Of a stretch of 64,000 nt of DNA, positions 1-64,000 are shown piece by piece; positions within the stretch are counted from its first letter, which is position 1; each line of letters starts with the position of its first letter. Where the stretch lies: positions 116,461 through 180,460 of IMG/VR virus record IMGVR_UViG_3300032294_002877. One strand, given 5' to 3'. The notes beneath the pieces are model-generated. The model was given only the letters and a program-made list of their open reading frames with translations, did no database searches and was not told the DNA's origin. The DNA is from a virus. Both the position numbers and the translations under genes were made by a program.

Positions 1-1
1 A

Positions 2-256
2 TCTTGTGGTAGCAGCAAAACGTCTAGATGTATCACTAAAGACGCTATAACACTAAATGCTTCAGTTAAAAAATCTGATAGCGAGCTGAAAACAATCGGA
101 GATTTAGCAAACAGAAATAGAGATAAAATGAGCGAGGACCAAAAGATTAATCTATATAATAAGCACAATGACTATAAAGACAAAACTCCTCAAAAAGAAC
201 TACCAAAAGGAATGACTAGAATGAAAAAACCAGGAGTAAAGAACAAATGGACATGA
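2..256 (+). CDS. C-terminal part of an unknown protein, cut by window edge
   Basis: An open frame enters from the left edge and stops at TGA 254-256, giving 84 residues without a visible start. The segment is hydrophilic and Lys-rich, with two Cys near the edge (SCGSS and RC) and a basic tail ending in NKWT. I do not recognise the family. The stop overlaps the next start (ATG 247), the same tight coupling used throughout this strand, so it probably belongs to the same early operon. Because the N-terminus is missing no function can be given. Confidence 0.6.
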   Translation, partial: SCGSSKTSRCITKDAITLNASVKKSDSELKTIGDLANRNRDKMSEDQKINLYNKHNDYKDKTPQKELPKGMTRMKKPGVKNKWT

Positions 257-603
257 ATGACATAAATCCAGATTTTAGTAAAATGGATGATGAGACACTT
301 AAAAATTTCCTAAAAGATCATTACTCTTCCCAAGACTATGCACAAAATCTCAGTGACGAACCAGAAAAATTATCATTATCCCCATACGAAATAGTTTTTA
401 ATGTCACGGCTAATGTTTTACAAGAAAATGAGAAAGGAGAAAAATTACGATCAAAACACATCTCTACTAAATTCTATCACATTCCCGTTCCTGTGGACGG
501 CGACTATAATGTATTTATGGAATCTTTTTTTAAGTTTCTGGAAGAAAATCTAGCATCCGCAGCTAATAAGGCGTACGAAGAGAACAACCCCTATAAGAAA
601 TAA
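247..603 (+). CDS. Hypothetical phage protein, 118 aa
   Basis: This is a small acidic protein with no motif I recognise. ATG 247 is preceded by GGAG at 233-236 (10-nt spacing), which favours it over ATG 253. The N-terminal 45 residues are polar and probably helical; the middle alternates hydrophobic residues (YEIVFNVTANVL) like beta strands, and the C-terminus is helical. It overlaps the previous gene by 10 nt and ends 5 nt before the next one, so it is part of the early operon upstream of the recombinase. Function unknown. Confidence 0.7.
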   Translation: MDMNDINPDFSKMDDETLKNFLKDHYSSQDYAQNLSDEPEKLSLSPYEIVFNVTANVLQENEKGEKLRSKHISTKFYHIPVPVDGDYNVFMESFFKFLEENLASAANKAYEENNPYKK

Positions 604-608
604 ATCAT

Positions 609-986
609 ATGGAAAACTTTATTCATCAGCATAGCAAACCTAAAAACCAAAAAAACTTAAATGAATATTATTGCATGATAGGTGAGGAAGATTTTCTTGA
701 TAAAGAGAACTATCCTAGATGCAAAGACGAAGCATCAAAAAATATTTGTGCAAAAAAAGTTATCAGAACAGACGGTACTGCTAGATATAGTATCAAAACA
801 TCAGAAGATAGAAAACTTTTGAATCCTTGGTCTATATTTGACCCTAAGGATAAAAAATTCTTAGATTCTATATCTAGAAACCAAGATCCATTTATAGACG
901 TTAATTACAATGTTTTTGGATTATATATCAAGTTCTTAAAAACAAAAAATGTAGCGTACCTTAACAATGCAGAAAGAGAGATGTGA
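609..986 (+). CDS. Hypothetical phage protein, 125 aa
   Basis: A basic, mostly hydrophilic protein of unknown function. Three Cys (in YYCMIG, PRCKD and NICAKK) lie in the N-terminal half but do not form a recognisable zinc knuckle. The C-terminal part (WSIFDPKDKKFLDSISR) looks helical. It sits 5 nt after its neighbour and 3 nt before the next ATG, consistent with co-translation. I do not recognise a family. Confidence 0.7.
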   Translation: MENFIHQHSKPKNQKNLNEYYCMIGEEDFLDKENYPRCKDEASKNICAKKVIRTDGTARYSIKTSEDRKLLNPWSIFDPKDKKFLDSISRNQDPFIDVNYNVFGLYIKFLKTKNVAYLNNAEREM

Positions 987-989
987 TAC

Positions 990-1328
990 ATGGCTAGATT
1001 AAACAAAACGCAAATATATGCAATTCAATGGCTTAATAGTCAAAATAAAAGTCCCGATCAAATAGCTGACGAACTCACACTATCTGTTGAACAAGTTACA
1101 AAAACAATAGAGAAACATTCAACTAGCAAAACAGATGATGATGCTATCAAAACAGGTAAATCGCCAGTTAGTAGGTCTCATAATTTAATGATAACAGAAA
1201 CAGCCAATAAGGGCACAAAAAATGTTGCGATCATGACAAAAGAAGCATCTCAGCTTAATGATGAACTAAAGAATAAGGCAGCAAATCACCCACTAACAGA
1301 GAAAGCTATTTTTAGGCCAAGGCAATAA
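990..1328 (+). CDS. Small helix-turn-helix DNA-binding protein
   Basis: The first 45 residues fit a helix-turn-helix: a helix (KTQIYAIQWLNSQ), a turn (NKSPDQIADEL) and a recognition helix (SVEQVTKTIEKH). The remaining 65 residues are polar and probably a flexible tail. Proteins of this size with this N-terminus occur beside replication genes in tailed phages. It could be a transcriptional regulator or a DNA-binding accessory of the recombination genes downstream; the sequence does not decide between them. Its stop abuts the next ATG (TAA ATG). Confidence 0.55.
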   Translation: MARLNKTQIYAIQWLNSQNKSPDQIADELTLSVEQVTKTIEKHSTSKTDDDAIKTGKSPVSRSHNLMITETANKGTKNVAIMTKEASQLNDELKNKAANHPLTEKAIFRPRQ

Positions 1329-1763
1329 ATGTTACAAGATCCTAACAAGTATATTTCTAAATACTCTAATGGGAAAGAAGTATCCGCTGCTCAATATATA
1401 ACAGAACTGATATGTGAAAATAAAGCCAGATTACAAAAAATGGATTTACACTTTAGATTTTGGACTAATAAAACATGGTCTAAATTCTATAGAGATCAGA
1501 TAGCAACATCTAATAAGCTGCTGAAAAAATATGAGCCAAAAGCTATTATAGCAGCATTACGGGATCAGGAGGCCTCAAAAATATACTCTTTGCGGGCTCC
1601 TCATCTGATCGCTATTATAGACAAACACAAGGAAATACTTGACCAACAAAACAAAGATTTCACATTATCCGTTGATAGAAAAGAGCAAAAATCTTTTAGG
1701 ACGGAATCTCAAAAAAAATCAGGCATACTATCAAGACTAAAGGATATAGATAATGACAATTAA
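1329..1763 (+). CDS. Conserved-looking phage protein of unknown function upstream of the recombinase
   Basis: A 144-aa, mostly helical protein. The core pattern (E-x-CENKARLQ, FRFWTNKTWSKFYRDQ, YEPKAIIAALRD, IYSLRAPHL) looks like a real conserved domain rather than a random frame, but I cannot assign a function. The last 11 nt overlap the recombinase start at 1753, so translation is coupled to it; by context it may serve replication or recombination. The C-terminal 25 residues are charged and probably disordered. Confidence 0.65.
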   Translation: MLQDPNKYISKYSNGKEVSAAQYITELICENKARLQKMDLHFRFWTNKTWSKFYRDQIATSNKLLKKYEPKAIIAALRDQEASKIYSLRAPHLIAIIDKHKEILDQQNKDFTLSVDRKEQKSFRTESQKKSGILSRLKDIDNDN

Positions 1764-2769
1764 AGAAGATATAACTAAAAATTTTGGCGATAATATTGTT
1801 TTAACCGGTAATGCAATAGTAGACAAAAAAGTTCTCACTATACCTGTTAGTCCATCTCTAGATATTATTCTTAATGGAGGGATACCAGAAGGTAGTTTCG
1901 TTATATTAACTGGACAGCCAAAAAGCGGAAAAACTACAACATCACTAGATTTTGCTGCTAATGCTCAAAAATTAGAATATGCACACGGCTCCTTCAAAGA
2001 CGGTAGACAGGTATACTATCTAAATATTGAAGGTAGATTGAAAAAGAGAGATCTTGAGGGCATACCAGGACTTGATCTAACAAGATTTCATGTGATAGGA
2101 AGTCAACAAGGTAAAATTCTACACGCAGAAGAATACCTACAGATAGGCGAAAAAATCATTAATGAGGTTCCAGGATCGGTTGTTATTATAGACTCATATT
2201 CTGCGCTATGCACAGAAGCTGAGATCACTAGCGATATGGATAAAATGCAAAGAGCAGATGGAGCAAAATTACTAGCTAAATTCTGTAGGAAAGTAGCAAA
2301 TGTTATACCCGTAAATCAAAATATTGTAATAGGTATTACTCATTTAATGGGTAACCCAACAGGCTATGGGGCTGAATTTAAAGAAAAGAGCGGTCAGGCT
2401 ATAGCGTATCAGACAGATATTAAATTACGAGTAAAAACTTTCAAGCCTTGGACTTTGAGTGCAGATAATACTCAGATAGGACAAGAAATAGAGTGGCAAG
2501 TAATATGTTCGGCATTAGGCCCTCCTGGAGGTACTATTACGTCTTATCTCAGATATGGCCAAGGCATAGATAAATATATGGAAGCCATATCGTTGGCCTC
2601 TGACCTCGGTTTAATTCAAAAGGGTGGAGCATGGTATACTCTTGTTAATACAAAGGATAAGCCAAAGTTTCAGGGTACAGAGAAGATACGAGCATTTTTA
2701 TTGGAAAACCCAAGCGAATATGAGAATTTAGTCGTAAGTATTAAACAAACTATGGGAATTAAATGCTGA
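1753..2769 (+). CDS. RecA/UvsX-like recombinase
   Basis: A strand-exchange ATPase of the RecA/UvsX type, 338 aa, expected to form filaments on ssDNA during replication-coupled recombination. Visible are a Walker A motif GQPKSGKT (residues 54-61), a Walker B strand VVIIDS (about 143-148, preceded by small hydrophobics), and the RecA-type C-terminal core signature LRYGQGIDKYMEAI followed by GLIQKGGAWYTL. It is close in length to bacterial RecA (about 350 aa) but lacks its long acidic tail. ATG 1753 overlaps the previous gene, and its stop overlaps the nuclease start at 2763. The neighbouring helicase, primase and nucleases support a recombination-replication role. Confidence 0.88.
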   Translation: MTIKEDITKNFGDNIVLTGNAIVDKKVLTIPVSPSLDIILNGGIPEGSFVILTGQPKSGKTTTSLDFAANAQKLEYAHGSFKDGRQVYYLNIEGRLKKRDLEGIPGLDLTRFHVIGSQQGKILHAEEYLQIGEKIINEVPGSVVIIDSYSALCTEAEITSDMDKMQRADGAKLLAKFCRKVANVIPVNQNIVIGITHLMGNPTGYGAEFKEKSGQAIAYQTDIKLRVKTFKPWTLSADNTQIGQEIEWQVICSALGPPGGTITSYLRYGQGIDKYMEAISLASDLGLIQKGGAWYTLVNTKDKPKFQGTEKIRAFLLENPSEYENLVVSIKQTMGIKC

Positions 2770-3185
2770 TTAAAGATCTGGATAACTTAGGACATACTTG
2801 GCATATTACAGGACATATATCCAAAGGACGGCTGACGAATAAGTCTAGCTTGCATTTGGCCGCCCGAGAGGTTATAGTATCGGTGTTCCCAACGCTACAA
2901 GTTCTTGAGGAAGTAACAATACCTCTCAGGAGGTCTGAGACTTTATATCTAGACTTCTATCTGCCTTTAAAAAAGATGTGCATAGAAGTGCATGGAGAGC
3001 AGCATTATAAGTTCACACCATACTATCACAACAATATGTTGGCATTTTTAAAATCTCAAAAAAGAGATAGAGAAAAAGAGGAGTGGTGTTCTATAAATTC
3101 AATTTCATATATAGTATTCCCTTATGATGAAACTCCAGAACAATGGAAACAAAGGATAATGAGCGATGACACAAAAAACAACTAA
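2763..3185 (+). CDS. PD-(D/E)XK / Vsr-like nuclease
   Basis: A 140-aa single-domain nuclease candidate. The core reads YLDFYLP then MCIEVHGEQHYKF, the D...E-x-H/D-G-x-x-H pattern of Vsr/DUF559-type PD-(D/E)XK folds: the Asp of LDFYLP and the Glu of IEVHGEQH would bind metal. A later basic helix (KSQKRDREKEEW) and a strand (SYIVFPYDE) also fit the fold. It overlaps the recombinase stop by 7 nt and the next gene by 20 nt, so a role in recombination or repair intermediates is plausible. It lacks the DNA-binding repeats usual in homing enzymes. Exact substrate unknown. Confidence 0.65.
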   Translation: MLIKDLDNLGHTWHITGHISKGRLTNKSSLHLAAREVIVSVFPTLQVLEEVTIPLRRSETLYLDFYLPLKKMCIEVHGEQHYKFTPYYHNNMLAFLKSQKRDREKEEWCSINSISYIVFPYDETPEQWKQRIMSDDTKNN

Positions 3186-3660
3186 AGAAGAAATACAATA
3201 TTGGGATAATATATTAGATGAATATGAGACATCATTAGGTCTCAGCAAATATTCCGATACACATAGTTTTACTGAGCAGGAACTCAATGAATATTTTTCA
3301 ATGAATAGAGACGCTATAGAAAAACTTAATCCTGAAGATTGTGCTCAAATAGCATATAGACTTGCTCAGTATGCATTTTTCTTACAAAGGACCATCAACA
3401 GAGAAATAGCCAGATATAACTGGGCGGATGAAAGCATCAAGGAAGTAATCGCTCCAGAGATCAACAACTATAAAGGATATGGATATATTGAAAAATCCTA
3501 TCAAGCAATTAAACAAAACGATAGAGCGTCCGGACTCAATAGTATAAGAAAATACGCCAAACAAAGAATTGACAGACTATCATATCTGGCTAACAATATT
3601 AAAAATCTATCAGACGTCATCATGTCTGTACAAAAGAATAAGGTGAAACATGGATCTTAA
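3166..3660 (+). CDS. Helical phage protein, possible recombination mediator
   Basis: A 164-aa all-helical protein. The segment NPEDCAQIAYRLAQYAFFLQRTINRE, then a long polar helix and a C-terminal helix (LANNIKNLSDVIMSVQKNK), look like a small oligomeric accessory protein. Its place between a RecA-like protein, a nuclease and a zinc-ribbon protein, just upstream of the helicase, resembles the position of recombination mediators such as T4 UvsY. That is context only; I see no diagnostic UvsY motif. An AAAGGA ribosome site lies 8 nt upstream of ATG 3166. Confidence 0.5.
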   Translation: MTQKTTKEEIQYWDNILDEYETSLGLSKYSDTHSFTEQELNEYFSMNRDAIEKLNPEDCAQIAYRLAQYAFFLQRTINREIARYNWADESIKEVIAPEINNYKGYGYIEKSYQAIKQNDRASGLNSIRKYAKQRIDRLSYLANNIKNLSDVIMSVQKNKVKHGS

Positions 3661-4057
3661 TGATATGTCCAAAAATCCAGAACAGATTAAGCAGTTAATA
3701 TCTCTTTTACAGCAACTATTACCACAAGAATCAGATAACCAAGCTGATGAGTCAGATTCAAAATCTGAGACACAAGATAGTGGTTATAGCGATGTTATGA
3801 GAACTAAAGGTCAAAAATCACGGAAAAATCAACACAACAATAAGTTCTTAAGTATGAGAGAAAAGGATATGCATAAAGAAGACACGAAAGTGGATAAGCT
3901 ATTATGTAAAAATAATCCTGTTTCTAGAAGTAGGGAATTTTCTTTGGTTAAAGTTACATGTCGTGTATGCGGTAAAACAGAAGAAATAAATCCTGTCTTA
4001 CTGTTTGATAGTCCTAATAGATACAAATGCAACAATTGCTCAACAACTTCAGGGTGA
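3650..4057 (+). CDS. C-terminal zinc-ribbon protein
   Basis: A 135-aa protein with a disordered, Gln/Ser/Lys-rich N-terminal 95 residues and a C-terminal zinc ribbon with Cys104, Cys107, Cys127 and Cys130 (CRVC and CNNC). The first 25 residues (KNPEQIKQLISLLQQLLPQ) form an amphipathic helix that could bind a partner. Zinc ribbons of this kind occur in phage regulators and replication adaptors. AAGGTG precedes ATG 3650. It overlaps the mediator-like gene by 11 nt and lies 7 nt before the helicase start. Confidence 0.55.
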   Translation: MDLNDMSKNPEQIKQLISLLQQLLPQESDNQADESDSKSETQDSGYSDVMRTKGQKSRKNQHNNKFLSMREKDMHKEDTKVDKLLCKNNPVSRSREFSLVKVTCRVCGKTEEINPVLLFDSPNRYKCNNCSTTSG

Positions 4058-4064
4058 TTATTTT

Positions 4065-5534
4065 ATGATTTTGTGTGACCCGTCAGCTGAACGTGCTGTT
4101 CTCAGTGGGATCTTTCATTATGGAGAACAAGTATATTTAGATATAGCCGATCTTGTCAAAGAGTCTACTTTTACTATTGATAGCAATCAATATATATTTA
4201 AATGCCTAAAAACTATTTGCGAAACCACACAACCCAAATCGGCAATAGATATAGCATCTATCTACTCGGTTGCTCAGGACCTTGGTTTGTCGCATGTATT
4301 TAATCAAAAAGAAGAGGTTCAGCACCTAAAAGCAGTCAAAGACTTTCCTGTTAATATAGAAAATATACGAAAATTTGCAGCCAAAATTAAAAAATTGGAA
4401 ATAGCCAGATCTTTACATAAAGAGATGGAAGTTATACAAGAAAAGCTTTTGGATGTTAACGGATCAGAGTCTGTTACAGCTATCATGAGCATAGCAGAAG
4501 ATTCCATATTCAACTTTGCCACAAATATTTCTGGCGACAGCGATGAATCTCCAAGCCAAATCGGTTTAGGAATAGAAGAATATATACAGTTTTTACAAGA
4601 AAATACTATTGATCAGGTTGGTATTCCAACAGGATTTCCTGTATATGATCAAGCTATTGGCGGAGGTTTACGTAAAGGCACAATTAATGTTATAGGGGCA
4701 AGACCAAAAGTTGGAAAGACATTATTATCAGACAATATAGGATTTCATATCTCAAATAAGCTTAAAATTCCTGTCTTGAATATGGATACAGAAATGAGCA
4801 AAGAAGATCATATTCATAGAATTATAGCAATGAACACAGAGATAGAAGTAAATAAGATAGAGACCGGTAAATTTTCAGATTCTCCAAGCAATATAACAAA
4901 AATCAAAGATACAGTAGCAGAATTAAAGCAAACACCATTATATCATAAAGTCATAGCCGGTAAGCCGTTTGACGAACAGCTAGCGATAATGAAAAGATGG
5001 CTCATCAAAGAAGTTGGTCTTAACGAAGATGGCACAGCGAAGGATTGCGTAATAATCTATGATTATCTAAAGCTTATGGATAGTACAGGAATATCTCAAG
5101 ACATGAAAGAATATCAAGTATTGGGCTTTATGATGACGGCACTTCACAACTTCGCTGTCAAATATAAAGTTCCTATACTAGCATTTATCCAATTAAATAG
5201 AGATGGTATTACCAAAGAAAGTACCGATTCTGCTAGTGGATCCGATAGAATTATATGGTTGTGTAGTAATTTTAGTATTTTCAAACGAAAAAGCGATGAA
5301 GAAATAGCCGAAGATGGTGGTAAGTCTGGAAACAGAAAATTAATACCGATTATCTCAAGACACGGTGGAGGTCTGGACGATAACGACTATATTAATTGTC
5401 ACATGAAGGGTTGGTGTGCTAAGATTACAGAAGGACAGACCAAACTGGAAATAATGAACAATAACAAAACTGAACAAGATGGATTTATAGTTGATGAAAA
5501 CAATAATGAAGAACAAGTCATACCTTTCGTATAA
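4065..5534 (+). CDS. dnaB: Replicative DNA helicase, DnaB type
   Basis: A hexameric 5'-3' replicative helicase, 489 aa. The N-terminal domain (DPSAERAVLSGIF) matches the start of DnaB proteins, and the C-terminal RecA-like domain has a Walker A GARPKVGKT (residues 211-219) after the typical GIPTGFPVYDQAIGGGLRKG. Walker B is VIIYDYLKL, and the QLNRD segment with a downstream SDRIIW fits the DnaB arginine-finger region. ATG 4065 aligns with the family start; an upstream TTG at 4005 in the same frame would add 20 residues overlapping the zinc-ribbon gene and is less likely. The primase follows directly, overlapping its 3' end, as expected for a helicase-primase pair. Confidence 0.88.
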   Translation: MILCDPSAERAVLSGIFHYGEQVYLDIADLVKESTFTIDSNQYIFKCLKTICETTQPKSAIDIASIYSVAQDLGLSHVFNQKEEVQHLKAVKDFPVNIENIRKFAAKIKKLEIARSLHKEMEVIQEKLLDVNGSESVTAIMSIAEDSIFNFATNISGDSDESPSQIGLGIEEYIQFLQENTIDQVGIPTGFPVYDQAIGGGLRKGTINVIGARPKVGKTLLSDNIGFHISNKLKIPVLNMDTEMSKEDHIHRIIAMNTEIEVNKIETGKFSDSPSNITKIKDTVAELKQTPLYHKVIAGKPFDEQLAIMKRWLIKEVGLNEDGTAKDCVIIYDYLKLMDSTGISQDMKEYQVLGFMMTALHNFAVKYKVPILAFIQLNRDGITKESTDSASGSDRIIWLCSNFSIFKRKSDEEIAEDGGKSGNRKLIPIISRHGGGLDDNDYINCHMKGWCAKITEGQTKLEIMNNNKTEQDGFIVDENNNEEQVIPFV

Positions 5535-6651
5535 TCAATTTCAACTAAAACATTTATCGGATGTTTTATGCGACGATATAACGAATTTATTAGAAGCTCT
5601 TGGTGTCGATTTGTATAAAGATTTTGGTAAAATGATAGCTATGAGCTGTCCAGTTCATGGAGGAGACAATGAGTCGGCATTTAACTTATATCATCAAGGA
5701 GAACACTATAGAGGCAATTGGAAATGCAGAACACATAAATGTGAAGAAACATTTAAGGGTTCTATTATAGGATTTATTAGAGGCTGTATATCTCATAGCA
5801 AATACGGATGGCAAAAACCCGGAGATGAAATGTGTTCTTTCCAGGAGGCCCTCCAGTTTGCAACAGATTTTACTAAACAAGATCTAAAATCTATTAAAAT
5901 TTCCAAAAAAGCAAAAGAAAAGAACAGCTTTATTAACTCCGTTAGATATATCAAGAATACCAATAGTAGTATACTCAATAAGGTTAATAGGTCTTTTATA
6001 CGGCAGAATTTATCAATTCCGTCGGAATACTTTGTATCAAGAGGATTTTCTTCAGAGATTCTACAAAAATACGATATTGGTGAATGTACGAACCCAGATA
6101 AAGAAATGTATAATAGAGCGGTAGCGCCGATATACGACAACGATCACAAGTATATGATAGGGTGTACTGGTAGGAGTATATTTGAAAAATGTGAAAATTG
6201 TAAAGGTTTTCATGAGGTATCAGTAGTTTGTCCATCAAAGGAAGAAGCCTGGAAATACTCGAAATGGAAACATAGCTATAAATTCAAAAGCGAAGAACAT
6301 CTATATAATTTCTGGTTTGCTAAAGATTCCATAAAAGAATCATCTACAGTTATATTAGTAGAAAGTCCGGGAAATGTATGGAGACTAGAAGAGGCCGGTA
6401 TCCATAATTCTGTGGCTATTTTTGGATCATCACTAAGCGATAGACAGAAAATGATACTGGATACCTCAGGAGCAATGACTATATTTACATTAATGGATAA
6501 TGATGACGCCGGAATAAAAGCAGAAAACCAGATTATAAATAAATGTGAAAAAACCTATAACATAAAGAAGATCCCCTTTAATTATCCAGATATTGGGTCG
6601 ATGACAATAGCGCAAATACAACAGGAAATCTCACCACTACTAATAGGATAA
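5506..6651 (+). CDS. DNA primase, DnaG type with CHC2 zinc finger and Toprim domain
   Basis: It makes RNA primers for replication with the DnaB helicase encoded just upstream. The zinc-binding region has a CxxH (SCPVHGG) and a C-x4-C (KCRTHKCE) near residues 48-79. The middle has a core with SRGFSSEILQKYDIG, and the Toprim domain has the acidic strand ILVESPGNVWRLEEAG and the later MDNDDAG (DxD-type metal site). At 381 aa it is shorter than cellular DnaG and lacks the helicase-binding C-domain. ATG 5506 keeps the overlap with dnaB at 29 nt; ATG 5494 and TTG 5491 are alternatives, and none has a clear ribosome site, suggesting translational coupling. Confidence 0.82.
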   Translation: MKNKSYLSYNQFQLKHLSDVLCDDITNLLEALGVDLYKDFGKMIAMSCPVHGGDNESAFNLYHQGEHYRGNWKCRTHKCEETFKGSIIGFIRGCISHSKYGWQKPGDEMCSFQEALQFATDFTKQDLKSIKISKKAKEKNSFINSVRYIKNTNSSILNKVNRSFIRQNLSIPSEYFVSRGFSSEILQKYDIGECTNPDKEMYNRAVAPIYDNDHKYMIGCTGRSIFEKCENCKGFHEVSVVCPSKEEAWKYSKWKHSYKFKSEEHLYNFWFAKDSIKESSTVILVESPGNVWRLEEAGIHNSVAIFGSSLSDRQKMILDTSGAMTIFTLMDNDDAGIKAENQIINKCEKTYNIKKIPFNYPDIGSMTIAQIQQEISPLLIG

Positions 6652-6654
6652 ATA

Positions 6655-7437
6655 ATGCTAATTTTAGGAATATCAGGAAAGAAACAATCCGGTAAAACAA
6701 CATCCGGTAACTTTATTTTATCTGTGTTTATGACTAATTTAAATATTAGCAAAAAAATACATATAGACAATGATGGACAAATAGTTATCTCCGATCTTTT
6801 CGGAAATGAACAGTATGCTGGGGTATTCGATCTTGCTAAGAATATCAACAGTACAGACTATCTTATACAAAAAGCAATAGATACACTAAATCCACATGTT
6901 AAACTATATAGCTTTGCAGATCCGCTCAAACAAAACATATGTATGGATATGCTAGGATTATCATATAATCAATGTTATGGTACTGATGAAGATAAAAACA
7001 CATTAACATCAATACGGTGGGAAAACATACCAGGATATAATACATCTTCTAAATACGGATCGCATGATCCTAGCGGATTCATGACCGCGAGACAAGTAAT
7101 GGAAATCGTTGGTACTAATATTTTCAGATCAATGAAAAAAGACGTATGGGTCAACGCAACACTAAATAAAATTGCCAAGGAAAAACCTAAACTAGCGATT
7201 ATTACAGATTGTAGATTTCCTGACGAAATCACAGCTATAAAAAATCAAAACGGAAAAACAATAAGACTAACAAGATCAAAGTTTATTTCTGATCACGAAA
7301 GCGAATTAGTGCTAGATAAAGATAGATACGATTGGTCTAATTTTGATTTTATTGTCGAAAACAGCGAAACAAGTATATATGATCAATGTATCGAGTTACA
7401 AAACATTTTAACACAATTATCTAAAGCGACATCATGA
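6655..7437 (+). CDS. Deoxynucleoside monophosphate kinase
   Basis: It is predicted to phosphorylate dNMPs to dNDPs to supply phage DNA synthesis, like T4 gene 1 kinase. The N-terminus GISGKKQSGKTT is a P-loop (G8-T15). A mid-protein segment (LYSFADPLKQNI, then MTARQVMEIVGTNIFR) and the late strand LAIITDCRFPDEITAIK followed by basic residues (TIRLTRSKF) match the dNMP kinase and related phage adenylate-kinase-like family. At 260 aa its length is typical. ATG 6655 lies 3 nt after the primase stop, and its stop overlaps the next ATG by ATGA. Confidence 0.8.
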   Translation: MLILGISGKKQSGKTTSGNFILSVFMTNLNISKKIHIDNDGQIVISDLFGNEQYAGVFDLAKNINSTDYLIQKAIDTLNPHVKLYSFADPLKQNICMDMLGLSYNQCYGTDEDKNTLTSIRWENIPGYNTSSKYGSHDPSGFMTARQVMEIVGTNIFRSMKKDVWVNATLNKIAKEKPKLAIITDCRFPDEITAIKNQNGKTIRLTRSKFISDHESELVLDKDRYDWSNFDFIVENSETSIYDQCIELQNILTQLSKATS

Positions 7438-8477
7438 TAGTAACATATTTTCGTAGTTCTTCGTATAATACCCATTCTATGTGTGAGCAGCAGTACTTTG
7501 CTGAATACGTCTTGGGGTGGCGAGGTCTTTCCGGACAAAAGGCCGATAAAGGCACTATTGTGCATAAAGTTTTAGAGATTTTAGCCGTGATAAAAAAGGC
7601 TCTTCAAGATAAAATTACTAATGTAGAAGATGATATTATTGGTAAAATAGACTGTAATAAATATGATTTAGATAATATTATTAAGTCTGTATATAAGTAT
7701 TATTCAGAAGCGAACGCTCATCATAAGTGGTCTCAGAAAGACTACAAAGATTGCCATGCATGGGTCTATAAGGCTATAGAATTTAATAATGGGATGTTTG
7801 ATCCAAGGAATCGGAACATATTGTGCCCAGAGCAACATTTTGATATAGAGATCAAAAAACCCTGGTCTGCGTATTCTTACGACACAGATGAGGGGAAATT
7901 AGAAGGATATTTAGCCATTAAGGGCACAATAGATTTAATCACACTATTAGATTCAAATACCATAGAAATTATTGACTGGAAAACCGGTAGAAGACTGGAT
8001 TGGGCAACCGGTCAAGAAAAAACACAAGAGAAACTGGAAAATGACCCTCAACTAAGAATATATCACTATGCTATCAGTCATCTTTATCCCGAAATAGACC
8101 ATATCATATTTTCTATCTATTTTATTAATGATGGTGGTCCGTTCTCTATTTGTTTTGATAAATCTGATTTGCAAAAAACAGAAGATATGCTACGCAGAAA
8201 ATTTGAGATTGTCAAAAACACTAAGCGTCCCAAACTTAATAAAAGTTGGATGTGCAATAAATTATGTCATTTTGGTAAAACAACATTTGAAAACACTGCG
8301 ATTCAGCCACAAATAGAATATAGAGATAATCAAATTTGTAAGACCGGATCTGTAATGACTAAATGCGAACAAATAAAACACGATATGGACTTGCACGGCA
8401 TGGATGCTGTGGTAAACTTATACAAAAATCCTGGTCACTCGTTTGGTAAATACAAAGCACCCGGAAGCACAGAATGA
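7434..8477 (+). CDS. RecB/Cas4-like PD-(D/E)XK exonuclease
   Basis: A 347-aa nuclease of the RecB/PDDEXK_1 type. It begins SSYNTHSMCEQQYF, the usual S-x-x-x-x-x-x-C-x-x-x-Y entry, then GTIVHKVLE (the family His), a GTIDLI Asp strand, and IEIIDWKTGRR, the ExxxDxK-type core. A C-terminal set of Cys (MCNKLC, later ICKTG and TKC) together with the N-terminal Cys may hold an Fe-S cluster as in Cas4 and AddB; this is inference. No CRISPR array or Cas1 is present, so a role in DNA end processing with the RecA-like protein is more likely. It overlaps the kinase stop by 4 nt. Confidence 0.75.
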   Translation: MIVTYFRSSSYNTHSMCEQQYFAEYVLGWRGLSGQKADKGTIVHKVLEILAVIKKALQDKITNVEDDIIGKIDCNKYDLDNIIKSVYKYYSEANAHHKWSQKDYKDCHAWVYKAIEFNNGMFDPRNRNILCPEQHFDIEIKKPWSAYSYDTDEGKLEGYLAIKGTIDLITLLDSNTIEIIDWKTGRRLDWATGQEKTQEKLENDPQLRIYHYAISHLYPEIDHIIFSIYFINDGGPFSICFDKSDLQKTEDMLRRKFEIVKNTKRPKLNKSWMCNKLCHFGKTTFENTAIQPQIEYRDNQICKTGSVMTKCEQIKHDMDLHGMDAVVNLYKNPGHSFGKYKAPGSTE

Positions 8478-8487
8478 CCCCCTATTT

Positions 8488-8495
8488 AAAGGAGA
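8488..8495 (+). promoter_or_regulatory. Strong ribosome binding site for the polymerase leader ORF
   Basis: AAAGGAGA lies 9 nt before ATG 8505. It decides that translation of the polymerase gene begins at ATG 8505 and not at the TTG 8570 of the main frame, which has no ribosome site and would lose the LHVHS motif. Confidence 0.7.
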
Positions 8496-8504
8496 CAGAC
8501 TGAG

Positions 8505-8543
8505 ATGGACGTGAATAAAAGGTATGTGCCTTTACACGTCCAT
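8505..8543 (+). promoter_or_regulatory. RNA hairpin covering the polymerase start codon
   Basis: ATGGACGTG (8505-8513) and CACGTCCAT (8535-8543) are perfect 9-nt reverse complements. Inside them AAAGG (8518-8522) pairs with CCTTT (8529-8533) around a six-base loop. The start codon is in the lower stem and the ribosome site lies just upstream. The T4 polymerase gp43 represses its own translation by binding a hairpin at its initiation region, so a similar control is possible here. Confidence 0.55.
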
Positions 8544-10399
8544 TCCTAGGTGAATCTCATTATTCACTTTTGGATGGACTTTCAAAACCCTCGCAGATAG
8601 CAGAAAGATGCGTCAATATTGGCGTAAACTCCTGCGCACTTACTGATCATGGAACCATATCGGGATGTGTTCAATTCTATCAAGAATTAAAAGCTAAAAA
8701 GATTAAGCCTATTCTTGGTTGTGAGCTATATTTATGTCATCAAAATGCCACAATAAAGACTAAGGACAATTCATCCCTAAGTCATTTCATAGTTTTGGCT
8801 AAAAATTTTGCCGGTTGGAAAACACTGATCAAGATAGTATCTGAAGCCAATAAACCAAATAAATTTTATCATAAGCCAAGATTAAGTATGGCTGAGTTAG
8901 CAGAATATTTAGACGGTAATATTATTGGGTTCTGTGGACATCTAGGATCATATTTGTCCAATATAATAGAAAATAAAGACGGGTCTGAATCAAAGAAGTT
9001 GGGTATAGATTTTATCTCACAGATGAATGATATTTTTGGTAAAGGCAATTTCTTTTTAGAGTCTCAGCTAATGGACCAACAGCACAATCCTGCTCAAGTA
9101 CAACTAACAGAATACATAAGAAACTTAGGTAGTGCGACAAATACAAAAGTAATATGCACTCCCGATGCTCATTATTGTGAGAAAAGCGATGCTGTTGATC
9201 AGCGCATACTCCTATGCAACAATCTAAAGACTACTCTTGTTAATATAAATAAGAGATTATTAGATAATGAAGATGTTCCGATGTCGTGTTTTTTCAGATC
9301 GGACAACTATCATATTTTATCGCCAGAAGAGATGATAGATATTCATACAGAGGAAGAAATAGATAATACAAATTATCTTAACTCATTATGCGAAGAATAC
9401 TCCATTCTTAGCAAACCATTACTTCCTCCCTTCTCTTGCCCAGACGGATACGATCCAGATGAGTATCTTAGGGAACTGTGTCGCAAAGGCTGGAGAGAAA
9501 AAATATCTAGTGTTATTGCTGAAAATGAGCAACAAGAATATCTTGATAGAATCAAATACGAACTAGAAATTTTACAGGGTGCCGGGCTTAGTAGTTATTT
9601 TTTGATTGTTCAGGATATAGTCGAGTATGTTCGTCAACAAAATTGGCTTCCGGGTGTCGGTAGAGGTAGTGCTGCCGGATGTCTGGTGTCATATTTAATC
9701 GGAATTACTAATATTGATCCAATCAAGTATAACCTTCTATTTGAAAGATTCTATAATGTTGGAAGAAATTCAGCTGATAGAATCTCAATGCCAGATATCG
9801 ATGTTGACGTTCCGATCAACAAACGAGAGCTGATCATAGAATACATAAAAAATAAATATGGTCAAGAAAAAGTATCTCAGATGATAACATATAATACTAT
9901 GAAGGGTCGCGGTGCTCTAAAAGAAGTTCTACGAGTATATGATAATATAACTTTTGAAGAGATGAATAAAATAACCAAAAATATACCTGATGAGGCTAAA
10001 ATAGCGGACGAATTACAAGAGATGAAAGAAGATACTGGCGAATCCTCGATCATACGCTGGGCATTAGAAAATAATGTTGACAAACTCAAAGAGTGGTGCT
10101 ATATTAATACTGATGGCACCCTGGCTGGGCCGTTGTCAAAAAGGTTTGAGCAGGCTATTCGTTTAGAGGGAACTAAATCTAATCAATCCAAACATGCGGC
10201 TGGAGTTGTGATATCTAGTCAAGAATTATCGAGTGTTTGTCCGATGGTTTATGATAGCAAAAATGATCAAGCAATAGCTGGTATGGAGATGCAAGATTTA
10301 GAAGCGATTGGTGTAATCAAGTTCGATATTTTAGGTATCGCTTTATTAGACAAAATGATGAACATATCAGACGTACTAAAAAATGGAGACTCTTTATGA
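8505..10399 (+). CDS. dnaE: DNA polymerase III alpha (DnaE-type), N-terminal subunit: PHP and palm; frame interrupted near its 5' end
   Basis: It is the N-terminal half of a DnaE-type replicative polymerase. ATG 8505 opens MDVNKRYVPLHVHS and reaches TAG 8547-8549; the rest is open in another frame to 10399 and reads on from HYSLLDGLSKPSQIAERC. Joining Ser (TCC 8544-8546) to His (CAT 8558) by an 11-nt hop gives HVHSHYSLLDG, the normal PHP start. That model has 627 residues, with palm carboxylates in PDIDVD (D427, D429) and KFDILG (D604). A -1 shift would give a four-residue insertion instead. The fragment ends after the third catalytic Asp; fingers and C-domains are encoded at 11256-12884. If no recoding occurs, this is a broken gene or an assembly error. 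Confidence 0.72.
8548..8569 (+). promoter_or_regulatory. Hairpin at the frame junction of the polymerase gene
   Basis: AGGTGAAT (8548-8555) can pair with ATTCACTT (8562-8569) through eight pairs, one of them G-U, leaving a six-base loop. The TAG stop (8547-8549) is at the foot of the stem, directly after codon TCC. The TCT landing codon candidate (8555-8557) is at the loop. The layout recalls the T4 gene 60 bypass site, where the stop also sits at the base of a hairpin. Confidence 0.5.
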
Positions 10400-10575
10400 T
10401 TAAAACATTTGCAGAATTACCGGTTGGTGCTAGATTTTCGGTAGATAATATTGAATATATAAAAACAGAAACAATCAGAGTTAGCTGCTGTCAAAGCATA
10501 AATGCTGAACAAGTAGCCAATGCGTCAGTTAAGAACTTTTTTGCAGACGATAAAGCGGTAAATATTAATGCCTAA
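10396..10575 (+). CDS. Small phage protein between the polymerase halves, 59 aa
   Basis: An ORF from ATG 10396 (ATGA overlap with the polymerase stop) to TAA 10573-10575 encodes 59 residues. It opens MIKTFAELPVGARFSVDNIEY and contains VSCCQSINAEQVANA. This FxxLPVGxxF ... YIKT ... pattern resembles a small beta-rich protein common in tailed phage genomes; no function is known to me. Its last 8 nt overlap the exonuclease ATG 10568, so it is translationally locked between the two genes. Confidence 0.6.
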   Translation: MIKTFAELPVGARFSVDNIEYIKTETIRVSCCQSINAEQVANASVKNFFADDKAVNINA

Positions 10576-11263
10576 TTTCCAAAAAATTTGTGTCTTTGAT
10601 CTGGAAACGGACGGATCGAATCCAGACAAGTGTAGTCCTGTACAAATAGCGGCTGTGATGGTTGATCCATTGTCTTTGGATATTGTTCCAAATTCAGAAT
10701 TCAATATTAATCTCAAACCAGAAGCTATTGAGGACAATCCTGAATATGCATATGCAGATAGCGATGTGTTAGACTTTCATGCTAAAGTTAGGGGATCTTC
10801 TAAGCAGGAGATTTTGAACGAATGGAAAGGATATCAGAAACAGGATCTAGGATGGAAATTATTTGTTTCGTATCTAGAGATGTATCATATCAGATCCGAT
10901 AAAAAATCTTGTTTTACGGCTCCTATTGCTGGTGGATTTAATATAAATAGGTTTGATCTAAGAATTATAGATAGGCTTAGCGTGAAATATAATAATCTAA
11001 ATAAAGAAGGTAGAAGCTCCTTATTCTATCCTAGAGATGTTATAGATGTAATGAATATGTTATTTTATTGGTTTGAAGGCAATAATGAGCTCAAGAACTA
11101 CACACTAGATAATCTTAGAGATTACTTAGGATTAAGCAAAGAAGGGGCTCATGACGCATTGAAGGACGTCAAAGATACGGCCCAGATACTTGTAAGGTTT
11201 CTAAAGTTACACAGAAATTTATCCAAGAAAGTAAAATTTAAGGGATCGTTTGTTAATGTCTGA
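10568..11263 (+). CDS. DEDDh 3'-5' exonuclease (DnaQ/epsilon-like)
   Basis: It is the probable proofreading exonuclease for the split polymerase. Motif I is VFDLETDG (D11, E13), followed by a strand VQIAAVMVD. A central region with GFNINRFDLRIIDRL supplies motif II (N-x-x-x-F/D). Motif III is AHDALKDVKDT (H195, D200), the DEDDh form. At 231 aa it is close to the catalytic domain of DnaQ (about 180 aa plus). Its gene lies exactly between the two pieces of the DnaE gene and overlaps both neighbours (8 nt each), so coordinated synthesis of all subunits is likely. In PolC enzymes the exonuclease is instead fused into the polymerase. Confidence 0.85.
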   Translation: MPNFQKICVFDLETDGSNPDKCSPVQIAAVMVDPLSLDIVPNSEFNINLKPEAIEDNPEYAYADSDVLDFHAKVRGSSKQEILNEWKGYQKQDLGWKLFVSYLEMYHIRSDKKSCFTAPIAGGFNINRFDLRIIDRLSVKYNNLNKEGRSSLFYPRDVIDVMNMLFYWFEGNNELKNYTLDNLRDYLGLSKEGAHDALKDVKDTAQILVRFLKLHRNLSKKVKFKGSFVNV

Positions 11264-12884
11264 ATACTTTGTTTTTGACTGCGGATGCAAATTCCGTGTT
11301 TTGGATAACAGCGGAGAATTTCCTCTGATAGATTTTTCTCCAAAATTAGAGAATATTAATTTATCATGTTCTAGAACCTGGGATCTGATTAGTTCTGGAA
11401 ATACTAAGGGTTGTTTTCAGTTAGAGTCTAGATTAGGACAAATGATGGCTAAAAAATTAAAGCCAGAGAATATAGAACAACTCTCGGCCTTAATTGCTGT
11501 GCTCAGACCAGGAACATTGGAGGCCATACGAGACGGTAAAAGCGTCACCAATCACTATATAGATAAAAAGAACGGTCTTGAGTCTATAGACTATTTCCAT
11601 ACTGCTTTAGAGCCTATTCTAGATAAAACGTATGGAGAAATGATATATCAAGAACAAGCGATGGAAATTGCACAAACCATAGCGGGCTTCGATCTAAAAG
11701 AAGCGGACATGTTACGTAAAGCTATTGGTAAGAAAAAACCCGAGGAAATGGCCAAATTGAAAAACAAATTCATAGATGGATCTGTGAAGCAAAATATAGT
11801 CACGGAATCACAAGCAGAAGAAATTTTCGGATGGATTCAGAAAAGCCAACGATATAGCTTTAATAAATCGCATTCTGTTAGTTATGCTATTAATGCATAT
11901 GTATCTGCGTATGCAAAAGCTCATTTTCCGAGAGTTTTTTTTGCTTCTTATCTAAAATTTGCTAAAGACAAAATAGACCCTCAAAGAGAAATTAAAGAAT
12001 TGGTTAGAAATGCTAATGAGATGGATATTGGAGTAAGAACACCAGATTTCAGGAATCTAAACAGGTTCTTTCTGATTAAAAACAAAGAGATCTATTTTGG
12101 ATTAACCGATATTAAAGGTGTCGGAGACTCTGTATATAAAAAAATAATAGATCTATGTAAGGATATAGATTTATCCAAAGCTAGCTGGCTAGACATTCTA
12201 TTTAAAATATTATTGAATATTAATTCTACTGCGAGCAAAGCACTGATAAGCAGTGGAGCTATAGATTATTTTCATAAAAATAGAACAGAAATGCTATTTG
12301 AGTATGAGGTAGTATCTTCTTTTACTAAAAAAGAAATAGAAAAACTAATTGCTCTATATGAACAAGATCATAATATATCAGATTTAAATAAACTAATAGA
12401 ATTAGGTATTAATGGTTCTATAGCGAATAAAAATAGAATAGAGATTTTTAAGAATTTACTAAAATCTTTACGTCATCCTCCGTATTCACTAACGGATAAA
12501 ATAGAGTGGTTGTCTGATTCTGAAAATTCTTTACTAGGAGTATCAATAACTTGTTCGAAGCTAGACTCATACGATATAGAGATGACTAATACTAATTGTA
12601 AAACTTTTAAGACGACTCTATTATCTGATAAGATTGTTATAGCAGGAGAGATAACGAATATAAATGTTGTTAAAACAAAGACTGGTAAAAATCCGGGACA
12701 AGAGATGGCTTTTATAAGTATAGAGGATCAGACAGGCATACTGGATTCAGTCATAATGTTTCCGGAGCAATGGTCTAATTTCAAATCTCATTTATTCGTT
12801 GGAAATGTTCTGATTTTTGTAGGGAATAAGGCGAAAAACAAGGACGGTCTTATAGTTGAAAAGTGTTTTGTTCCGCGAACTTGA
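11256..12884 (+). CDS. dnaE: DNA polymerase III alpha (DnaE-type), C-terminal subunit: fingers, HhH and OB domain
   Basis: It is the second half of the DnaE-type polymerase, 542 aa. Residues 1-45 contain FDCGCKF and a later Cys, a possible zinc site. The fingers begin TWDLISSGNTKGCFQLES, matching DnaE, followed by LSALIAVLRPG, and YGEMIYQEQAMEIAQTIAGFD with ADMLRKAIGKKK and SFNKSHSVSYA. The C-terminus has GLTDIKGVGDSV (helix-hairpin-helix) and an OB-fold (VIAGEITNINVVKTKTGK). ATG 11256 fits better than TTG 11250 and overlaps the exonuclease stop by 8 nt. Together with the N-terminal piece the total is close to full-length DnaE (about 1160 aa). Confidence 0.85.
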   Translation: MSEYFVFDCGCKFRVLDNSGEFPLIDFSPKLENINLSCSRTWDLISSGNTKGCFQLESRLGQMMAKKLKPENIEQLSALIAVLRPGTLEAIRDGKSVTNHYIDKKNGLESIDYFHTALEPILDKTYGEMIYQEQAMEIAQTIAGFDLKEADMLRKAIGKKKPEEMAKLKNKFIDGSVKQNIVTESQAEEIFGWIQKSQRYSFNKSHSVSYAINAYVSAYAKAHFPRVFFASYLKFAKDKIDPQREIKELVRNANEMDIGVRTPDFRNLNRFFLIKNKEIYFGLTDIKGVGDSVYKKIIDLCKDIDLSKASWLDILFKILLNINSTASKALISSGAIDYFHKNRTEMLFEYEVVSSFTKKEIEKLIALYEQDHNISDLNKLIELGINGSIANKNRIEIFKNLLKSLRHPPYSLTDKIEWLSDSENSLLGVSITCSKLDSYDIEMTNTNCKTFKTTLLSDKIVIAGEITNINVVKTKTGKNPGQEMAFISIEDQTGILDSVIMFPEQWSNFKSHLFVGNVLIFVGNKAKNKDGLIVEKCFVPRT

Positions 12885-12908
12885 CACCCTCTCGGTTTCT
12901 TTTATCAT
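12881..12908 (+). promoter_or_regulatory. Candidate promoter for ssb
   Basis: TTGACA at 12881-12886 and TATCAT at 12903-12908 are separated by 16 nt, close to a bacterial sigma-70 promoter. The -35 overlaps the polymerase stop codon. About 40 nt of leader follow before the ssb start, with AAGGAG at 12938-12943. Confidence 0.45.
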
Positions 12909-12948
12909 AGAATGTTGAGTTTTTCTTTTTTTAATCAAGGAGTTTGAT

Positions 12949-13320
12949 ATGAACATAACTATTTTGCGTGGTAATCTAGCACGAGATCCTGAGCTTAGGT
13001 CTGTTAACACAGGCGGTAAGCAAACTTCTGTAGTCAATTTTACAGTAGCTGTTTCTCGTGAATACACCAAGGCTTCTGGTGAGAAGGACAAGGTAACATC
13101 CTTTATCAATTGTGAAGCATGGGATACCGGCGCAGAAATTATTGGGTCTTCTTTCAAGAAGGGCGATCTGGTTCTGGTAGAAGGATCTCTAAGGAATGAC
13201 ACATGGGAAAAGGACGGCGTGAAGCATAGTAGTCTAAAGGTAAGAGTTAATAACTTCTCTAAGATTACTAAGTTATCTAAGCCCACAAAGAACGAGGAAA
13301 CAGAACCAGTAGCATTCTGA
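12949..13320 (+). CDS. ssb: Single-stranded DNA-binding protein
   Basis: It binds ssDNA at the replication fork. The 123-aa protein starts MNITILRGNLARDPELRS, and has the SSB OB-fold strands VVNFTVAVSREY, VTSFINCEAWDTGAE, KKGDLVLVEGSLRNDTWEKDG and SSLKVRVNNF. The short tail (NEETEPVAF) is acidic and ends in Phe, like the partner-binding tip of bacterial SSB. It has AAGGAG before the ATG, a candidate promoter upstream and a strong terminator downstream. All 13 Lys codons are AAG, unlike its AAA-rich neighbours, suggesting selection for high expression or a different origin. Confidence 0.92.
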   Translation: MNITILRGNLARDPELRSVNTGGKQTSVVNFTVAVSREYTKASGEKDKVTSFINCEAWDTGAEIIGSSFKKGDLVLVEGSLRNDTWEKDGVKHSSLKVRVNNFSKITKLSKPTKNEETEPVAF

Positions 13321-13342
13321 GGCAAGGACGCTACTATCGATA

Positions 13343-13372
13343 ATAAGTAGGGGGCTTCGGCCCCTTATTTAT
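13343..13372 (+). terminator. Rho-independent terminator after ssb
   Basis: GGGGC (13351-13355), a TTCG tetraloop and GCCCC (13360-13364) form a compact stem, with flanking AATAAG able to pair further with the downstream TTATT, followed by a T-rich run. It separates the replication module from the sugar cluster. Confidence 0.88.
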
Positions 13373-13396
13373 TATGTATACTTACACATAAAATAT

Positions 13397-15061
13397 ATGA
13401 AGAATAAACTTAAGATTCTAATGTGTTCCGAGGCTAGTTTTCTTAGTTCTGGCTTTGGTATTTATGCGAAAGAGATATTATCCAGACTACATAATACTGG
13501 TAAATATGAGATAGCAGAATTTGCATCTTATGGTGTGGTAAATGATCCAAGAGATAAGACGATACCATGGAAATATTACGCCAATGCCGTTAAAGAAAAC
13601 GATCCAAGACATAAAGAATATACTTCTAGAGGAGATAACCAATTTGGTAGGTGGAGATTTGAGAAAGTTCTATTAGACTTTAGGCCAGATGTGGTTATAG
13701 ATGTTAGAGATTACTGGATGAGTCATTACGAAGGAATATCTCCGTTACGCAAGTTTTACCATTGGATACTAATGCCAACTGTTGATTCCGAACCTCAGCA
13801 AGAGGAATGGATGGATACATATTTGTCTGCTGATGCTATTTTTACATATTCGGACTGGGGAGCTGAAGTGTTAAAAAAACAAAGCTCTGACAAAGTTAAT
13901 TACATAGCAACGGCGTCTCCGGGTGTGGATTTACAAACTTTCAAAATTCTACCAAATAAAATAGAGATTAAAAAAACTCTTGGACTACCTTTGGATTCTC
14001 TTATAATTGGATCGGTCATGAGAAACCAAAAACGTAAGCTAATACCAGAGTTAATGATTTCTTTTAGAAAATTTCTTGATATACTAGAACAATCTGGTAA
14101 CCCATTAGGAGAAAAGACATACCTATATCTACATACTAGCTATCCAGATATGGGTTGGGATATTCCCGAACTATTGAAAGATAACAGATTGTCTAATCGT
14201 GTGCTATTCACTTATGCTTGTAGAAAATGTTCTTTTACAGAATCAACTGTCTATTTAGGGCCGAATAGAACATGCCCAAGATGTCTAAACAAGTCGATGA
14301 CTATGCCATCTGTAACTAATGGTATTACATCAGAAAAATTATGCGAAATATATAATACTTTTGATTTGTATGTTCAGTATGCTATATGTGAGGGTTTTGG
14401 TATGCCTCAAGTAGAGGCTGGAGCATGCGGTATTCCTATTGCGACTGTTGAATACAGTGCGATGGTGGACATTATTAAAAAACTAGATGCCATGAGCATA
14501 AAACCAAAAACACACTTTAAAGAATTAGAAACAAAAGCGATTAGGGTATACCCAGATAACGATCAACTAGTTGATTGTATGATCGAAATAGCCTCATTGT
14601 CTGAATCGAAAAAAAATGAGAGAAGACTAAATACAAGAAAATTAACAGAAAAATATTACAACTGGGATGATATAGCTTCAGTATGGGAAAGATACCTAGA
14701 TCAAGTGGATCTGCACTATAGATCAAATTGGGATTCTCCTCCTCAATATATAGCAGACTCCCTACCTGATCCTTCTCAAGTAAATAATACTATTTTTTTC
14801 CATACAATGAAAACTATAACAGAAAATATAGCAACACATCACAACAAATTATCTTCTATGCAAATGTTATATATGTTACAAAATTGCGACTATGGATTTT
14901 CTGGTGCCGGTGCAGGGCTGCAGAATTACAATTATAACAATGTGTTGGAACATTTTAAAATAGAAATTGATAATATCAACCAGTCAGAAAATGTAAGATA
15001 CAATAAAACAAAATTTAATGATGATTTTATTCAATACGCTCATATCAAAAGCAATACATAA
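13397..15061 (+). CDS. GT4-type glycosyltransferase with inserted zinc ribbon
   Basis: A 554-aa GT-B fold glycosyltransferase. The N-terminal half opens KILMCSEASFLSSGFGIYAKE, with a donor domain (IIGSVMRNQKRKLIPELM) and the GT4 signature YAICEGFGMPQVEAGACGIPIATVEYS around residue 340. Between the domains lies C275-x2-C278-x14-C293-x2-C296, a probable zinc ribbon not usual in GT4 enzymes. The acceptor is not evident: phage DNA, virion protein or host sugars. No Shine-Dalgarno is visible before ATG 13397. The C-terminal 100 residues are helical and unassigned. It overlaps the next start by TAATG and heads the cluster. Confidence 0.8.
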   Translation: MKNKLKILMCSEASFLSSGFGIYAKEILSRLHNTGKYEIAEFASYGVVNDPRDKTIPWKYYANAVKENDPRHKEYTSRGDNQFGRWRFEKVLLDFRPDVVIDVRDYWMSHYEGISPLRKFYHWILMPTVDSEPQQEEWMDTYLSADAIFTYSDWGAEVLKKQSSDKVNYIATASPGVDLQTFKILPNKIEIKKTLGLPLDSLIIGSVMRNQKRKLIPELMISFRKFLDILEQSGNPLGEKTYLYLHTSYPDMGWDIPELLKDNRLSNRVLFTYACRKCSFTESTVYLGPNRTCPRCLNKSMTMPSVTNGITSEKLCEIYNTFDLYVQYAICEGFGMPQVEAGACGIPIATVEYSAMVDIIKKLDAMSIKPKTHFKELETKAIRVYPDNDQLVDCMIEIASLSESKKNERRLNTRKLTEKYYNWDDIASVWERYLDQVDLHYRSNWDSPPQYIADSLPDPSQVNNTIFFHTMKTITENIATHHNKLSSMQMLYMLQNCDYGFSGAGAGLQNYNYNNVLEHFKIEIDNINQSENVRYNKTKFNDDFIQYAHIKSNT

Positions 15062-16083
15062 TGAATATACTCTATCTAGGACCGTATAGGCAAACCGATT
15101 ATATAGGGCAGGTATCGTCTTTGCATATAGATTCTATAGCTCGTAAATTAAAAAAAGAAGATCGCCTAATTACAAGGGCCGTATATCTAGACTATTCTTT
15201 GTCAGATGGAACTTACACGACAAAAAAATATGAAAAAATAGATAATATTAACAAAATAGATACGATAGTGCAGTATTTGCCTATAGACTGTATGGCTATA
15301 AATACAGATACTTTCAATGTTGCGATACCCATTCTCGATGCAAAAATACACAATATAACAAATAATCCAGTATACAAAACATTAAATTTTTATGACAAGA
15401 TCTTGGTTGATGACGATAAACAAAAAAATATTATTAGAGCAGTATGTTCAGATAAAAAGATCGGTATCTATGATGAAAAAATAACTGATTCTAAAATGCA
15501 GTTATTGAACCTTAGTCCAGAAAACGACCAAGTTTATAAATTTGGCTTTATAGGACAATATAATAAAAATAAACAAATCATACAAAAAATACTCACTTCG
15601 TTTTTACTTTCAGTTAAAAATAATGATAATATCAGATTATTTTTATTTTTGAGAGCTTTAGATAATGAAAAAAATGAACTTGTATCTTTTATTAAAGATC
15701 TACAAAATCAATTAGGAATACCTGAATATATAGACAGAATACAGAATATTTTTAGTATGTGGAATTTGGAAGAGAGTATTATTGCATTAAATTCAATTGA
15801 TTGTCTAATATCAATTAATGACGACTACAAACAAACTCTTTATGAAAAATATTTTATAAATAGAGGAAACAACAACTATCTGATTAATAGAAATAATTTA
15901 ATCAGCGTGGAAACACCAGTGACAAATACGCCATTCAGTCAGTCTTATTCCGATACTGTTAGTTCAGTATCCACCCAAGATCTGATTCAAAAAATTTCTT
16001 CAGCATCAGTAAATAATATTCAGAAAAATAAAAAAACAGAACATCAGACTCTAGGCGAACACATATGCAAAATTCTAGCGTAG
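15061..16083 (+). CDS. Glycosyltransferase-like protein
   Basis: A 340-aa protein that begins NILYLGPYRQTDYIG, an N-terminus like GT-B transferases of phages. A central segment (YKFGFIGQYNKNKQIIQKILTSFLL) matches the start of a GT-B donor domain, and a later helix-rich part (LNSIDCLISINDDYK) follows. The GT4 EGFG-x-P motif is missing and the C-terminus (HQTLGEHICKILA) is short, so it may be a divergent or inactive transferase. It is coupled to both neighbours and may act with the GT4 enzyme. Confidence 0.5.
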   Translation: MNILYLGPYRQTDYIGQVSSLHIDSIARKLKKEDRLITRAVYLDYSLSDGTYTTKKYEKIDNINKIDTIVQYLPIDCMAINTDTFNVAIPILDAKIHNITNNPVYKTLNFYDKILVDDDKQKNIIRAVCSDKKIGIYDEKITDSKMQLLNLSPENDQVYKFGFIGQYNKNKQIIQKILTSFLLSVKNNDNIRLFLFLRALDNEKNELVSFIKDLQNQLGIPEYIDRIQNIFSMWNLEESIIALNSIDCLISINDDYKQTLYEKYFINRGNNNYLINRNNLISVETPVTNTPFSQSYSDTVSSVSTQDLIQKISSASVNNIQKNKKTEHQTLGEHICKILA

Positions 16084-16964
16084 CCAACAATATTACAAAA
16101 ACAGTAAAGTCATGCTGCACAACAAGCGGTTCAAAACTACACATATTGTATGACGGAGCCGTATCATTATTCGATGATTTGTTAGATAGTTTAGACTATC
16201 TTAATATTTTCCCTTTAATGGCAGAGGATAAAAGGAAGTATACGGATTTTATAGGTTATGATTTATTTTTATCTAATAATCCAGTGTGGGCTTCTTCTAA
16301 TATAAGTCAACTATTAAGTTTTCATCTCAATATTGTGGTCTTTTTTCATAGTACATGTCCTAATAATTTCAAGAAGGAAGATAAGTTTCTTTTAAAGAAT
16401 TCCTTAAAATATGTACATAAAATATTTTCTAGTGATATCGTAATGAGTAGTTGGGGTTTTGACACAACAGATGATAGATCATACACTATTGATTATGGTA
16501 TTCGTAAACTGCCAATCAATCAGCCTAAGAATATAGATATTTGTATTTTGAATATTAACAGCAACCCGTCTGTTAAAATGCTATATAACTATATCAAAAA
16601 TGTCTATCCAAATACTATATTAGTAGACAATAGTAATTATACCAATATATATGAAACACTACTTAAATCTAAAATATGTATCGAAGCAGAATCAGAGTTT
16701 AATATTTATAGCGCAATAGCACATAAATGTTATGTTATATCCTCTATGAAATCGTTATCGTGTGAAGGACTGATTAATATTCCCTCATATGACAATATAC
16801 AAAAAGCTATAAATAGCATCTTATCTAACTATAATGAAGATATGACAATACTTAACTCGGATTCTATACTAAAAAAGTATAGTCTGGATGAATTTGCTAT
16901 GTCATTTGAAAAAATACTACGTAATATAATTAAGGAACCATATATTTATGCAAAGAACATATAA
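16065..16964 (+). CDS. Glycosyltransferase-like protein of the sugar cluster
   Basis: A 299-aa protein, probably a divergent GT-B-type transferase: it has a strand-rich first half (KLHILYDGAVSLFDDLLDS, NIVVFFHSTCPNNF) and a second half containing ILVDNSNYTNIYETLLKSKICIEAESEFNIYSAIAHKCYVISS, which resembles the late GT-B donor-domain region (E ... A ... G/K-C). No clear EX7E motif is visible. ATG 16065 overlaps the preceding gene by 19 nt and the stop overlaps the next ATG (16948) by 17 nt. Function by context only. Confidence 0.4.
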   Translation: MQNSSVANNITKTVKSCCTTSGSKLHILYDGAVSLFDDLLDSLDYLNIFPLMAEDKRKYTDFIGYDLFLSNNPVWASSNISQLLSFHLNIVVFFHSTCPNNFKKEDKFLLKNSLKYVHKIFSSDIVMSSWGFDTTDDRSYTIDYGIRKLPINQPKNIDICILNINSNPSVKMLYNYIKNVYPNTILVDNSNYTNIYETLLKSKICIEAESEFNIYSAIAHKCYVISSMKSLSCEGLINIPSYDNIQKAINSILSNYNEDMTILNSDSILKKYSLDEFAMSFEKILRNIIKEPYIYAKNI

Positions 16965-17379
16965 CATATATCATAGTAAATATAATAAAAATTTCATAGA
17001 TAACTGTCATAATATTGATTTTTATGATATTGATAATATAATTAATTATTCTGTAGATTTTATAAGATCGGATAGCTTCGAGTACTTAGATATAAGTTCC
17101 GTAAAAACAACCATAGATACACTTGTACATAAATTGAGAGTCGGTGGTGTCATGATGATATCTTTTTCGGACATGAAAAATTTATGCAAATCTTATTGTC
17201 ATAACGGTATGTCTGACAATGATTTATTATTATCTATTCAAAATAAACATAGTATTCTGTCCGTAGACTTTTTACAGGATCTCATCAAAACAGCATACAA
17301 AGATGTTGGTATATCAAAAATAGAATTTGATCACAAAAATAACAAAACCTACGTCTCTATAGAGAGAAAATCTATATGA
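16948..17379 (+). CDS. Truncated methyltransferase-like protein
   Basis: A 143-aa protein that resembles the C-terminal half of a class I SAM-dependent methyltransferase: FEYLDISSVKTTIDTLVHKLRVGGVMMISFSDM matches the post-motif region where a helix precedes a Gly-rich strand. The N-terminal GxGxG SAM loop is absent, so enzymatic activity is doubtful. It may be a vestige or a non-catalytic partner in the sugar cluster. The stop overlaps the next ATG by ATGA. Confidence 0.45.
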   Translation: MQRTYNIYHSKYNKNFIDNCHNIDFYDIDNIINYSVDFIRSDSFEYLDISSVKTTIDTLVHKLRVGGVMMISFSDMKNLCKSYCHNGMSDNDLLLSIQNKHSILSVDFLQDLIKTAYKDVGISKIEFDHKNNKTYVSIERKSI

Positions 17380-18110
17380 ACACACCTTGTGAAAAATGCA
17401 TCTTTTCTGACTATGCTGATAGTCAAGAGCCATGCAAATTTAATGTAATTCCATCAGCTAAAAAATATCATACTATCACAATCAAAAATAATTTTAACTA
17501 TATACAAAATTACCGTTGTCCATACGCATTTAGTATTGAATATTATAAGAGTAACTCAGACACTATTGGCGATATAGACAAGCTAGAGTCAGAACTTTTA
17601 AAAAGGGCGAGCATAGCGTACTATCTTATGATAGATATTCATAACCCAGATAGCATAGCAGATACTTGTAAAAAGGTCAACAGCCTATCACCAGTACCAA
17701 AATTCGTATCTTTTATTTTGCATAAAGAAAATACCACGAATTCTATCATAGACTCTATCAAGAATAAACTGGATCCAGAAATCCAATGGAAAGTACATAA
17801 TTTTTTGGAGGACTCTTCAGTAGATCATATTATCTCTACTGTATTAGATACTAATATTGAAAATAATGATTCGAAATATTTTTGGTTTAATACAGATGCC
17901 GATATTCAACTGCTTGATAGCGATATAAAGTCTATAGGCAAAATTATAACTCTGGAGCAGCCTGAATGCAGTGCCATGTTTAGGACTATTGATCATAGCG
18001 GACTGTTCATATCATTTGATGTTTATAAAAACGTAAGATCCATGATTGATATTAATATTTTTTATGGCTTAAAAGCTATACCTAATGTAAAATTTAATTA
18101 TTATGCTTAA
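17376..18110 (+). CDS. Cys-rich unknown protein of the sugar cluster, 244 aa
   Basis: The N-terminus has CEKCIFS, a further Cys (EPCKFN) and later YRCPYAF, so four Cys in the first 50 residues could bind a metal. The rest alternates strands and helices and includes LMIDIHNPDSIADTC and YFWFNTDADIQLLD, which slightly resembles GT-A/DxD-type folds; I do not claim the function. It overlaps its neighbours by ATGA (17376) and 8 nt (18103). No close family recognised. Confidence 0.4.
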   Translation: MNTPCEKCIFSDYADSQEPCKFNVIPSAKKYHTITIKNNFNYIQNYRCPYAFSIEYYKSNSDTIGDIDKLESELLKRASIAYYLMIDIHNPDSIADTCKKVNSLSPVPKFVSFILHKENTTNSIIDSIKNKLDPEIQWKVHNFLEDSSVDHIISTVLDTNIENNDSKYFWFNTDADIQLLDSDIKSIGKIITLEQPECSAMFRTIDHSGLFISFDVYKNVRSMIDINIFYGLKAIPNVKFNYYA

Positions 18111-18780
18111 TGCTTTAATAGTAGCTCCAGAAATCACGAAAGGTATGAAGAGCATAGGGTCAAAAGCGCTTCTAAAACTAAAAAGCTCTACTACGATTAT
18201 TGAGTATCAAATACAAGAACTTAAAAAAATAGATAAAAAAGTCAATATAACTATAGTTACGGGATTTGAATCAGAAAAAATTAAAAAGATATTACAAAAA
18301 CAAAATAAGCTAAATATACTATATAATGACAATTATTTAAATACGAACCAAGCAAAGTGCGTAGATATTTTTTTAAAAAACTATGACGTAGAAAATCTAC
18401 TCATAATTAGTAATGGTGTGCTATTTAAGAATTCTGTTTTCAATATATCAGATATCGATAGATCCAAAATTTTCTTGATAGACAAACCAAAAACAAACTT
18501 TAACATAGGATGTTGTGACACAGGTAGCAATGAGAATATAGATTATCTGTTTTATGATTTACCAATATTGTGGTCGGAATGTGTCTTTTTAAATAATATA
18601 GCCATAAAGAAAATAAGAGAAATTTTTAAATCTAATACTATAGATCAACTATACATATTTGAACTAATAAATATTTTGATTCATAATAATTTAGACATAC
18701 AGAAAGTCTATATACCCAAAAAACATATCATGAAAATCAATACTATTAAAGATCTTTCAAGAGCTAAAACTTTTATATGA
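18103..18780 (+). CDS. Nucleotidyltransferase-like protein
   Basis: A 225-aa protein with a Rossmann-like N-terminus of the sugar-nucleotide transferase fold: MLNALIVAPE, then GSKALLKLKSSTTIIEYQIQEL, VNITIVTGFESEKIKKIL, and NTNQAKCVDIFL, with ENLLIISNGVLFKN at the D/N-x metal position. The usual G-x-G-x-R-L loop is degenerate, so it may bind rather than activate sugar phosphates. It fits with the glycosyltransferases around it as a supplier of activated sugars, but this is inference. Confidence 0.5.
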   Translation: MLNALIVAPEITKGMKSIGSKALLKLKSSTTIIEYQIQELKKIDKKVNITIVTGFESEKIKKILQKQNKLNILYNDNYLNTNQAKCVDIFLKNYDVENLLIISNGVLFKNSVFNISDIDRSKIFLIDKPKTNFNIGCCDTGSNENIDYLFYDLPILWSECVFLNNIAIKKIREIFKSNTIDQLYIFELINILIHNNLDIQKVYIPKKHIMKINTIKDLSRAKTFI

Positions 18781-19484
18781 AAATTTTTATACAATATACA
18801 GACAATAGATTCATTAGTAATTTGGTATTGAATCAAATTCCCGGTCTAGACTTGCTATCCGGAGTATGCAAAAACTCATTATATAAAATACATCATCAGT
18901 TTAATCCAAATTCTTATGTATTTTCTGTGACTAATATAGATACAGAAATACGTCAGTTCATAGAAGAATACGATAATCAAGTAAAAATATTTATATATCA
19001 TGATACATTTACGGATCAATATCATGATTCGGTTTCTATGTTTCCGAGATGTACTCATCTTAGTCATCAAAAAATATCTCAAAATAATGTTGTTATTATA
19101 CCAGATTTATTAAATCAAAATATTTTTCACAATTTACAATTAGCTAGAAATGATTCTATTTTATTTTTTATGGACGATATGATGCGAATGCCAGAGAATC
19201 TTTCTAGTATATTATATCCTAAGTCAAAAATCAAATTAAAAATGTTTGGTGGTTATACTAGTCATAATCAAAATTTGGGTACAGTAACAGAGAGAGAGAA
19301 AGCCACTCTTTTAAATAAAAATAAATACTATCTGAGTATTAATGGATATTATGAAAGCGAAGCTATCGCTTGCGGATGTGAAATATATACCTTAAATGAT
19401 TTATTAGAAAACAAAAGTCCACAAATACCAAAACAATTGAAACCTATCGAATACTCCGATTTTATTATCTCAATATTAACATAA
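18777..19484 (+). CDS. Unknown protein of the sugar cluster, 235 aa
   Basis: The sequence alternates strands and helices (KIFIQYTDNRFISNLVL, QVKIFIYHDTF, NVVIIPDLL, SILFFMDDM, IKLKMFGGY). It ends with a segment (KNKYYLSINGYYESEAIACGCEIYTLNDLLE) comparable to the donor-site end of GT-B transferases, where EA...G precedes a strand. No full glycosyltransferase signature is present. It shares ATGA with the previous gene and is 1 nt from the next start. Confidence 0.4.
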   Translation: MKIFIQYTDNRFISNLVLNQIPGLDLLSGVCKNSLYKIHHQFNPNSYVFSVTNIDTEIRQFIEEYDNQVKIFIYHDTFTDQYHDSVSMFPRCTHLSHQKISQNNVVIIPDLLNQNIFHNLQLARNDSILFFMDDMMRMPENLSSILYPKSKIKLKMFGGYTSHNQNLGTVTEREKATLLNKNKYYLSINGYYESEAIACGCEIYTLNDLLENKSPQIPKQLKPIEYSDFIISILT

Positions 19485-19485
19485 C

Positions 19486-19953
19486 ATGAAAAATATTATA
19501 AAAGACTTAGGCATCATAGATATCGTTTTATCCAATGATAAAGAATCAATGGATATTATTAATTTTGCAAAAGAGTATTATGCAAAAAATCCATATAGTC
19601 ATGTTTGTATATTTAATAGTTTTTCTCAATTAGTAACATCTTCTGCTGTTCCGATACTACATCTAAGTCAAGCTAAATTTTTCTATGGTAGTATTATTGC
19701 AACTGATATAGATTCTTTAGAGATGTGTATAGATTTTCCTAATGTAAATAAAATAATATTTTTTGCTCAATCTATTCCTTGGGCTAATGAATTGAGTGAA
19801 TACTCTCGATGGAATAAGTTATTTGAATCCGATAATCTAGAAATATTAGCACAAAACCAATACATATACGACATATTAGATATATGCTGGAAAACACCTA
19901 TAGGTATATCAGAAAGGTTGGATTATGAGTCAGTATCCAAAATCATACAATAA
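19486..19953 (+). CDS. Unknown phage protein, 155 aa
   Basis: A compact protein that looks like a single alpha/beta domain: DIVLSNDKESMDIINFAKEYYA, then SHVCIFNSF and VPILHLSQAKFFYGSIIATDID, a segment I associate with small phage proteins found beside glycosyltransferases, though I cannot name a family. The last 29 nt overlap the homing-type nuclease gene, suggesting that gene was inserted or fused at this boundary. Confidence 0.45.
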   Translation: MKNIIKDLGIIDIVLSNDKESMDIINFAKEYYAKNPYSHVCIFNSFSQLVTSSAVPILHLSQAKFFYGSIIATDIDSLEMCIDFPNVNKIIFFAQSIPWANELSEYSRWNKLFESDNLEILAQNQYIYDILDICWKTPIGISERLDYESVSKIIQ

Positions 19954-20740
19954 CTTGACGGATCCGGAAAAATTGTCTCTGATCTCAAAACTATATACCG
20001 AAGAAAATAAAAGTTTTGCAGATATAGCTTCGTTACTAGAAACTTATCCCAATAAAATTAGAAGAGATGCTATATCTCTAGGCATACCTATAAGAAATAA
20101 ATCCGAAGCACAAAAAAACGCACTCAGTTCTGGTAAACATAAGCATCCTACAAAGGGACACTCCAGAGACAACGAGACAAAAAGCAAAATAGGACTTGGG
20201 GTTATGAAGTCTTGGGAGAATCTAACAACACAAGAATTAGAAGAAAGAAAAGAAAAAAGCAAAGAACAGTGGGATAGTTTAGACCAAAATGCAAAACAGA
20301 ATTTGATAAAAAAAGCCAATGATGCTGTAAGAGTAGCTAGTAAATTAGGATCCAAACTAGAAAAATTCATACTCAACAAACTAATATCAGATGGATACAA
20401 AGTAGATTTTCACAAAGAGCAGACGCTATCAAATACCAAGTTGCAGATCGACCTGTTTCTTCCTAAAATAAATACCGCTATAGAGATAGATGGGCCTTCT
20501 CATTTTTTGCCTGTTTGGGGTGATGACGCTCTTACTAGAAACAAAAGATACGACAACAAAAAACAAGGATTGATCTTAGGTAAGGGTTATGTGTTGATAA
20601 GAATTAAGCAAACCAAAGATTTTTCAAATACTAGGGCATTATTAATATATAATGAATTAGTCAAGATATTACAAAGTATCGAGTCAAATTTTCCAGAACC
20701 TGACGATAGAAACTATACCATAGAGGACACAAATGGCTAA
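19925..20740 (+). CDS. Homing-endonuclease-like protein, Vsr/PD-(D/E)XK nuclease with HTH and NUMOD-like motif
   Basis: A 271-aa protein with an N-terminal HTH (KLSLISKLYTEENKSFADIASLL), a modular DNA-binding stretch (GHSRDNETKSKIGLGVMKSWEN) like NUMOD3, a charged helix, and a C-terminal nuclease core: E in KLEKFILNKL, D in LQIDLFLP, AIEIDGPSHF and later GYVLIRIKQ. This layout matches free-standing homing nucleases of phages, where the nuclease core is Vsr-like. It overlaps the previous gene by 29 nt and the next by 8 nt. No intron or intein is associated. Its insertion point between sugar and recombination genes is typical for mobile genes. Confidence 0.65.
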   Translation: MSQYPKSYNNLTDPEKLSLISKLYTEENKSFADIASLLETYPNKIRRDAISLGIPIRNKSEAQKNALSSGKHKHPTKGHSRDNETKSKIGLGVMKSWENLTTQELEERKEKSKEQWDSLDQNAKQNLIKKANDAVRVASKLGSKLEKFILNKLISDGYKVDFHKEQTLSNTKLQIDLFLPKINTAIEIDGPSHFLPVWGDDALTRNKRYDNKKQGLILGKGYVLIRIKQTKDFSNTRALLIYNELVKILQSIESNFPEPDDRNYTIEDTNG

Positions 20741-21464
20741 AAACACTAAAAAAGACATTGAGTTAGTAACGGAGCAAACAGAAGAAAATACGACTAAAAC
20801 TGTACTACCTAATGATCTGGATTGGACCGACCATGTTCTGTCATTATTATCAGATGACGAAAAAATATCTGGTAATCCAACAACAGACGGCCTTAGAAGA
20901 ATTTTCGAATCTGCACTAAATTGCTCTGTTATCTCGGCTACAAGCGATGTTGTTCAAGCTCCTAGTCCAGATAATGAAAAAAGAGCCACGGTTGTTCATA
21001 CAATTCAGTACGTATTAAAAAACCCAGAGCCTGTGGATGATTCGATTAAATACAGGTCTGTGAGCGGCGCTGCGGACGTTTACTGGGGAAATTGTGATAA
21101 GGTATACAGAAACCATCCAGTTGCTGTGGCCGAAACGCGAGCCGAAGGAAGAGCTTTAAGAAGGGCTTTGAAACTAAGGAAAGTAGTTGCAGCAGAAGAA
21201 ATTGCAAAGGATATAGAGGACCACCCGGATGAAAATTCTGTATCAAAAATCACAAATAATCAAATCAATTTCATTGACGTAATAGCAAAAAGACTTAATA
21301 TAAATGTAGTCGAACTTCTAAAAATTAACAATTTAGAATCGGCCAATATTTATACTTTGTCCCATGAGGATGCTGTCACGATAATAAGACTATTATCATC
21401 ATATCAACAAAATATGGACAATATTCCTCAAGGGGTTGTGGGCTATAACAATGAATGGAAATAA
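20733..21464 (+). CDS. Possible ssDNA-annealing or recombination protein
   Basis: A 243-aa protein with an Asp/Glu-rich N-terminus, a central strand-rich part (RATVVHTIQYVL) and the segment GAADVYWGN followed by VAVAETRAEGRALRRALKLRKV. The AETRA-x-GRALR pattern resembles that of Rad52/ERF/RecT-type annealing proteins of phages. The C-terminal 90 residues hold two helical repeats (NNQINFIDVIAKRLNINV) that could mediate oligomers or partner contacts. No direct test of the family is possible here, so the role is a guess from motif and position. It is followed 2 nt later by a zinc ribbon gene. Confidence 0.45.
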   Translation: MAKNTKKDIELVTEQTEENTTKTVLPNDLDWTDHVLSLLSDDEKISGNPTTDGLRRIFESALNCSVISATSDVVQAPSPDNEKRATVVHTIQYVLKNPEPVDDSIKYRSVSGAADVYWGNCDKVYRNHPVAVAETRAEGRALRRALKLRKVVAAEEIAKDIEDHPDENSVSKITNNQINFIDVIAKRLNINVVELLKINNLESANIYTLSHEDAVTIIRLLSSYQQNMDNIPQGVVGYNNEWK

Positions 21465-21466
21465 TT

Positions 21467-21790
21467 ATGAAAGTAACATACAAAGCAAATGATAAATTAG
21501 CGTTTGAATTGGAGGGTGCTGGTCAGAAAGAAATTTTTAAGGAATTAGCTCTTATTCAAGAGATTTTTTCTGAAGAAAAGTGCGGTCTATGTGGTAGTGG
21601 AAACCTAAGATATATTGTTAGAAGTGTCGATGGTAACGACTACTACGAAATCAGATGTAACGAATGCGGAGCTGTGCTAGCATTTGGTCAGCACAAAAAG
21701 GGTGGCACATTATTTCCAAAACGCAAAGATGACGATGGAAATTATTTGCCAAACAAAGGATGGCACAAATGGACCAAAGATTCGAAATAA
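21467..21790 (+). CDS. Zinc-ribbon protein, last gene of the + strand cluster
   Basis: A 107-aa protein with C39-x2-C42-x21-C64-x2-C67 (KCGLCGSG and RCNECG) forming a zinc ribbon, followed by GQHKKGGTLFPKR and a Trp-rich tail. This small protein type is common in tailed phages, often next to recombination genes, but its function is unknown. ATG 21467 fits the family start; ATG 21455 overlaps the previous stop and is less likely. The stop codon is 1 nt from the stop of the convergent gene. Confidence 0.6.
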   Translation: MKVTYKANDKLAFELEGAGQKEIFKELALIQEIFSEEKCGLCGSGNLRYIVRSVDGNDYYEIRCNECGAVLAFGQHKKGGTLFPKRKDDDGNYLPNKGWHKWTKDSK

Positions 21791-21805
21791 TCTATTTCTG
21801 AATCT
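21778..21805. terminator. Weak hairpin spanning the convergent stops
   Basis: AGATTC (21778-21783) pairs with GAATCT (21800-21805), and inside it AAATA (21785-21789) pairs with TATTT (21793-21797). The stops of both converging genes lie inside it. It is AT-rich and lacks a U tract in either direction, so if it terminates it does so weakly. Confidence 0.3.
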
Positions 21806-22199
21806 TACCCCATTTACCAACAGGACATTCTTGATCGGCCCAGGCTAGTTTGCTTACAAATTGTTTTGTGCGAACTAGTGGACACCCACATTTTGAACAA
21901 GTATCGTCTTTAAAGAATTCGCAACCAAGACAAATATTATGTCTTTGGATGATCTCTTCTTCTGTACACATTGGTAAACCATTACTAATATGCTCTGCTG
22001 TTGCTTTTGCAAAATTTTTTAATTTTGTAACAAACGTTACCTCATCGCCGGGAGCACGATGAAGAGGCTTTCGACATATAAATACCGGCATTGTTTCTTG
22101 TTTCGTTTCCGAACTAATTTTTAATCCACAATTGATACATTCGAAATTGTATCCGTCTTGAGTTATAAAACTACAAAAGATATTCTCAGAAGTATTCAT
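21792..22199 (-). CDS. Small multi-Cys protein at the end of the virion operon
   Basis: A 135-aa protein starting at ATG 22199 (a longer form from 22241 has no support). It carries Cys pairs in two groups: FECINCGLK near residue 20 and NICLGCEFFKDDTCSKCGCPL near residue 100, followed by WADQECPVGKWGK. This Cys-rich C-terminal motif is known from small phage proteins; function unknown, probably structural zinc binding. Its first 14 nt overlap the end of the large structural gene, so it is read as the last gene of the minus-strand operon. Confidence 0.6.
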   Translation of the reverse strand: MNTSENIFCSFITQDGYNFECINCGLKISSETKQETMPVFICRKPLHRAPGDEVTFVTKLKNFAKATAEHISNGLPMCTEEEIIQRHNICLGCEFFKDDTCSKCGCPLVRTKQFVSKLAWADQECPVGKWGKIQK

Positions 22200-25100
22200 A
22201 AGGAATCCACTCCCATATTTCTTTAGAGTCCATGATATCATTCTTATTCTCTACACCATCAGTACTACCAAAAAATCCTCTAAATATCATTTCGTTCATC
22301 CACTGGTAAAATGTTGGCGTTGGTATTATCTGGCCATCTGTTTTGTCCGGGTATGGATCGTTTGGATTGCCAGTATTAACCTTTACGCATCTCCATCCTA
22401 GATAATTATTGTACATTGGTCCCCCCTTAGGAGGAATAATATCAGGTCCTAATCTACCATAGTAATCGTATACGTATCTACTATATAGATTATCAGTGGT
22501 TTTTAATTTTCTGGGAATATTTCTAAATTTAATAAAAACTTGTGAAGAATCATTGAGATTAAAAATATTTTTGACTTTTCCTCTAATATTAGCCGGACTT
22601 CTTGGTACAATATATGTTTCTCTAACTTTAACTAGTGTATCCCTAATATTATTATCACACGATAAGAAAAACTCTCGGTCCATAGTTATCAGATTTTCTG
22701 TTTCACCCCAATCTACTCCTGGATATTTGGCTTTTTCTTCAGCGACTCTATTATTTGTATAACTCAAACCATTACCTGTCAATATTTCGTCAGCCGCAGG
22801 ATTAGGAGATGTAACTTTGTCTTTACATACAGCATCGCATTCTGGGAATTGATAGAATTCTACCACAGGAAGACATTCGTATGTTACGGTCTTTAAAATT
22901 TTGACATTAACATCGTACGATAACGAGCACTCTTGCTCTGGATCAATTGAAATAAAATAATATTGTTTGGGTATATAATTAATATTAATAGCTTGTGATA
23001 CTGGATTTTGAGCAATATTTATATCATAATATGGCAGAACACCTGATGGCGTTTTGTTATTCTCTTCGAATACTGATAAAATCTCATTTCTCTCAGCATA
23101 TAATTCAGAAAGTTTTTTCTTTGCTCTATAACCCGAACATTTTACATTAAACTCATCGGTAGGATAATAGCCTTTACGAAAACATCCTGATGGATCAGCA
23201 GGCAGATTACTATAGAATAGCTCCAAATCCGTTATGCTAGAGATAGTATCAAAATTGATATTACTAGCATCCAAAGGAGTATCCGACTGAGAATTTAGAT
23301 TAGTTAATCGCGTATTAAGAACACCAGTTTGATCAGGAAGAAGTCTAATTGTTGGAATATTTATATTATAATCATTCTCTATGATTATCTCTCCTGTAGT
23401 GGCCGGTGACAGTTGAGTTTTAAATTTGTCCGACTTTAAGTCTATAAAAGAATATTCTTCGTTATTTATAAGTAGATTGTTTTGAATATTTCTTTTTAAT
23501 CGATCCAAATCTATGCCTGTTATCGGCACCCCACTAGTAAATTTTAGTGACGTACTATCTAAAGATAATCCGCTAGAAAAAATTAAGCTATAATTATTTA
23601 AAGCGTCTAGAAGATATGCAGCACTATTTAATCTATACGGATATGCTACCAATAAATCTTTTTTAACATCCTGATCAGAAAAATCTATTTTTAAAAATGT
23701 TGTTGTCCCAGACTGTTGAACCATAATACTATTGAATTTATTTTTATTATTTTCGTGGTTGTTTAATATTTCGTCCGTATCAAATATTTTGTTTGGATGA
23801 GAAGAGTCTATAAAAGAATACATGGGAGGCTCTAGATATTGTGATCCATAACCTATAGAACCTTCTGCTGTAGCTACAGAATGTACGTCTAGTATAGATT
23901 TATTGATATGATTTTGTTTAGCATTAGATTTCGTTAGCCCCCATTTGCCAACAGTTAATTTATCGTTTTTAGTTACATTATCTTTGTATATAACAATACT
24001 GTTAGAATTTTCTAATGTTTTGCCAATATACCCAGAATCGACACCATCAGGTAATGGGCTGTTTAGAGTTAATACGGTATTGTGCTGGTCATTAAAATAT
24101 ATCAATGCTTTTTGTGCTATAGTATTAGTAAATAAATCATTTGTCCCTGTTGCTCCTGGTTGTTTCATCACCGCTATTGTATCATCTATATCATAAAGAT
24201 TATATAACCTAGATCCTGGTATAGTAATAATTTTTTTAGCTTCAATATTACTATTTGTTATAGTATTATTGCCCCACAATCTATCATATTGTAATGTTTG
24301 TCTAATCCCAGGATCAGGATATCTAATCCAGGAACCCGATCTAGCGTAATACACTCCATTTTGTGAAACTGTTGTCTGATTGGCTACATAAACAAGGTCA
24401 TTTTCTTTGAGTGTTACAGATGAAGTGGTTGATAGCGGAACTGTCAATCCGGTTAATGGAACATTCATAGTAGTGTCAAGAACTATAACATTTTTATTCA
24501 CTATCTCGTATATATTTGCAACCCTAGTAAAAGAAAAATTAGAGAGAGGAGTAATCATATCTTTGTGAAGTCTTATATACTTATATCGATTTTTGGCCAA
24601 TATGGCTGTGTTATTATACTTATATATAGGAACCTCTAGTCTGTACCAATTGAAACGATCTTTACTAATTTGAATCAAAGCTTTTGAAGATGATCCCGGG
24701 TATGTTCCATCGTACACTGGCTTAAAATAGAATCTTTCTTGTTCTTGCTGTTGTCTCTGAAACCTAATATCGTAAAGCATACTAATTATAGGATCTCCTC
24801 TACCTCCTATAGCAAAAGAGGCTTGTAAAATAGAGATCTCAGCCAAAGCGCCAACTAGACTATAGAACGGAGTAAAAAACCAACCAACAAAAGGAAATAA
24901 TATTTGTCTATATGTTAGCGGTTTTGACAATTCTATATTACCAGGATATCTACAAGTATTTGTGCTGATATAGTTATATGGAGCATTAAGATTAATTTTA
25001 GGTAGAAGATATTCTTTATTTGTAAAATCTGCTATATAATTATATCCTGTCCTGCTAACTTGTTCCGATTCATAATCTATAGTACCCAAGTAATCTTGTG

Positions 25101-28100
25101 TTGTGTATTTTATGGTCGAAGCTGTGTGTGCTATAACAGACCAGTTGCATATGCTACTTAGTATAGTGTTAGAAGATATTCTACTTTCATATACATTTAA
25201 TCCCGACAGTTCGCTATTATGTACGGTATTATCTAGAGATTGTATTTTTTCTTCTGGTCCAAGAACATACAGTTTTAATGTAAAAACAGTATTTCTGAGA
25301 GGAAGATTTTTAAATTTAGCCAATGCTGTATCTATAAGATTAATTCTATTATTCTTGATTATCTGTTTATGGAGGATAGTTTGTTTTTCAGAGTAGCCTG
25401 TTGGAGACAGAGTCGGCTGTACAACACTATCATTTGCGATAGCTTGGCTATGAACAGAAACTCCGGAAACAGATGTTTTGTTTTCATCGGAAAAGGTATT
25501 GTTGAATGTCATATTGTCAGAAAAGGTCAAACTAAAATGATATCCATAGTTATCAAGATTTTCTTGATTATAGAGATATAGAATACTTGTATTAGGTTTA
25601 TTAGTTGTGTTAGTGTTTTTAAGCTTGTCTAAAAAGTCTAAAACAGTAACGTCCGATAACGAGCTGCCATTTGATCTTAGTGTAGAGAGCCAGGAGATTG
25701 GGGGAGATGTTCTATCTGTGTCTTTATCGAAAGGAATAAATATTTTATCCTTATAAATGTTGTTATTAGACGATACTATGCTATCTAATGTAGGATTATA
25801 TACTTCCAAAGCCATGACTATATTTTTAGGGTTTGGAATATTCATTAAATTAATTTTAATTTCTATATCTTTTAGTTTGAGAGCATTCATACTATCTTTC
25901 ATCAAAACATATTGATAAGTAGGAGTATAATTACAATCAAATTCAACCGGCGCTTCCTCGTATTTGATCAGTATAAAATCATCAACCATCTCTTGATTTT
26001 TATAGTCTAATCCATTGAAGTTTCTTATACCGTAGTTCCTGTCTTGATCATACCATTCTGGACTACTAGCATCAGCGTAACTATCTACTCTTACGGCACT
26101 TCGATACTCCATAGGAACATTATTATCGCTATTATTTATTGATCTGAGATTATAAAATCCAGGACCGATAAAGTTGTATGACTTATATTTTTCTACATCA
26201 AACTTTTGAATAGAGCTAATATTAGGACTGCTAATAGCAGAAACATTAGAATATGTTCCATTATATCCTAATGGATTATATCCTGTTGGAGTGTAATAAT
26301 ACCAGCCAGAATTTGGATGAAAAAACCCTTTATCAAAAGTTGTATATCCAGTCACTGGGATATCCACAAGATGACATCTATAAAAAGGTTCAATACCACC
26401 ATAATTATTATGTCCGGACATTACAGCTAATGGCGCAGCAGCAGAAGCTAAATATCCGCTTGCGAGTTCTTGATCAATAACGGGTTGAGTTTTATCTGTT
26501 GGATCTACTCCCCATGGCGTATTAAGAGGAATTTTATCGTATGATTGGATGGTGTTATTTGTTTTGATTGGGTGGTATGGGATTTCTACTCCTATTTTTT
26601 CGACAATATTTTTTGAATATCCTCCATAGGTATATATATTTGGGGCATAAACTGTTGATACCTTTGGTAGGCTAAAACTAACTCTAGTATCTCTTTCCCA
26701 ATTTTCACCTACCTTTTTATATGCTCTAACATCAAAAGAATCGAACTCTCTATTTATTCTATAGAATCTGGCGGCGCCAGTTATAATACCGGCCCCAAAT
26801 GTATCTCGTTGTCTAGCTAATCTTGGCTCGTAATAGCTTTTACATTGAGATAATCTGTCGTCGCTATCTCTCATTAATTCTATTTTAATAGATTGTAATT
26901 TAAATACGGTATTATTCGGCTTAAATGTTATGTGTAAATCATTTGTTAATGTGTCTGGCTTTTGATAATTAGTAATACTAATTTTTTTATCTACGAACCG
27001 TCTGTCTACAACAAATATTGGATTTGAATTGTCTGATACATACATATCGCTATCTATAAACCAAACCATTCCGTTTTTATTGAACGCTATTTTCCTGAAA
27101 TTCGGCACCATAGCTCTGTATTTATTAGGAACAATATCCTGATTATAGCTCATTAGTGTCGGTAAGGTTTTACCTGGCTCATATTGATTACTGTTATCGT
27201 GAACATATACTCTAATATTTTCTATAGATTTTAGAGTAGAACCAAATGATGTTATTCCTTGTATAGTATATAATCCTGTTTGTTTTACAAAAATACTCGG
27301 ATCAAAATCGGCAGAAGTTCTGTTTCTTCTCATAACGTCAGTATTTCCGTTTGTTGCAAAATCAGAAAATCTCAAACAATCCGGACCATCTACAAGGGAC
27401 CAAGAATAAGATACGTTCTCGGATAGTGAATCGTCAACATTCGCTGTAATGTCTATTTGAATATGATTACCATTATGTATTTGATCACCCTCGCCCCTAT
27501 CTAAATCTTCTGGTAATTTGATACTGATATCCTTATTAAATATTGTATAAATTTTTTCTGGTATCTTAGGCATAGCCATATTAGCTAATGGTACTGTGGT
27601 TATCTTATTGGGATCGTTTACATCTCCAATTTTACATAGACAACCACTAGCAGATAACGTCGGATCCATCTGCGATTCTGTATAAATATCTCCAAAATCA
27701 ATTCTCATATCATTATATATGACATCATCCGGAGTCAGTGTTTTACTTATAAAAGTTTTGATTTTACAGTCGATCAGGGCGTGTGGGCCGTCACAATTGA
27801 TAAGCTTATTATATTTAATTTTTGTGTTTGTGTTTATTTTTATATAGCCGCCGTATTTATTTAATAATTGCTGATACAATTGTTTTTTATTAGTAATATA
27901 ATTAGTAGCCAATGTCTGTTTTTGTAAGAAGTATGATTGTTGTTTGTAGTATTGTAAAATCTTAGCTACTATTGTAATTAATTTTCTTATTTCTGTATTA
28001 GTATTGGTATCGGCTACAGTATTTACATACTCATTATATATCAAGTTTTGCAAAAAATCATCTTGTAAATAATTAATATTAACTCTGTCTATCAAAGGAG

Positions 28101-29142
28101 ATGTAGCAAGTATATAGCATAATTTTTTAAGTTTTTCTAGTTTGTATACAGATCCTAATCCATCGAAGGTTTTTATACGATTAATCGTTAGGCTATTATA
28201 TATAGCCCTATATACATGGTATAGACTTGGAGATAAATATGATCTGCTTGGTAGTTTTGTTGTAGAGAATACCTGTCTATCATACTTGTCTTTCCCTCCT
28301 ATAAAATAGGAATAAAATTCTCCATTACTAATCCATAAATCATAATCTTTAATATTATCATGAACATAATTAGTATTATCTTCGATATAAAACTTCAAAC
28401 CGTTAGTAGAGTCCATAATAGATAAAGGCACGAGTTCCAATTCTTCGTTGGTATTAAATACAAAAGAACCATTATCCAGAATACTCGGATCGGCAATAAA
28501 TTTAGAAGAATCTTTATCTAATCTCTTGATTGTATTATTATCTATCTTGATGACAGTATCTGTTGTTGCTATTGTGTATGAAATATTATTTCTTTTATAT
28601 GTTAGATTAATATTGGGCTTGATACGAGTACCAGGAATAATCTGATCAAAATTATACAATGTAGAAGATTTATGTATAGCATTTTTCTTGTACCAAAATA
28701 AAACACCATACTCTACATCATATGCAGATAAATTTGTGTTTATGATCCAGTCTACACACAAATCCATAGATCCGGACTCAATATCCCAATTATTAAATTT
28801 AACCGCAGGAAATTTGAATAACTCCTCTACACCATAGACTTTTGCTCCAATAACACTATTTAAATATGTTTCTTTATTGTAAATATAATCATTATGAGAT
28901 ATTATTGCTGGCAACCAAACATCATCTAATTCCGAAATAGATATACCGTCAGGAGTATTAGAATCCATAATAGTTTTTAATATATTTGTGCTGGTGGTTG
29001 CTATGGATTCTCCATCGTTGGTGTTGTTATATCGTATCTTAAAGGAAGTAGCGTCTTCTACTAGGGTATGAGGTTTGAGATCATAACATAAAATTTTGTC
29101 ATGAACTATACAATTTTTTTTATAGTTTTTAGGATATCCCAT
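22186..29142 (-). CDS. Very large virion protein, 2318 aa
   Basis: A 2318-aa protein, too large to be an enzyme of a simple pathway and without recognised catalytic motifs. Around residues 580-660 it has a PKD/Ig-like stretch (GLYTIQGITSFGSTLKSIENIRVYVHD), then an extended beta-rich region with many Asn and Tyr. A C-terminal part includes a Cys group (FPECDAVCKDK) and ends EIWEWIPYEYF. The size and composition fit a tail or baseplate component of a large phage. It follows the 2191-aa gene with a TAATG overlap, so the two are probably made together and may form one complex. Specific role unknown. Confidence 0.6.
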   Translation of the reverse strand: MGYPKNYKKNCIVHDKILCYDLKPHTLVEDATSFKIRYNNTNDGESIATTSTNILKTIMDSNTPDGISISELDDVWLPAIISHNDYIYNKETYLNSVIGAKVYGVEELFKFPAVKFNNWDIESGSMDLCVDWIINTNLSAYDVEYGVLFWYKKNAIHKSSTLYNFDQIIPGTRIKPNINLTYKRNNISYTIATTDTVIKIDNNTIKRLDKDSSKFIADPSILDNGSFVFNTNEELELVPLSIMDSTNGLKFYIEDNTNYVHDNIKDYDLWISNGEFYSYFIGGKDKYDRQVFSTTKLPSRSYLSPSLYHVYRAIYNSLTINRIKTFDGLGSVYKLEKLKKLCYILATSPLIDRVNINYLQDDFLQNLIYNEYVNTVADTNTNTEIRKLITIVAKILQYYKQQSYFLQKQTLATNYITNKKQLYQQLLNKYGGYIKINTNTKIKYNKLINCDGPHALIDCKIKTFISKTLTPDDVIYNDMRIDFGDIYTESQMDPTLSASGCLCKIGDVNDPNKITTVPLANMAMPKIPEKIYTIFNKDISIKLPEDLDRGEGDQIHNGNHIQIDITANVDDSLSENVSYSWSLVDGPDCLRFSDFATNGNTDVMRRNRTSADFDPSIFVKQTGLYTIQGITSFGSTLKSIENIRVYVHDNSNQYEPGKTLPTLMSYNQDIVPNKYRAMVPNFRKIAFNKNGMVWFIDSDMYVSDNSNPIFVVDRRFVDKKISITNYQKPDTLTNDLHITFKPNNTVFKLQSIKIELMRDSDDRLSQCKSYYEPRLARQRDTFGAGIITGAARFYRINREFDSFDVRAYKKVGENWERDTRVSFSLPKVSTVYAPNIYTYGGYSKNIVEKIGVEIPYHPIKTNNTIQSYDKIPLNTPWGVDPTDKTQPVIDQELASGYLASAAAPLAVMSGHNNYGGIEPFYRCHLVDIPVTGYTTFDKGFFHPNSGWYYYTPTGYNPLGYNGTYSNVSAISSPNISSIQKFDVEKYKSYNFIGPGFYNLRSINNSDNNVPMEYRSAVRVDSYADASSPEWYDQDRNYGIRNFNGLDYKNQEMVDDFILIKYEEAPVEFDCNYTPTYQYVLMKDSMNALKLKDIEIKINLMNIPNPKNIVMALEVYNPTLDSIVSSNNNIYKDKIFIPFDKDTDRTSPPISWLSTLRSNGSSLSDVTVLDFLDKLKNTNTTNKPNTSILYLYNQENLDNYGYHFSLTFSDNMTFNNTFSDENKTSVSGVSVHSQAIANDSVVQPTLSPTGYSEKQTILHKQIIKNNRINLIDTALAKFKNLPLRNTVFTLKLYVLGPEEKIQSLDNTVHNSELSGLNVYESRISSNTILSSICNWSVIAHTASTIKYTTQDYLGTIDYESEQVSRTGYNYIADFTNKEYLLPKINLNAPYNYISTNTCRYPGNIELSKPLTYRQILFPFVGWFFTPFYSLVGALAEISILQASFAIGGRGDPIISMLYDIRFQRQQQEQERFYFKPVYDGTYPGSSSKALIQISKDRFNWYRLEVPIYKYNNTAILAKNRYKYIRLHKDMITPLSNFSFTRVANIYEIVNKNVIVLDTTMNVPLTGLTVPLSTTSSVTLKENDLVYVANQTTVSQNGVYYARSGSWIRYPDPGIRQTLQYDRLWGNNTITNSNIEAKKIITIPGSRLYNLYDIDDTIAVMKQPGATGTNDLFTNTIAQKALIYFNDQHNTVLTLNSPLPDGVDSGYIGKTLENSNSIVIYKDNVTKNDKLTVGKWGLTKSNAKQNHINKSILDVHSVATAEGSIGYGSQYLEPPMYSFIDSSHPNKIFDTDEILNNHENNKNKFNSIMVQQSGTTTFLKIDFSDQDVKKDLLVAYPYRLNSAAYLLDALNNYSLIFSSGLSLDSTSLKFTSGVPITGIDLDRLKRNIQNNLLINNEEYSFIDLKSDKFKTQLSPATTGEIIIENDYNINIPTIRLLPDQTGVLNTRLTNLNSQSDTPLDASNINFDTISSITDLELFYSNLPADPSGCFRKGYYPTDEFNVKCSGYRAKKKLSELYAERNEILSVFEENNKTPSGVLPYYDINIAQNPVSQAININYIPKQYYFISIDPEQECSLSYDVNVKILKTVTYECLPVVEFYQFPECDAVCKDKVTSPNPAADEILTGNGLSYTNNRVAEEKAKYPGVDWGETENLITMDREFFLSCDNNIRDTLVKVRETYIVPRSPANIRGKVKNIFNLNDSSQVFIKFRNIPRKLKTTDNLYSRYVYDYYGRLGPDIIPPKGGPMYNNYLGWRCVKVNTGNPNDPYPDKTDGQIIPTPTFYQWMNEMIFRGFFGSTDGVENKNDIMDSKEIWEWIPYEYF

Positions 29143-32100
29143 TATATTTCCTTAGTAGCTGTTAATGTCCATTTCCCATTCATAAATGTAAATAATCCTT
29201 TATTTCCGGATATAACATTAAAATCAAAAGGATTATCAAAGTTCACAAGCATCGTAGGAACAGTTTCTCCTTTCTTCCTGCCTGGAATATATGACAATTC
29301 AATTGTTGCATTATTTCCCATTCCTAAAATTCCTGGAGTAACAAAAGTTTGTTTACTGACAGGTTCGTAGTATCCTGTATCTTTATCATACCGACAAAGC
29401 AGTTTAGCACCTCGTGGAGCAGTATATCCTCCGCGGTCTTTTATAAATATTAGCCTGCGTAAACCGTTAGCTAATGGTTCCGTTGAATACTGAACATCGT
29501 CTAAGAATGCTCTTGCTGGATAAGTCTCGTCATTATCTGCGTCTTTAACCAAATCTTCTTCTAAAGTAGCATAAACCATTTTATATATGGAAGAAACGCT
29601 GTCAGCTTTTGTCGCCCAAACCTTTCTGCCTTCGTCCCATCTAAAGTCTATTGGTCCAACCGGCCAAAGGTCTGGTCTTTCCGCCCAGTTTAGATAAAAT
29701 TGTTTGAGTTTTTTCTTTGCTGTCCACTTACCGTTTTCATATTTTTGTGTTTTGCTGATAATTGATCCTTGGTAGCTTGTGGTTCTATCTCCTGGTTGTA
29801 TTGTTACAGAATCGTCGGGTGGAAATCCGCCAGGATCACTTAGATCATCTTCGTAAGCAACTTGACTAACACTACTAGTATTTGTTATACGAGTTCCTTC
29901 TATGGTCAAAAAATCACTATCGCTTAAAACTCTATCTTTTACGTACTCATTAACAGAATTGCTAAGTTTATATACATCTCCGATCTTTAAATCTTTAAAT
30001 GTGACCGGTTTTGGAAATCCATCCTTAGCTTTAACTTTGAATCTTTTGGGTCTACCATACTGGTCTATTTCGTATGGTTCATCGGCAGCATTTGGAACAG
30101 GATAACCCTCCAGATCGTATCCCCATCCATGTAGTACTAATGGTCCTCGTAATCCCATAAACCTTTGATTATTTTGATATGATCTTATTTCTCCATTATT
30201 CCTATCTTTAATCTTGTTTGATAGCCTCATATCCTTATCATAATAATCAGCATTAATAGTTATAGTCCCGTCTGTTTCATATTTTGTTAATGAATTGCTC
30301 AATGTTAGGTTTTTGGGGTTCACTGCTCCTCTGCCGACTATTTCTATACTGTGTCTGCATCTATCATAAAACGTTCTAGGTTTAGATGAGCTATATACAT
30401 TTATAGATAAATCTCCATGTACTCCGGAGCCTTCCGGATGAACGCCCTCATAATGCTGTACATTAGGATTTCTGAATTCCCCATAAGGAACCACTATGGG
30501 TTGCAAACTAACCATATTTATAGCAATAGAAACTCCTGCTTGACTAGAAGTTGTTGAAGCTGCTGTAGAAGCTGTAGAAGCCGTAGAGGTAACAGCTGTA
30601 GCATTGTATTCTAATAATGCCGATAGATCTGTACCGCTAGTTATAATATATGGTGGTAGTGTCTCTAATGATTGAGATGAAGCACTGCTAGTTATACTAG
30701 ATTTTAGTTTAATATTGAGTTTTTCTTCAGGATTTATACATTTATCGCAGTGTAAATTGTATACTCCGCTAGTTCCGTATCCGCTATTTAAATATCTCAG
30801 ATAAGATACTTGTATTTTCTTGGTTCCACTACAAAATGGACATAAGCTTCTATCATAGTATCCAAAATTGTATGTGCTGTGTTTTAAAGTAGGATAAAAA
30901 GAAACAGGAGAAAAGATACCATCTAAGCTCATCATGGATTGTAGTCCATAATCACTCGCTATCTGCGCTCTAACCTCTTTCTCTTCGTATAAACCAACGT
31001 CGGTTCGTTGTCTGATCTCGTTGCTCAAAGCAGGGATTGTGATGGCCGGGTCTGATATGTAAGATGTAGCATCTCTCCATCTTTGAGCATTATCACCAGG
31101 ATCATTTCCATAGTTTATGGAAAAACTAGGGTTGTCATCCCTAAACCTACCTGCGCCACCAGAAGAAAATATTATGCCAGTAATAGGATTTGGATCTCGG
31201 GTTAATCTAGATAAATATGGATAAGATTGCCCTATTAGTACTCTAACCGGACTCCAGCCGTATAGTTTACTTCTATAGTCTTTGGTATCGGGAGCATTGG
31301 ATAATCTTTGTTGTTGTAGAGCTCTTGTTTGATTATAAATATTATTTGCTGTTTGTTGTGACATTTTAGATAATTGCTTATTACGTTTCAAATTATCTAA
31401 ATGCATTTTTTTAACTCTATCACTATTTTCTTTATTGAAAAATCCTAATTTCCTTGTGTAAGTTCTGAAGCTATAAGTAGTTGTTATTCCTTGTTGACCG
31501 ACGGTGGTCTGTATATTGGTTATAATTGGACCTCCAGTAACATTGCCATCGGACTTTACAACTAAAACCTGATATTCTATATCCTCCGTCTTATCTGTTG
31601 GTATAAGAGGAGTAAATAATGTCGGCATACCATTAGGAAGACTTAGTATAGGATTGGTGGTATTGTATTTAACATCAGTATACAAATAACCCGTACTAAC
31701 CACTCCGGAAGGTATAGAAGCATAGTAACTGCTTCCATACAGGAATCTTCCTCCTAAATTGAACAGTGGTAGGCCGGGCATATCTATCTGTGCAGTCTCT
31801 ATAATATTCTGATAATTTGTACGACTTCTAGCATCGTTCATAGCTACATAATCCAAAAACGCCATACCTCCATAATTCCATGGCGTATAATCGTCAATAA
31901 AGTCTACATCGGTAGATAATATCCAATTATCAACGGCTTTTTGAGCTTGATCCGGACTTATAACCACATTTGTGTACGTACACACTGGGGGTATAGCATC
32001 CGATTGTGTTATACTCAATCCTGATGGAAAAACACTACTAGGATTCACTAAATATTCTATATACGGATAATTTGTCCATGGTCCATAATTATATATATTC

Positions 32101-35100
32101 GATTTTAATGGTATACCAGCAAAAAACGGATGAGCCATTTTAGGAGCTAACTGAGCATATGCGGCTGATTTATTAGCAGGATTAGACGCATTTCCTACGA
32201 CAAATCCCGGATCTTCTGTAACAGTAAATATATGAGATAGCATTTGTCTTATCCATCTCAAATCTCTTTGTCCGTCATCTGTCATATGCAAATAGATATT
32301 CAAATCCTCCATAGCTATATTCGCTATAATAGTTCTATTAGGATCTTTAGAAAATTCATCACTACTATTATTTAGAGTAATACCAGGAGCGTCTATCAGT
32401 ATTCTTGGTTCTTTAAGATTTTCGGGATCTAAAAATACTATCTTTTCGTCTATTTGTGTAGTTACGAACAGCTTTTTCATGGGCATATCCGTACCGTTGG
32501 CTCTCAAGATTTTTCTGCCAAAAGGATCAATAGCTTTCGATCCAACCAAACTCAGCGAGAATGGAGTAAATGTTGTAGGACTTTCTATACCATATTGATT
32601 ATATATAGCAGGTAGGGATATTGGCGAAGCAGATCCAGAAACTTCGACTAATATATAGTCGGATGGAGACAATGAAGAATAGTCCAATACAGGATATGTA
32701 AAAGTTCCCTCGGCACAAGCACTATCTCTGCGATCTTTCATGATATCCCAATTTTCGAAACTCCAATAAGGATTGAGTTTTTCTGCGGTAAATTTATTAA
32801 ATTGCTGCTGACTAAGCATACATATTTCGTATCGCTTATAATCAAATGCATCAGTAGCATTATATCCTAATACTGGTTTAATTTTACCCATTTCATCAGA
32901 TATATTATACCAGTCTCTACTGCCTACTGCTATACAATTATCTATAATGTTTCCGTATTCCTCCCATGCTCCATCATTAGTTGGAGTATAGCTATAATGA
33001 AGTTCTCCACCGCCACTAAAAACAAAGGCGGTGCCCGCCTCCGTAGGTAAAGCTATATTAGCAAAAGACGAATCTCTGTAACCAGCCAGATAAGGGGCTG
33101 TAACCATATATTTTTTACCGTAGTATTTACCAATATCAGAAACAAAATTATGCAATATTTGCAAATCTTTTAGTGCTGATTCATCAATCGAGAAAGATGC
33201 ATCTGCTTTATCTGGTATTGGCTCAATAGTTTGGAGAAAAGCCCCGCTCATATTTGTTCCCAAAGTATATCCCTCCGCTAATAGCCTCCAATACCAATTA
33301 TGTTTTTCTTTGGCTCTCGCTTCAGCTACGTTAGCAGCTAGTCCTTCGTTCTGATACTTTATTTTATCTTTAGCTATATATGCTTTACGTAACATCTCAA
33401 CAATATCTGTTTTAAAGGTCTTAGCTAATGAATATACCAAAAATTCATCAAAACCAGCGTGAGCAGCTCGAATCTCTGATTCTGATATCAAAAAATATGA
33501 GACTCCTGATATATTATAAAAGCTCTCTAAATTAACTGATGTTGCTGGCAATTCCGGAATTCTGAGCAATACAACTATTTGTCCTGTCCATGTATCAAAC
33601 CATACTGGTCTTATTCGTCTAAAGTCTGTATTCCCTCCCTCTATATTCACATCTATTTCGTTTTCCAAAATATATCCGAAAAATGGACATATAACATCCT
33701 TGAATAAAGGAAAAAATCTTTGTTCGAAGACAGTACCCCATGTGGCATTGTCAGCATTTTCTGCTTTTATAACTTTTCCCTTGTCGTAATTGCCTGTAGA
33801 TTTACCAGCTATGCTAGATCCCAAATAGTCCTTATCTGCCCAATCGATATCGGCATCCTTAAAGGGATAGCTTATATTAGCCGCTAATTTTATTTGATCA
33901 TTATGTTTATATATACCAGCATATCCAGGATTAATGATACTTGACAATTCCGGATTATGCAAATCTATGGCTGATGGGGTTTTTATTTTACCGTAATGAA
34001 ACTGTTTCGTTACCCCGTTTGTTGTTATTCTGTTAAAATTAGCAGATATTCTGCCTAATTGCATATAGTCAATAAAGCTATTATCTCTTGGGCTATAAAT
34101 ATAATTGCTTTGAGTATATGCTAATCTATAACTTTTTGCTTGATATAGTCTTTGTACGGGTCCACCAACTATCATTGCTCTGGCACTAGTTTCGTTTTTT
34201 TCTTTCCCTATTGTTAATGAGCTCAAAGGATATTGATTACATTGAAATTGTTTTATTGTAGTTTCTATCTCGTTTTGTCTGGGTTGTGCTAATCTGGATA
34301 TGGTTCTAACTTTTATAACATTGTATATTTTTCCATTAGAAACCAACGGTACCAAATCTACATAATAATCGAATCCGGCTTGTTCTGCTACGGCATTGAG
34401 CAAATCTGTGATACTGATCACTGGACCACTAATTCTAAAATCGTCTGGAAGTCGAGGAATTTCATTAAGATCCAATAAAAATTGACATCTTTTCGTAGGA
34501 GTACCATCCTCATTATCAACAATTGTTGGTGGTATAACTCCAAATCTTTTAAATTGATCGCTGATAGGATTATACGTATCATTTTCTTGCATACTCTTAG
34601 CTAAAATTCTACCAAAAGGAGAAAACGCTGTTCTTTTGGCATAATCACTAAATGGTACTGCACTTGATGGTGTTTTTAATAATGGGCCAACATCTGTTGC
34701 TGATGTTAATACGCTTAAAGCATCTAATATAGCATTAGCTGATATGCCATTACTATTAGACTTAGAACCACCAAATGAATCTCTTCCAAAAGATTCTAAA
34801 AATCCATAAACATTAAAAACATTAGGTATATTTCCTTCGTATAATCGTCCATAATACTCTACTCCTAATTTACCTCTATAATTTCTTGGTCCTCCAAATA
34901 ACGAATTGTTTGGTGCAGTTAGTGGGGCGGGTGTGGAGTTGGCTAATTTACTATAAATAGCTCCAGCATATCCGCCAATTATGACATAACAAGAATTCAA
35001 TAAAGACTGCATGCTATTAATAGTAACGCTATATGTATTACCGCCAGATCCTACTTGCCTAGTCCAGGATTGAACAAGTCCTCCGAATGAAAAGTTTCTT

Positions 35101-35717
35101 ATCCTAAATAATACAGGAGTATCTATTATGTCGTATCCTTTATTCAGATTCGAGTTATCTAATTGCCATGCATTATTGTAAGTATTATCTGGATTGATCC
35201 GGTTCGGTTGTCCAAAAAACCCGGGGTCAGGATTGTACCAGTATTTTGATAAAAATGATGGGGGTAAATCTACCTGGCTATTGGGACTAAAGCTTCCACC
35301 TCCATTTGTAAAAAATTCATAATATACTTTGCCAGGAACCATACGCTTAGAAATATCCATAGTTGTAGAGCTAAAAGAATTTCCTCTTTCATCTATATAA
35401 CAATCATTTCCGGCACAGGCATGATAATGGTTGATAGGAAACCTGTCTGTATCAATCGCCGGTTTGAGCATACCATCATCTTTTGCAGATAATGGAAATT
35501 GGGCAGCGATAGTGCCGTTTACGACATTGCTGTTAGCTGGTGCTCCAATAATACAACCCCTAGCAGCGGAATCATCCACAAGAGTTACCGTTAATTGAGC
35601 TGGTTGTCCTCCCCATCCCATACTAGTATTAAATCCGTTTATACTAGCTCCCAAAAATAATGTTTGGGCAATAATATCACTACCTACTTGATTGTCAGGA
35701 CATGGTTGTGTTGGCAT
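29142..35717 (-). CDS. Very large virion protein with tail-hub-like segments and a Cys4 motif, 2191 aa
   Basis: A 2191-aa protein without a signal peptide. Residues about 220-300 (GGNTYSVTINSMQSLLNSCYV and GFLESFG...ISANAILDALSVL) and 430-560 recall the arrangement of phage tail-hub/late-control D-type proteins, but I cannot confirm that by alignment. About residues 1620-1665 there is CPFC ... HCDKC, a likely zinc ribbon, rare in tail proteins. A Ser/Thr/Ala-rich stretch (STASTASTAASTT) near residue 1710 may be a flexible hinge. The gene starts at ATG 35717, just after the upstream stop, and overlaps the next gene by TAATG. Confidence 0.6.
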   Translation of the reverse strand: MPTQPCPDNQVGSDIIAQTLFLGASINGFNTSMGWGGQPAQLTVTLVDDSAARGCIIGAPANSNVVNGTIAAQFPLSAKDDGMLKPAIDTDRFPINHYHACAGNDCYIDERGNSFSSTTMDISKRMVPGKVYYEFFTNGGGSFSPNSQVDLPPSFLSKYWYNPDPGFFGQPNRINPDNTYNNAWQLDNSNLNKGYDIIDTPVLFRIRNFSFGGLVQSWTRQVGSGGNTYSVTINSMQSLLNSCYVIIGGYAGAIYSKLANSTPAPLTAPNNSLFGGPRNYRGKLGVEYYGRLYEGNIPNVFNVYGFLESFGRDSFGGSKSNSNGISANAILDALSVLTSATDVGPLLKTPSSAVPFSDYAKRTAFSPFGRILAKSMQENDTYNPISDQFKRFGVIPPTIVDNEDGTPTKRCQFLLDLNEIPRLPDDFRISGPVISITDLLNAVAEQAGFDYYVDLVPLVSNGKIYNVIKVRTISRLAQPRQNEIETTIKQFQCNQYPLSSLTIGKEKNETSARAMIVGGPVQRLYQAKSYRLAYTQSNYIYSPRDNSFIDYMQLGRISANFNRITTNGVTKQFHYGKIKTPSAIDLHNPELSSIINPGYAGIYKHNDQIKLAANISYPFKDADIDWADKDYLGSSIAGKSTGNYDKGKVIKAENADNATWGTVFEQRFFPLFKDVICPFFGYILENEIDVNIEGGNTDFRRIRPVWFDTWTGQIVVLLRIPELPATSVNLESFYNISGVSYFLISESEIRAAHAGFDEFLVYSLAKTFKTDIVEMLRKAYIAKDKIKYQNEGLAANVAEARAKEKHNWYWRLLAEGYTLGTNMSGAFLQTIEPIPDKADASFSIDESALKDLQILHNFVSDIGKYYGKKYMVTAPYLAGYRDSSFANIALPTEAGTAFVFSGGGELHYSYTPTNDGAWEEYGNIIDNCIAVGSRDWYNISDEMGKIKPVLGYNATDAFDYKRYEICMLSQQQFNKFTAEKLNPYWSFENWDIMKDRRDSACAEGTFTYPVLDYSSLSPSDYILVEVSGSASPISLPAIYNQYGIESPTTFTPFSLSLVGSKAIDPFGRKILRANGTDMPMKKLFVTTQIDEKIVFLDPENLKEPRILIDAPGITLNNSSDEFSKDPNRTIIANIAMEDLNIYLHMTDDGQRDLRWIRQMLSHIFTVTEDPGFVVGNASNPANKSAAYAQLAPKMAHPFFAGIPLKSNIYNYGPWTNYPYIEYLVNPSSVFPSGLSITQSDAIPPVCTYTNVVISPDQAQKAVDNWILSTDVDFIDDYTPWNYGGMAFLDYVAMNDARSRTNYQNIIETAQIDMPGLPLFNLGGRFLYGSSYYASIPSGVVSTGYLYTDVKYNTTNPILSLPNGMPTLFTPLIPTDKTEDIEYQVLVVKSDGNVTGGPIITNIQTTVGQQGITTTYSFRTYTRKLGFFNKENSDRVKKMHLDNLKRNKQLSKMSQQTANNIYNQTRALQQQRLSNAPDTKDYRSKLYGWSPVRVLIGQSYPYLSRLTRDPNPITGIIFSSGGAGRFRDDNPSFSINYGNDPGDNAQRWRDATSYISDPAITIPALSNEIRQRTDVGLYEEKEVRAQIASDYGLQSMMSLDGIFSPVSFYPTLKHSTYNFGYYDRSLCPFCSGTKKIQVSYLRYLNSGYGTSGVYNLHCDKCINPEEKLNIKLKSSITSSASSQSLETLPPYIITSGTDLSALLEYNATAVTSTASTASTAASTTSSQAGVSIAINMVSLQPIVVPYGEFRNPNVQHYEGVHPEGSGVHGDLSINVYSSSKPRTFYDRCRHSIEIVGRGAVNPKNLTLSNSLTKYETDGTITINADYYDKDMRLSNKIKDRNNGEIRSYQNNQRFMGLRGPLVLHGWGYDLEGYPVPNAADEPYEIDQYGRPKRFKVKAKDGFPKPVTFKDLKIGDVYKLSNSVNEYVKDRVLSDSDFLTIEGTRITNTSSVSQVAYEDDLSDPGGFPPDDSVTIQPGDRTTSYQGSIISKTQKYENGKWTAKKKLKQFYLNWAERPDLWPVGPIDFRWDEGRKVWATKADSVSSIYKMVYATLEEDLVKDADNDETYPARAFLDDVQYSTEPLANGLRRLIFIKDRGGYTAPRGAKLLCRYDKDTGYYEPVSKQTFVTPGILGMGNNATIELSYIPGRKKGETVPTMLVNFDNPFDFNVISGNKGLFTFMNGKWTLTATKEI

Positions 35718-35720
35718 ATG

Positions 35721-37751
35721 TTATGTATCCAGATAAGATCTCGCTATTGTGCATGGTTGATAGGTCCATCCTATTTGTCTAGTATATCTTCCTTCAACCG
35801 GGTTCCAAGTTTGATTATCTTGGTTAACGTACACTTGTCCGGGATTATTTGTTTGTCCTCCTGTTCGTGTATCACTACCCATATTACCAAAGATACTCAC
35901 AGTCCTATCTCCATACGGTTTTAAACCTTCTATCATGCCGGTAATCGTTTTGTATACTGTACCTCCTGTCCATAACGGACATTCCTTACTGGTCATAACG
36001 AAACCAGCCATACTACTGGGAGGCAGAACAGCCACTTCTATAGTCAAATCTCTTTTAGCGGCGGATCTTGTACCAAGAGCCTGTAAAATAGGACCTAGTC
36101 TTCTTCCTAATACGAAGGTTTCATTTATCACATCTGTTGGGCCCGTATCTGTGATAGTAAAGTTTTCGGATAATGCGCCGCTAATAAATACGAATCTGTT
36201 ACTATATTCGTAACTATATGAAATAGTACCTTTTCTAGGATCGTGACCTTCTGTTGTAGATATAGGAATAACATTTAAGAAATTTTCTTTGCAATAAATA
36301 GGATTTTTAGGATCGGGTGGCGGCTCCGTTGTGGGACTAAGATATTTTTCATTCCTGTCAGGAGCATTATTTAATACCAAGCTGGCTCTTCTATACAAAT
36401 ATGGTTTAATATCGTTTACCCAACCACTTAATGCATTTAAATATTTTGCTCCTTGAAACTGGGTCACAGCGCTTGTCTGTGTAAAATTATCTAAAATTTT
36501 AGGCACCGACGCATAAGGTTCCGATCCGCTAGATATAGTATGATCCAAACCTATTCTTGCTGGTTGTATGCCGGTTGGTATCAAACCAGAACTTCCGCTC
36601 ATAATATTTATCGGAGTAAAACTTAACCCTTTAATATTGCCTTGAACTCTGACTCTTTTAATATATCTTTCGTCTGTTGATGTTTCTAAGCTATAATCCT
36701 CAACATATCCTATTCCTGTTGGCATAGCAAGCCAAGTTTCATTAACTTCATAAGATCCTTCGGAAACACTAAAATTTATTGTTCTTAGGTGATTAAATAA
36801 ATAGACTTTGGATAAGCTTGAAAAAAATACATTATTTTCGTTCTCTACCCAAGACACAAGTCCGGAAGGAAAATTATTAGCTGATGTGGACGCTTTGAAA
36901 GATTCTGCTAATTTATATTGTACCCAGTCTCTAGCCTGTAGATAAGCGGTATAATTACCGCTAGGACTATAGCATCCGCTGCCTAGGCCTGACATTATAG
37001 GAAAACCTACTGCTGATAATCTTCTTGATATTTTATACTGAGGAATATTAATAATATCTAGAGTATTAGTACCGGCAGTAGGCGCACCATTGGTAGGAGC
37101 TCCAGGCTTAAGCATAGGATTACTGTATTCTGGTTTTCCGCTAACCTGAACACTAAATCTAGTATAAATATAATCCTCTAAAGGCTCTATATTCCATGAA
37201 TCAACAGTATTTTTAACCGGTGGAGCACCACTGATTCCGGGCTCGTTGTATTCTAATTGAACCTCATAATCAGCAGTAAAAACCCAATTATCTTCGGATT
37301 TGTTTATATTAAAACTATTTACACGAGCACCAGATATTGTTATACCGCTCTCTGGAGGACTACCATTACACTTTACCTGAAAAAGACCAGCAGTGCAAGA
37401 AAATAGTTGCTGTAAGTTTTTAACAGCTCCTAATAATACTTCCGTCCCTGTCCCTGGAGGCATTAGCTCAGGAATTTGCGCTCCTGGACTAACTGGGGCT
37501 CGTACAATTTTTCCGTTTATTGTAACATTAGTCTGAATGTTTTCTACTATTCCGGCACCGTTTCTATTATAACTCTTACTAAAATTAACGAACGGTGTAG
37601 GCCCAGCTATCTTGTGTAATCCTGTTCCATTAAATGATACTATAACAGTTGGCTCTCTTGGCGTAAGAGTCCCTGCAACATTTCCTCCACCAGCAACAGA
37701 AAACGGTAGATTTTCTCCATCTACTAGCTGTTCTGGACTAAAATATACCAT
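35721..37751 (-). CDS. Virion structural protein, 676 aa
   Basis: A 676-aa beta-rich protein beginning MVYFSPEQLVDGENLPF. The pattern of short strands (SFNGTGLHKIAGPTPFVNFSKSY, NVTINGKIVRAPV) and the C-terminal part with GRRLGPILQALGTRSAAKRDLTIEVAVLPP fit a phage tail or baseplate subunit. Ribosome site AAGGA precedes ATG 37751. It is followed 3 nt later by the 2191-aa gene. No enzyme motif found. I cannot place it in a named family. Confidence 0.55.
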   Translation of the reverse strand: MVYFSPEQLVDGENLPFSVAGGGNVAGTLTPREPTVIVSFNGTGLHKIAGPTPFVNFSKSYNRNGAGIVENIQTNVTINGKIVRAPVSPGAQIPELMPPGTGTEVLLGAVKNLQQLFSCTAGLFQVKCNGSPPESGITISGARVNSFNINKSEDNWVFTADYEVQLEYNEPGISGAPPVKNTVDSWNIEPLEDYIYTRFSVQVSGKPEYSNPMLKPGAPTNGAPTAGTNTLDIINIPQYKISRRLSAVGFPIMSGLGSGCYSPSGNYTAYLQARDWVQYKLAESFKASTSANNFPSGLVSWVENENNVFFSSLSKVYLFNHLRTINFSVSEGSYEVNETWLAMPTGIGYVEDYSLETSTDERYIKRVRVQGNIKGLSFTPINIMSGSSGLIPTGIQPARIGLDHTISSGSEPYASVPKILDNFTQTSAVTQFQGAKYLNALSGWVNDIKPYLYRRASLVLNNAPDRNEKYLSPTTEPPPDPKNPIYCKENFLNVIPISTTEGHDPRKGTISYSYEYSNRFVFISGALSENFTITDTGPTDVINETFVLGRRLGPILQALGTRSAAKRDLTIEVAVLPPSSMAGFVMTSKECPLWTGGTVYKTITGMIEGLKPYGDRTVSIFGNMGSDTRTGGQTNNPGQVYVNQDNQTWNPVEGRYTRQIGWTYQPCTIARSYLDT

Positions 37752-37788
37752 AATTCCTTAATCCTTATTATATCCTGTACTAATACTA

Positions 37789-37815
37789 ATTATAACAAAT
37801 CTTATTTCATGTGAA
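37789..37815 (-). promoter_or_regulatory. Candidate promoter upstream of the 676-aa gene
   Basis: On the minus strand TATAAT (37789-37794) is preceded by TTCACA (37810-37815) with 15 nt between. It lies in one of the few intergenic gaps (37752-37806) of the virion operon. Spacing is short and AT-rich DNA gives chance matches, so confidence is low. Confidence 0.25.
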
Positions 37816-38046
37816 CTGATAGTAAAATGATATAGTTTTTGAAATATTTTCTGCTACAAAACTATAACTACTAGGAAAAGCTCTGACTGGAGTTTCATTG
37901 AGACTATTCAAAAAAATAGTATATTTCCGACCAACTACAAGATTAGTCGCCACAATATCCACCTTATTAGGACATCGACAGCTATTATTATCTATAGATT
38001 TGACATTACCGTCTGGAAAAACTAACTTTAAATCCGGATTTGGCAT
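37807..38046 (-). CDS. Small beta-sandwich virion protein, 79 aa
   Basis: The 79-aa protein contains NSCRCPNKVDIVATNLVVGRKYTIFL, the core of a beta-sandwich module that recurs in neighbouring virion genes (a Cys, then L-x-x-G-x-x-Y). It ends SISFYYQF-like. A strong AAGGAG ribosome site precedes ATG 38046. It may be a small accessory or cap subunit of the adhesin complex; the function is inferred from repeats in adjacent genes. Confidence 0.55.
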   Translation of the reverse strand: MPNPDLKLVFPDGNVKSIDNNSCRCPNKVDIVATNLVVGRKYTIFLNSLNETPVRAFPSSYSFVAENISKTISFYYQFT

Positions 38047-38085
38047 AATTTTCTCCTTACCATAACTAATACACCAATTTCAGAA

Positions 38086-38844
38086 CTATATATTTTCTAT
38101 CACTATTGATCTATTTTCTGTTAGATTATCATTAGTGTAATTATGAATAGTGTAAGCTAGTAAATTATTCGATATGCTACATTTATAAATATCATAACCT
38201 TGATTATTTGTAACTATTCTATTAAGAGAGAAATCGCTATTTAGCAAGTACGATACATATTTTCTTGTAAAGTCTTTAGCAGTCACGATTATTTTGTCAC
38301 TATTGAAAACTGATGAAACTCTCAATATCTCTACCATATCTAGATTACTATTTATTGTATTTGTTCTATTAGTATCAAGATTTTTTATCATAAGACGATC
38401 TTGATTAAGTTCTTTCTCGATAAATATTAAATTATTATTAGAGACAGTACCACTGAATGTTTTTTGTACTATTTGAAAATCTCTGATATTATGAAAATTA
38501 GTATTGTCAGCAATAAAACTGCATAAATAATATACTATAGGACTATCACAACTTTCCATAAATCCAGCGGTATAGTATATTTTAATATAATTATTACTTA
38601 CAATAATTTGAGGATTACATTCAATTATGACATTACCTAAATCTTTATGACTTTTTATAGTATTAACAACAAAAGATTCTGAGTTATCTATATTATAAGA
38701 ATAAATTTTCCACGGTTTTACAGAATAAGGTTGGTCTCCAAATTTTAAATTGATGCTTTTATTTGCATAACAATATAGCATTTTATCGATTTCGCCATCC
38801 TTAAATAGATATGGCTGGCTACTATTGTGAATTATTTTTGTCAT
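38086..38844 (-). CDS. Beta-propeller-like virion protein, 252 aa
   Basis: A 252-aa protein with repeated short strand pairs (IYSYNIDNSESFVVNTIK, KIYYTAGFMES, RLMIKNLDTNRTN, IVIENI at the end), consistent with a small propeller or similar beta repeat. It has only a few Cys and no catalytic motif. It lies between the small beta-sandwich gene and the LamG gene, all likely in one operon. No specific family is recognised. Confidence 0.45.
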   Translation of the reverse strand: MTKIIHNSSQPYLFKDGEIDKMLYCYANKSINLKFGDQPYSVKPWKIYSYNIDNSESFVVNTIKSHKDLGNVIIECNPQIIVSNNYIKIYYTAGFMESCDSPIVYYLCSFIADNTNFHNIRDFQIVQKTFSGTVSNNNLIFIEKELNQDRLMIKNLDTNRTNTINSNLDMVEILRVSSVFNSDKIIVTAKDFTRKYVSYLLNSDFSLNRIVTNNQGYDIYKCSISNNLLAYTIHNYTNDNLTENRSIVIENI

Positions 38845-38862
38845 TTGGAGCTGTTCCTTTGA

Positions 38863-41478
38863 TTATGGAATATCTAATAACAATAGCTCTGTGCAGTATG
38901 GCGATTTATAGCTAAATACCAAATTAATATCTCCAGGATTATTAAATGGTCCGGAAATCGAGTTCTGTCCCTCTATAACAAAATATTGAGGCTCGTCATT
39001 GTTATTATATATTGTTGTGGCATACTTCTGAATTTTGGATAAGTCTATAAGAGTGAAAGGTTTATAAGATTGTTTGGGGAATGGCTTGTTTGGTAAGTTA
39101 GCAGAAAAATCATTACTATATCTACTATAAGATTTAGTTATTCTTAGTTCGTTAATATATCCTTTAAGGTGTTTGCGTAAACCATTAAAATATGGATAGT
39201 TTCCGATCTCTAAAACAACACCACTAGAAATTGCAAGACTACTATTAAGTGCTCCTACTATGGCGCCATTTACAAATAATTTAATACTTGTTCCGGTTCT
39301 AGTAACAGCTATATGGACCCATTCTTCTATTGATGGAGTATAAGCGCTATTTATAGTAACCGACCAATTCGGATATCCAATAGAAGACCCATAGAAATAC
39401 AAAGATCCGTCCTTTAATGTCAACAACCATCCTGTAGCATCTGCATTGTTGTATGTGGAAATTAAGGCTTGAGTCCCCTCATTATTCAAGAAATAGAACC
39501 AACCCTCTATAGTAAAATCAGCATCAAAAGCCAAAGAAACTCCAGCATCACTGATGGAATATCCTCCATCTTTGTATGATCCAGATATAGCATCATATAA
39601 ATTAGGAGACGATACTGTATTAAAGTTTGTGTTTATAAATTTTCTTCCATAGTTAGAAAAATCTATAATACTATTATTTCTATAAGATACTAATAAAGAC
39701 ACATTATCAAATATATTATCTGATATATTTGGATTATATGGTTCGTTATTGGGTTGTAGTATTCTGAATCCAAGAGGATCCGAATTCAGTATAGTGGTTT
39801 TGACAGATAGGGCTCCTATGTTGTCTGATCTTTCCGTATCGTTTGTTGCTAGTTGTAAATAACCCTCTGATTTAGATAGAGCTTTTAGATACTCTCCTAT
39901 ATAGAAAGGCTCTCCATCCAATCCTATTCTTCCTATTAAGGACTGATGAGGGAATCTGGTATCGATAGAAGCTCCACTAAAACTGACACCGGTTGCTGTG
40001 GCCATATCTCCACTATTATTCCATCTAAAAGATCCTGTAGCTTCTATGAGCATTCTAGCATTATTTGATACATATGCCCCTGTATTTTGCCAGCTTTGTG
40101 TACTGCTAATAGAATGAACGTTAGTTTCAGAAACCTTGGTAATATTGATAGTATTGATTGTATTTTTCTTTATTACATTATTTAATGTACTATTTGTGAC
40201 ATTAGAGCTAAAAATAATTTTTAAATCATAACCAACACCAACGCCATAGTTATCGATTACTGCAAGAGTAAATGAGTCAGTATCACACACAAAAGAATAA
40301 TCAACAGCACCAGCAGATGCACATGGTTGTGGATTAACCGGCGTCCCATTAACTATCAAATTATCGTCTGCACTACCAACTATTCTTACTGTGGCCGGAA
40401 GAGTGATTCCTTCCGGAATACTAATAGTAGACAATCCATATATCGAAGTTTCGCACGAAGTGGGATTGTTAACAACAGGCTGGCCAAAATTGTAATGTTG
40501 GGATATACTAGACTTAATACCAGAAATAGACACCGCAGGAATCTCATAACATAATCCTGTTAGATCTGTTCGTATAACTAACGGATCTGTTATATCTCCT
40601 GGTCTTACATGATTAAGTATTAGTTGACCATTCATATCTATATTTACAGGACATATAGGATGGTATCTATTAAATACATGATCACTATTTCCTACTAAAG
40701 ATATCCAAGATTCAGACGTTACCCAGGTATTGTTGCTGTGGAATTGCAACTGCATATATCCTGGGTAGCTCTCGGTATTTGGACCATAACTCGCCGGTAA
40801 TCCTACTGGAGAACCATCGATGATATTTCCGCTAAGATATACTTTATTATGACCAACTTCAATAATTCTCCACTGAGTACCGTTAGCGGTTTTGTTGATT
40901 TTAAAGATCTCTACTGAAGACTGATGGTCTATGGATATAGATCCTCCTTGAATAGCTTTTTGCGGATCAATAGGATCCCAAGGAATATCGAATATACCTA
41001 TAGGATCATCAACCTCTTTTGGTATAACCGTAATATTAATATTATTTGTTGTTCCTGCACTTTCAATAGAAGATATAGTATTATCGTATAATAATACTAA
41101 ACATCTGTACTTATAATTATTTTGACTGAATAATATATTTTTAATTTGTAAATTAGCTGTGATATTTTTACTATTAGCTATATTAAATTCTGATAACTCT
41201 AAATCAACAAGCTCGTCTTTTAAAGACGAATATAATATTGTCTTATTGGTATTATTTACAGATAATGGATGTATTGATTCTCCATACGGTATATCTCTCC
41301 ATGTGATTCCATCGGCAGATTCTTGCCATCTATATATTAAAAATCTTTGTGATGCTCTTGAATCAACCCATATAAAAGATATTCTTGCTGACAGATCCAC
41401 AGTGTTTCCTGCTGTGGTTGTCAAAGCAGTAGACTCTGCTGTTGCTAAAATAGTATTAGATGTATAAATTTGTGTCAT
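38863..41478 (-). CDS. Adhesin-like virion protein with Ig-like and LamG domains, 871 aa
   Basis: The N-terminal 130 residues are Ig-like (ISFIWVDSRASQRFLIYRWQESADGITWRDI). A central part has Cys-bracketed beta modules (CPVNIDMNGQLILNHV). Residues about 610-800 form a LamG/concanavalin-like domain: ISDAGVSLAFDADFTIEGWFYF, WVHIAVTRTGTSIKLFVNGAIVG and GYINELRITK, the usual jelly-roll motifs. Such domains bind sugars or host surface molecules, so it is a probable receptor-binding component. A GAGG ribosome site precedes ATG 41478, and it lies in the run of adhesin genes. Confidence 0.75.
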   Translation of the reverse strand: MTQIYTSNTILATAESTALTTTAGNTVDLSARISFIWVDSRASQRFLIYRWQESADGITWRDIPYGESIHPLSVNNTNKTILYSSLKDELVDLELSEFNIANSKNITANLQIKNILFSQNNYKYRCLVLLYDNTISSIESAGTTNNINITVIPKEVDDPIGIFDIPWDPIDPQKAIQGGSISIDHQSSVEIFKINKTANGTQWRIIEVGHNKVYLSGNIIDGSPVGLPASYGPNTESYPGYMQLQFHSNNTWVTSESWISLVGNSDHVFNRYHPICPVNIDMNGQLILNHVRPGDITDPLVIRTDLTGLCYEIPAVSISGIKSSISQHYNFGQPVVNNPTSCETSIYGLSTISIPEGITLPATVRIVGSADDNLIVNGTPVNPQPCASAGAVDYSFVCDTDSFTLAVIDNYGVGVGYDLKIIFSSNVTNSTLNNVIKKNTINTINITKVSETNVHSISSTQSWQNTGAYVSNNARMLIEATGSFRWNNSGDMATATGVSFSGASIDTRFPHQSLIGRIGLDGEPFYIGEYLKALSKSEGYLQLATNDTERSDNIGALSVKTTILNSDPLGFRILQPNNEPYNPNISDNIFDNVSLLVSYRNNSIIDFSNYGRKFINTNFNTVSSPNLYDAISGSYKDGGYSISDAGVSLAFDADFTIEGWFYFLNNEGTQALISTYNNADATGWLLTLKDGSLYFYGSSIGYPNWSVTINSAYTPSIEEWVHIAVTRTGTSIKLFVNGAIVGALNSSLAISSGVVLEIGNYPYFNGLRKHLKGYINELRITKSYSRYSNDFSANLPNKPFPKQSYKPFTLIDLSKIQKYATTIYNNNDEPQYFVIEGQNSISGPFNNPGDINLVFSYKSPYCTELLLLDIP

Positions 41479-41481
41479 TAT

Positions 41482-44400
41482 TTATTCCTCTACCGTAATA
41501 GTAGAAAAGGCGTCTTGTATGACCACCCTGTATTTTTCTAAATTATTTGTATAGTTAAGATTATCTAACAATAGTATTGATCCTGTAGCATCCGGAATAT
41601 TCTCATACTGATTAGTATTATAGGTAAAATTATATGTATTATCTATTATAGCATCTGGTATAAATGATACCATATATTTTGCAACACCTATGGTGATCTT
41701 TACATTATCAACAAATCCTTTCATTCCATAGTTAGTTTCTGCTGTACTGATAGATGTAGAGCTAGATGCTCCTATGACCACATAAGGAGCAGAGTCATCG
41801 AGAGGATCTCCGTTAGTGAAATCGCCTATTAGAATACCGTCTCTAAATAATCTATACGTATTATTATGTCTAGACAATGCCACATGATGCCACTGATTTG
41901 GTTCTATATTTTCTAGATTTGCGGAATCATCTATCCAGTCGTCTCTCCATGTTGATCCTATTTTTGCTCTAAATTTTGTTGCACTAATCACCCAACCATT
42001 ATCTCCATAGTCTGGCCACGATTTATTTATTCTACGAGAAATACCAGCCATATCACTGTTATACTCTGTTGGTCTATACCAATATTCTATTGTAAAATTT
42101 TTATTTAATAATTGTAGTTTATTTCCTGTGTCCAATACTCTCATATGAGTATATATATCGTTGAACTTAGCGCTCGTTGGACCAGATATAAACGAGGTAT
42201 TGGATAGAGATATATCTCCACTCATATAGAGGTCATTATTTCTATATAAGCCTACTGGTATTTTATTTTTACTAGAATCAATGAATACCTTTGATGTATT
42301 AGAGCCATTCATATCTAGATTCAGGGCTACGCTATCATAAAAAATATCATTATTTACTAATTGATAATTTAGGGTATTTTTTGTTGTTTTAGAAACTTGC
42401 CATTGGTAAGTTAATGGAAGATATTGACTAGTAGCATCTATGGATAATTCTATTGCATTATTAGGATAGTTTATTCTCTTAACTTTGGGCAAATTCTTAT
42501 TAAGAAAAATTGTTTGTGGATTTACTAATAAAGTAGCTGTATTAGACACAACCTGTCGCGCTCCATCTACGTTAAGTTTAGCTCTGTATTTTATTCCGCT
42601 ATCGATTGGAGATAGAGACAGATTAATCAGACTAGACTCCGCTCCGCTAACAGCAGCAAAAACCGATGAGTTCGGGTCGGATTTTTCCCATGAGTATTTT
42701 ATAGTTCCTCCAGTAGTGGCTCCACTTACCGATAGCGTTGTGTTGTAACCTTCTAAACTGTACACAGAGTCTAAATCTTGGGTTAAACTGACTTGAGGAG
42801 TAGTATCAACGTATGCGGATGAACTAAATAAAAATCCCCTATCGTCTGTTAGTTCGGCCCTGTAATAGGTATTATCGTCCGCTAAAGTTAGATTATCTAT
42901 TGTGATGGACGAGCCTGTAGCATTTACAATATCCGTATATATTCCTTTTTGGGTATTGGATTTCTGCCACTGATAACTTAATGGAGGATTTGTTGTAGAG
43001 GCATTTACCGAAAAAGTCGCAGTACCGCTAATAGAAACGGTATTAGCTGGTTGAGAATTTACAACTATAGTATTGGGAACTGATAGTTTTGCACTATTTG
43101 TATAAATAATATTGTTTTTAATATTTGATATTAATTTTGCTCTAAATAGCTTATTATCATCTGCAATCTTTAAATTTGTAAGATTTAAAATACCACTAGT
43201 TATTAAGTTTCCATAAGGAGCATAAGTTGCGCCATTATCTACAGATACTTCCCATTGATATTTCAGTCCTCCGTTATCACAAACTCCGGAAGTTTGGAAA
43301 GTTGCTGTTTCAGATAATGATGCTGTCTGGTTGGTTGGTTGCAGCACAACTGATAGTTTGGGATTAATTGTTAGTTTACTTCCTGGAGATGTGTATTTTT
43401 CTCCTGCTCCGTCCTGAACTATAACCCTATATAAATCTGCATCATCTTGTTCAGTCAAGTTTGTTAATACTAACGATGAAAGATTTCCGCTCGGTACAGA
43501 GTTGTAATTTTTTCCGCTATCATCAGACTTCTCCCACTTGTAAACTAATGGACTAACTCCCGTAGCCAATACCGAAAATACAGCCTCCAAGTTTACAGCA
43601 GATTGATCAGAAGGTGGACGAGAAATCTTTAGAGTATCAGGAATAACCAGTTTAGCAGCATTAGATGTGATATTGTTATCAATTACTACTCTATACAGAC
43701 TGTTATTTTCGCCATTTGAAACAATTAAATTATTAGTATTTGTTTGCGATATATTTGACCAAGTAACACCTTTATCGATAGATTTTTGCCACTGATAAAC
43801 AGTACCGTCAGAAAATTGAGTAATCACACTGAATGTCGCTGTTGATTGGTTATTGACAACAAGAGCAGATGTATCTTGTGGATGTTTAACAATAGTGTTT
43901 ATTCTGACTGGTACTACTTCTTTTACCTCGGCCTGATTATTTGTGTTATTATCAATTGGTATTTTTTTACCGTTTAACAGTAGAGATAATTCATTCCAGA
44001 ATTTGGAATTATTCTTGATGTTTTCTGTAATTTTAGACAATCCTTCTTCGCTATATACCGATTTAACTATCTGTATATTGGTGACAGATCCATCTGATTT
44101 TGTCCATGATCTGGCTAAATCCGGAGATGTTGAAGCACCAGAAGAAGACGCATAAATCAATTCGATAGGATTTCTGCCGGTACCAGTGAGATTTTTATCA
44201 AGAGTTATTACGCTTCCATTGATTGCTGATATGTTTGCGGTGTCCGTTAGCGAGCCCGGGATTCTTATCTGTTGACCAATATAAAAATCTTGGCTATTAA
44301 AATTTTCCGGCATAGTTACCGTATTAGAACCAGATACAGTATTAACAAAATATCCGAATGTGGCAGAGCCGTCACCTGTAATTGACCCGTTCGATATTGT

Positions 44401-46215
44401 GATTTCTGCTGTTATATTTTCCTGTTTTCTGTTTTCCCCGTGAGGTGTTCTTGGATCCCATATTTCTGTGAATACTATACTAGAAATAACAGGATTACCT
44501 GTAATAACTGCAGATTTAACTCCAAGACCAACCGATAGACTTTCAGCATCTATATATTTAGAAAAACTTATACTAAACTTAGAATTAGAAACTCTTTTAA
44601 ACTGAACTCCGGACAAAGTTCTTGTTCCAATATTCCATGAATTGCCTATATCTAGTATAGAATATGCACTATTATCTTTATTATATCTTATAGCGCTTTT
44701 ACTGTCTTTACTGTGTGATATATACAAACCATCAATATTTTTTCCAGCTCCAATAATTCTAAGGTTTTCGGTTTCAAAATCCTCTCTAATTAATCCGTAA
44801 GGAGCCAAACCAATACCTATACCATCAGCTGTAATGAATCCTATATACGGCCAACCAATATTGGTAAATAATGGATTTCTCTTAAGATATTCGATCAAAG
44901 ACTTACACATCCAATACCACACTCCTCCAATAACAATATTAAGATTTTGGGTTTTGGAGATATTATCAGATTCGATACCTGTCCATCTTAATCTAAAGTC
45001 TCCTGATGACCCCTCAATCCGTAGCAAATCCATAATATTAAATTTGCCATTTTGTATTGTCTGAACAATTTGTCCGTTTTCCTTTTGAATATATGTTACT
45101 TTTTCTATCGAGTACGGAGCAGATAGTCCAAATGATCCTGTATTTTTACAGGCAACAATGTGTTCGGTATTGGTATCTAAATTTTTAACATATACCATTA
45201 TAATTTCTTTATGGCCATTAGATATAGGATTATCATCAAAACCATATGTCCAATCTTTGATGCCCGGCCCTAACATACGATAATGAGGGTCTCCGCCACC
45301 ACCGCCACCACAATTTAAGCACGGTGTTGGGGTGTATGCTCTTGCTGTAATACTTGTAACGGATGATCTCGTGTCTGATATTATTACTCTGAATTGATCG
45401 CTATTAGCAGCATTAGATATAATAAAATTTTGCGAATATAGTCTTGATGAAATGCTTATATCAGATGTGGTTGTGGTGGCGGCGCCTGTTGTGTTTGTCC
45501 ATACTCCATTAACCAATTTCTGCCATGTAAAAGTTACCTGAGGATAAGTCGTATTCGGAAAGGTCTGCAAAGCAGATACTTGTGCAGAAATATTGAAGGT
45601 GACGGAGTTGCTATTGATTGTACTATCAGAAATATTGTTTGTAATAATTACGGTTTGACCGGGCACTATGACCTGTAATGCGGCAAGATTTGACGACTTT
45701 GTTATTGGAGCTGTTCCACAACATTGAGCCGAAGCAACAACTCTATATTGAGTATTATTATCGTTAATAGATGACAGATTAGTTAAACTCAATGTTGGCG
45801 TCCTTGATCCACTCACCTTTCCTGCTTCATCCTGTAAATTTAAGAAGCATGGATCAGAAATGCCTGGGGAACACAGTGTTCTTTTTTGCCACTGATACGA
45901 CAATACTCCAGTATTAACAGATCCCGAAACAGAAAATGCTGCGCTGGTGTTTGATGTATTAACATCTTGCACTGTACTGAGTGTTATTGTCGGCACAGTA
46001 AATAAAGTTGCTGCTCTACTAATAATCGGAGGAATATCATAGTCTGTACTCCCTATAATAACTCTATATTTTTTTGCATTTTCTTCTGGTGTTAAAGTCT
46101 TTAATATAAGAGTATTTGTATTAAGGCCTTCGTATAGTATACTATTAGCCGGAATATCTACGAATACAGAACCGGTACTGTCTGTTGATACTTGCCATTT
46201 ATAAGTTAATGCCAT
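41482..46215 (-). CDS. Ig-repeat adhesin with a nested LamG domain, 1577 aa
   Basis: Repeated Ig-like domains share YQWQKS ... then L-x-N-L-x-x-x-D-x-x-x-YRV-like ends, at the N-terminus (residues about 1-290) and again from about 760 to 1290. Between them is a unique middle section (about 300-750) with a Trp-rich stretch and SGSNTVTMPENFNSQDFYIGQQI. Near the C-terminus a LamG domain (about 1295-1525, FTIEYWYRPTE, WHHVALSRHNN, GFVDNVKITIG) interrupts one Ig domain, whose second half (ILLLDNLNYTNNLEKYRVVI) follows it. It is a probable cell-surface-binding virion protein. Confidence 0.78.
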   Translation of the reverse strand: MALTYKWQVSTDSTGSVFVDIPANSILYEGLNTNTLILKTLTPEENAKKYRVIIGSTDYDIPPIISRAATLFTVPTITLSTVQDVNTSNTSAAFSVSGSVNTGVLSYQWQKRTLCSPGISDPCFLNLQDEAGKVSGSRTPTLSLTNLSSINDNNTQYRVVASAQCCGTAPITKSSNLAALQVIVPGQTVIITNNISDSTINSNSVTFNISAQVSALQTFPNTTYPQVTFTWQKLVNGVWTNTTGAATTTTSDISISSRLYSQNFIISNAANSDQFRVIISDTRSSVTSITARAYTPTPCLNCGGGGGGDPHYRMLGPGIKDWTYGFDDNPISNGHKEIIMVYVKNLDTNTEHIVACKNTGSFGLSAPYSIEKVTYIQKENGQIVQTIQNGKFNIMDLLRIEGSSGDFRLRWTGIESDNISKTQNLNIVIGGVWYWMCKSLIEYLKRNPLFTNIGWPYIGFITADGIGIGLAPYGLIREDFETENLRIIGAGKNIDGLYISHSKDSKSAIRYNKDNSAYSILDIGNSWNIGTRTLSGVQFKRVSNSKFSISFSKYIDAESLSVGLGVKSAVITGNPVISSIVFTEIWDPRTPHGENRKQENITAEITISNGSITGDGSATFGYFVNTVSGSNTVTMPENFNSQDFYIGQQIRIPGSLTDTANISAINGSVITLDKNLTGTGRNPIELIYASSSGASTSPDLARSWTKSDGSVTNIQIVKSVYSEEGLSKITENIKNNSKFWNELSLLLNGKKIPIDNNTNNQAEVKEVVPVRINTIVKHPQDTSALVVNNQSTATFSVITQFSDGTVYQWQKSIDKGVTWSNISQTNTNNLIVSNGENNSLYRVVIDNNITSNAAKLVIPDTLKISRPPSDQSAVNLEAVFSVLATGVSPLVYKWEKSDDSGKNYNSVPSGNLSSLVLTNLTEQDDADLYRVIVQDGAGEKYTSPGSKLTINPKLSVVLQPTNQTASLSETATFQTSGVCDNGGLKYQWEVSVDNGATYAPYGNLITSGILNLTNLKIADDNKLFRAKLISNIKNNIIYTNSAKLSVPNTIVVNSQPANTVSISGTATFSVNASTTNPPLSYQWQKSNTQKGIYTDIVNATGSSITIDNLTLADDNTYYRAELTDDRGFLFSSSAYVDTTPQVSLTQDLDSVYSLEGYNTTLSVSGATTGGTIKYSWEKSDPNSSVFAAVSGAESSLINLSLSPIDSGIKYRAKLNVDGARQVVSNTATLLVNPQTIFLNKNLPKVKRINYPNNAIELSIDATSQYLPLTYQWQVSKTTKNTLNYQLVNNDIFYDSVALNLDMNGSNTSKVFIDSSKNKIPVGLYRNNDLYMSGDISLSNTSFISGPTSAKFNDIYTHMRVLDTGNKLQLLNKNFTIEYWYRPTEYNSDMAGISRRINKSWPDYGDNGWVISATKFRAKIGSTWRDDWIDDSANLENIEPNQWHHVALSRHNNTYRLFRDGILIGDFTNGDPLDDSAPYVVIGASSSTSISTAETNYGMKGFVDNVKITIGVAKYMVSFIPDAIIDNTYNFTYNTNQYENIPDATGSILLLDNLNYTNNLEKYRVVIQDAFSTITVEE

Positions 46216-46246
46216 AAATTAAGCCTTATTATAGATATCTCTAATA

Positions 46247-49200
46247 TTAGTTACACCTTGATGTATAAATTCTGCCAAGCACAAGGTTTTGAGTTTGATT
46301 TACAGAATATGCGCTAAGAATTAATCTATTACTATCGATACTACTAACAATCTTTCGTCCAACAACATTAATCGCGGGATCTGTATCATCGTTTATTTTT
46401 TGTGATATTGTCCACGTATTACCTTGGTCCAAACTTACATAGGCAAAAACAGCAGATACACCAATTATTCTTGTACCATTATTATTACTTTTTATATATC
46501 CAACGATAGGTATAGGCTTAATAGTATAGGTTTCTCCGCCATCCAAACTAATAAATAGTTGATTTGTATTATTTTGTGTGAATGTGCGAGTTATTACCAT
46601 TCCATTATCCGATATTGTTATAGGATTATTATAATCAAATACAATATTTTGTGCTATCTCATTCCATGTTATACCGCCGTCTATACTTCTATATATAGGA
46701 TATCGGTTATACCATGAAGGACCTCTATCTAATACCGCAATCAGTTTAGTGCCATCCTTGCTCATTGCAATTTGAGTCCATTCTAGATTATTTATAGGAT
46801 TTGGAGCGGTTATACTATTAGTCCAGTTTACGCCGCCATCTGAACTCCTGAGAATATAACTTAAGAAGCCACCTGGATCATTTGCGCTTCTAGTAACTAT
46901 TACTGCTACTTTCGAACCGTCACTACTACATACTATATTACCAGTATAAAATCTTCTTACAATATTGTCATAATATCCTATTGTACTTATAATATTCCAT
47001 GTTGATCCGCCGTCCAAACTTCTCCAAATATAGCTATTATTTGATGCTGCAATTATTATATTGCCATTATCACTCATAGCTACTCCTGTCCAGTCGGTAT
47101 TATAGTTATAAGCCTGACTATTCCCAAATCCTGGAGTCGCAGATGTTGGTGTAGTCCATGTGTCTCCGTTATTAGAACTAATAATTATTCTGCCACTTTT
47201 GCCTTGGTTATAAAGAGTGCTATACTGATCTGGTACATAACTAGATACAGCCGTTATTTTCATACCGTCACTACTACAAGCTATGTCTCCCCATACCTGA
47301 TTAATAGCACTGCTATTGACTTCATATGGAGTAGATTTACGAGACCAGCTCAATCCAGCAATGCAAGGCGGAGTTGGGGTTGGTGTTGGTGTCAAACTTA
47401 TCGATTTTGTTGGCGTAACTGTTTTTGTTGGACTAGGAGTAACTATCGGAGATTTTGTGACGGTAATTGTTGGCGTTATGGTAGGAGTAATAGTTGGGGT
47501 AACGGTAGATGCTGGTGTAGTTGTAGGAGTAATGGTTAATGTTGGCGTTATGGTTGCCGTAACGCTTGGTGTCGGTGTTGGTGTCAGATCTATACCGCTA
47601 GTACAAGATGGTGTTACGGTAACGGTAACGGTTGGAGTTACTGTAGGTGTCACTGTTGGCGTAACAGTGCATGTGGGGGTAGGGGTCGGATTGAGTTCTG
47701 CTACTACGGTAAACGAAGCCCCACTATTAGTAGCATAAGTATCTGTTGGCTGTTGCAATATTACTATCGGTGAATTTGTAAATACATTCAGGGTTACAGT
47801 AGACGATGTTAATACCACGTTTCCAGATGTTAATCTAACATAATATCTATTACCGTTTTGTGCCGATGTAATATTATTAATAGATAATATATTAAGTGTC
47901 GCACCAGTTATAGGATTAAAAGGCCCGTTATTGATCGATTCGAACCACTGGTATGCTATATAAAGCCTGCTTGTGGCTTGTACAGTAAAGTTCGCTATAC
48001 CACCACCATTGTTATCTGCAACCAGAACAATATCAGCATTTCTCGGTTGTTGCGTTATAGTTATTCCATTATTTGTAGGGGTGTTTGTTATTGTAGGAGT
48101 TGGGGTGGGTGTGGATCTTATATCGGTATAACTAATAGCACCCCTATAATCTCCTACTGCTACGAATAAATTATTTTTACTAGCCAATCCTTTCCATGTC
48201 TGACCATTCAATGTAGAAGAATTGACAGTGGTCCAATTTATACCATCGGTAGATTTCCATAATATATTTGTAGATAACGGAGCTTGCGGTATAATTAAAT
48301 ACATACCATTATTATATATAGCGGCTCCTACACTAACAGACGCATTATTTAAAACGGGTAGTGTTCCTTGATTGAAAATAATACCGCTATCATAATTAGA
48401 TGAATAACTAATAGGATCTGTATAAATATACGAAGAACTCGCATTTGAAGCTAGATTAGAGACTATTATAAGGACCCTATTATCGTCCCCGAATAAGATA
48501 TCGGTACGAGATCTGAGTCTTGTTCCTATTTCGAGCGCAGACAATTTGTACATGCTCCAAATTGGTGTTTCTCCCGGTATCATGTTTCCAAAAAAGACAT
48601 AATTGTTACAGACCACAACTGCCAAGCCATCTTTGCGTATTTTAATGGCCGGTATCTCGTTTATATTTTTAGGAAATATATTTTCTACTATATTCGTTTC
48701 GCCTACCCTAGATTCTACTGGCACAATAGAGTCAGATTGAGTCGCATATCTCCAATATCCTGCGTTTGTACCGCCACCCTTATAATATGCCGCTTTATGC
48801 CACTCATTAATATTTGGTAAGAAATAGTGCGGCGAGGAGCCGGTATTTGGATTGGTAGTATTTCTCGTAGGAAATTGTAGAGTAAGGTTATATGCTCCGT
48901 TTTCTGTTGTTGTACTGATTCTATTGCCCACAGGTTTACCATTTGATAGCCAATTACAATATCTAGCCGCATTGTACCAGTTTACAAAATTTATCGGATA
49001 GTTTTCTTTTCCTCGTATAGCAGAATACTCTTGGGTCAAAAGATAAGTAAATAGATTTGTGGAAGCTGATGGCCCATTAGTATTGATATAATATACAGTT
49101 TGGTTGGTAGGATCTATATCAAAGTCATATACTCCCGGTGCTCTTATTGTATCAATTACTGCTAAGGTCTGTAGGTTCAACACCTTGATTCCTTCGTCAC

Positions 49201-52200
49201 TAAGTCCATCAACATATATTCTATTTCTTGTAGTGTCAATTTTGATAGACCTCGTAGGAAATAGTGGTATAGTTACGTTTGCTATGGAGTTTCTCGATGC
49301 TGTATCTATAGCATAGACTCTGTTGGTTGAAAGAGCGGCAACGTAAAGAGTATTACCATCTGGACTAATAGCCATTCCCCATAAAACACCAGAACTAGCT
49401 AAAGATATTGTAGCCGTTCTAGATCCTGATTGATTTAATACGTATATATAATTATTTCTAAAATTATCAGCAGTCGAAAGAGCCACATAGATTTTAGTAC
49501 TATCAGGACTAACTACTATGCTTATGGGGTTAGCGGGCACGGAGGAGCTAAATGCGGCTGTGGTCACAACCGAATTATTAACTGTGGATATGATACTAAT
49601 ATTATTACCGGTACTGTTAGCAACATAGACTTTATCTCCATCTGGAGATATGGCTAATCCTCGTGGACCGTTGCCAACTGCTATGCTGGCTATCTGAGTA
49701 TTAGTAGTTGTATCTATAACTATAACTCTATTACTATTAAAATTTGATATATATAATCTGTGACCAGTTGGGCTAAAAACCATATCTTGTGGATTAGATA
49801 GCTCTATATTATTATTTCTATTTAAAGTAATATATTCTCTTTGAGGATTATTTGTAACTATTGTGAGCACATTAGAAGACCGACTCAAGATATAGATTTT
49901 ACTCTTATCTGGATTCAATTTGACCACCTCTCCAATGTATGGTACCGATGCAGACGAAGTGATAGAACGAGATATCGTAGGATCAGAACTATTAACACCG
50001 GTATATAAATCATCGTTAGGAGAAACAGAATTTAAAAATTCCACATACTCTCGACTAGTTATAGGATATTTAGATATTCTATATGTGCTTGTTACCGATC
50101 CTATTCCGTTCGTATCAGACGAATTATTTGGATTACCAACAGTAATAAATTCTCCGTAATTATTGGCGGGATTTGTTACGCTGGCTACTCTAAATCCTAT
50201 GTTAGCCAAAGAGCCAGTAGGAGATACGATTCCACTAATTTGTGAGACGGTGTTGAGGGAGCTATCATAAGATCCTCCACAATGAACTATCGAACTACCT
50301 CCAACAAATGTATCTGTATACTCATTAACGTTGCCTGTTTGGTCGTAAGTGCCGTATGCACTCGGACCGCCATTATATCTAATATCAGTTATTCGTCCTA
50401 TACGATTACCAATATTAGCACCGAATGGGTCTATTATCACTCTACCACTAGAATTTATAAATGGAGACAGATTGCTTTCTTGAGTAATTGAATTTTGAGA
50501 CAATGCGCTGGATACGGTTAATTTTTTATATCTTAGTATATTAGCATACGTAGCATAAGACGATCTTACCATACCAACCATAGCCATATGGCCACTGTTA
50601 GAAACAGCAGAAGAATATGAATCCATTGATCCCAAAGTGCTTTCGGTATAGTCTGTCATATTATACTGGTTCCAATTAAGAGCATCATAGGAATAACTAA
50701 CAGAAGTGGATGACGAACCAATTGAAGATATTGGCTGATAAGACACAACACAATGCTTGGCATCTATAACCTCAGGACTAGTAAAAGACGTATTTTGAGC
50801 CGCAGTATCCCTCCAAGAAAAAGCATTCCCTATATCCGTAACAGATGATACATAGTTGTCTGATGGTACGGCCAAAAATCTATCTAATTTAGCAAAATAG
50901 GCTACGGTATTAAATATTTTATTTGGTAAGGTCACCCTGGTCCATGTATCTCCTATAATAGATGCTTTTGTTGGAGTTGGAGTTGTCGTAGGAGTAGGGG
51001 AACTAGTTTGAGCAGGAGTGGTGGTTTTGGTTGGAGTAATACTGGGCGTTACTGTTTTAGTCGGAGTAATAGTTGGAGTAACAGTAGGCGTGTTTGTTAT
51101 AGTAGGAGTAATAGTAGGCGTTATTGTTGGTGTGGGTTGATTAGCTATGTCGTCTAATTTAGCAATACCATGATTCAATCCGGCGTCTGCGGAGAGAAAT
51201 CGTTTATCTGGACTAACCAGCGAAAATACTGTTTTAAAAGTAGAGTTATCGTTTGATCCTAATTGACCATTAGCATTATCACCAGCAGCATATAACATAT
51301 TATTGCCAAGAGAAGTATTAGCAATAATAAAACTATGATTTTTACCACAGGCTATTCTTTTTTCTGCATCTATTGTAATACCAGAAAGACCCAAACCGGT
51401 GTTCCCGCTTGAAACTGCTGTTACTCTCGTTGGGATTAATATTTTTTGATTGGCGCTATTCAATCCGCATTGACCCAAACCATTGTATCCCCATGCCCAT
51501 AGACTACCATCATTTTTAAGAGCCAAGCAATGACTATCACCGCAAGCTATATCAACCCATGTATTATCATTCCCTATTTGTGTTGGAACAGCATTATATG
51601 TTGCTGTAGAGTTGGTTCCTAATTGACCATATGTATTATCTCCCCAGCTCCATAGGGTGCCATCTGCTCGTATGGCTATATTAAAAAATGATCCTGAAGC
51701 TATTTTAGAATAGTTATTGTTTGTTTCAGGAAAGGGTGCGGATAGTAAAACAAAAGGATCCACATATCTTGCAACACCTGTTGTTACTCTAAATTCATCA
51801 ATATGCCCTCTAAACGGAGAGGTTCCTGCTGGAGAATATGCTGCTCCTCCTATGTGTATTGTTCCGGACGTATGATTGATGGTAGAATTTTGAGTATAGA
51901 TCAGAACACCGTCAATAAATGTTCTTAATACTCCTGATTTTCTAGAAAATGCTATATGTATCCATTTATTTGTCGGTATAGGAGATGCTATTGTTTGCTG
52001 ATCTTCTACAAATAGATAGCCTGTGCTACTTATATAAGCATATGATCCTAGTGTTCCAGATGTTGTTCTTGTATCAAATAATACATTGTCTGAACTATTG
52101 GTAGTTAAATAGAAGTATCCTTCTATAGTATAATCGCCGGTTCCGAACCTAAGACTATTATAAGATGTTGTTGTATAGATAGCTCCATTATTACCACCCC

Positions 52201-52801
52201 AATAATAAGCACTACCACCAAACTTACTGTTTGATGTTGATATCTTACCGGTACCTAAAATAGCTAAACTTTTCGGATCGCTTGAAGAGTCGCTTATAGA
52301 TGTACTATTATTTGATCCATTTAAATGCAATAATAGTGAAACATTTGAAAAAGCGGGCTCCGATATTCTTACAGGGATATACGACGGAAAATTTATAGCT
52401 ACAAGATTACCCAGCTGGCCAAATTGGTTATTTCCCCATGCCCATAAACTACCGTCTGTTTTTATACCTAAAGTATGTCTTGCTCCGCAACTAACAGAAC
52501 TCCAATTACTATTATCTAATAATAGCATATCAGAAGATGAAGATACCGAAGTTCCAACACCAAGCTGACCATAAGAGTTATCGCCCCAAACGTATAATTT
52601 ATTTGATGAGTTGATTGCTGCTGAATGTTTGAAGTTGACAGAAGCAGAGATCCAAGATGAATTTTCTAATGCTCCATCATTGCCTAATCTTGAAACGGTA
52701 TTTTTATTCGTACTTTCTCCGAAAATGTATAAAGTATCACTAGAATCTGTTAGACCTAGTACGATCCCATTGCCAGTTATAATATTTCTAAAATTAGCCA
52801 T
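46247..52801 (-). CDS. Mosaic adhesin with RCC1, LamG, PT linker, permuted FGE domain, propeller, Ig and BNR-like repeats, 2184 aa
   Basis: Order of modules from the N-terminus: RCC1 repeats (LYVWGDNSYGQLG, about 10-155), a nested LamG (about 150-355), RCC1 again (to about 540), a PT linker (556-612), a BNR/Ycf48-like propeller part (about 620-800), a permuted FGE-like domain (about 800-1370) that contains an inserted YVTN-type propeller (about 943-1264), another BNR-like part, an Ig-like unit, a second PT linker (about 1704-1811) and a final BNR-like propeller (to 2184, AWQKSTDG-like WRSLDGGSTW repeats). It is the longest adhesin here and probably the main receptor-binding component. Confidence 0.8.
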   Translation of the reverse strand: MANFRNIITGNGIVLGLTDSSDTLYIFGESTNKNTVSRLGNDGALENSSWISASVNFKHSAAINSSNKLYVWGDNSYGQLGVGTSVSSSSDMLLLDNSNWSSVSCGARHTLGIKTDGSLWAWGNNQFGQLGNLVAINFPSYIPVRISEPAFSNVSLLLHLNGSNNSTSISDSSSDPKSLAILGTGKISTSNSKFGGSAYYWGGNNGAIYTTTSYNSLRFGTGDYTIEGYFYLTTNSSDNVLFDTRTTSGTLGSYAYISSTGYLFVEDQQTIASPIPTNKWIHIAFSRKSGVLRTFIDGVLIYTQNSTINHTSGTIHIGGAAYSPAGTSPFRGHIDEFRVTTGVARYVDPFVLLSAPFPETNNNYSKIASGSFFNIAIRADGTLWSWGDNTYGQLGTNSTATYNAVPTQIGNDNTWVDIACGDSHCLALKNDGSLWAWGYNGLGQCGLNSANQKILIPTRVTAVSSGNTGLGLSGITIDAEKRIACGKNHSFIIANTSLGNNMLYAAGDNANGQLGSNDNSTFKTVFSLVSPDKRFLSADAGLNHGIAKLDDIANQPTPTITPTITPTITNTPTVTPTITPTKTVTPSITPTKTTTPAQTSSPTPTTTPTPTKASIIGDTWTRVTLPNKIFNTVAYFAKLDRFLAVPSDNYVSSVTDIGNAFSWRDTAAQNTSFTSPEVIDAKHCVVSYQPISSIGSSSTSVSYSYDALNWNQYNMTDYTESTLGSMDSYSSAVSNSGHMAMVGMVRSSYATYANILRYKKLTVSSALSQNSITQESNLSPFINSSGRVIIDPFGANIGNRIGRITDIRYNGGPSAYGTYDQTGNVNEYTDTFVGGSSIVHCGGSYDSSLNTVSQISGIVSPTGSLANIGFRVASVTNPANNYGEFITVGNPNNSSDTNGIGSVTSTYRISKYPITSREYVEFLNSVSPNDDLYTGVNSSDPTISRSITSSASVPYIGEVVKLNPDKSKIYILSRSSNVLTIVTNNPQREYITLNRNNNIELSNPQDMVFSPTGHRLYISNFNSNRVIVIDTTTNTQIASIAVGNGPRGLAISPDGDKVYVANSTGNNISIISTVNNSVVTTAAFSSSVPANPISIVVSPDSTKIYVALSTADNFRNNYIYVLNQSGSRTATISLASSGVLWGMAISPDGNTLYVAALSTNRVYAIDTASRNSIANVTIPLFPTRSIKIDTTRNRIYVDGLSDEGIKVLNLQTLAVIDTIRAPGVYDFDIDPTNQTVYYINTNGPSASTNLFTYLLTQEYSAIRGKENYPINFVNWYNAARYCNWLSNGKPVGNRISTTTENGAYNLTLQFPTRNTTNPNTGSSPHYFLPNINEWHKAAYYKGGGTNAGYWRYATQSDSIVPVESRVGETNIVENIFPKNINEIPAIKIRKDGLAVVVCNNYVFFGNMIPGETPIWSMYKLSALEIGTRLRSRTDILFGDDNRVLIIVSNLASNASSSYIYTDPISYSSNYDSGIIFNQGTLPVLNNASVSVGAAIYNNGMYLIIPQAPLSTNILWKSTDGINWTTVNSSTLNGQTWKGLASKNNLFVAVGDYRGAISYTDIRSTPTPTPTITNTPTNNGITITQQPRNADIVLVADNNGGGIANFTVQATSRLYIAYQWFESINNGPFNPITGATLNILSINNITSAQNGNRYYVRLTSGNVVLTSSTVTLNVFTNSPIVILQQPTDTYATNSGASFTVVAELNPTPTPTCTVTPTVTPTVTPTVTVTVTPSCTSGIDLTPTPTPSVTATITPTLTITPTTTPASTVTPTITPTITPTITVTKSPIVTPSPTKTVTPTKSISLTPTPTPTPPCIAGLSWSRKSTPYEVNSSAINQVWGDIACSSDGMKITAVSSYVPDQYSTLYNQGKSGRIIISSNNGDTWTTPTSATPGFGNSQAYNYNTDWTGVAMSDNGNIIIAASNNSYIWRSLDGGSTWNIISTIGYYDNIVRRFYTGNIVCSSDGSKVAVIVTRSANDPGGFLSYILRSSDGGVNWTNSITAPNPINNLEWTQIAMSKDGTKLIAVLDRGPSWYNRYPIYRSIDGGITWNEIAQNIVFDYNNPITISDNGMVITRTFTQNNTNQLFISLDGGETYTIKPIPIVGYIKSNNNGTRIIGVSAVFAYVSLDQGNTWTISQKINDDTDPAINVVGRKIVSSIDSNRLILSAYSVNQTQNLVLGRIYTSRCN
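47368..47690 (-). repeat. Pro-Thr linker, long
   Basis: About 108 residues of TPT/TVTPT/TITPT-type repeat joining an Ig-like unit to the final BNR-like propeller. The repeat has no exact DNA unit; codons vary while the Pro-Thr pattern is kept. Confidence 0.85.
48690..50400 (-). other. Circularly permuted FGE-like domain 3 with inserted beta-propeller
   Basis: The usual C-terminal part (PSAYGTYDQTGNVNEYTD, CGGSY, IGFRVAS) comes first. It is followed by the usual N-terminal part (EFITVGNPNNSSD, YPITSREYVEFLN), which is interrupted at about 49010-49975 by a YVTN-type propeller (repeats such as VIDTTTNTQIASIAVGNGPRGLAISPDGDKVYVAN). It resumes with INFVNWYNAARYCNWL and INEWHKAAYY. Confidence 0.65.
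50966..51137 (-). repeat. Pro-Thr linker
   Basis: About 57 residues of (TPTITPT)-type repeat between the RCC1/LamG region and the propeller plus FGE region of the 2184-aa adhesin. Confidence 0.85.
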
Positions 52802-52829
52802 AATTAATTGTTCCGTATGTGTTATTAAT

Positions 52830-55800
52830 CTATAGTATTCCTAAAGACCTTATAGACCAAGATATTCCATTATTACCGCTTATTAAATAATTACTGTTAT
52901 TGACTCCGATTACAATAATATTATTATTATACGATACTATATTAGACCACTGAGGATTTGATACATTCGACGGTCTTTCTACCCATGTATCACCGTTATT
53001 ATCGCTAGTGTATATATTGTTCTGATCAAGAGCTATAGCTATCCATCTATTATTAGAGAATATTATTTTCTCCCACTCTGCCGTTATTGGCATATTAATA
53101 CTAGACCATGTTAATCCATTGTCTGTACTTCTTGCTGCTGTCCTAGAATTTGATCCAATCGCTATAATAATACTACCATTGCTATTAGTTGCAGCAGATT
53201 TCCAGAATACATTTAATGAGCCAATATTTAATGATATGTCTGACCACGATATTACTCTGTTAGAAGATATTGTTCCTGACAAAACATTGTTACTATTACT
53301 GGCAAAAGCGAAAATTTTATTTTTGGCCTGAACCAAGTGCGTCCAGTTTCTTGATTGTGGCGCTATAAATGTATACCATGTATTAGCCGCGTATCCAGCA
53401 ACAATATTAGAATCATTAGCTAATGCTAGTATAGAATACTGATTAGTGGCTGCTGCCGCTCCGCCTGTAGACGTATTAGTATTCCATCCCAAGCTTGTGG
53501 TCCAATTCAATGTTGTTCCAAGACTATGATTGGTCCAAGTAATCGTATCTCTTGACATACTAACATTACTAGAAGCAAATCCAAAAATAGCATATTGATT
53601 ACTAACAGTATCATAGCAAACAGTTGTTGGACTAGTTACCGACTGACCAGTAGCGGTTTTGGATGCCCAAGAAGCATATCCAACCTGACCTCTATCATTA
53701 TTTCCCCAACCCCATAATCTATTATTTGAGTCTATAATAAGATTATGACTACCTAATGAACTAGCTCTAATACCATAATTCAAAGTTGTTCCTGATGGCG
53801 CAGAAATTGGCTTAAGTACGGACGATGCAGAATATGTACCGTCGCCTAACTGTCCAACATCATTAGCTCCAACAGAGGCTATAATATTATTAATAAAAGC
53901 TACAGGAGGTTTTTGTGATGGGGTAATACTTGGAGTAACCGGTACTGTCGATGTAACAGTGGCGGTTGGTGTAGGTGATGGTGTTAGGGTTGGGGTTATA
54001 CTAGGAGACGGAGTAACAGTTGGTGTAGGTTGTGGAGTAGGGGGTATCGGAGGAGCATCGCTATCGAAACCCATATCAATAATAGAGTTGCTGTTAAAAT
54101 TTTGAGATATGATACGCGATGGTCTCAACTGCTTATTCCATGTGTCTATTGTAGACAATCCATTGTCTGTCAATGTATACATAATATCATTATTATTAAC
54201 AACATTCCTGTGTGTCGATGATATGTATGACTTATATACTATAGAATATATTTGATCACTAATAGTATTAATAAAATATATAACATCTGTATTCAATAAT
54301 AAATTATTTCCATATAATACAACATTATTATAATTATCAACAAGAAGTTTAATGTTAGATAAAGATAAGGTTGTTGCCGTGGTACTTGAACTCAAACCAT
54401 AAATACTTAAACTTTTGCTTTGACTGCTTAATAAATTGTAAGAAATAATAGATTGGGCATTTCCTGTACCATTCTCCAATGTTACATATATCTTGTTTCT
54501 ACAATAAACAATCTTGCTTGGTTGTGTTAAATTATGAGTAAATAAAGTAGTGTTAGTATATAGAGTATTATTGATAACTGTTTTTATTACTGTTCCATTT
54601 GAAGATGTGGTATATATAGTATTGTAGTTTTCGCCGTTACAGAAATCTTGAATCTGAATATTGTTTGGTTTGAAATCTATTATGCATCTTACCGCATATC
54701 TAGGATTACTCAACAAGTCATAAACAGTTATAGTATTATCAGAATAATTTAAGCAATACAATTTACTGCTATCTTCACTTATGAGTATCTTGCGAGGACT
54801 TCCTCCTGTTACTATAGATCCAACACGAGCCCATAAAGAAGGATCAGCATCAACAGAATTAATAATGTCGATCCTGTTCTGAGAATTAGATACAAAGGTT
54901 TGTGTTCTATCATATCCTATAAAAATACTAGTTGGCGTTTGATTAATATCATTGATTATTTTAATATCAAATGGATTTGTAACATTGATAGCATTCAATT
55001 TAGTACTATCGGCACAAACCAAATAACCAGTATCTCCGGCGGCATTTGTGGTGAACGCTCCGTCTCCTGATGAATTCAAGGTTGATGTTAACGGAGTAGT
55101 ATTATTTTGATTACCGTATAGCGTATATGTTTCACTAAGAGGAGAATAGAATGCGGCTTTATACCACTCGTTTTCTGTTGGAATCCAATATCTAGAGCCA
55201 GAGTTTCTAACTACTGCGCCAGCATCTGATATAGAATACGCTCCTGTTTCGGTATCACTAGAATCTGTAGCTCCATTATGTAGCCAATTACAGTATCTGG
55301 CACAATCTATCCAATTAACATAATTTACAGGCTTATTTCCAAAATTTCTTTTTGACACATAATAATAACTACCAGCAGATCCCGCTCTAATTATACCTCC
55401 CCTTTGAGTATCTGTTGCCATGTTGCTATTATATAGAGCTCTAGTATCAAGCTTAGCTTTACTGTTTAAAAATGCGCAATATTCATCATTTGTAACAGGA
55501 AATCTGCCTATTTTGTATACATAAGATACGGCGCCATAACTGGTGCTGGGGTCTGCTATGTTGTTTGTATTAGAAACAGTAGAGAAATTTCCTAATTCAA
55601 TAGGATCTCCATTAACTCCGGATGTTGCTATTCTAAACCCAGTAGCAGCATCGGATACTGTGGCCGCTGCAACTACTCTTCCGTTTTTAGATATCCCTTG
55701 AGCGTTCGAAGAAAAATTACCTCCTCTTATAGCAAAAGAAGTAGCGTCTCCTACCCATTCTCCGATATTACCACTCATATCGTAACAATTATAAAAACTT

Positions 55801-57581
55801 TTAGCCCCATTGGTTCCTACTGTACTAACATTCCCTCCACTAGTTATACCATTAAATAATGACTGATTATTATAATTAGCCACATTCGGACTTAGTAATG
55901 GGCTTGTTGTTGGAGTAACAGTTGGAGTTAAAGTCGGGGTCGGTGTTTTGGTTGGAGTCGCTGTTGAAGTTACTGTTGGCGTTACTGTTGATGTTGGCGA
56001 AATAGTTATTGTTGGAGTTAATGTGGGTGTGAGCGTAGGCGTTCTTGTTGGAGTAATTGTGGGTGTTAATGTTCTAGTAGGTGTAGGGGTAACATCAGGA
56101 GCTGTCCATAATACAAACGGATTATTTGGAATAATCAAATAACCAACACCGGGTAATAATGATGTTAAACTATTGAATTGGCTGTTAGGATCATAGCTAA
56201 TGTATGCTGTACCATCAGAACTAATACCATAAATTTTTGATACGCTAAATTTAAATGGAGCAGTATTAAGATTTAATGGATCCGTTCCCATGTACGTTTC
56301 CATAGCAAATGCTGTATCTATATTAATACTATTTCTATTATCTTTATTTGTTAATCCAGCAAATAATACATAGTTTGGATTATTAGAATTACTAATTACT
56401 AGATATGTTTTTTGTGATTCAAGAGCATTTAGACTATTAAATGAGCTGTTGCTCCACGATATATAAGCTGATCCATTACTAGATATTCCGTATATTATAG
56501 AAATTTGACTAGCAATCTCAGCTGGTAACGAAGATAGATTTAAATTAGTATCACCCTGATATTTAATAAATTGTAATTTTTTATTGATTATAAGAGTAGT
56601 AAATAGTGTTGGACTATAGTCTGTGGGAGTTGGGGTTAGTGTAGGAGTTGGCGTTGGGGTGAAATACTGAACGCTACAAACATAGGAAGACGATACCGGG
56701 CCATCACCGACACTGCTAGCGCTAACGCATGCTGGGCCAGTATTAGACTGAGTTGCATATGTCCAATATCCAGCATTCAAATTTCCTGATTTATAATATG
56801 CTGCTTTATACCATTCATTTTCTGTAGGGATATAATACCTAGCCCCAGGATTCCTTACTATATTATCGCCAACTAAACTAAATGTATAAGCACCATTTTC
56901 TGTGGTATTATTATTTTGAGTTCCTGTTGGTTTTCCGTTGTGTAACCAATTACAATACCTGGCAGCATCAAACCAAGAAACATAAATTATTGGTTTATTT
57001 GCATATGACGATCTAACCGTATAAGTATAACTGCCACTGGTTCCCGATCTGTCTATTCCACAGCGACCAAGGCTAGAGCTCATTGAGATATTATATAGAT
57101 TATTGGTATCGGTTCTAGCTATAGCGTTTAAAAATTCTACATATTCACAAACTGTCACAGGAAAAGCAGAAATTTGATACCCGTAATTTACGCTTCCGTA
57201 TCCACTAGACGGATCGGAAGTATTATTAATATCTCCTACTGTAACAAAGTTAGGGATATTTAATGTATTATCTATTGAAGCTATTCTGAATCCAAGATTA
57301 CCATTTTCTGATGATCTTATTAATGTAATTCTACTATTGGACGATAATGCAGCGGATATGTCTGCAGCAGTTTGGCTTAACCAACTACCACCCCTGGCAC
57401 ATCTTAAAGAACCGACAGCATTATCCAAATCATTCCATTCTATGACATTACCTGTCTGATCGTATGTTCCGTAAGCGCTAGGACCTCCGTTAGTACCAAC
57501 AGTAGTCACATTACCATCGACACCATCCCAGTCCGCACATAATGCAAAATTTGCTGTATTTGTTCCTGGATTTACTGGCAT
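52830..57581 (-). CDS. Mosaic adhesin with two permuted FGE domains, propellers, RCC1 and PT linkers, 1583 aa
   Basis: From the N-terminus: a permuted FGE-like domain (residues 1-280; TGNVIEW 43-49, GGSW 64-67, GFR 97-99, then PVTVCEYVEFLN 141-152, VSWFDAARYCNWL 201-213, TENEWYKAAYY 253-263); a PT linker (308-320); two copies of an IYG-x-SS-G-x-AYIS module (about 330-490); a second PT linker (about 495-560); a second permuted FGE domain (about 565-845); a propeller (about 860-1175); a third PT linker (about 1178-1224); RCC1 repeats (LWGWGNNDRGQVG); and a BNR-like C-terminus. A receptor-binding role is likely. Confidence 0.8.
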   Translation of the reverse strand: MPVNPGTNTANFALCADWDGVDGNVTTVGTNGGPSAYGTYDQTGNVIEWNDLDNAVGSLRCARGGSWLSQTAADISAALSSNSRITLIRSSENGNLGFRIASIDNTLNIPNFVTVGDINNTSDPSSGYGSVNYGYQISAFPVTVCEYVEFLNAIARTDTNNLYNISMSSSLGRCGIDRSGTSGSYTYTVRSSYANKPIIYVSWFDAARYCNWLHNGKPTGTQNNNTTENGAYTFSLVGDNIVRNPGARYYIPTENEWYKAAYYKSGNLNAGYWTYATQSNTGPACVSASSVGDGPVSSSYVCSVQYFTPTPTPTLTPTPTDYSPTLFTTLIINKKLQFIKYQGDTNLNLSSLPAEIASQISIIYGISSNGSAYISWSNSSFNSLNALESQKTYLVISNSNNPNYVLFAGLTNKDNRNSINIDTAFAMETYMGTDPLNLNTAPFKFSVSKIYGISSDGTAYISYDPNSQFNSLTSLLPGVGYLIIPNNPFVLWTAPDVTPTPTRTLTPTITPTRTPTLTPTLTPTITISPTSTVTPTVTSTATPTKTPTPTLTPTVTPTTSPLLSPNVANYNNQSLFNGITSGGNVSTVGTNGAKSFYNCYDMSGNIGEWVGDATSFAIRGGNFSSNAQGISKNGRVVAAATVSDAATGFRIATSGVNGDPIELGNFSTVSNTNNIADPSTSYGAVSYVYKIGRFPVTNDEYCAFLNSKAKLDTRALYNSNMATDTQRGGIIRAGSAGSYYYVSKRNFGNKPVNYVNWIDCARYCNWLHNGATDSSDTETGAYSISDAGAVVRNSGSRYWIPTENEWYKAAFYSPLSETYTLYGNQNNTTPLTSTLNSSGDGAFTTNAAGDTGYLVCADSTKLNAINVTNPFDIKIINDINQTPTSIFIGYDRTQTFVSNSQNRIDIINSVDADPSLWARVGSIVTGGSPRKILISEDSSKLYCLNYSDNTITVYDLLSNPRYAVRCIIDFKPNNIQIQDFCNGENYNTIYTTSSNGTVIKTVINNTLYTNTTLFTHNLTQPSKIVYCRNKIYVTLENGTGNAQSIISYNLLSSQSKSLSIYGLSSSTTATTLSLSNIKLLVDNYNNVVLYGNNLLLNTDVIYFINTISDQIYSIVYKSYISSTHRNVVNNNDIMYTLTDNGLSTIDTWNKQLRPSRIISQNFNSNSIIDMGFDSDAPPIPPTPQPTPTVTPSPSITPTLTPSPTPTATVTSTVPVTPSITPSQKPPVAFINNIIASVGANDVGQLGDGTYSASSVLKPISAPSGTTLNYGIRASSLGSHNLIIDSNNRLWGWGNNDRGQVGYASWASKTATGQSVTSPTTVCYDTVSNQYAIFGFASSNVSMSRDTITWTNHSLGTTLNWTTSLGWNTNTSTGGAAAATNQYSILALANDSNIVAGYAANTWYTFIAPQSRNWTHLVQAKNKIFAFASNSNNVLSGTISSNRVISWSDISLNIGSLNVFWKSAATNSNGSIIIAIGSNSRTAARSTDNGLTWSSINMPITAEWEKIIFSNNRWIAIALDQNNIYTSDNNGDTWVERPSNVSNPQWSNIVSYNNNIIVIGVNNSNYLISGNNGISWSIRSLGIL
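53910..54050 (-). repeat. Pro-Thr/Pro-Ser linker
   Basis: About 47 residues of PTPTVTPSPSITPT-type repeat between the propeller and the RCC1 repeats of the 1583-aa adhesin. Confidence 0.8.
55045..55890 (-). other. Circularly permuted FGE-like domain 2
   Basis: It opens with the usual C-terminal part (TVGTNGAKSFYNCYDMSGNIGEW, IRGGNFSSN, TGFRIA) and continues into the usual N-terminal part (FSTVSNTNNIADPSTSYGAV, FPVTNDEYCAFLN, VNWIDCARYCNWLHNG, TENEWYKAAFY). The order is swapped relative to known FGE/SUMF1 proteins, as in the other two copies. Confidence 0.65.
55900..56097 (-). repeat. Pro-Thr linker
   Basis: About 66 residues of TPTRTLTPTITPT-type repeat leading into the second permuted FGE domain. 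Confidence 0.85.
56742..57581 (-). other. Circularly permuted FGE-like domain 1
   Basis: The protein begins with what is normally the C-terminal part of the FGE-sulfatase (C-type-lectin) fold (TYDQTGNVIEW, GGSW, LGFRIAS), directly followed by the usual N-terminal part (FVTVGDINN, PVTVCEYVEFLN, WFDAARYCNWL, TENEWYKAAYY). Because it is the very start of the protein, no preceding half is missing. Confidence 0.7.
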
Positions 57582-57597
57582 ACTTCAACTTTCATGA

Positions 57598-58896
57598 TTA
57601 AAGATTATAATTTCCGGTATTAGGTGGAAATATTCCATTATATGATAATCCTGTGGCAGCCCTAAAGTATCTGAATGGTTTACCGACATAGGAAGCGGGG
57701 TAGTCTACTGATGCCACTTCCTGACCTGGATTACCTGAGGATGCGCCCACAACCAATTTTATATTATTAGCGGTACCTGAGACTACCTCAGGATTATAAA
57801 ATAATCTGTCTCCGGCACTAGCATTGAAGGTTAAGCCATTAGCGGTAATAGCAACATTGCTAGTTACTATAGTTATTTGACTCAATAGATTAGGTGTTGG
57901 AGTTGGAGTAGGGGTCTTTGTCGGAGTAATCGAAGGCGTTACTGTTGGACTAATTGTAATTGTTGGAGTAACAGTTGCAGTAATAGTAGGCGTAATTGTA
58001 GGTGTAATTGTTGGAGTAGGAGTTAATGATTTTGTAGGAGTTATAGTGATAGTCGGAGTAACTGTAGGAGTTATGGTTGGTGTGGGCGTTGTCGTATTAG
58101 TCGGTGTCGGAGTAGCTGTTTTAGTGGGAGTAACGGTTATAGTAGGAGTGACTGTTTGTGTTGGTGTTGGGGTCGGTGTTGGATCCAATAAGCACTCGTC
58201 GCATTGTATCAACATAAGATCAACTATTTTTGGACAATTGATTTCCTGTGGAGAAGTTAAGGAAATTTCAATCAATGCGAAAAGATTATTGCGATCCAAC
58301 TGCAATAAATCCGTTCCCGGAGGAAGAAAAGAATTATAGTCAACAACACCATTGTCCCAATCAAACCTAATAACAGACATTATATTATTGCCGGCTTGAG
58401 AACTAGTGATAGATCCTGATGATGGATGTGCTGTAACTGGCCAATTACTGTCTAATACTCTAACTTGGTATGTGTACGGATATCCAATATTCAAATTAGA
58501 AACATCACTACTAAAATAATAATAATTCCCAGACTCTCTTGTTAGTGTAATTTTAGCAGGGATGACGTCTACTGCTGGGCAGTTTCTGTAAGGGGCGGGA
58601 ATAATAGCGCCAGAATATGGTATATTATATGGAAAAGTTACATTACTCTTACTAATAAAATAATATGATTGCTGAGGTTCTAAAAATTGTAATGAAGATC
58701 TTCTATCTGGCACATTGTTTGTTTTATAAAAAATTGGAACCAGTCCATTTACTGCTTGAGTACCGTATATGGTAGATATATTGCTTAAAAAAGATGAGTA
58801 TGCAGTATTGCTAGTAAGACTAGAAGGGGCATCGAACAATGGAAGTCTTTGACTTCCTAGATATGTTTTGATCGCAAAAATATTATCAATGATCAT
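57598..58896 (-). CDS. Two-headed virion protein with long PT linker, 432 aa
   Basis: The 432-aa protein starts with the module seen in the 1583-aa adhesin ([18 protein letters not shown], then ISTIYG and [14 protein letters not shown]). A Cys-bracketed beta-sandwich follows (about 110-235, [17 protein letters not shown] to LIQCDECL). Then comes a PT linker of nearly 100 residues and a short C-terminal domain (residues about 335-432, [27 protein letters not shown]). It is probably a binding subunit with two heads separated by a long hinge; no ligand can be inferred. ATG 58896 follows AAGGG on the minus strand. Confidence 0.65.
57892..58190 (-). repeat. Pro-Thr linker, long
   Basis: About 100 residues of [13 protein letters not shown]-type repeat between the beta-sandwich and the C-terminal domain of the 432-aa protein. 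Confidence 0.85.
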
Positions 58897-58906
58897 TGTA
58901 TTGCCC

Positions 58907-59530
58907 TTAGAATAATATTGTGTTTAAGAATGTAATATTTCCATTAAATGTTGTATTATCTATAGTAAATGATAATCTCTTATTCTCAAAAATTGGTCCA
59001 TTATAAATTAATTGACCATAATTATTATTTCCATATACAATATTAGATACACTAGGCAGACTATTATTTGGAATAAGACTTACTTGATTCGATACTATGC
59101 TTATAACAGCCCCATTTTGAGAATCTGACTGTGGAATAAATCTTAAAATAGTATTATTATCTAGGTTAAAAGTCCAATTGTTTGCACTGTTAAGAACTAT
59201 AGATCCTGCTGGCGTTGGAGTTGGTGTGCGTGTTGGAGTGGTTGTGGGTGTCGCTGTCAGCGTTACAGACGGTGTTACTGTACTAGTAGGTGTAGGAGTT
59301 GGAGTAACACTAGTTTGAGTTATAGTTGGTGTTGGTGTTATTGTACAAGTTTGAGTGGGTGTTACTGTGGAGGTTATCGTTGGTGTTGGGGTTAGTGTTT
59401 TTGTTGGAGTAACTGTGGGGGTAACAGGAGGGATGCATTCTATAGATAAGATATCTTCTGCGAGCCTACAATTCGAGTTATCAACAGCATGCTCTAACAG
59501 TGTTATTTTAAATAGAAGAAAGTCGCTCAT
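58907..59530 (-). CDS. PT-linker virion protein, 207 aa
   Basis: A 30-residue N-terminal segment ([20 protein letters not shown] and [12 protein letters not shown]) is followed by a PT linker of about 75 residues and a C-terminal beta domain (residues about 110-207, [28 protein letters not shown]). The domain is unassigned. With its single head, long linker and short anchor it resembles a minimal version of the adhesins around it. Confidence 0.6.
59208..59430 (-). repeat. Pro-Thr linker
   Basis: About 75 residues of [13 protein letters not shown]-type repeat in the 207-aa protein, between the N-terminal anchor-like segment and the C-terminal domain. Confidence 0.85.
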
Positions 59531-59546
59531 ATTAGTTCCCTATAAT

Positions 59547-62500
59547 TTATACCCCGGAAGATGGAGTAACAGTTGGTGTGGGTGTTGGAGTTAATGTTTT
59601 TGTTGGTGTAACAGTCAATGTAGGCGATGGAGTTGGAGTGATAGTGGTGAATGTTCTTATTGGACATTCTAATGAGTATTCCCAAGCTGTACCTTCAAGA
59701 GGAGCATCCACAACTACCTTGACATAAATACTACCATCAGGTTTATCGATTTGAACAACTCCGCTACCAACCCCACTAACACTAAGCTCTGGAAAAGAAT
59801 AACCTTGTCCTCTATACCAAGTATCATGTAACAGTACTTCTGGTCTTCTAGAGTCCAACGGAACCGAGAATACCATGAATCTGTCCGGTACGGCATACGC
59901 ATCGTATCTAAAGGTCATCGTTCCTGGCCAATATGGCACCTTAATTAAACGAACATCAGTAACATATACCGTTACTTGTCTGCCTAAAGGTATATTTTCA
60001 GTTAAAGAATTATTCAGAGTAATCTTCTTATATACTATTCTGTCATTAAAATTAGCAAAGAAATTTTCTATTTTTGTTACGTGAGAACCGCGAGGTATTC
60101 CATTAGCAAGAACAACGGAATATACATCTAGTCCTGGAACATTTTCTACTATAACATAGTTTTGACCAGATACTGCATCTTGTATTGTGTTAGTAAAAGT
60201 AATCGTATTAACCCCACCAGCACTTTGTAAAGAATTACATCTTACCGCTTCTGAGGCAGATGGAGTTATTGTTGGTGTTGGGGTAGGCGATGGCGATGGT
60301 TCTGGTCCAACAATTTCTAGAAAATTATTGTTATTAAATTCTACATATATAGAATCCGTTTGTCCTGTCCCGGTTAGAGTTTGTAATCCTGATGGAGAAT
60401 CGGTAAATCCATATCCGGGATCGGTTAATACTATTGCTAAATCAGTAAAATTATTAGCGTTAAAACTTACTCCAGCAATCGTATCTCCTCCTAGTTTGGT
60501 TAATGTGGGCGATGACGTATATCCACACCCAGCATTAAGAACAACAAACGATACTACAGATCCATTATTAGTCTCTGTGATCTTGATTCTACCTCCAGAT
60601 CCTCCTCCTCCTTCAGCTATAAGCTCTTCGCCCATAGTAAATGTAGACTTGCCTATTAAGCCAATAACAGAATTATATGTTATGCCTCCCTCGCAAGGAA
60701 TAGTAAAGTTATCATCATTAAATGATGCGGTAGCTCCCGATCCGTTTCCACTCTTGACTACAAATCCAGTTGGAGCAGTTGTATATCCTGATCCGCTGTT
60801 TATAACAATATAAGCATAACCACTATACTTATTAAAATCAAACGATGATGATAATCCTGAGCCATCTCCATTACTAGAAATAACGCCTGCGGGCTCTCCA
60901 ACATATCCACAACCTTGTGTTATAACAATATAGCTATTTTTTGTATATCTGCTAATATTCCAAGTAGGTTGAGAACTTATAGGTTGTTGATTTTCGCCAA
61001 ATAACTGAGGAGCAGAATAGTACCCTGATCCGCCGTTCAACACTTCATACCCTGTTATAACACCATTAGTAGTAGAAGTAACTTGTATAACACCACCCGT
61101 CCCTCCTCCTCCTACAACAATTAGCCTATCTCCTATTGTAAATCCATTAGAGCTATTAGTTAATCCACTTATACTAGCTTTGGTTATCGATCCCTTTGAT
61201 GTTATAGAAAAATTATTAGCATTACCACCAAAAGATGGAGAGATTCCAGTACCTAATATATTAGATATTCCTGTAGGAGCAGAGGTGAACCCGTATCCGG
61301 GATTTATAATCTCAAAACTGGATATGGCTCCTGATACTCCTGTAGACGCTATTTGTATCACCGTATCACTACCGCCACCGCCTAATGTGGATAAGAGATC
61401 TCCAACTTGATATCCTGTTCCTCCGCTTAGAGTTATCGATGTAGGGGTCAAGGATCCGGTTAGTACTTTGACTTGGGCTCCTTCTCCTCCTCCTCCTACT
61501 ACATTTAGAATTTCACCGATATTATATCCATTTCCCCCATATAAATTAATAGAGTCATTAGTAATAGCTCCTTTGCATGGTATGCTAAAATTATCAGCAT
61601 TAAATATAGCAGTAGCGCATGAGCCATTTCCAGCTATTGAAGTTACGGATGTGGGAGTATTAGTATAACCATAACCAGGATTAATAACATTGTACGATAA
61701 AATACTTCCATTAACTCCTGTTGCAGTTACACTGATTAGTGCATCTTTGCCTCCTCCTCCTCCGATAGTTGTCAAAAGGTCACCAATATTAAACCCGGCG
61801 CATCCTGTCAATGATGTTATAGAGTTATTTGTTATGCCTCCAGATGTTAATTTTATTAGACCATCTTTTCCTCCCCCTCCTGTAATCTCTATAAAATCAT
61901 TAATATTGAATCCAGATCCTCCAACCAAACTACTAATAGTACTCTGAGTAATACCTCCAGATAATATTTCTATTTGTGTTCCATAACCTCCTCCTCCGGT
62001 GGTTGTTAGTGTATCTCCTATACTAAATCCTTGACCGCCATACAACGAAGATATACTGTCTATAGTTAAGCCTCTTTTAGAGCATTTCTTGAATACTGGA
62101 ATATCTCCAACAACACAATCTACTCCTGTTGGAAGCACAACATCACACGGATTAGTTTGATAACATTTCAATAAAACAGGTTGGCTGTATCTTACTATGC
62201 CAGTACTGATTTCTGTAGCTTTGGAATGAACAAAAACATAAGGATATCCTGTTAATGCAACTTGAGAATTAATATTTTGATTCACATCACCAGCATATAC
62301 CGTTCCGCGTTTATTATCAAAAACTAAGCCTCCAGCAGGATTATCAAAAAATTCATAATCGTACTGTCTTCCGATTACAGCGTCTCTAATTACGCTGACC
62401 AAAGGAAAAGTATTAGCACAGCTACCAACGTCTATCACATTGTCAGGAGGTAATGGTTGAAGATCGGGGTCTAGTATTTCTAAACGAAATGTAGGTTTAT

Positions 62501-62885
62501 CTAGTCCGCATATTAGATTAATTTGAGTAGATGCTGTTGCAGTAGTTCCCTCCGTTATATCTCTTATTGTTGCTTTTAAAATATAATTATTAACAGTATT
62601 TATGGAAGCAAAAGGCAGCTTAGCGGATGTCACAAGATTTTGGGTAGAAAAAGAAGCATATAAATCTGATACTGACGGATTAAAAACGTTTTGTGTTGTC
62701 GCCGGACTAACTAATTCGTATGTAGTTCTATAAGCATGTCCCGGAATAAGATTTTGGGCTAATAAAGCTACGATAAAACCATCCCCAGCACAATTGGTAC
62801 TGTCTAATTGTACCGTGCCGGCGTTTAAATCTTGATCTGGTAAATAGTGTCTAAAATCAAATTTAATAGAAATTGGAGATGGCAT
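59547..62885 (-). CDS. Gly-rich repeat adhesin with PT linker and PT tail, 1112 aa
   Basis: Residues 1-265 are two or three Cys-bracketed beta-sandwich modules (L-x-x-G-x-x-Y pattern). About residues 272-822 carry seven repeats like GGxGFxIGDxLxxxGGGG, several followed by a partner NPGYGYTxxPTG, a type of repeat found in virion proteins. A short PT linker follows (about 859-876), then a beta domain ending in TWYRGQGYSFPELSVSGVGSG (about 880-1080). The last 30 residues are a PT tail with no domain after it. A receptor- or glycan-binding role is likely, not proven. Confidence 0.7.
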   Translation of the reverse strand: MPSPISIKFDFRHYLPDQDLNAGTVQLDSTNCAGDGFIVALLAQNLIPGHAYRTTYELVSPATTQNVFNPSVSDLYASFSTQNLVTSAKLPFASINTVNNYILKATIRDITEGTTATASTQINLICGLDKPTFRLEILDPDLQPLPPDNVIDVGSCANTFPLVSVIRDAVIGRQYDYEFFDNPAGGLVFDNKRGTVYAGDVNQNINSQVALTGYPYVFVHSKATEISTGIVRYSQPVLLKCYQTNPCDVVLPTGVDCVVGDIPVFKKCSKRGLTIDSISSLYGGQGFSIGDTLTTTGGGGYGTQIEILSGGITQSTISSLVGGSGFNINDFIEITGGGGKDGLIKLTSGGITNNSITSLTGCAGFNIGDLLTTIGGGGGKDALISVTATGVNGSILSYNVINPGYGYTNTPTSVTSIAGNGSCATAIFNADNFSIPCKGAITNDSINLYGGNGYNIGEILNVVGGGGEGAQVKVLTGSLTPTSITLSGGTGYQVGDLLSTLGGGGSDTVIQIASTGVSGAISSFEIINPGYGFTSAPTGISNILGTGISPSFGGNANNFSITSKGSITKASISGLTNSSNGFTIGDRLIVVGGGGTGGVIQVTSTTNGVITGYEVLNGGSGYYSAPQLFGENQQPISSQPTWNISRYTKNSYIVITQGCGYVGEPAGVISSNGDGSGLSSSFDFNKYSGYAYIVINSGSGYTTAPTGFVVKSGNGSGATASFNDDNFTIPCEGGITYNSVIGLIGKSTFTMGEELIAEGGGGSGGRIKITETNNGSVVSFVVLNAGCGYTSSPTLTKLGGDTIAGVSFNANNFTDLAIVLTDPGYGFTDSPSGLQTLTGTGQTDSIYVEFNNNNFLEIVGPEPSPSPTPTPTITPSASEAVRCNSLQSAGGVNTITFTNTIQDAVSGQNYVIVENVPGLDVYSVVLANGIPRGSHVTKIENFFANFNDRIVYKKITLNNSLTENIPLGRQVTVYVTDVRLIKVPYWPGTMTFRYDAYAVPDRFMVFSVPLDSRRPEVLLHDTWYRGQGYSFPELSVSGVGSGVVQIDKPDGSIYVKVVVDAPLEGTAWEYSLECPIRTFTTITPTPSPTLTVTPTKTLTPTPTPTVTPSSGV
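60258..60308 (-). repeat. Short Pro-Thr/Pro-Ser linker
   Basis: [15 protein letters not shown]-type stretch between the Gly-rich repeats and the C-terminal beta domain of the 1112-aa protein. Confidence 0.75.
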
Positions 62886-62937
62886 TATATATCCTTTGTT
62901 ATTTAACTAATACTCTATACACTAAAAATTAAATAGG

Positions 62938-63675
62938 CTAACAATTACCACAACTAAAAGCAGCAGCCGATTGAACCGTATTTGTTCCGTCTGATAGGCC
63001 AAATTCTACAGTATAATTCTTGCAAGATTCTGGCAATGTTATTGTTGTATAAACATAGGTGGGATTTTCCAAAATTGTAATAAAGCCAGACGGATTTGAT
63101 ATTTGCAGATCTGTGCCAACCATATCCGTACCAAAAGAATAGGCATATGTTTGATTAATGTTACCGTATGCTTTCCCTCTGATCAATACCTGATTACAAC
63201 CCGATAACTTATTAACCAGTCTATCAAACGAAGCTCTAAGATTGAATAGCGGCGAAGGAGCCGGAGGTGTCATTGTTGGTGTTAATGTTATGGTTGGAGT
63301 AATAGTTGGTGTTGGAGATGGTGTAGGAGATAAAGGTATACCATCACCACACAAATTTTCACAAACTATTGATTTGTAGTCCTTATAGATCAATTCATTT
63401 GATGAATTATATATTGATAAACTAATTAAATTAGTGCTAGAATTGTCAGATATATTACTTTTGCCAGTAAAAAATGTTACAAAAGAAGGCGATGTCTCAG
63501 AAGGAGTTAAAAAATATCCCGAAGGATTTAGCTTAACAACAGAGGTGTTCGGTATAGAATTAACATTGTCAAATAATATTCTGTATGTTTGGTCTAAAGA
63601 TAAATTTGCACCGCTAAAAAATACCAGAACACCGCTATTGCATCCTGATCCTGAATAGTATAATTTTTCTATCAT
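62938..63675 (-). CDS. Beta-sandwich virion protein with central PT linker, 245 aa
   Basis: The 245-aa protein begins MIEKLYYSGSGCNSGVLVFF, a Cys-initiated beta module (L-x-x-D-x-T-Y), ending SIVCENLC. A PT linker (residues about 112-140) separates it from a second similar module (CNQVLIRGKAYGNINQTYAYSF to FSCGNC). It overlaps the upstream gene by ATGA. The two modules belong to the same repeated Cys-bracketed family as those in other adhesins of this window. Confidence 0.65.
   Translation of the reverse strand: MIEKLYYSGSGCNSGVLVFFSGANLSLDQTYRILFDNVNSIPNTSVVKLNPSGYFLTPSETSPSFVTFFTGKSNISDNSSTNLISLSIYNSSNELIYKDYKSIVCENLCGDGIPLSPTPSPTPTITPTITLTPTMTPPAPSPLFNLRASFDRLVNKLSGCNQVLIRGKAYGNINQTYAYSFGTDMVGTDLQISNPSGFITILENPTYVYTTITLPESCKNYTVEFGLSDGTNTVQSAAAFSCGNC
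63255..63340 (-). repeat. Pro-Thr/Pro-Ser linker
   Basis: About 28 residues of [13 protein letters not shown]-type repeat between the two beta modules of the 245-aa protein. Confidence 0.8.
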
Positions 63676-64000
63676 GAGGTGCTCGCGCAGTTAGTACAGC
63701 ATATATTGATTATTTTTTCTGATCGTAGCATTTCTGTGTCTATATTATTAACGCTCAACACCTCGTATATACTTACTTTAAATAAAGAAACGCTTTGTTT
63801 ATCTTTGTCTATATTAATATTTATAGCTGTTGATCTGTCTGATTTGTTTAGCGGTAGTAGCTGAGAAGATACTGGGGACAGTATCGCTGTTGAACCAGTG
63901 ATTAGATCAACAATTCTGCACTGATATCTACGATTAACTAATAGATTACTCACATAAACACTCAGACTATCTCCTCCACAGCAAAAGTTTGTTACATCAC
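63672..64000 (-). CDS. Virion beta-module protein, N-terminus cut by window edge
   Basis: The frame stays open from its stop at 63672-63674 through to the right edge, past an internal GTG at 63953. Residues coded at the edge (DVTNFCCGGDSLSVYVSNLL) continue the same Cys-bracketed beta module pattern (VNRRYQCRIVDL), so the true start lies outside the window. It ends NICCTNCASTS and overlaps the next gene by ATGA. Function as for the other beta-module genes. Confidence 0.6.
   Translation of the reverse strand, partial: DVTNFCCGGDSLSVYVSNLLVNRRYQCRIVDLITGSTAILSPVSSQLLPLNKSDRSTAININIDKDKQSVSLFKVSIYEVLSVNNIDTEMLRSEKIINICCTNCASTS

Follow-up and report, generated by a model that had tools for sequence, protein, structure and literature searches.

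We describe a phage dnaE gene whose start is split between two reading frames and is, in our reading, translated by programmed ribosomal bypassing. The start would be part of a homing-endonuclease cassette and would constitute a counterpart of T4 gene 60/mobA that arose independently and has a far shorter gap. Judged from the sequence, we assign this reading a probability of about 0.86. The interruption belongs to a large family of uncultured phages.

An interrupted dnaE start in a large phage

The DNA analysed is a window of 64,000 nt, comprising bases 116461-180460 of a 180-kb virus contig. That the record stems from a large phage follows from the proteins it encodes: rIIA-like and NrdA-like proteins, a DNA ligase, a UvsX-like recombinase, a DnaB-like helicase and a primase. 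In the window, dnaE opens with the ATG at 8505 and runs for 14 codons up to TCC (8544-8546), where it meets a TAG (8547-8549); the DnaE reading picks up again in another frame past TCT (8555-8557). Re-reading of the sequence confirmed the original prediction in all coordinates of both ORFs, the take-off and landing codons, the TAG and one hairpin (8548-8555/8562-8569), and likewise in its ribosome site ahead of the 14-codon ORF (Table 1). Unlike the interrupted dnaE with its Shine-Dalgarno sequence, the gene in uninterrupted relatives usually has a start that overlaps the upstream stop codon. The PD-(D/E)XK nuclease gene is the neighbour of dnaE in most gapped and many contiguous loci.

Table 1. 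Features of the interrupted dnaE start and its surroundings, in window coordinates
Feature	Position	Strand	Basis
PD-(D/E)XK nuclease gene upstream of dnaE	7434..8477	+	Pfam PF12705
27-nt spacer; site of an HNH endonuclease gene in relatives, absent in the window	8478..8504	+	sequence, locus comparison
Shine-Dalgarno AAGGAG of interrupted dnaE	8489..8494	+	sequence
First ORF of dnaE, MDVNKRYVPLHVHS, with stop TAG	8505..8549	+	sequence; same in 49 distinct elements
5' arm of hairpin H1, ATGGACGTG, begins at the start codon	8505..8513	+	perfect 9 bp in 41/49; compensatory change
3' arm of hairpin H1, CACGTCCAT, ends directly 5' of the take-off codon	8535..8543	+	pairing, folding
5' arm of helix H3, GTCCATTC; extends H2, exclusive with H1	8538..8545	+	frozen codons, folding, pair counts
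Proposed take-off codon TCC	8544..8546	+	TCT or TCC in 49/49 elements
Putatively bypassed sequence, stop codon to landing codon, 11 nt (8-12 nt in relatives)	8547..8557	+	comparison
5' arm of hairpin H2, begins within the stop codon, inside the putatively bypassed sequence	8548..8555	+	covariation with 3' arm
Proposed landing codon TCT	8555..8557	+	TCN in 31/49, C at position 2 in 48/49
Second ORF, remainder of the DnaE N-terminal half: PHP and Pol III alpha domains	8558..10399	+	Pfam PF02811, PF07733
3' arm of hairpin H2, coding (TCA CTT, Ser-Leu)	8562..8569	+	covariation
3' arm of helix H3, GGATGGAC	8572..8579	+	frozen codons, folding, pair counts

Several other features were seen in and around these genes. 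DnaE of the window is encoded in two halves (8505-12884; PHP and Pol III alpha, then finger, HHH and OB), separated by a gene for a DnaQ-like exonuclease, and L042 has the same arrangement. In L042 (1575-3866), L052, L064 and L077 the gapped dnaE is further broken by an apparent split intein after GPGRG (CFVPETNIKM..., ...VEGIGVHN-S). In L112 (3481-4740) the ORF of the N-terminal half ends at 420 residues with an unrelated tail and continues about 1.2 kb later, which is possibly another intron or mobile insertion. Two ORFs of the window (2763-3185 and 19925-20740) resemble Vsr-type nucleases by eye (EVHG/EIDG motifs) and gave no match in Pfam.

The interruption is shared by 49 distinct elements

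What the original prediction overlooked above all was the conservation of the interruption in 49 distinct relatives. Searching viral contigs at the protein level gave 38 relatives of DnaE, most of them uninterrupted (...PLHVHSHYSLLDG) and about a third interrupted like the window. Scans with DNA patterns found the interruption in 74 contigs from 63 metagenome datasets, which represent the 49 distinct elements. These scans demanded a stop codon; hence a separate, stop-blind census was made of dnaE starts at loci located solely by protein similarity or a downstream motif. It yielded 136 distinct starts (115 contiguous, 20 gapped and one with a variant motif), among which no other kind of interruption occurred, and in all 20 gapped starts a stop directly follows the take-off codon. 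The locus that fits worst, L106, has a 7-nt gap, TGA at the landing position and an endonuclease remnant upstream, and was excluded from the 49.

A scan of the genome collection gave one genuine match, L119 from a Chitinophagia MAG, the others being chance matches without dnaE; this one contig binned with a Chitinophagia genome is the sole indication of a host. No cultured member of the family was found in the collection searched, where the best cultured DnaE match stays below 35% identity, and a search of open-access papers found no description of the element.

Gap lengths and codons point to a hop

Counted from the stop codon through the end of the landing codon, the convention used for T4 gene 60, the gap measures 8, 9, 10, 11 or 12 nt in 2, 12, 16, 17 and 2 of the elements, respectively, and is spread over the three frames (14/16/19 elements). 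A -1 shift would serve only the gaps of 8 and 11 nt, including that of the window, readthrough only those of 9 and 12 nt, and a +1 shift only those of 10 nt; moreover, the +1 frame is closed by TGA in L045, L051, L119 and L062. Due to the gaps in all three frames no single frameshift or readthrough accounts for the interruption, and these were rejected as a common mechanism. The sole rule valid for all 49 elements is a jump to the codon that immediately precedes [H/M/E][Y/F/D]SLLDG. Joining the two disjoint, often out-of-frame ORFs in this way restores HVHS-x-[YF]SLLDG, with D in place of Y/F in one element. In 33 of 47 cases the residue behind the landing codon (H/M/E) agrees with that of the nearest contiguous relative, compared to a mean of 23.7 after shuffling (7 of 20,000 shuffles as good).

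The stop, which can be TAA, TAG or TGA, always adjoins the take-off codon. Take-off occurs only at TCT and TCC, for which a single serine tRNA usually suffices; in contiguous relatives several serine and threonine codons occupy this place. As landing codons TCT, TCA, ACT, GCT, TCC, GCC and TTT were seen. They are identical to the take-off codon in 12 elements and share its first two bases in 31. The C at the second position is kept almost throughout, as a re-pairing serine tRNA would require; with ACT, GCT or GCC (17 of 49) at best two positions pair with this tRNA. None of the 10 tRNA genes of the record, the remainder of which was included as L350-L352, is a tRNA-Ser that could act as a phage-borne helper. 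L309 (13910-13984, landing TTT) and L106 (3724-3759, minus strand, landing TGA) are divergent and pair poorly with a serine tRNA; they may be decayed elements or follow different landing rules.

The original prediction of a hop from TCC to TCT without an extra residue is supported by the gaps in all frames, the covariation described below and the 49 relatives; the hop itself and its efficiency we infer from these sequences. Only 13-14 codons precede take-off, and a KKYK signal 25-30 residues from the P site is not found; neither is a gap of about 50 nt as in T4, the range here being 8-12 nt.

Two predicted, mutually exclusive RNA folds at the take-off site

Of the structures, the original prediction recognised H2, which is real, and missed both H1 and the pairing that extends H2. 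H2 pairs the gap with the coding sequence 3' of it, and its arms covary (AAGTG/CACTT, GAGTG/CACTC with stop TGA, AGAGAA/TTCTCT, AGCGAA/TTCGCT). With their own partners the arms form a helix of 6.78 bp on average; shuffling the partners gave 5.41 bp and never did as well in 20,000 trials, and a covariation test of H1 and H2 together gave 0 of 500 as good. H1 joins the start-codon region to the nine bases before the take-off codon and is present in all 49 elements with 7-9 bp; its seventh pair switches between G-C and A-U, and in L227 the stem is replaced by ATGGCAG/CTGCCAT. The third helix, H3, in which GTCCATTC pairs with GGATGGAC, would lengthen H2 and is mutually exclusive with H1. It is supported mainly by codon freezing, as GTC CAT TCY and TTG GAT GGA are nearly fixed in gapped alleles but vary freely in 105 contiguous alleles, together with one-sided wobble changes and a parallel change in L227. 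A stem-loop at take-off that includes the stop codon, as known from T4, is present in H2 and H3, with covariation. The element of the window folds with -27.1 kcal/mol, and none of 200 dinucleotide shuffles folds as well (z = -5.0).

A sequence-blind search of 3.1 Mb for the two hairpins returned 43 dnaE sites and 5 others, compared to 3 in the reversed control, so that other genes give no evidence of this structure. The H1 pattern had a single match in the genome of the window, at the dnaE site.

The gap is associated with a homing-type endonuclease

An HNH-type endonuclease gene abuts the interrupted dnaE upstream in 9 of 57 gapped loci and in 0 of 128 contiguous loci (Fisher p = 1.6e-5, an optimistic value as the loci are related). 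The protein, of about 240 residues except for one truncated copy, contains a helix-turn-helix and a segment rich in cysteine; the last codons of its gene overlap the ribosome site and start of dnaE. PHROGs places it in phage endonuclease families; comparison with Pfam gave sub-threshold HTH-type matches only, and with solved structures no match. In the collection searched its close relatives occur only at gapped dnaE, some as decayed remnants (L045, L069, L106). In 42 of the 57 gapped loci the ordinary nuclease gene instead of the HNH endonuclease lies upstream. A second, distinct HNH-like gene (RID..GY..N type) is located farther upstream in some gapped loci (L041:597-1157, L051:884-1408).

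On a quickly built tree of 145 DnaE proteins, calculated from the columns after the gap only, the gap is scattered: it must have been gained or lost 27 times or more, and well-supported branches force 18 of these changes. L173 and L168 are contiguous alleles whose sisters, L058 and L066, are gapped. Both keep the cassette ribosome site and the leader, and the gap is missing exactly between TCT and CAT. H1 and H2 are decayed in L173, where GTCCATTC and TTGGATGGACT are still in place; in L168 they are altered as well. From their sequences both look like scars of precise gap loss and show which protein the gapped allele must make; less probably, the order was the opposite, with the leader acquired first and the gap later.

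Discussion

We propose that the ribosome reads the 14 codons and halts with peptidyl-tRNA(Ser) on TCC and the stop codon in the A site, where H2, starting inside the stop codon, would hinder termination. The peptidyl-tRNA could then be released, skip the 5' arm of H2 and re-pair where the loop begins, with the NCN landing codon. Translation would resume to give HVHS-HYSLLDG, with YVPLHVHSHYSLLDGLSK as the expected junction peptide. The timing or driving force of this move probably comes from H1 and the alternative helix H3. In our presumptive assignment of the helices, H2 would take the role of the A-site stem-loop of T4 and H1 that of the 5' stem-loop. Since H1 overlaps the sequence inside the ribosome at take-off, it would fold fully only with forward movement, and this folding could pull the mRNA as proposed for T4.

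The cassette would consist of the HNH homing-type endonuclease gene just upstream of dnaE and the gap, which lies in the conserved PHP motif at what is presumably the target of the enzyme. The enzyme presumably cleaves dnaE, and the gap would shield the new allele from this cleavage. The cassette may be gained by homing, after which the endonuclease decays while the bypass stays. We read the window copy, which has lost its endonuclease, as the last stage of this course.

A different view of the same region is that the 14-codon ORF is a leader peptide that terminates, with DnaE initiating separately downstream, e.g., at TTG 8570, so that no fusion is made and the structures regulate initiation. 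This codon is indeed TTG in 46 and CTG in 3 of the 49 elements, and such control could be exerted by a structured 5' region whose start codon lies in a stem. However, no ribosome site precedes the TTG, and the HxHS metal motif, kept in contiguous relatives, would be lost. The NCN landing codons, the lineage-matched H/M/E residues, the preservation of the PLHVHS leader by synonymous changes and the exact gap loss in L173 would be left unexplained, and we regard separate initiation as unlikely. Hairpin-directed RNA processing could remove the 8-12 nt from the mRNA before translation; precise removal and a conserved RNA structure would fit, and no Rfam family matches the element. Such processing does not predict a constant stop codon, TCY take-off or NCN landing codons, which makes it very unlikely. 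To our knowledge, there is no precedent for so short an excision in phage mRNA.

Frameshifting or stop readthrough that differs between lineages and adds 3-4 residues to the PHP motif would be open to part of the family, as the -1 frame can be read in 11-nt gaps, including that of the window, and gaps of 9 and 12 nt are in frame. It would need three mechanisms for one conserved element, in addition to the closed +1 frames, and the motif is free of extra residues in 105 contiguous relatives; we consider it highly improbable. The original prediction had also raised a template-switch or amplification artefact, and a lone mutant with uninterrupted close relatives. The observation behind this was correct, as part of the gap is an inverted copy of downstream sequence, and many relatives are uninterrupted. 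Yet 49 distinct versions from 63 datasets share the interruption with compensatory changes, covarying structure and gap lengths in all frames, so that a sequencing, amplification or template-switch artefact or a lone mutation has practically no probability left.

Compared to these explanations we favour bypassing, although some features speak against it: the landing codons that pair poorly with the tRNA, the short nascent chain and the 42 gapped loci with the ordinary nuclease gene upstream. T4 gene 39 was split by an endonuclease insertion, and gene 60 contains a bypassed insert of 50 nt that may protect against the nuclease (PMC3014915, PMC5009743); a stem-loop over the stop codon in the A site blocks termination and a 5' stem-loop folds behind the sliding ribosome (PMC11194080). 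Both systems have an early coding gap in a phage replication gene, a stop directly after the take-off codon and within the take-off stem-loop, a 5' stem-loop, an upstream endonuclease gene (mobA in T4) and relatives with an uninterrupted gene (PMC3014915, PMC5009743, PMC11194080). With a homing-type endonuclease gene adjoining the site in several relatives, the likeness that was originally pointed out has become closer. In contrast to the 50 nt of gene 60, the dnaE gap is short and variable in length, covering all frames, and uses serine codons that are often imperfectly matched instead of identical glycine codons. Since the nascent chain has only 14 residues and no KKYK, a peptide signal of the T4 type is ruled out. 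Gene 60 encodes a topoisomerase in one lineage, whereas the element described here lies in DnaE of dozens of lineages, and no sequence relation between the two is apparent.

Other systems share single traits with the dnaE element. The byp elements of Magnusiomyces mitochondria are also short bypassed insertions, often with landing on two of three base pairs (PMC5009743), but they occupy 81 sites in mitochondrial genes and seem independent of mRNA context, while dnaE offers one site with strong context in phages of bacteria. The putative bypass in the terminase gene of Streptomyces phage Hau3 likewise concerns a short gap in a phage gene (PMC5009743); it is linked to a rare UUA codon and is possibly regulatory, unlike dnaE with its stop, hairpins and endonuclease. 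Synthetic stop-hops in E. coli cross a stop between similar codons over a short distance (PMC5009743), whereas the dnaE element is natural and conserved.

A review of 2010 called the T4 gene 60 bypass apparently unique (PMC3014915), and another of 2016 stated that counterparts, perhaps shorter, had long been presumed (PMC5009743). Until now gene 60 has been nearly the sole natural bypass in bacteria and their phages. The dnaE element probably represents a second, independently evolved and widespread class, with a hop of 8-12 nt off a hairpin arm, two-of-three-base landing, two exclusive RNA folds and no long nascent-peptide signal, that a dedicated homing endonuclease has carried into replicative polymerase genes of phages. 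With dozens of natural examples that differ in gap length, codons and stems, the rules of hopping become readable from evolution and testable with short reporters. The combination of a homing endonuclease with a bypassed gap suggests a recurrent strategy, by which a mobile element can sit inside an essential gene whose product is still made.
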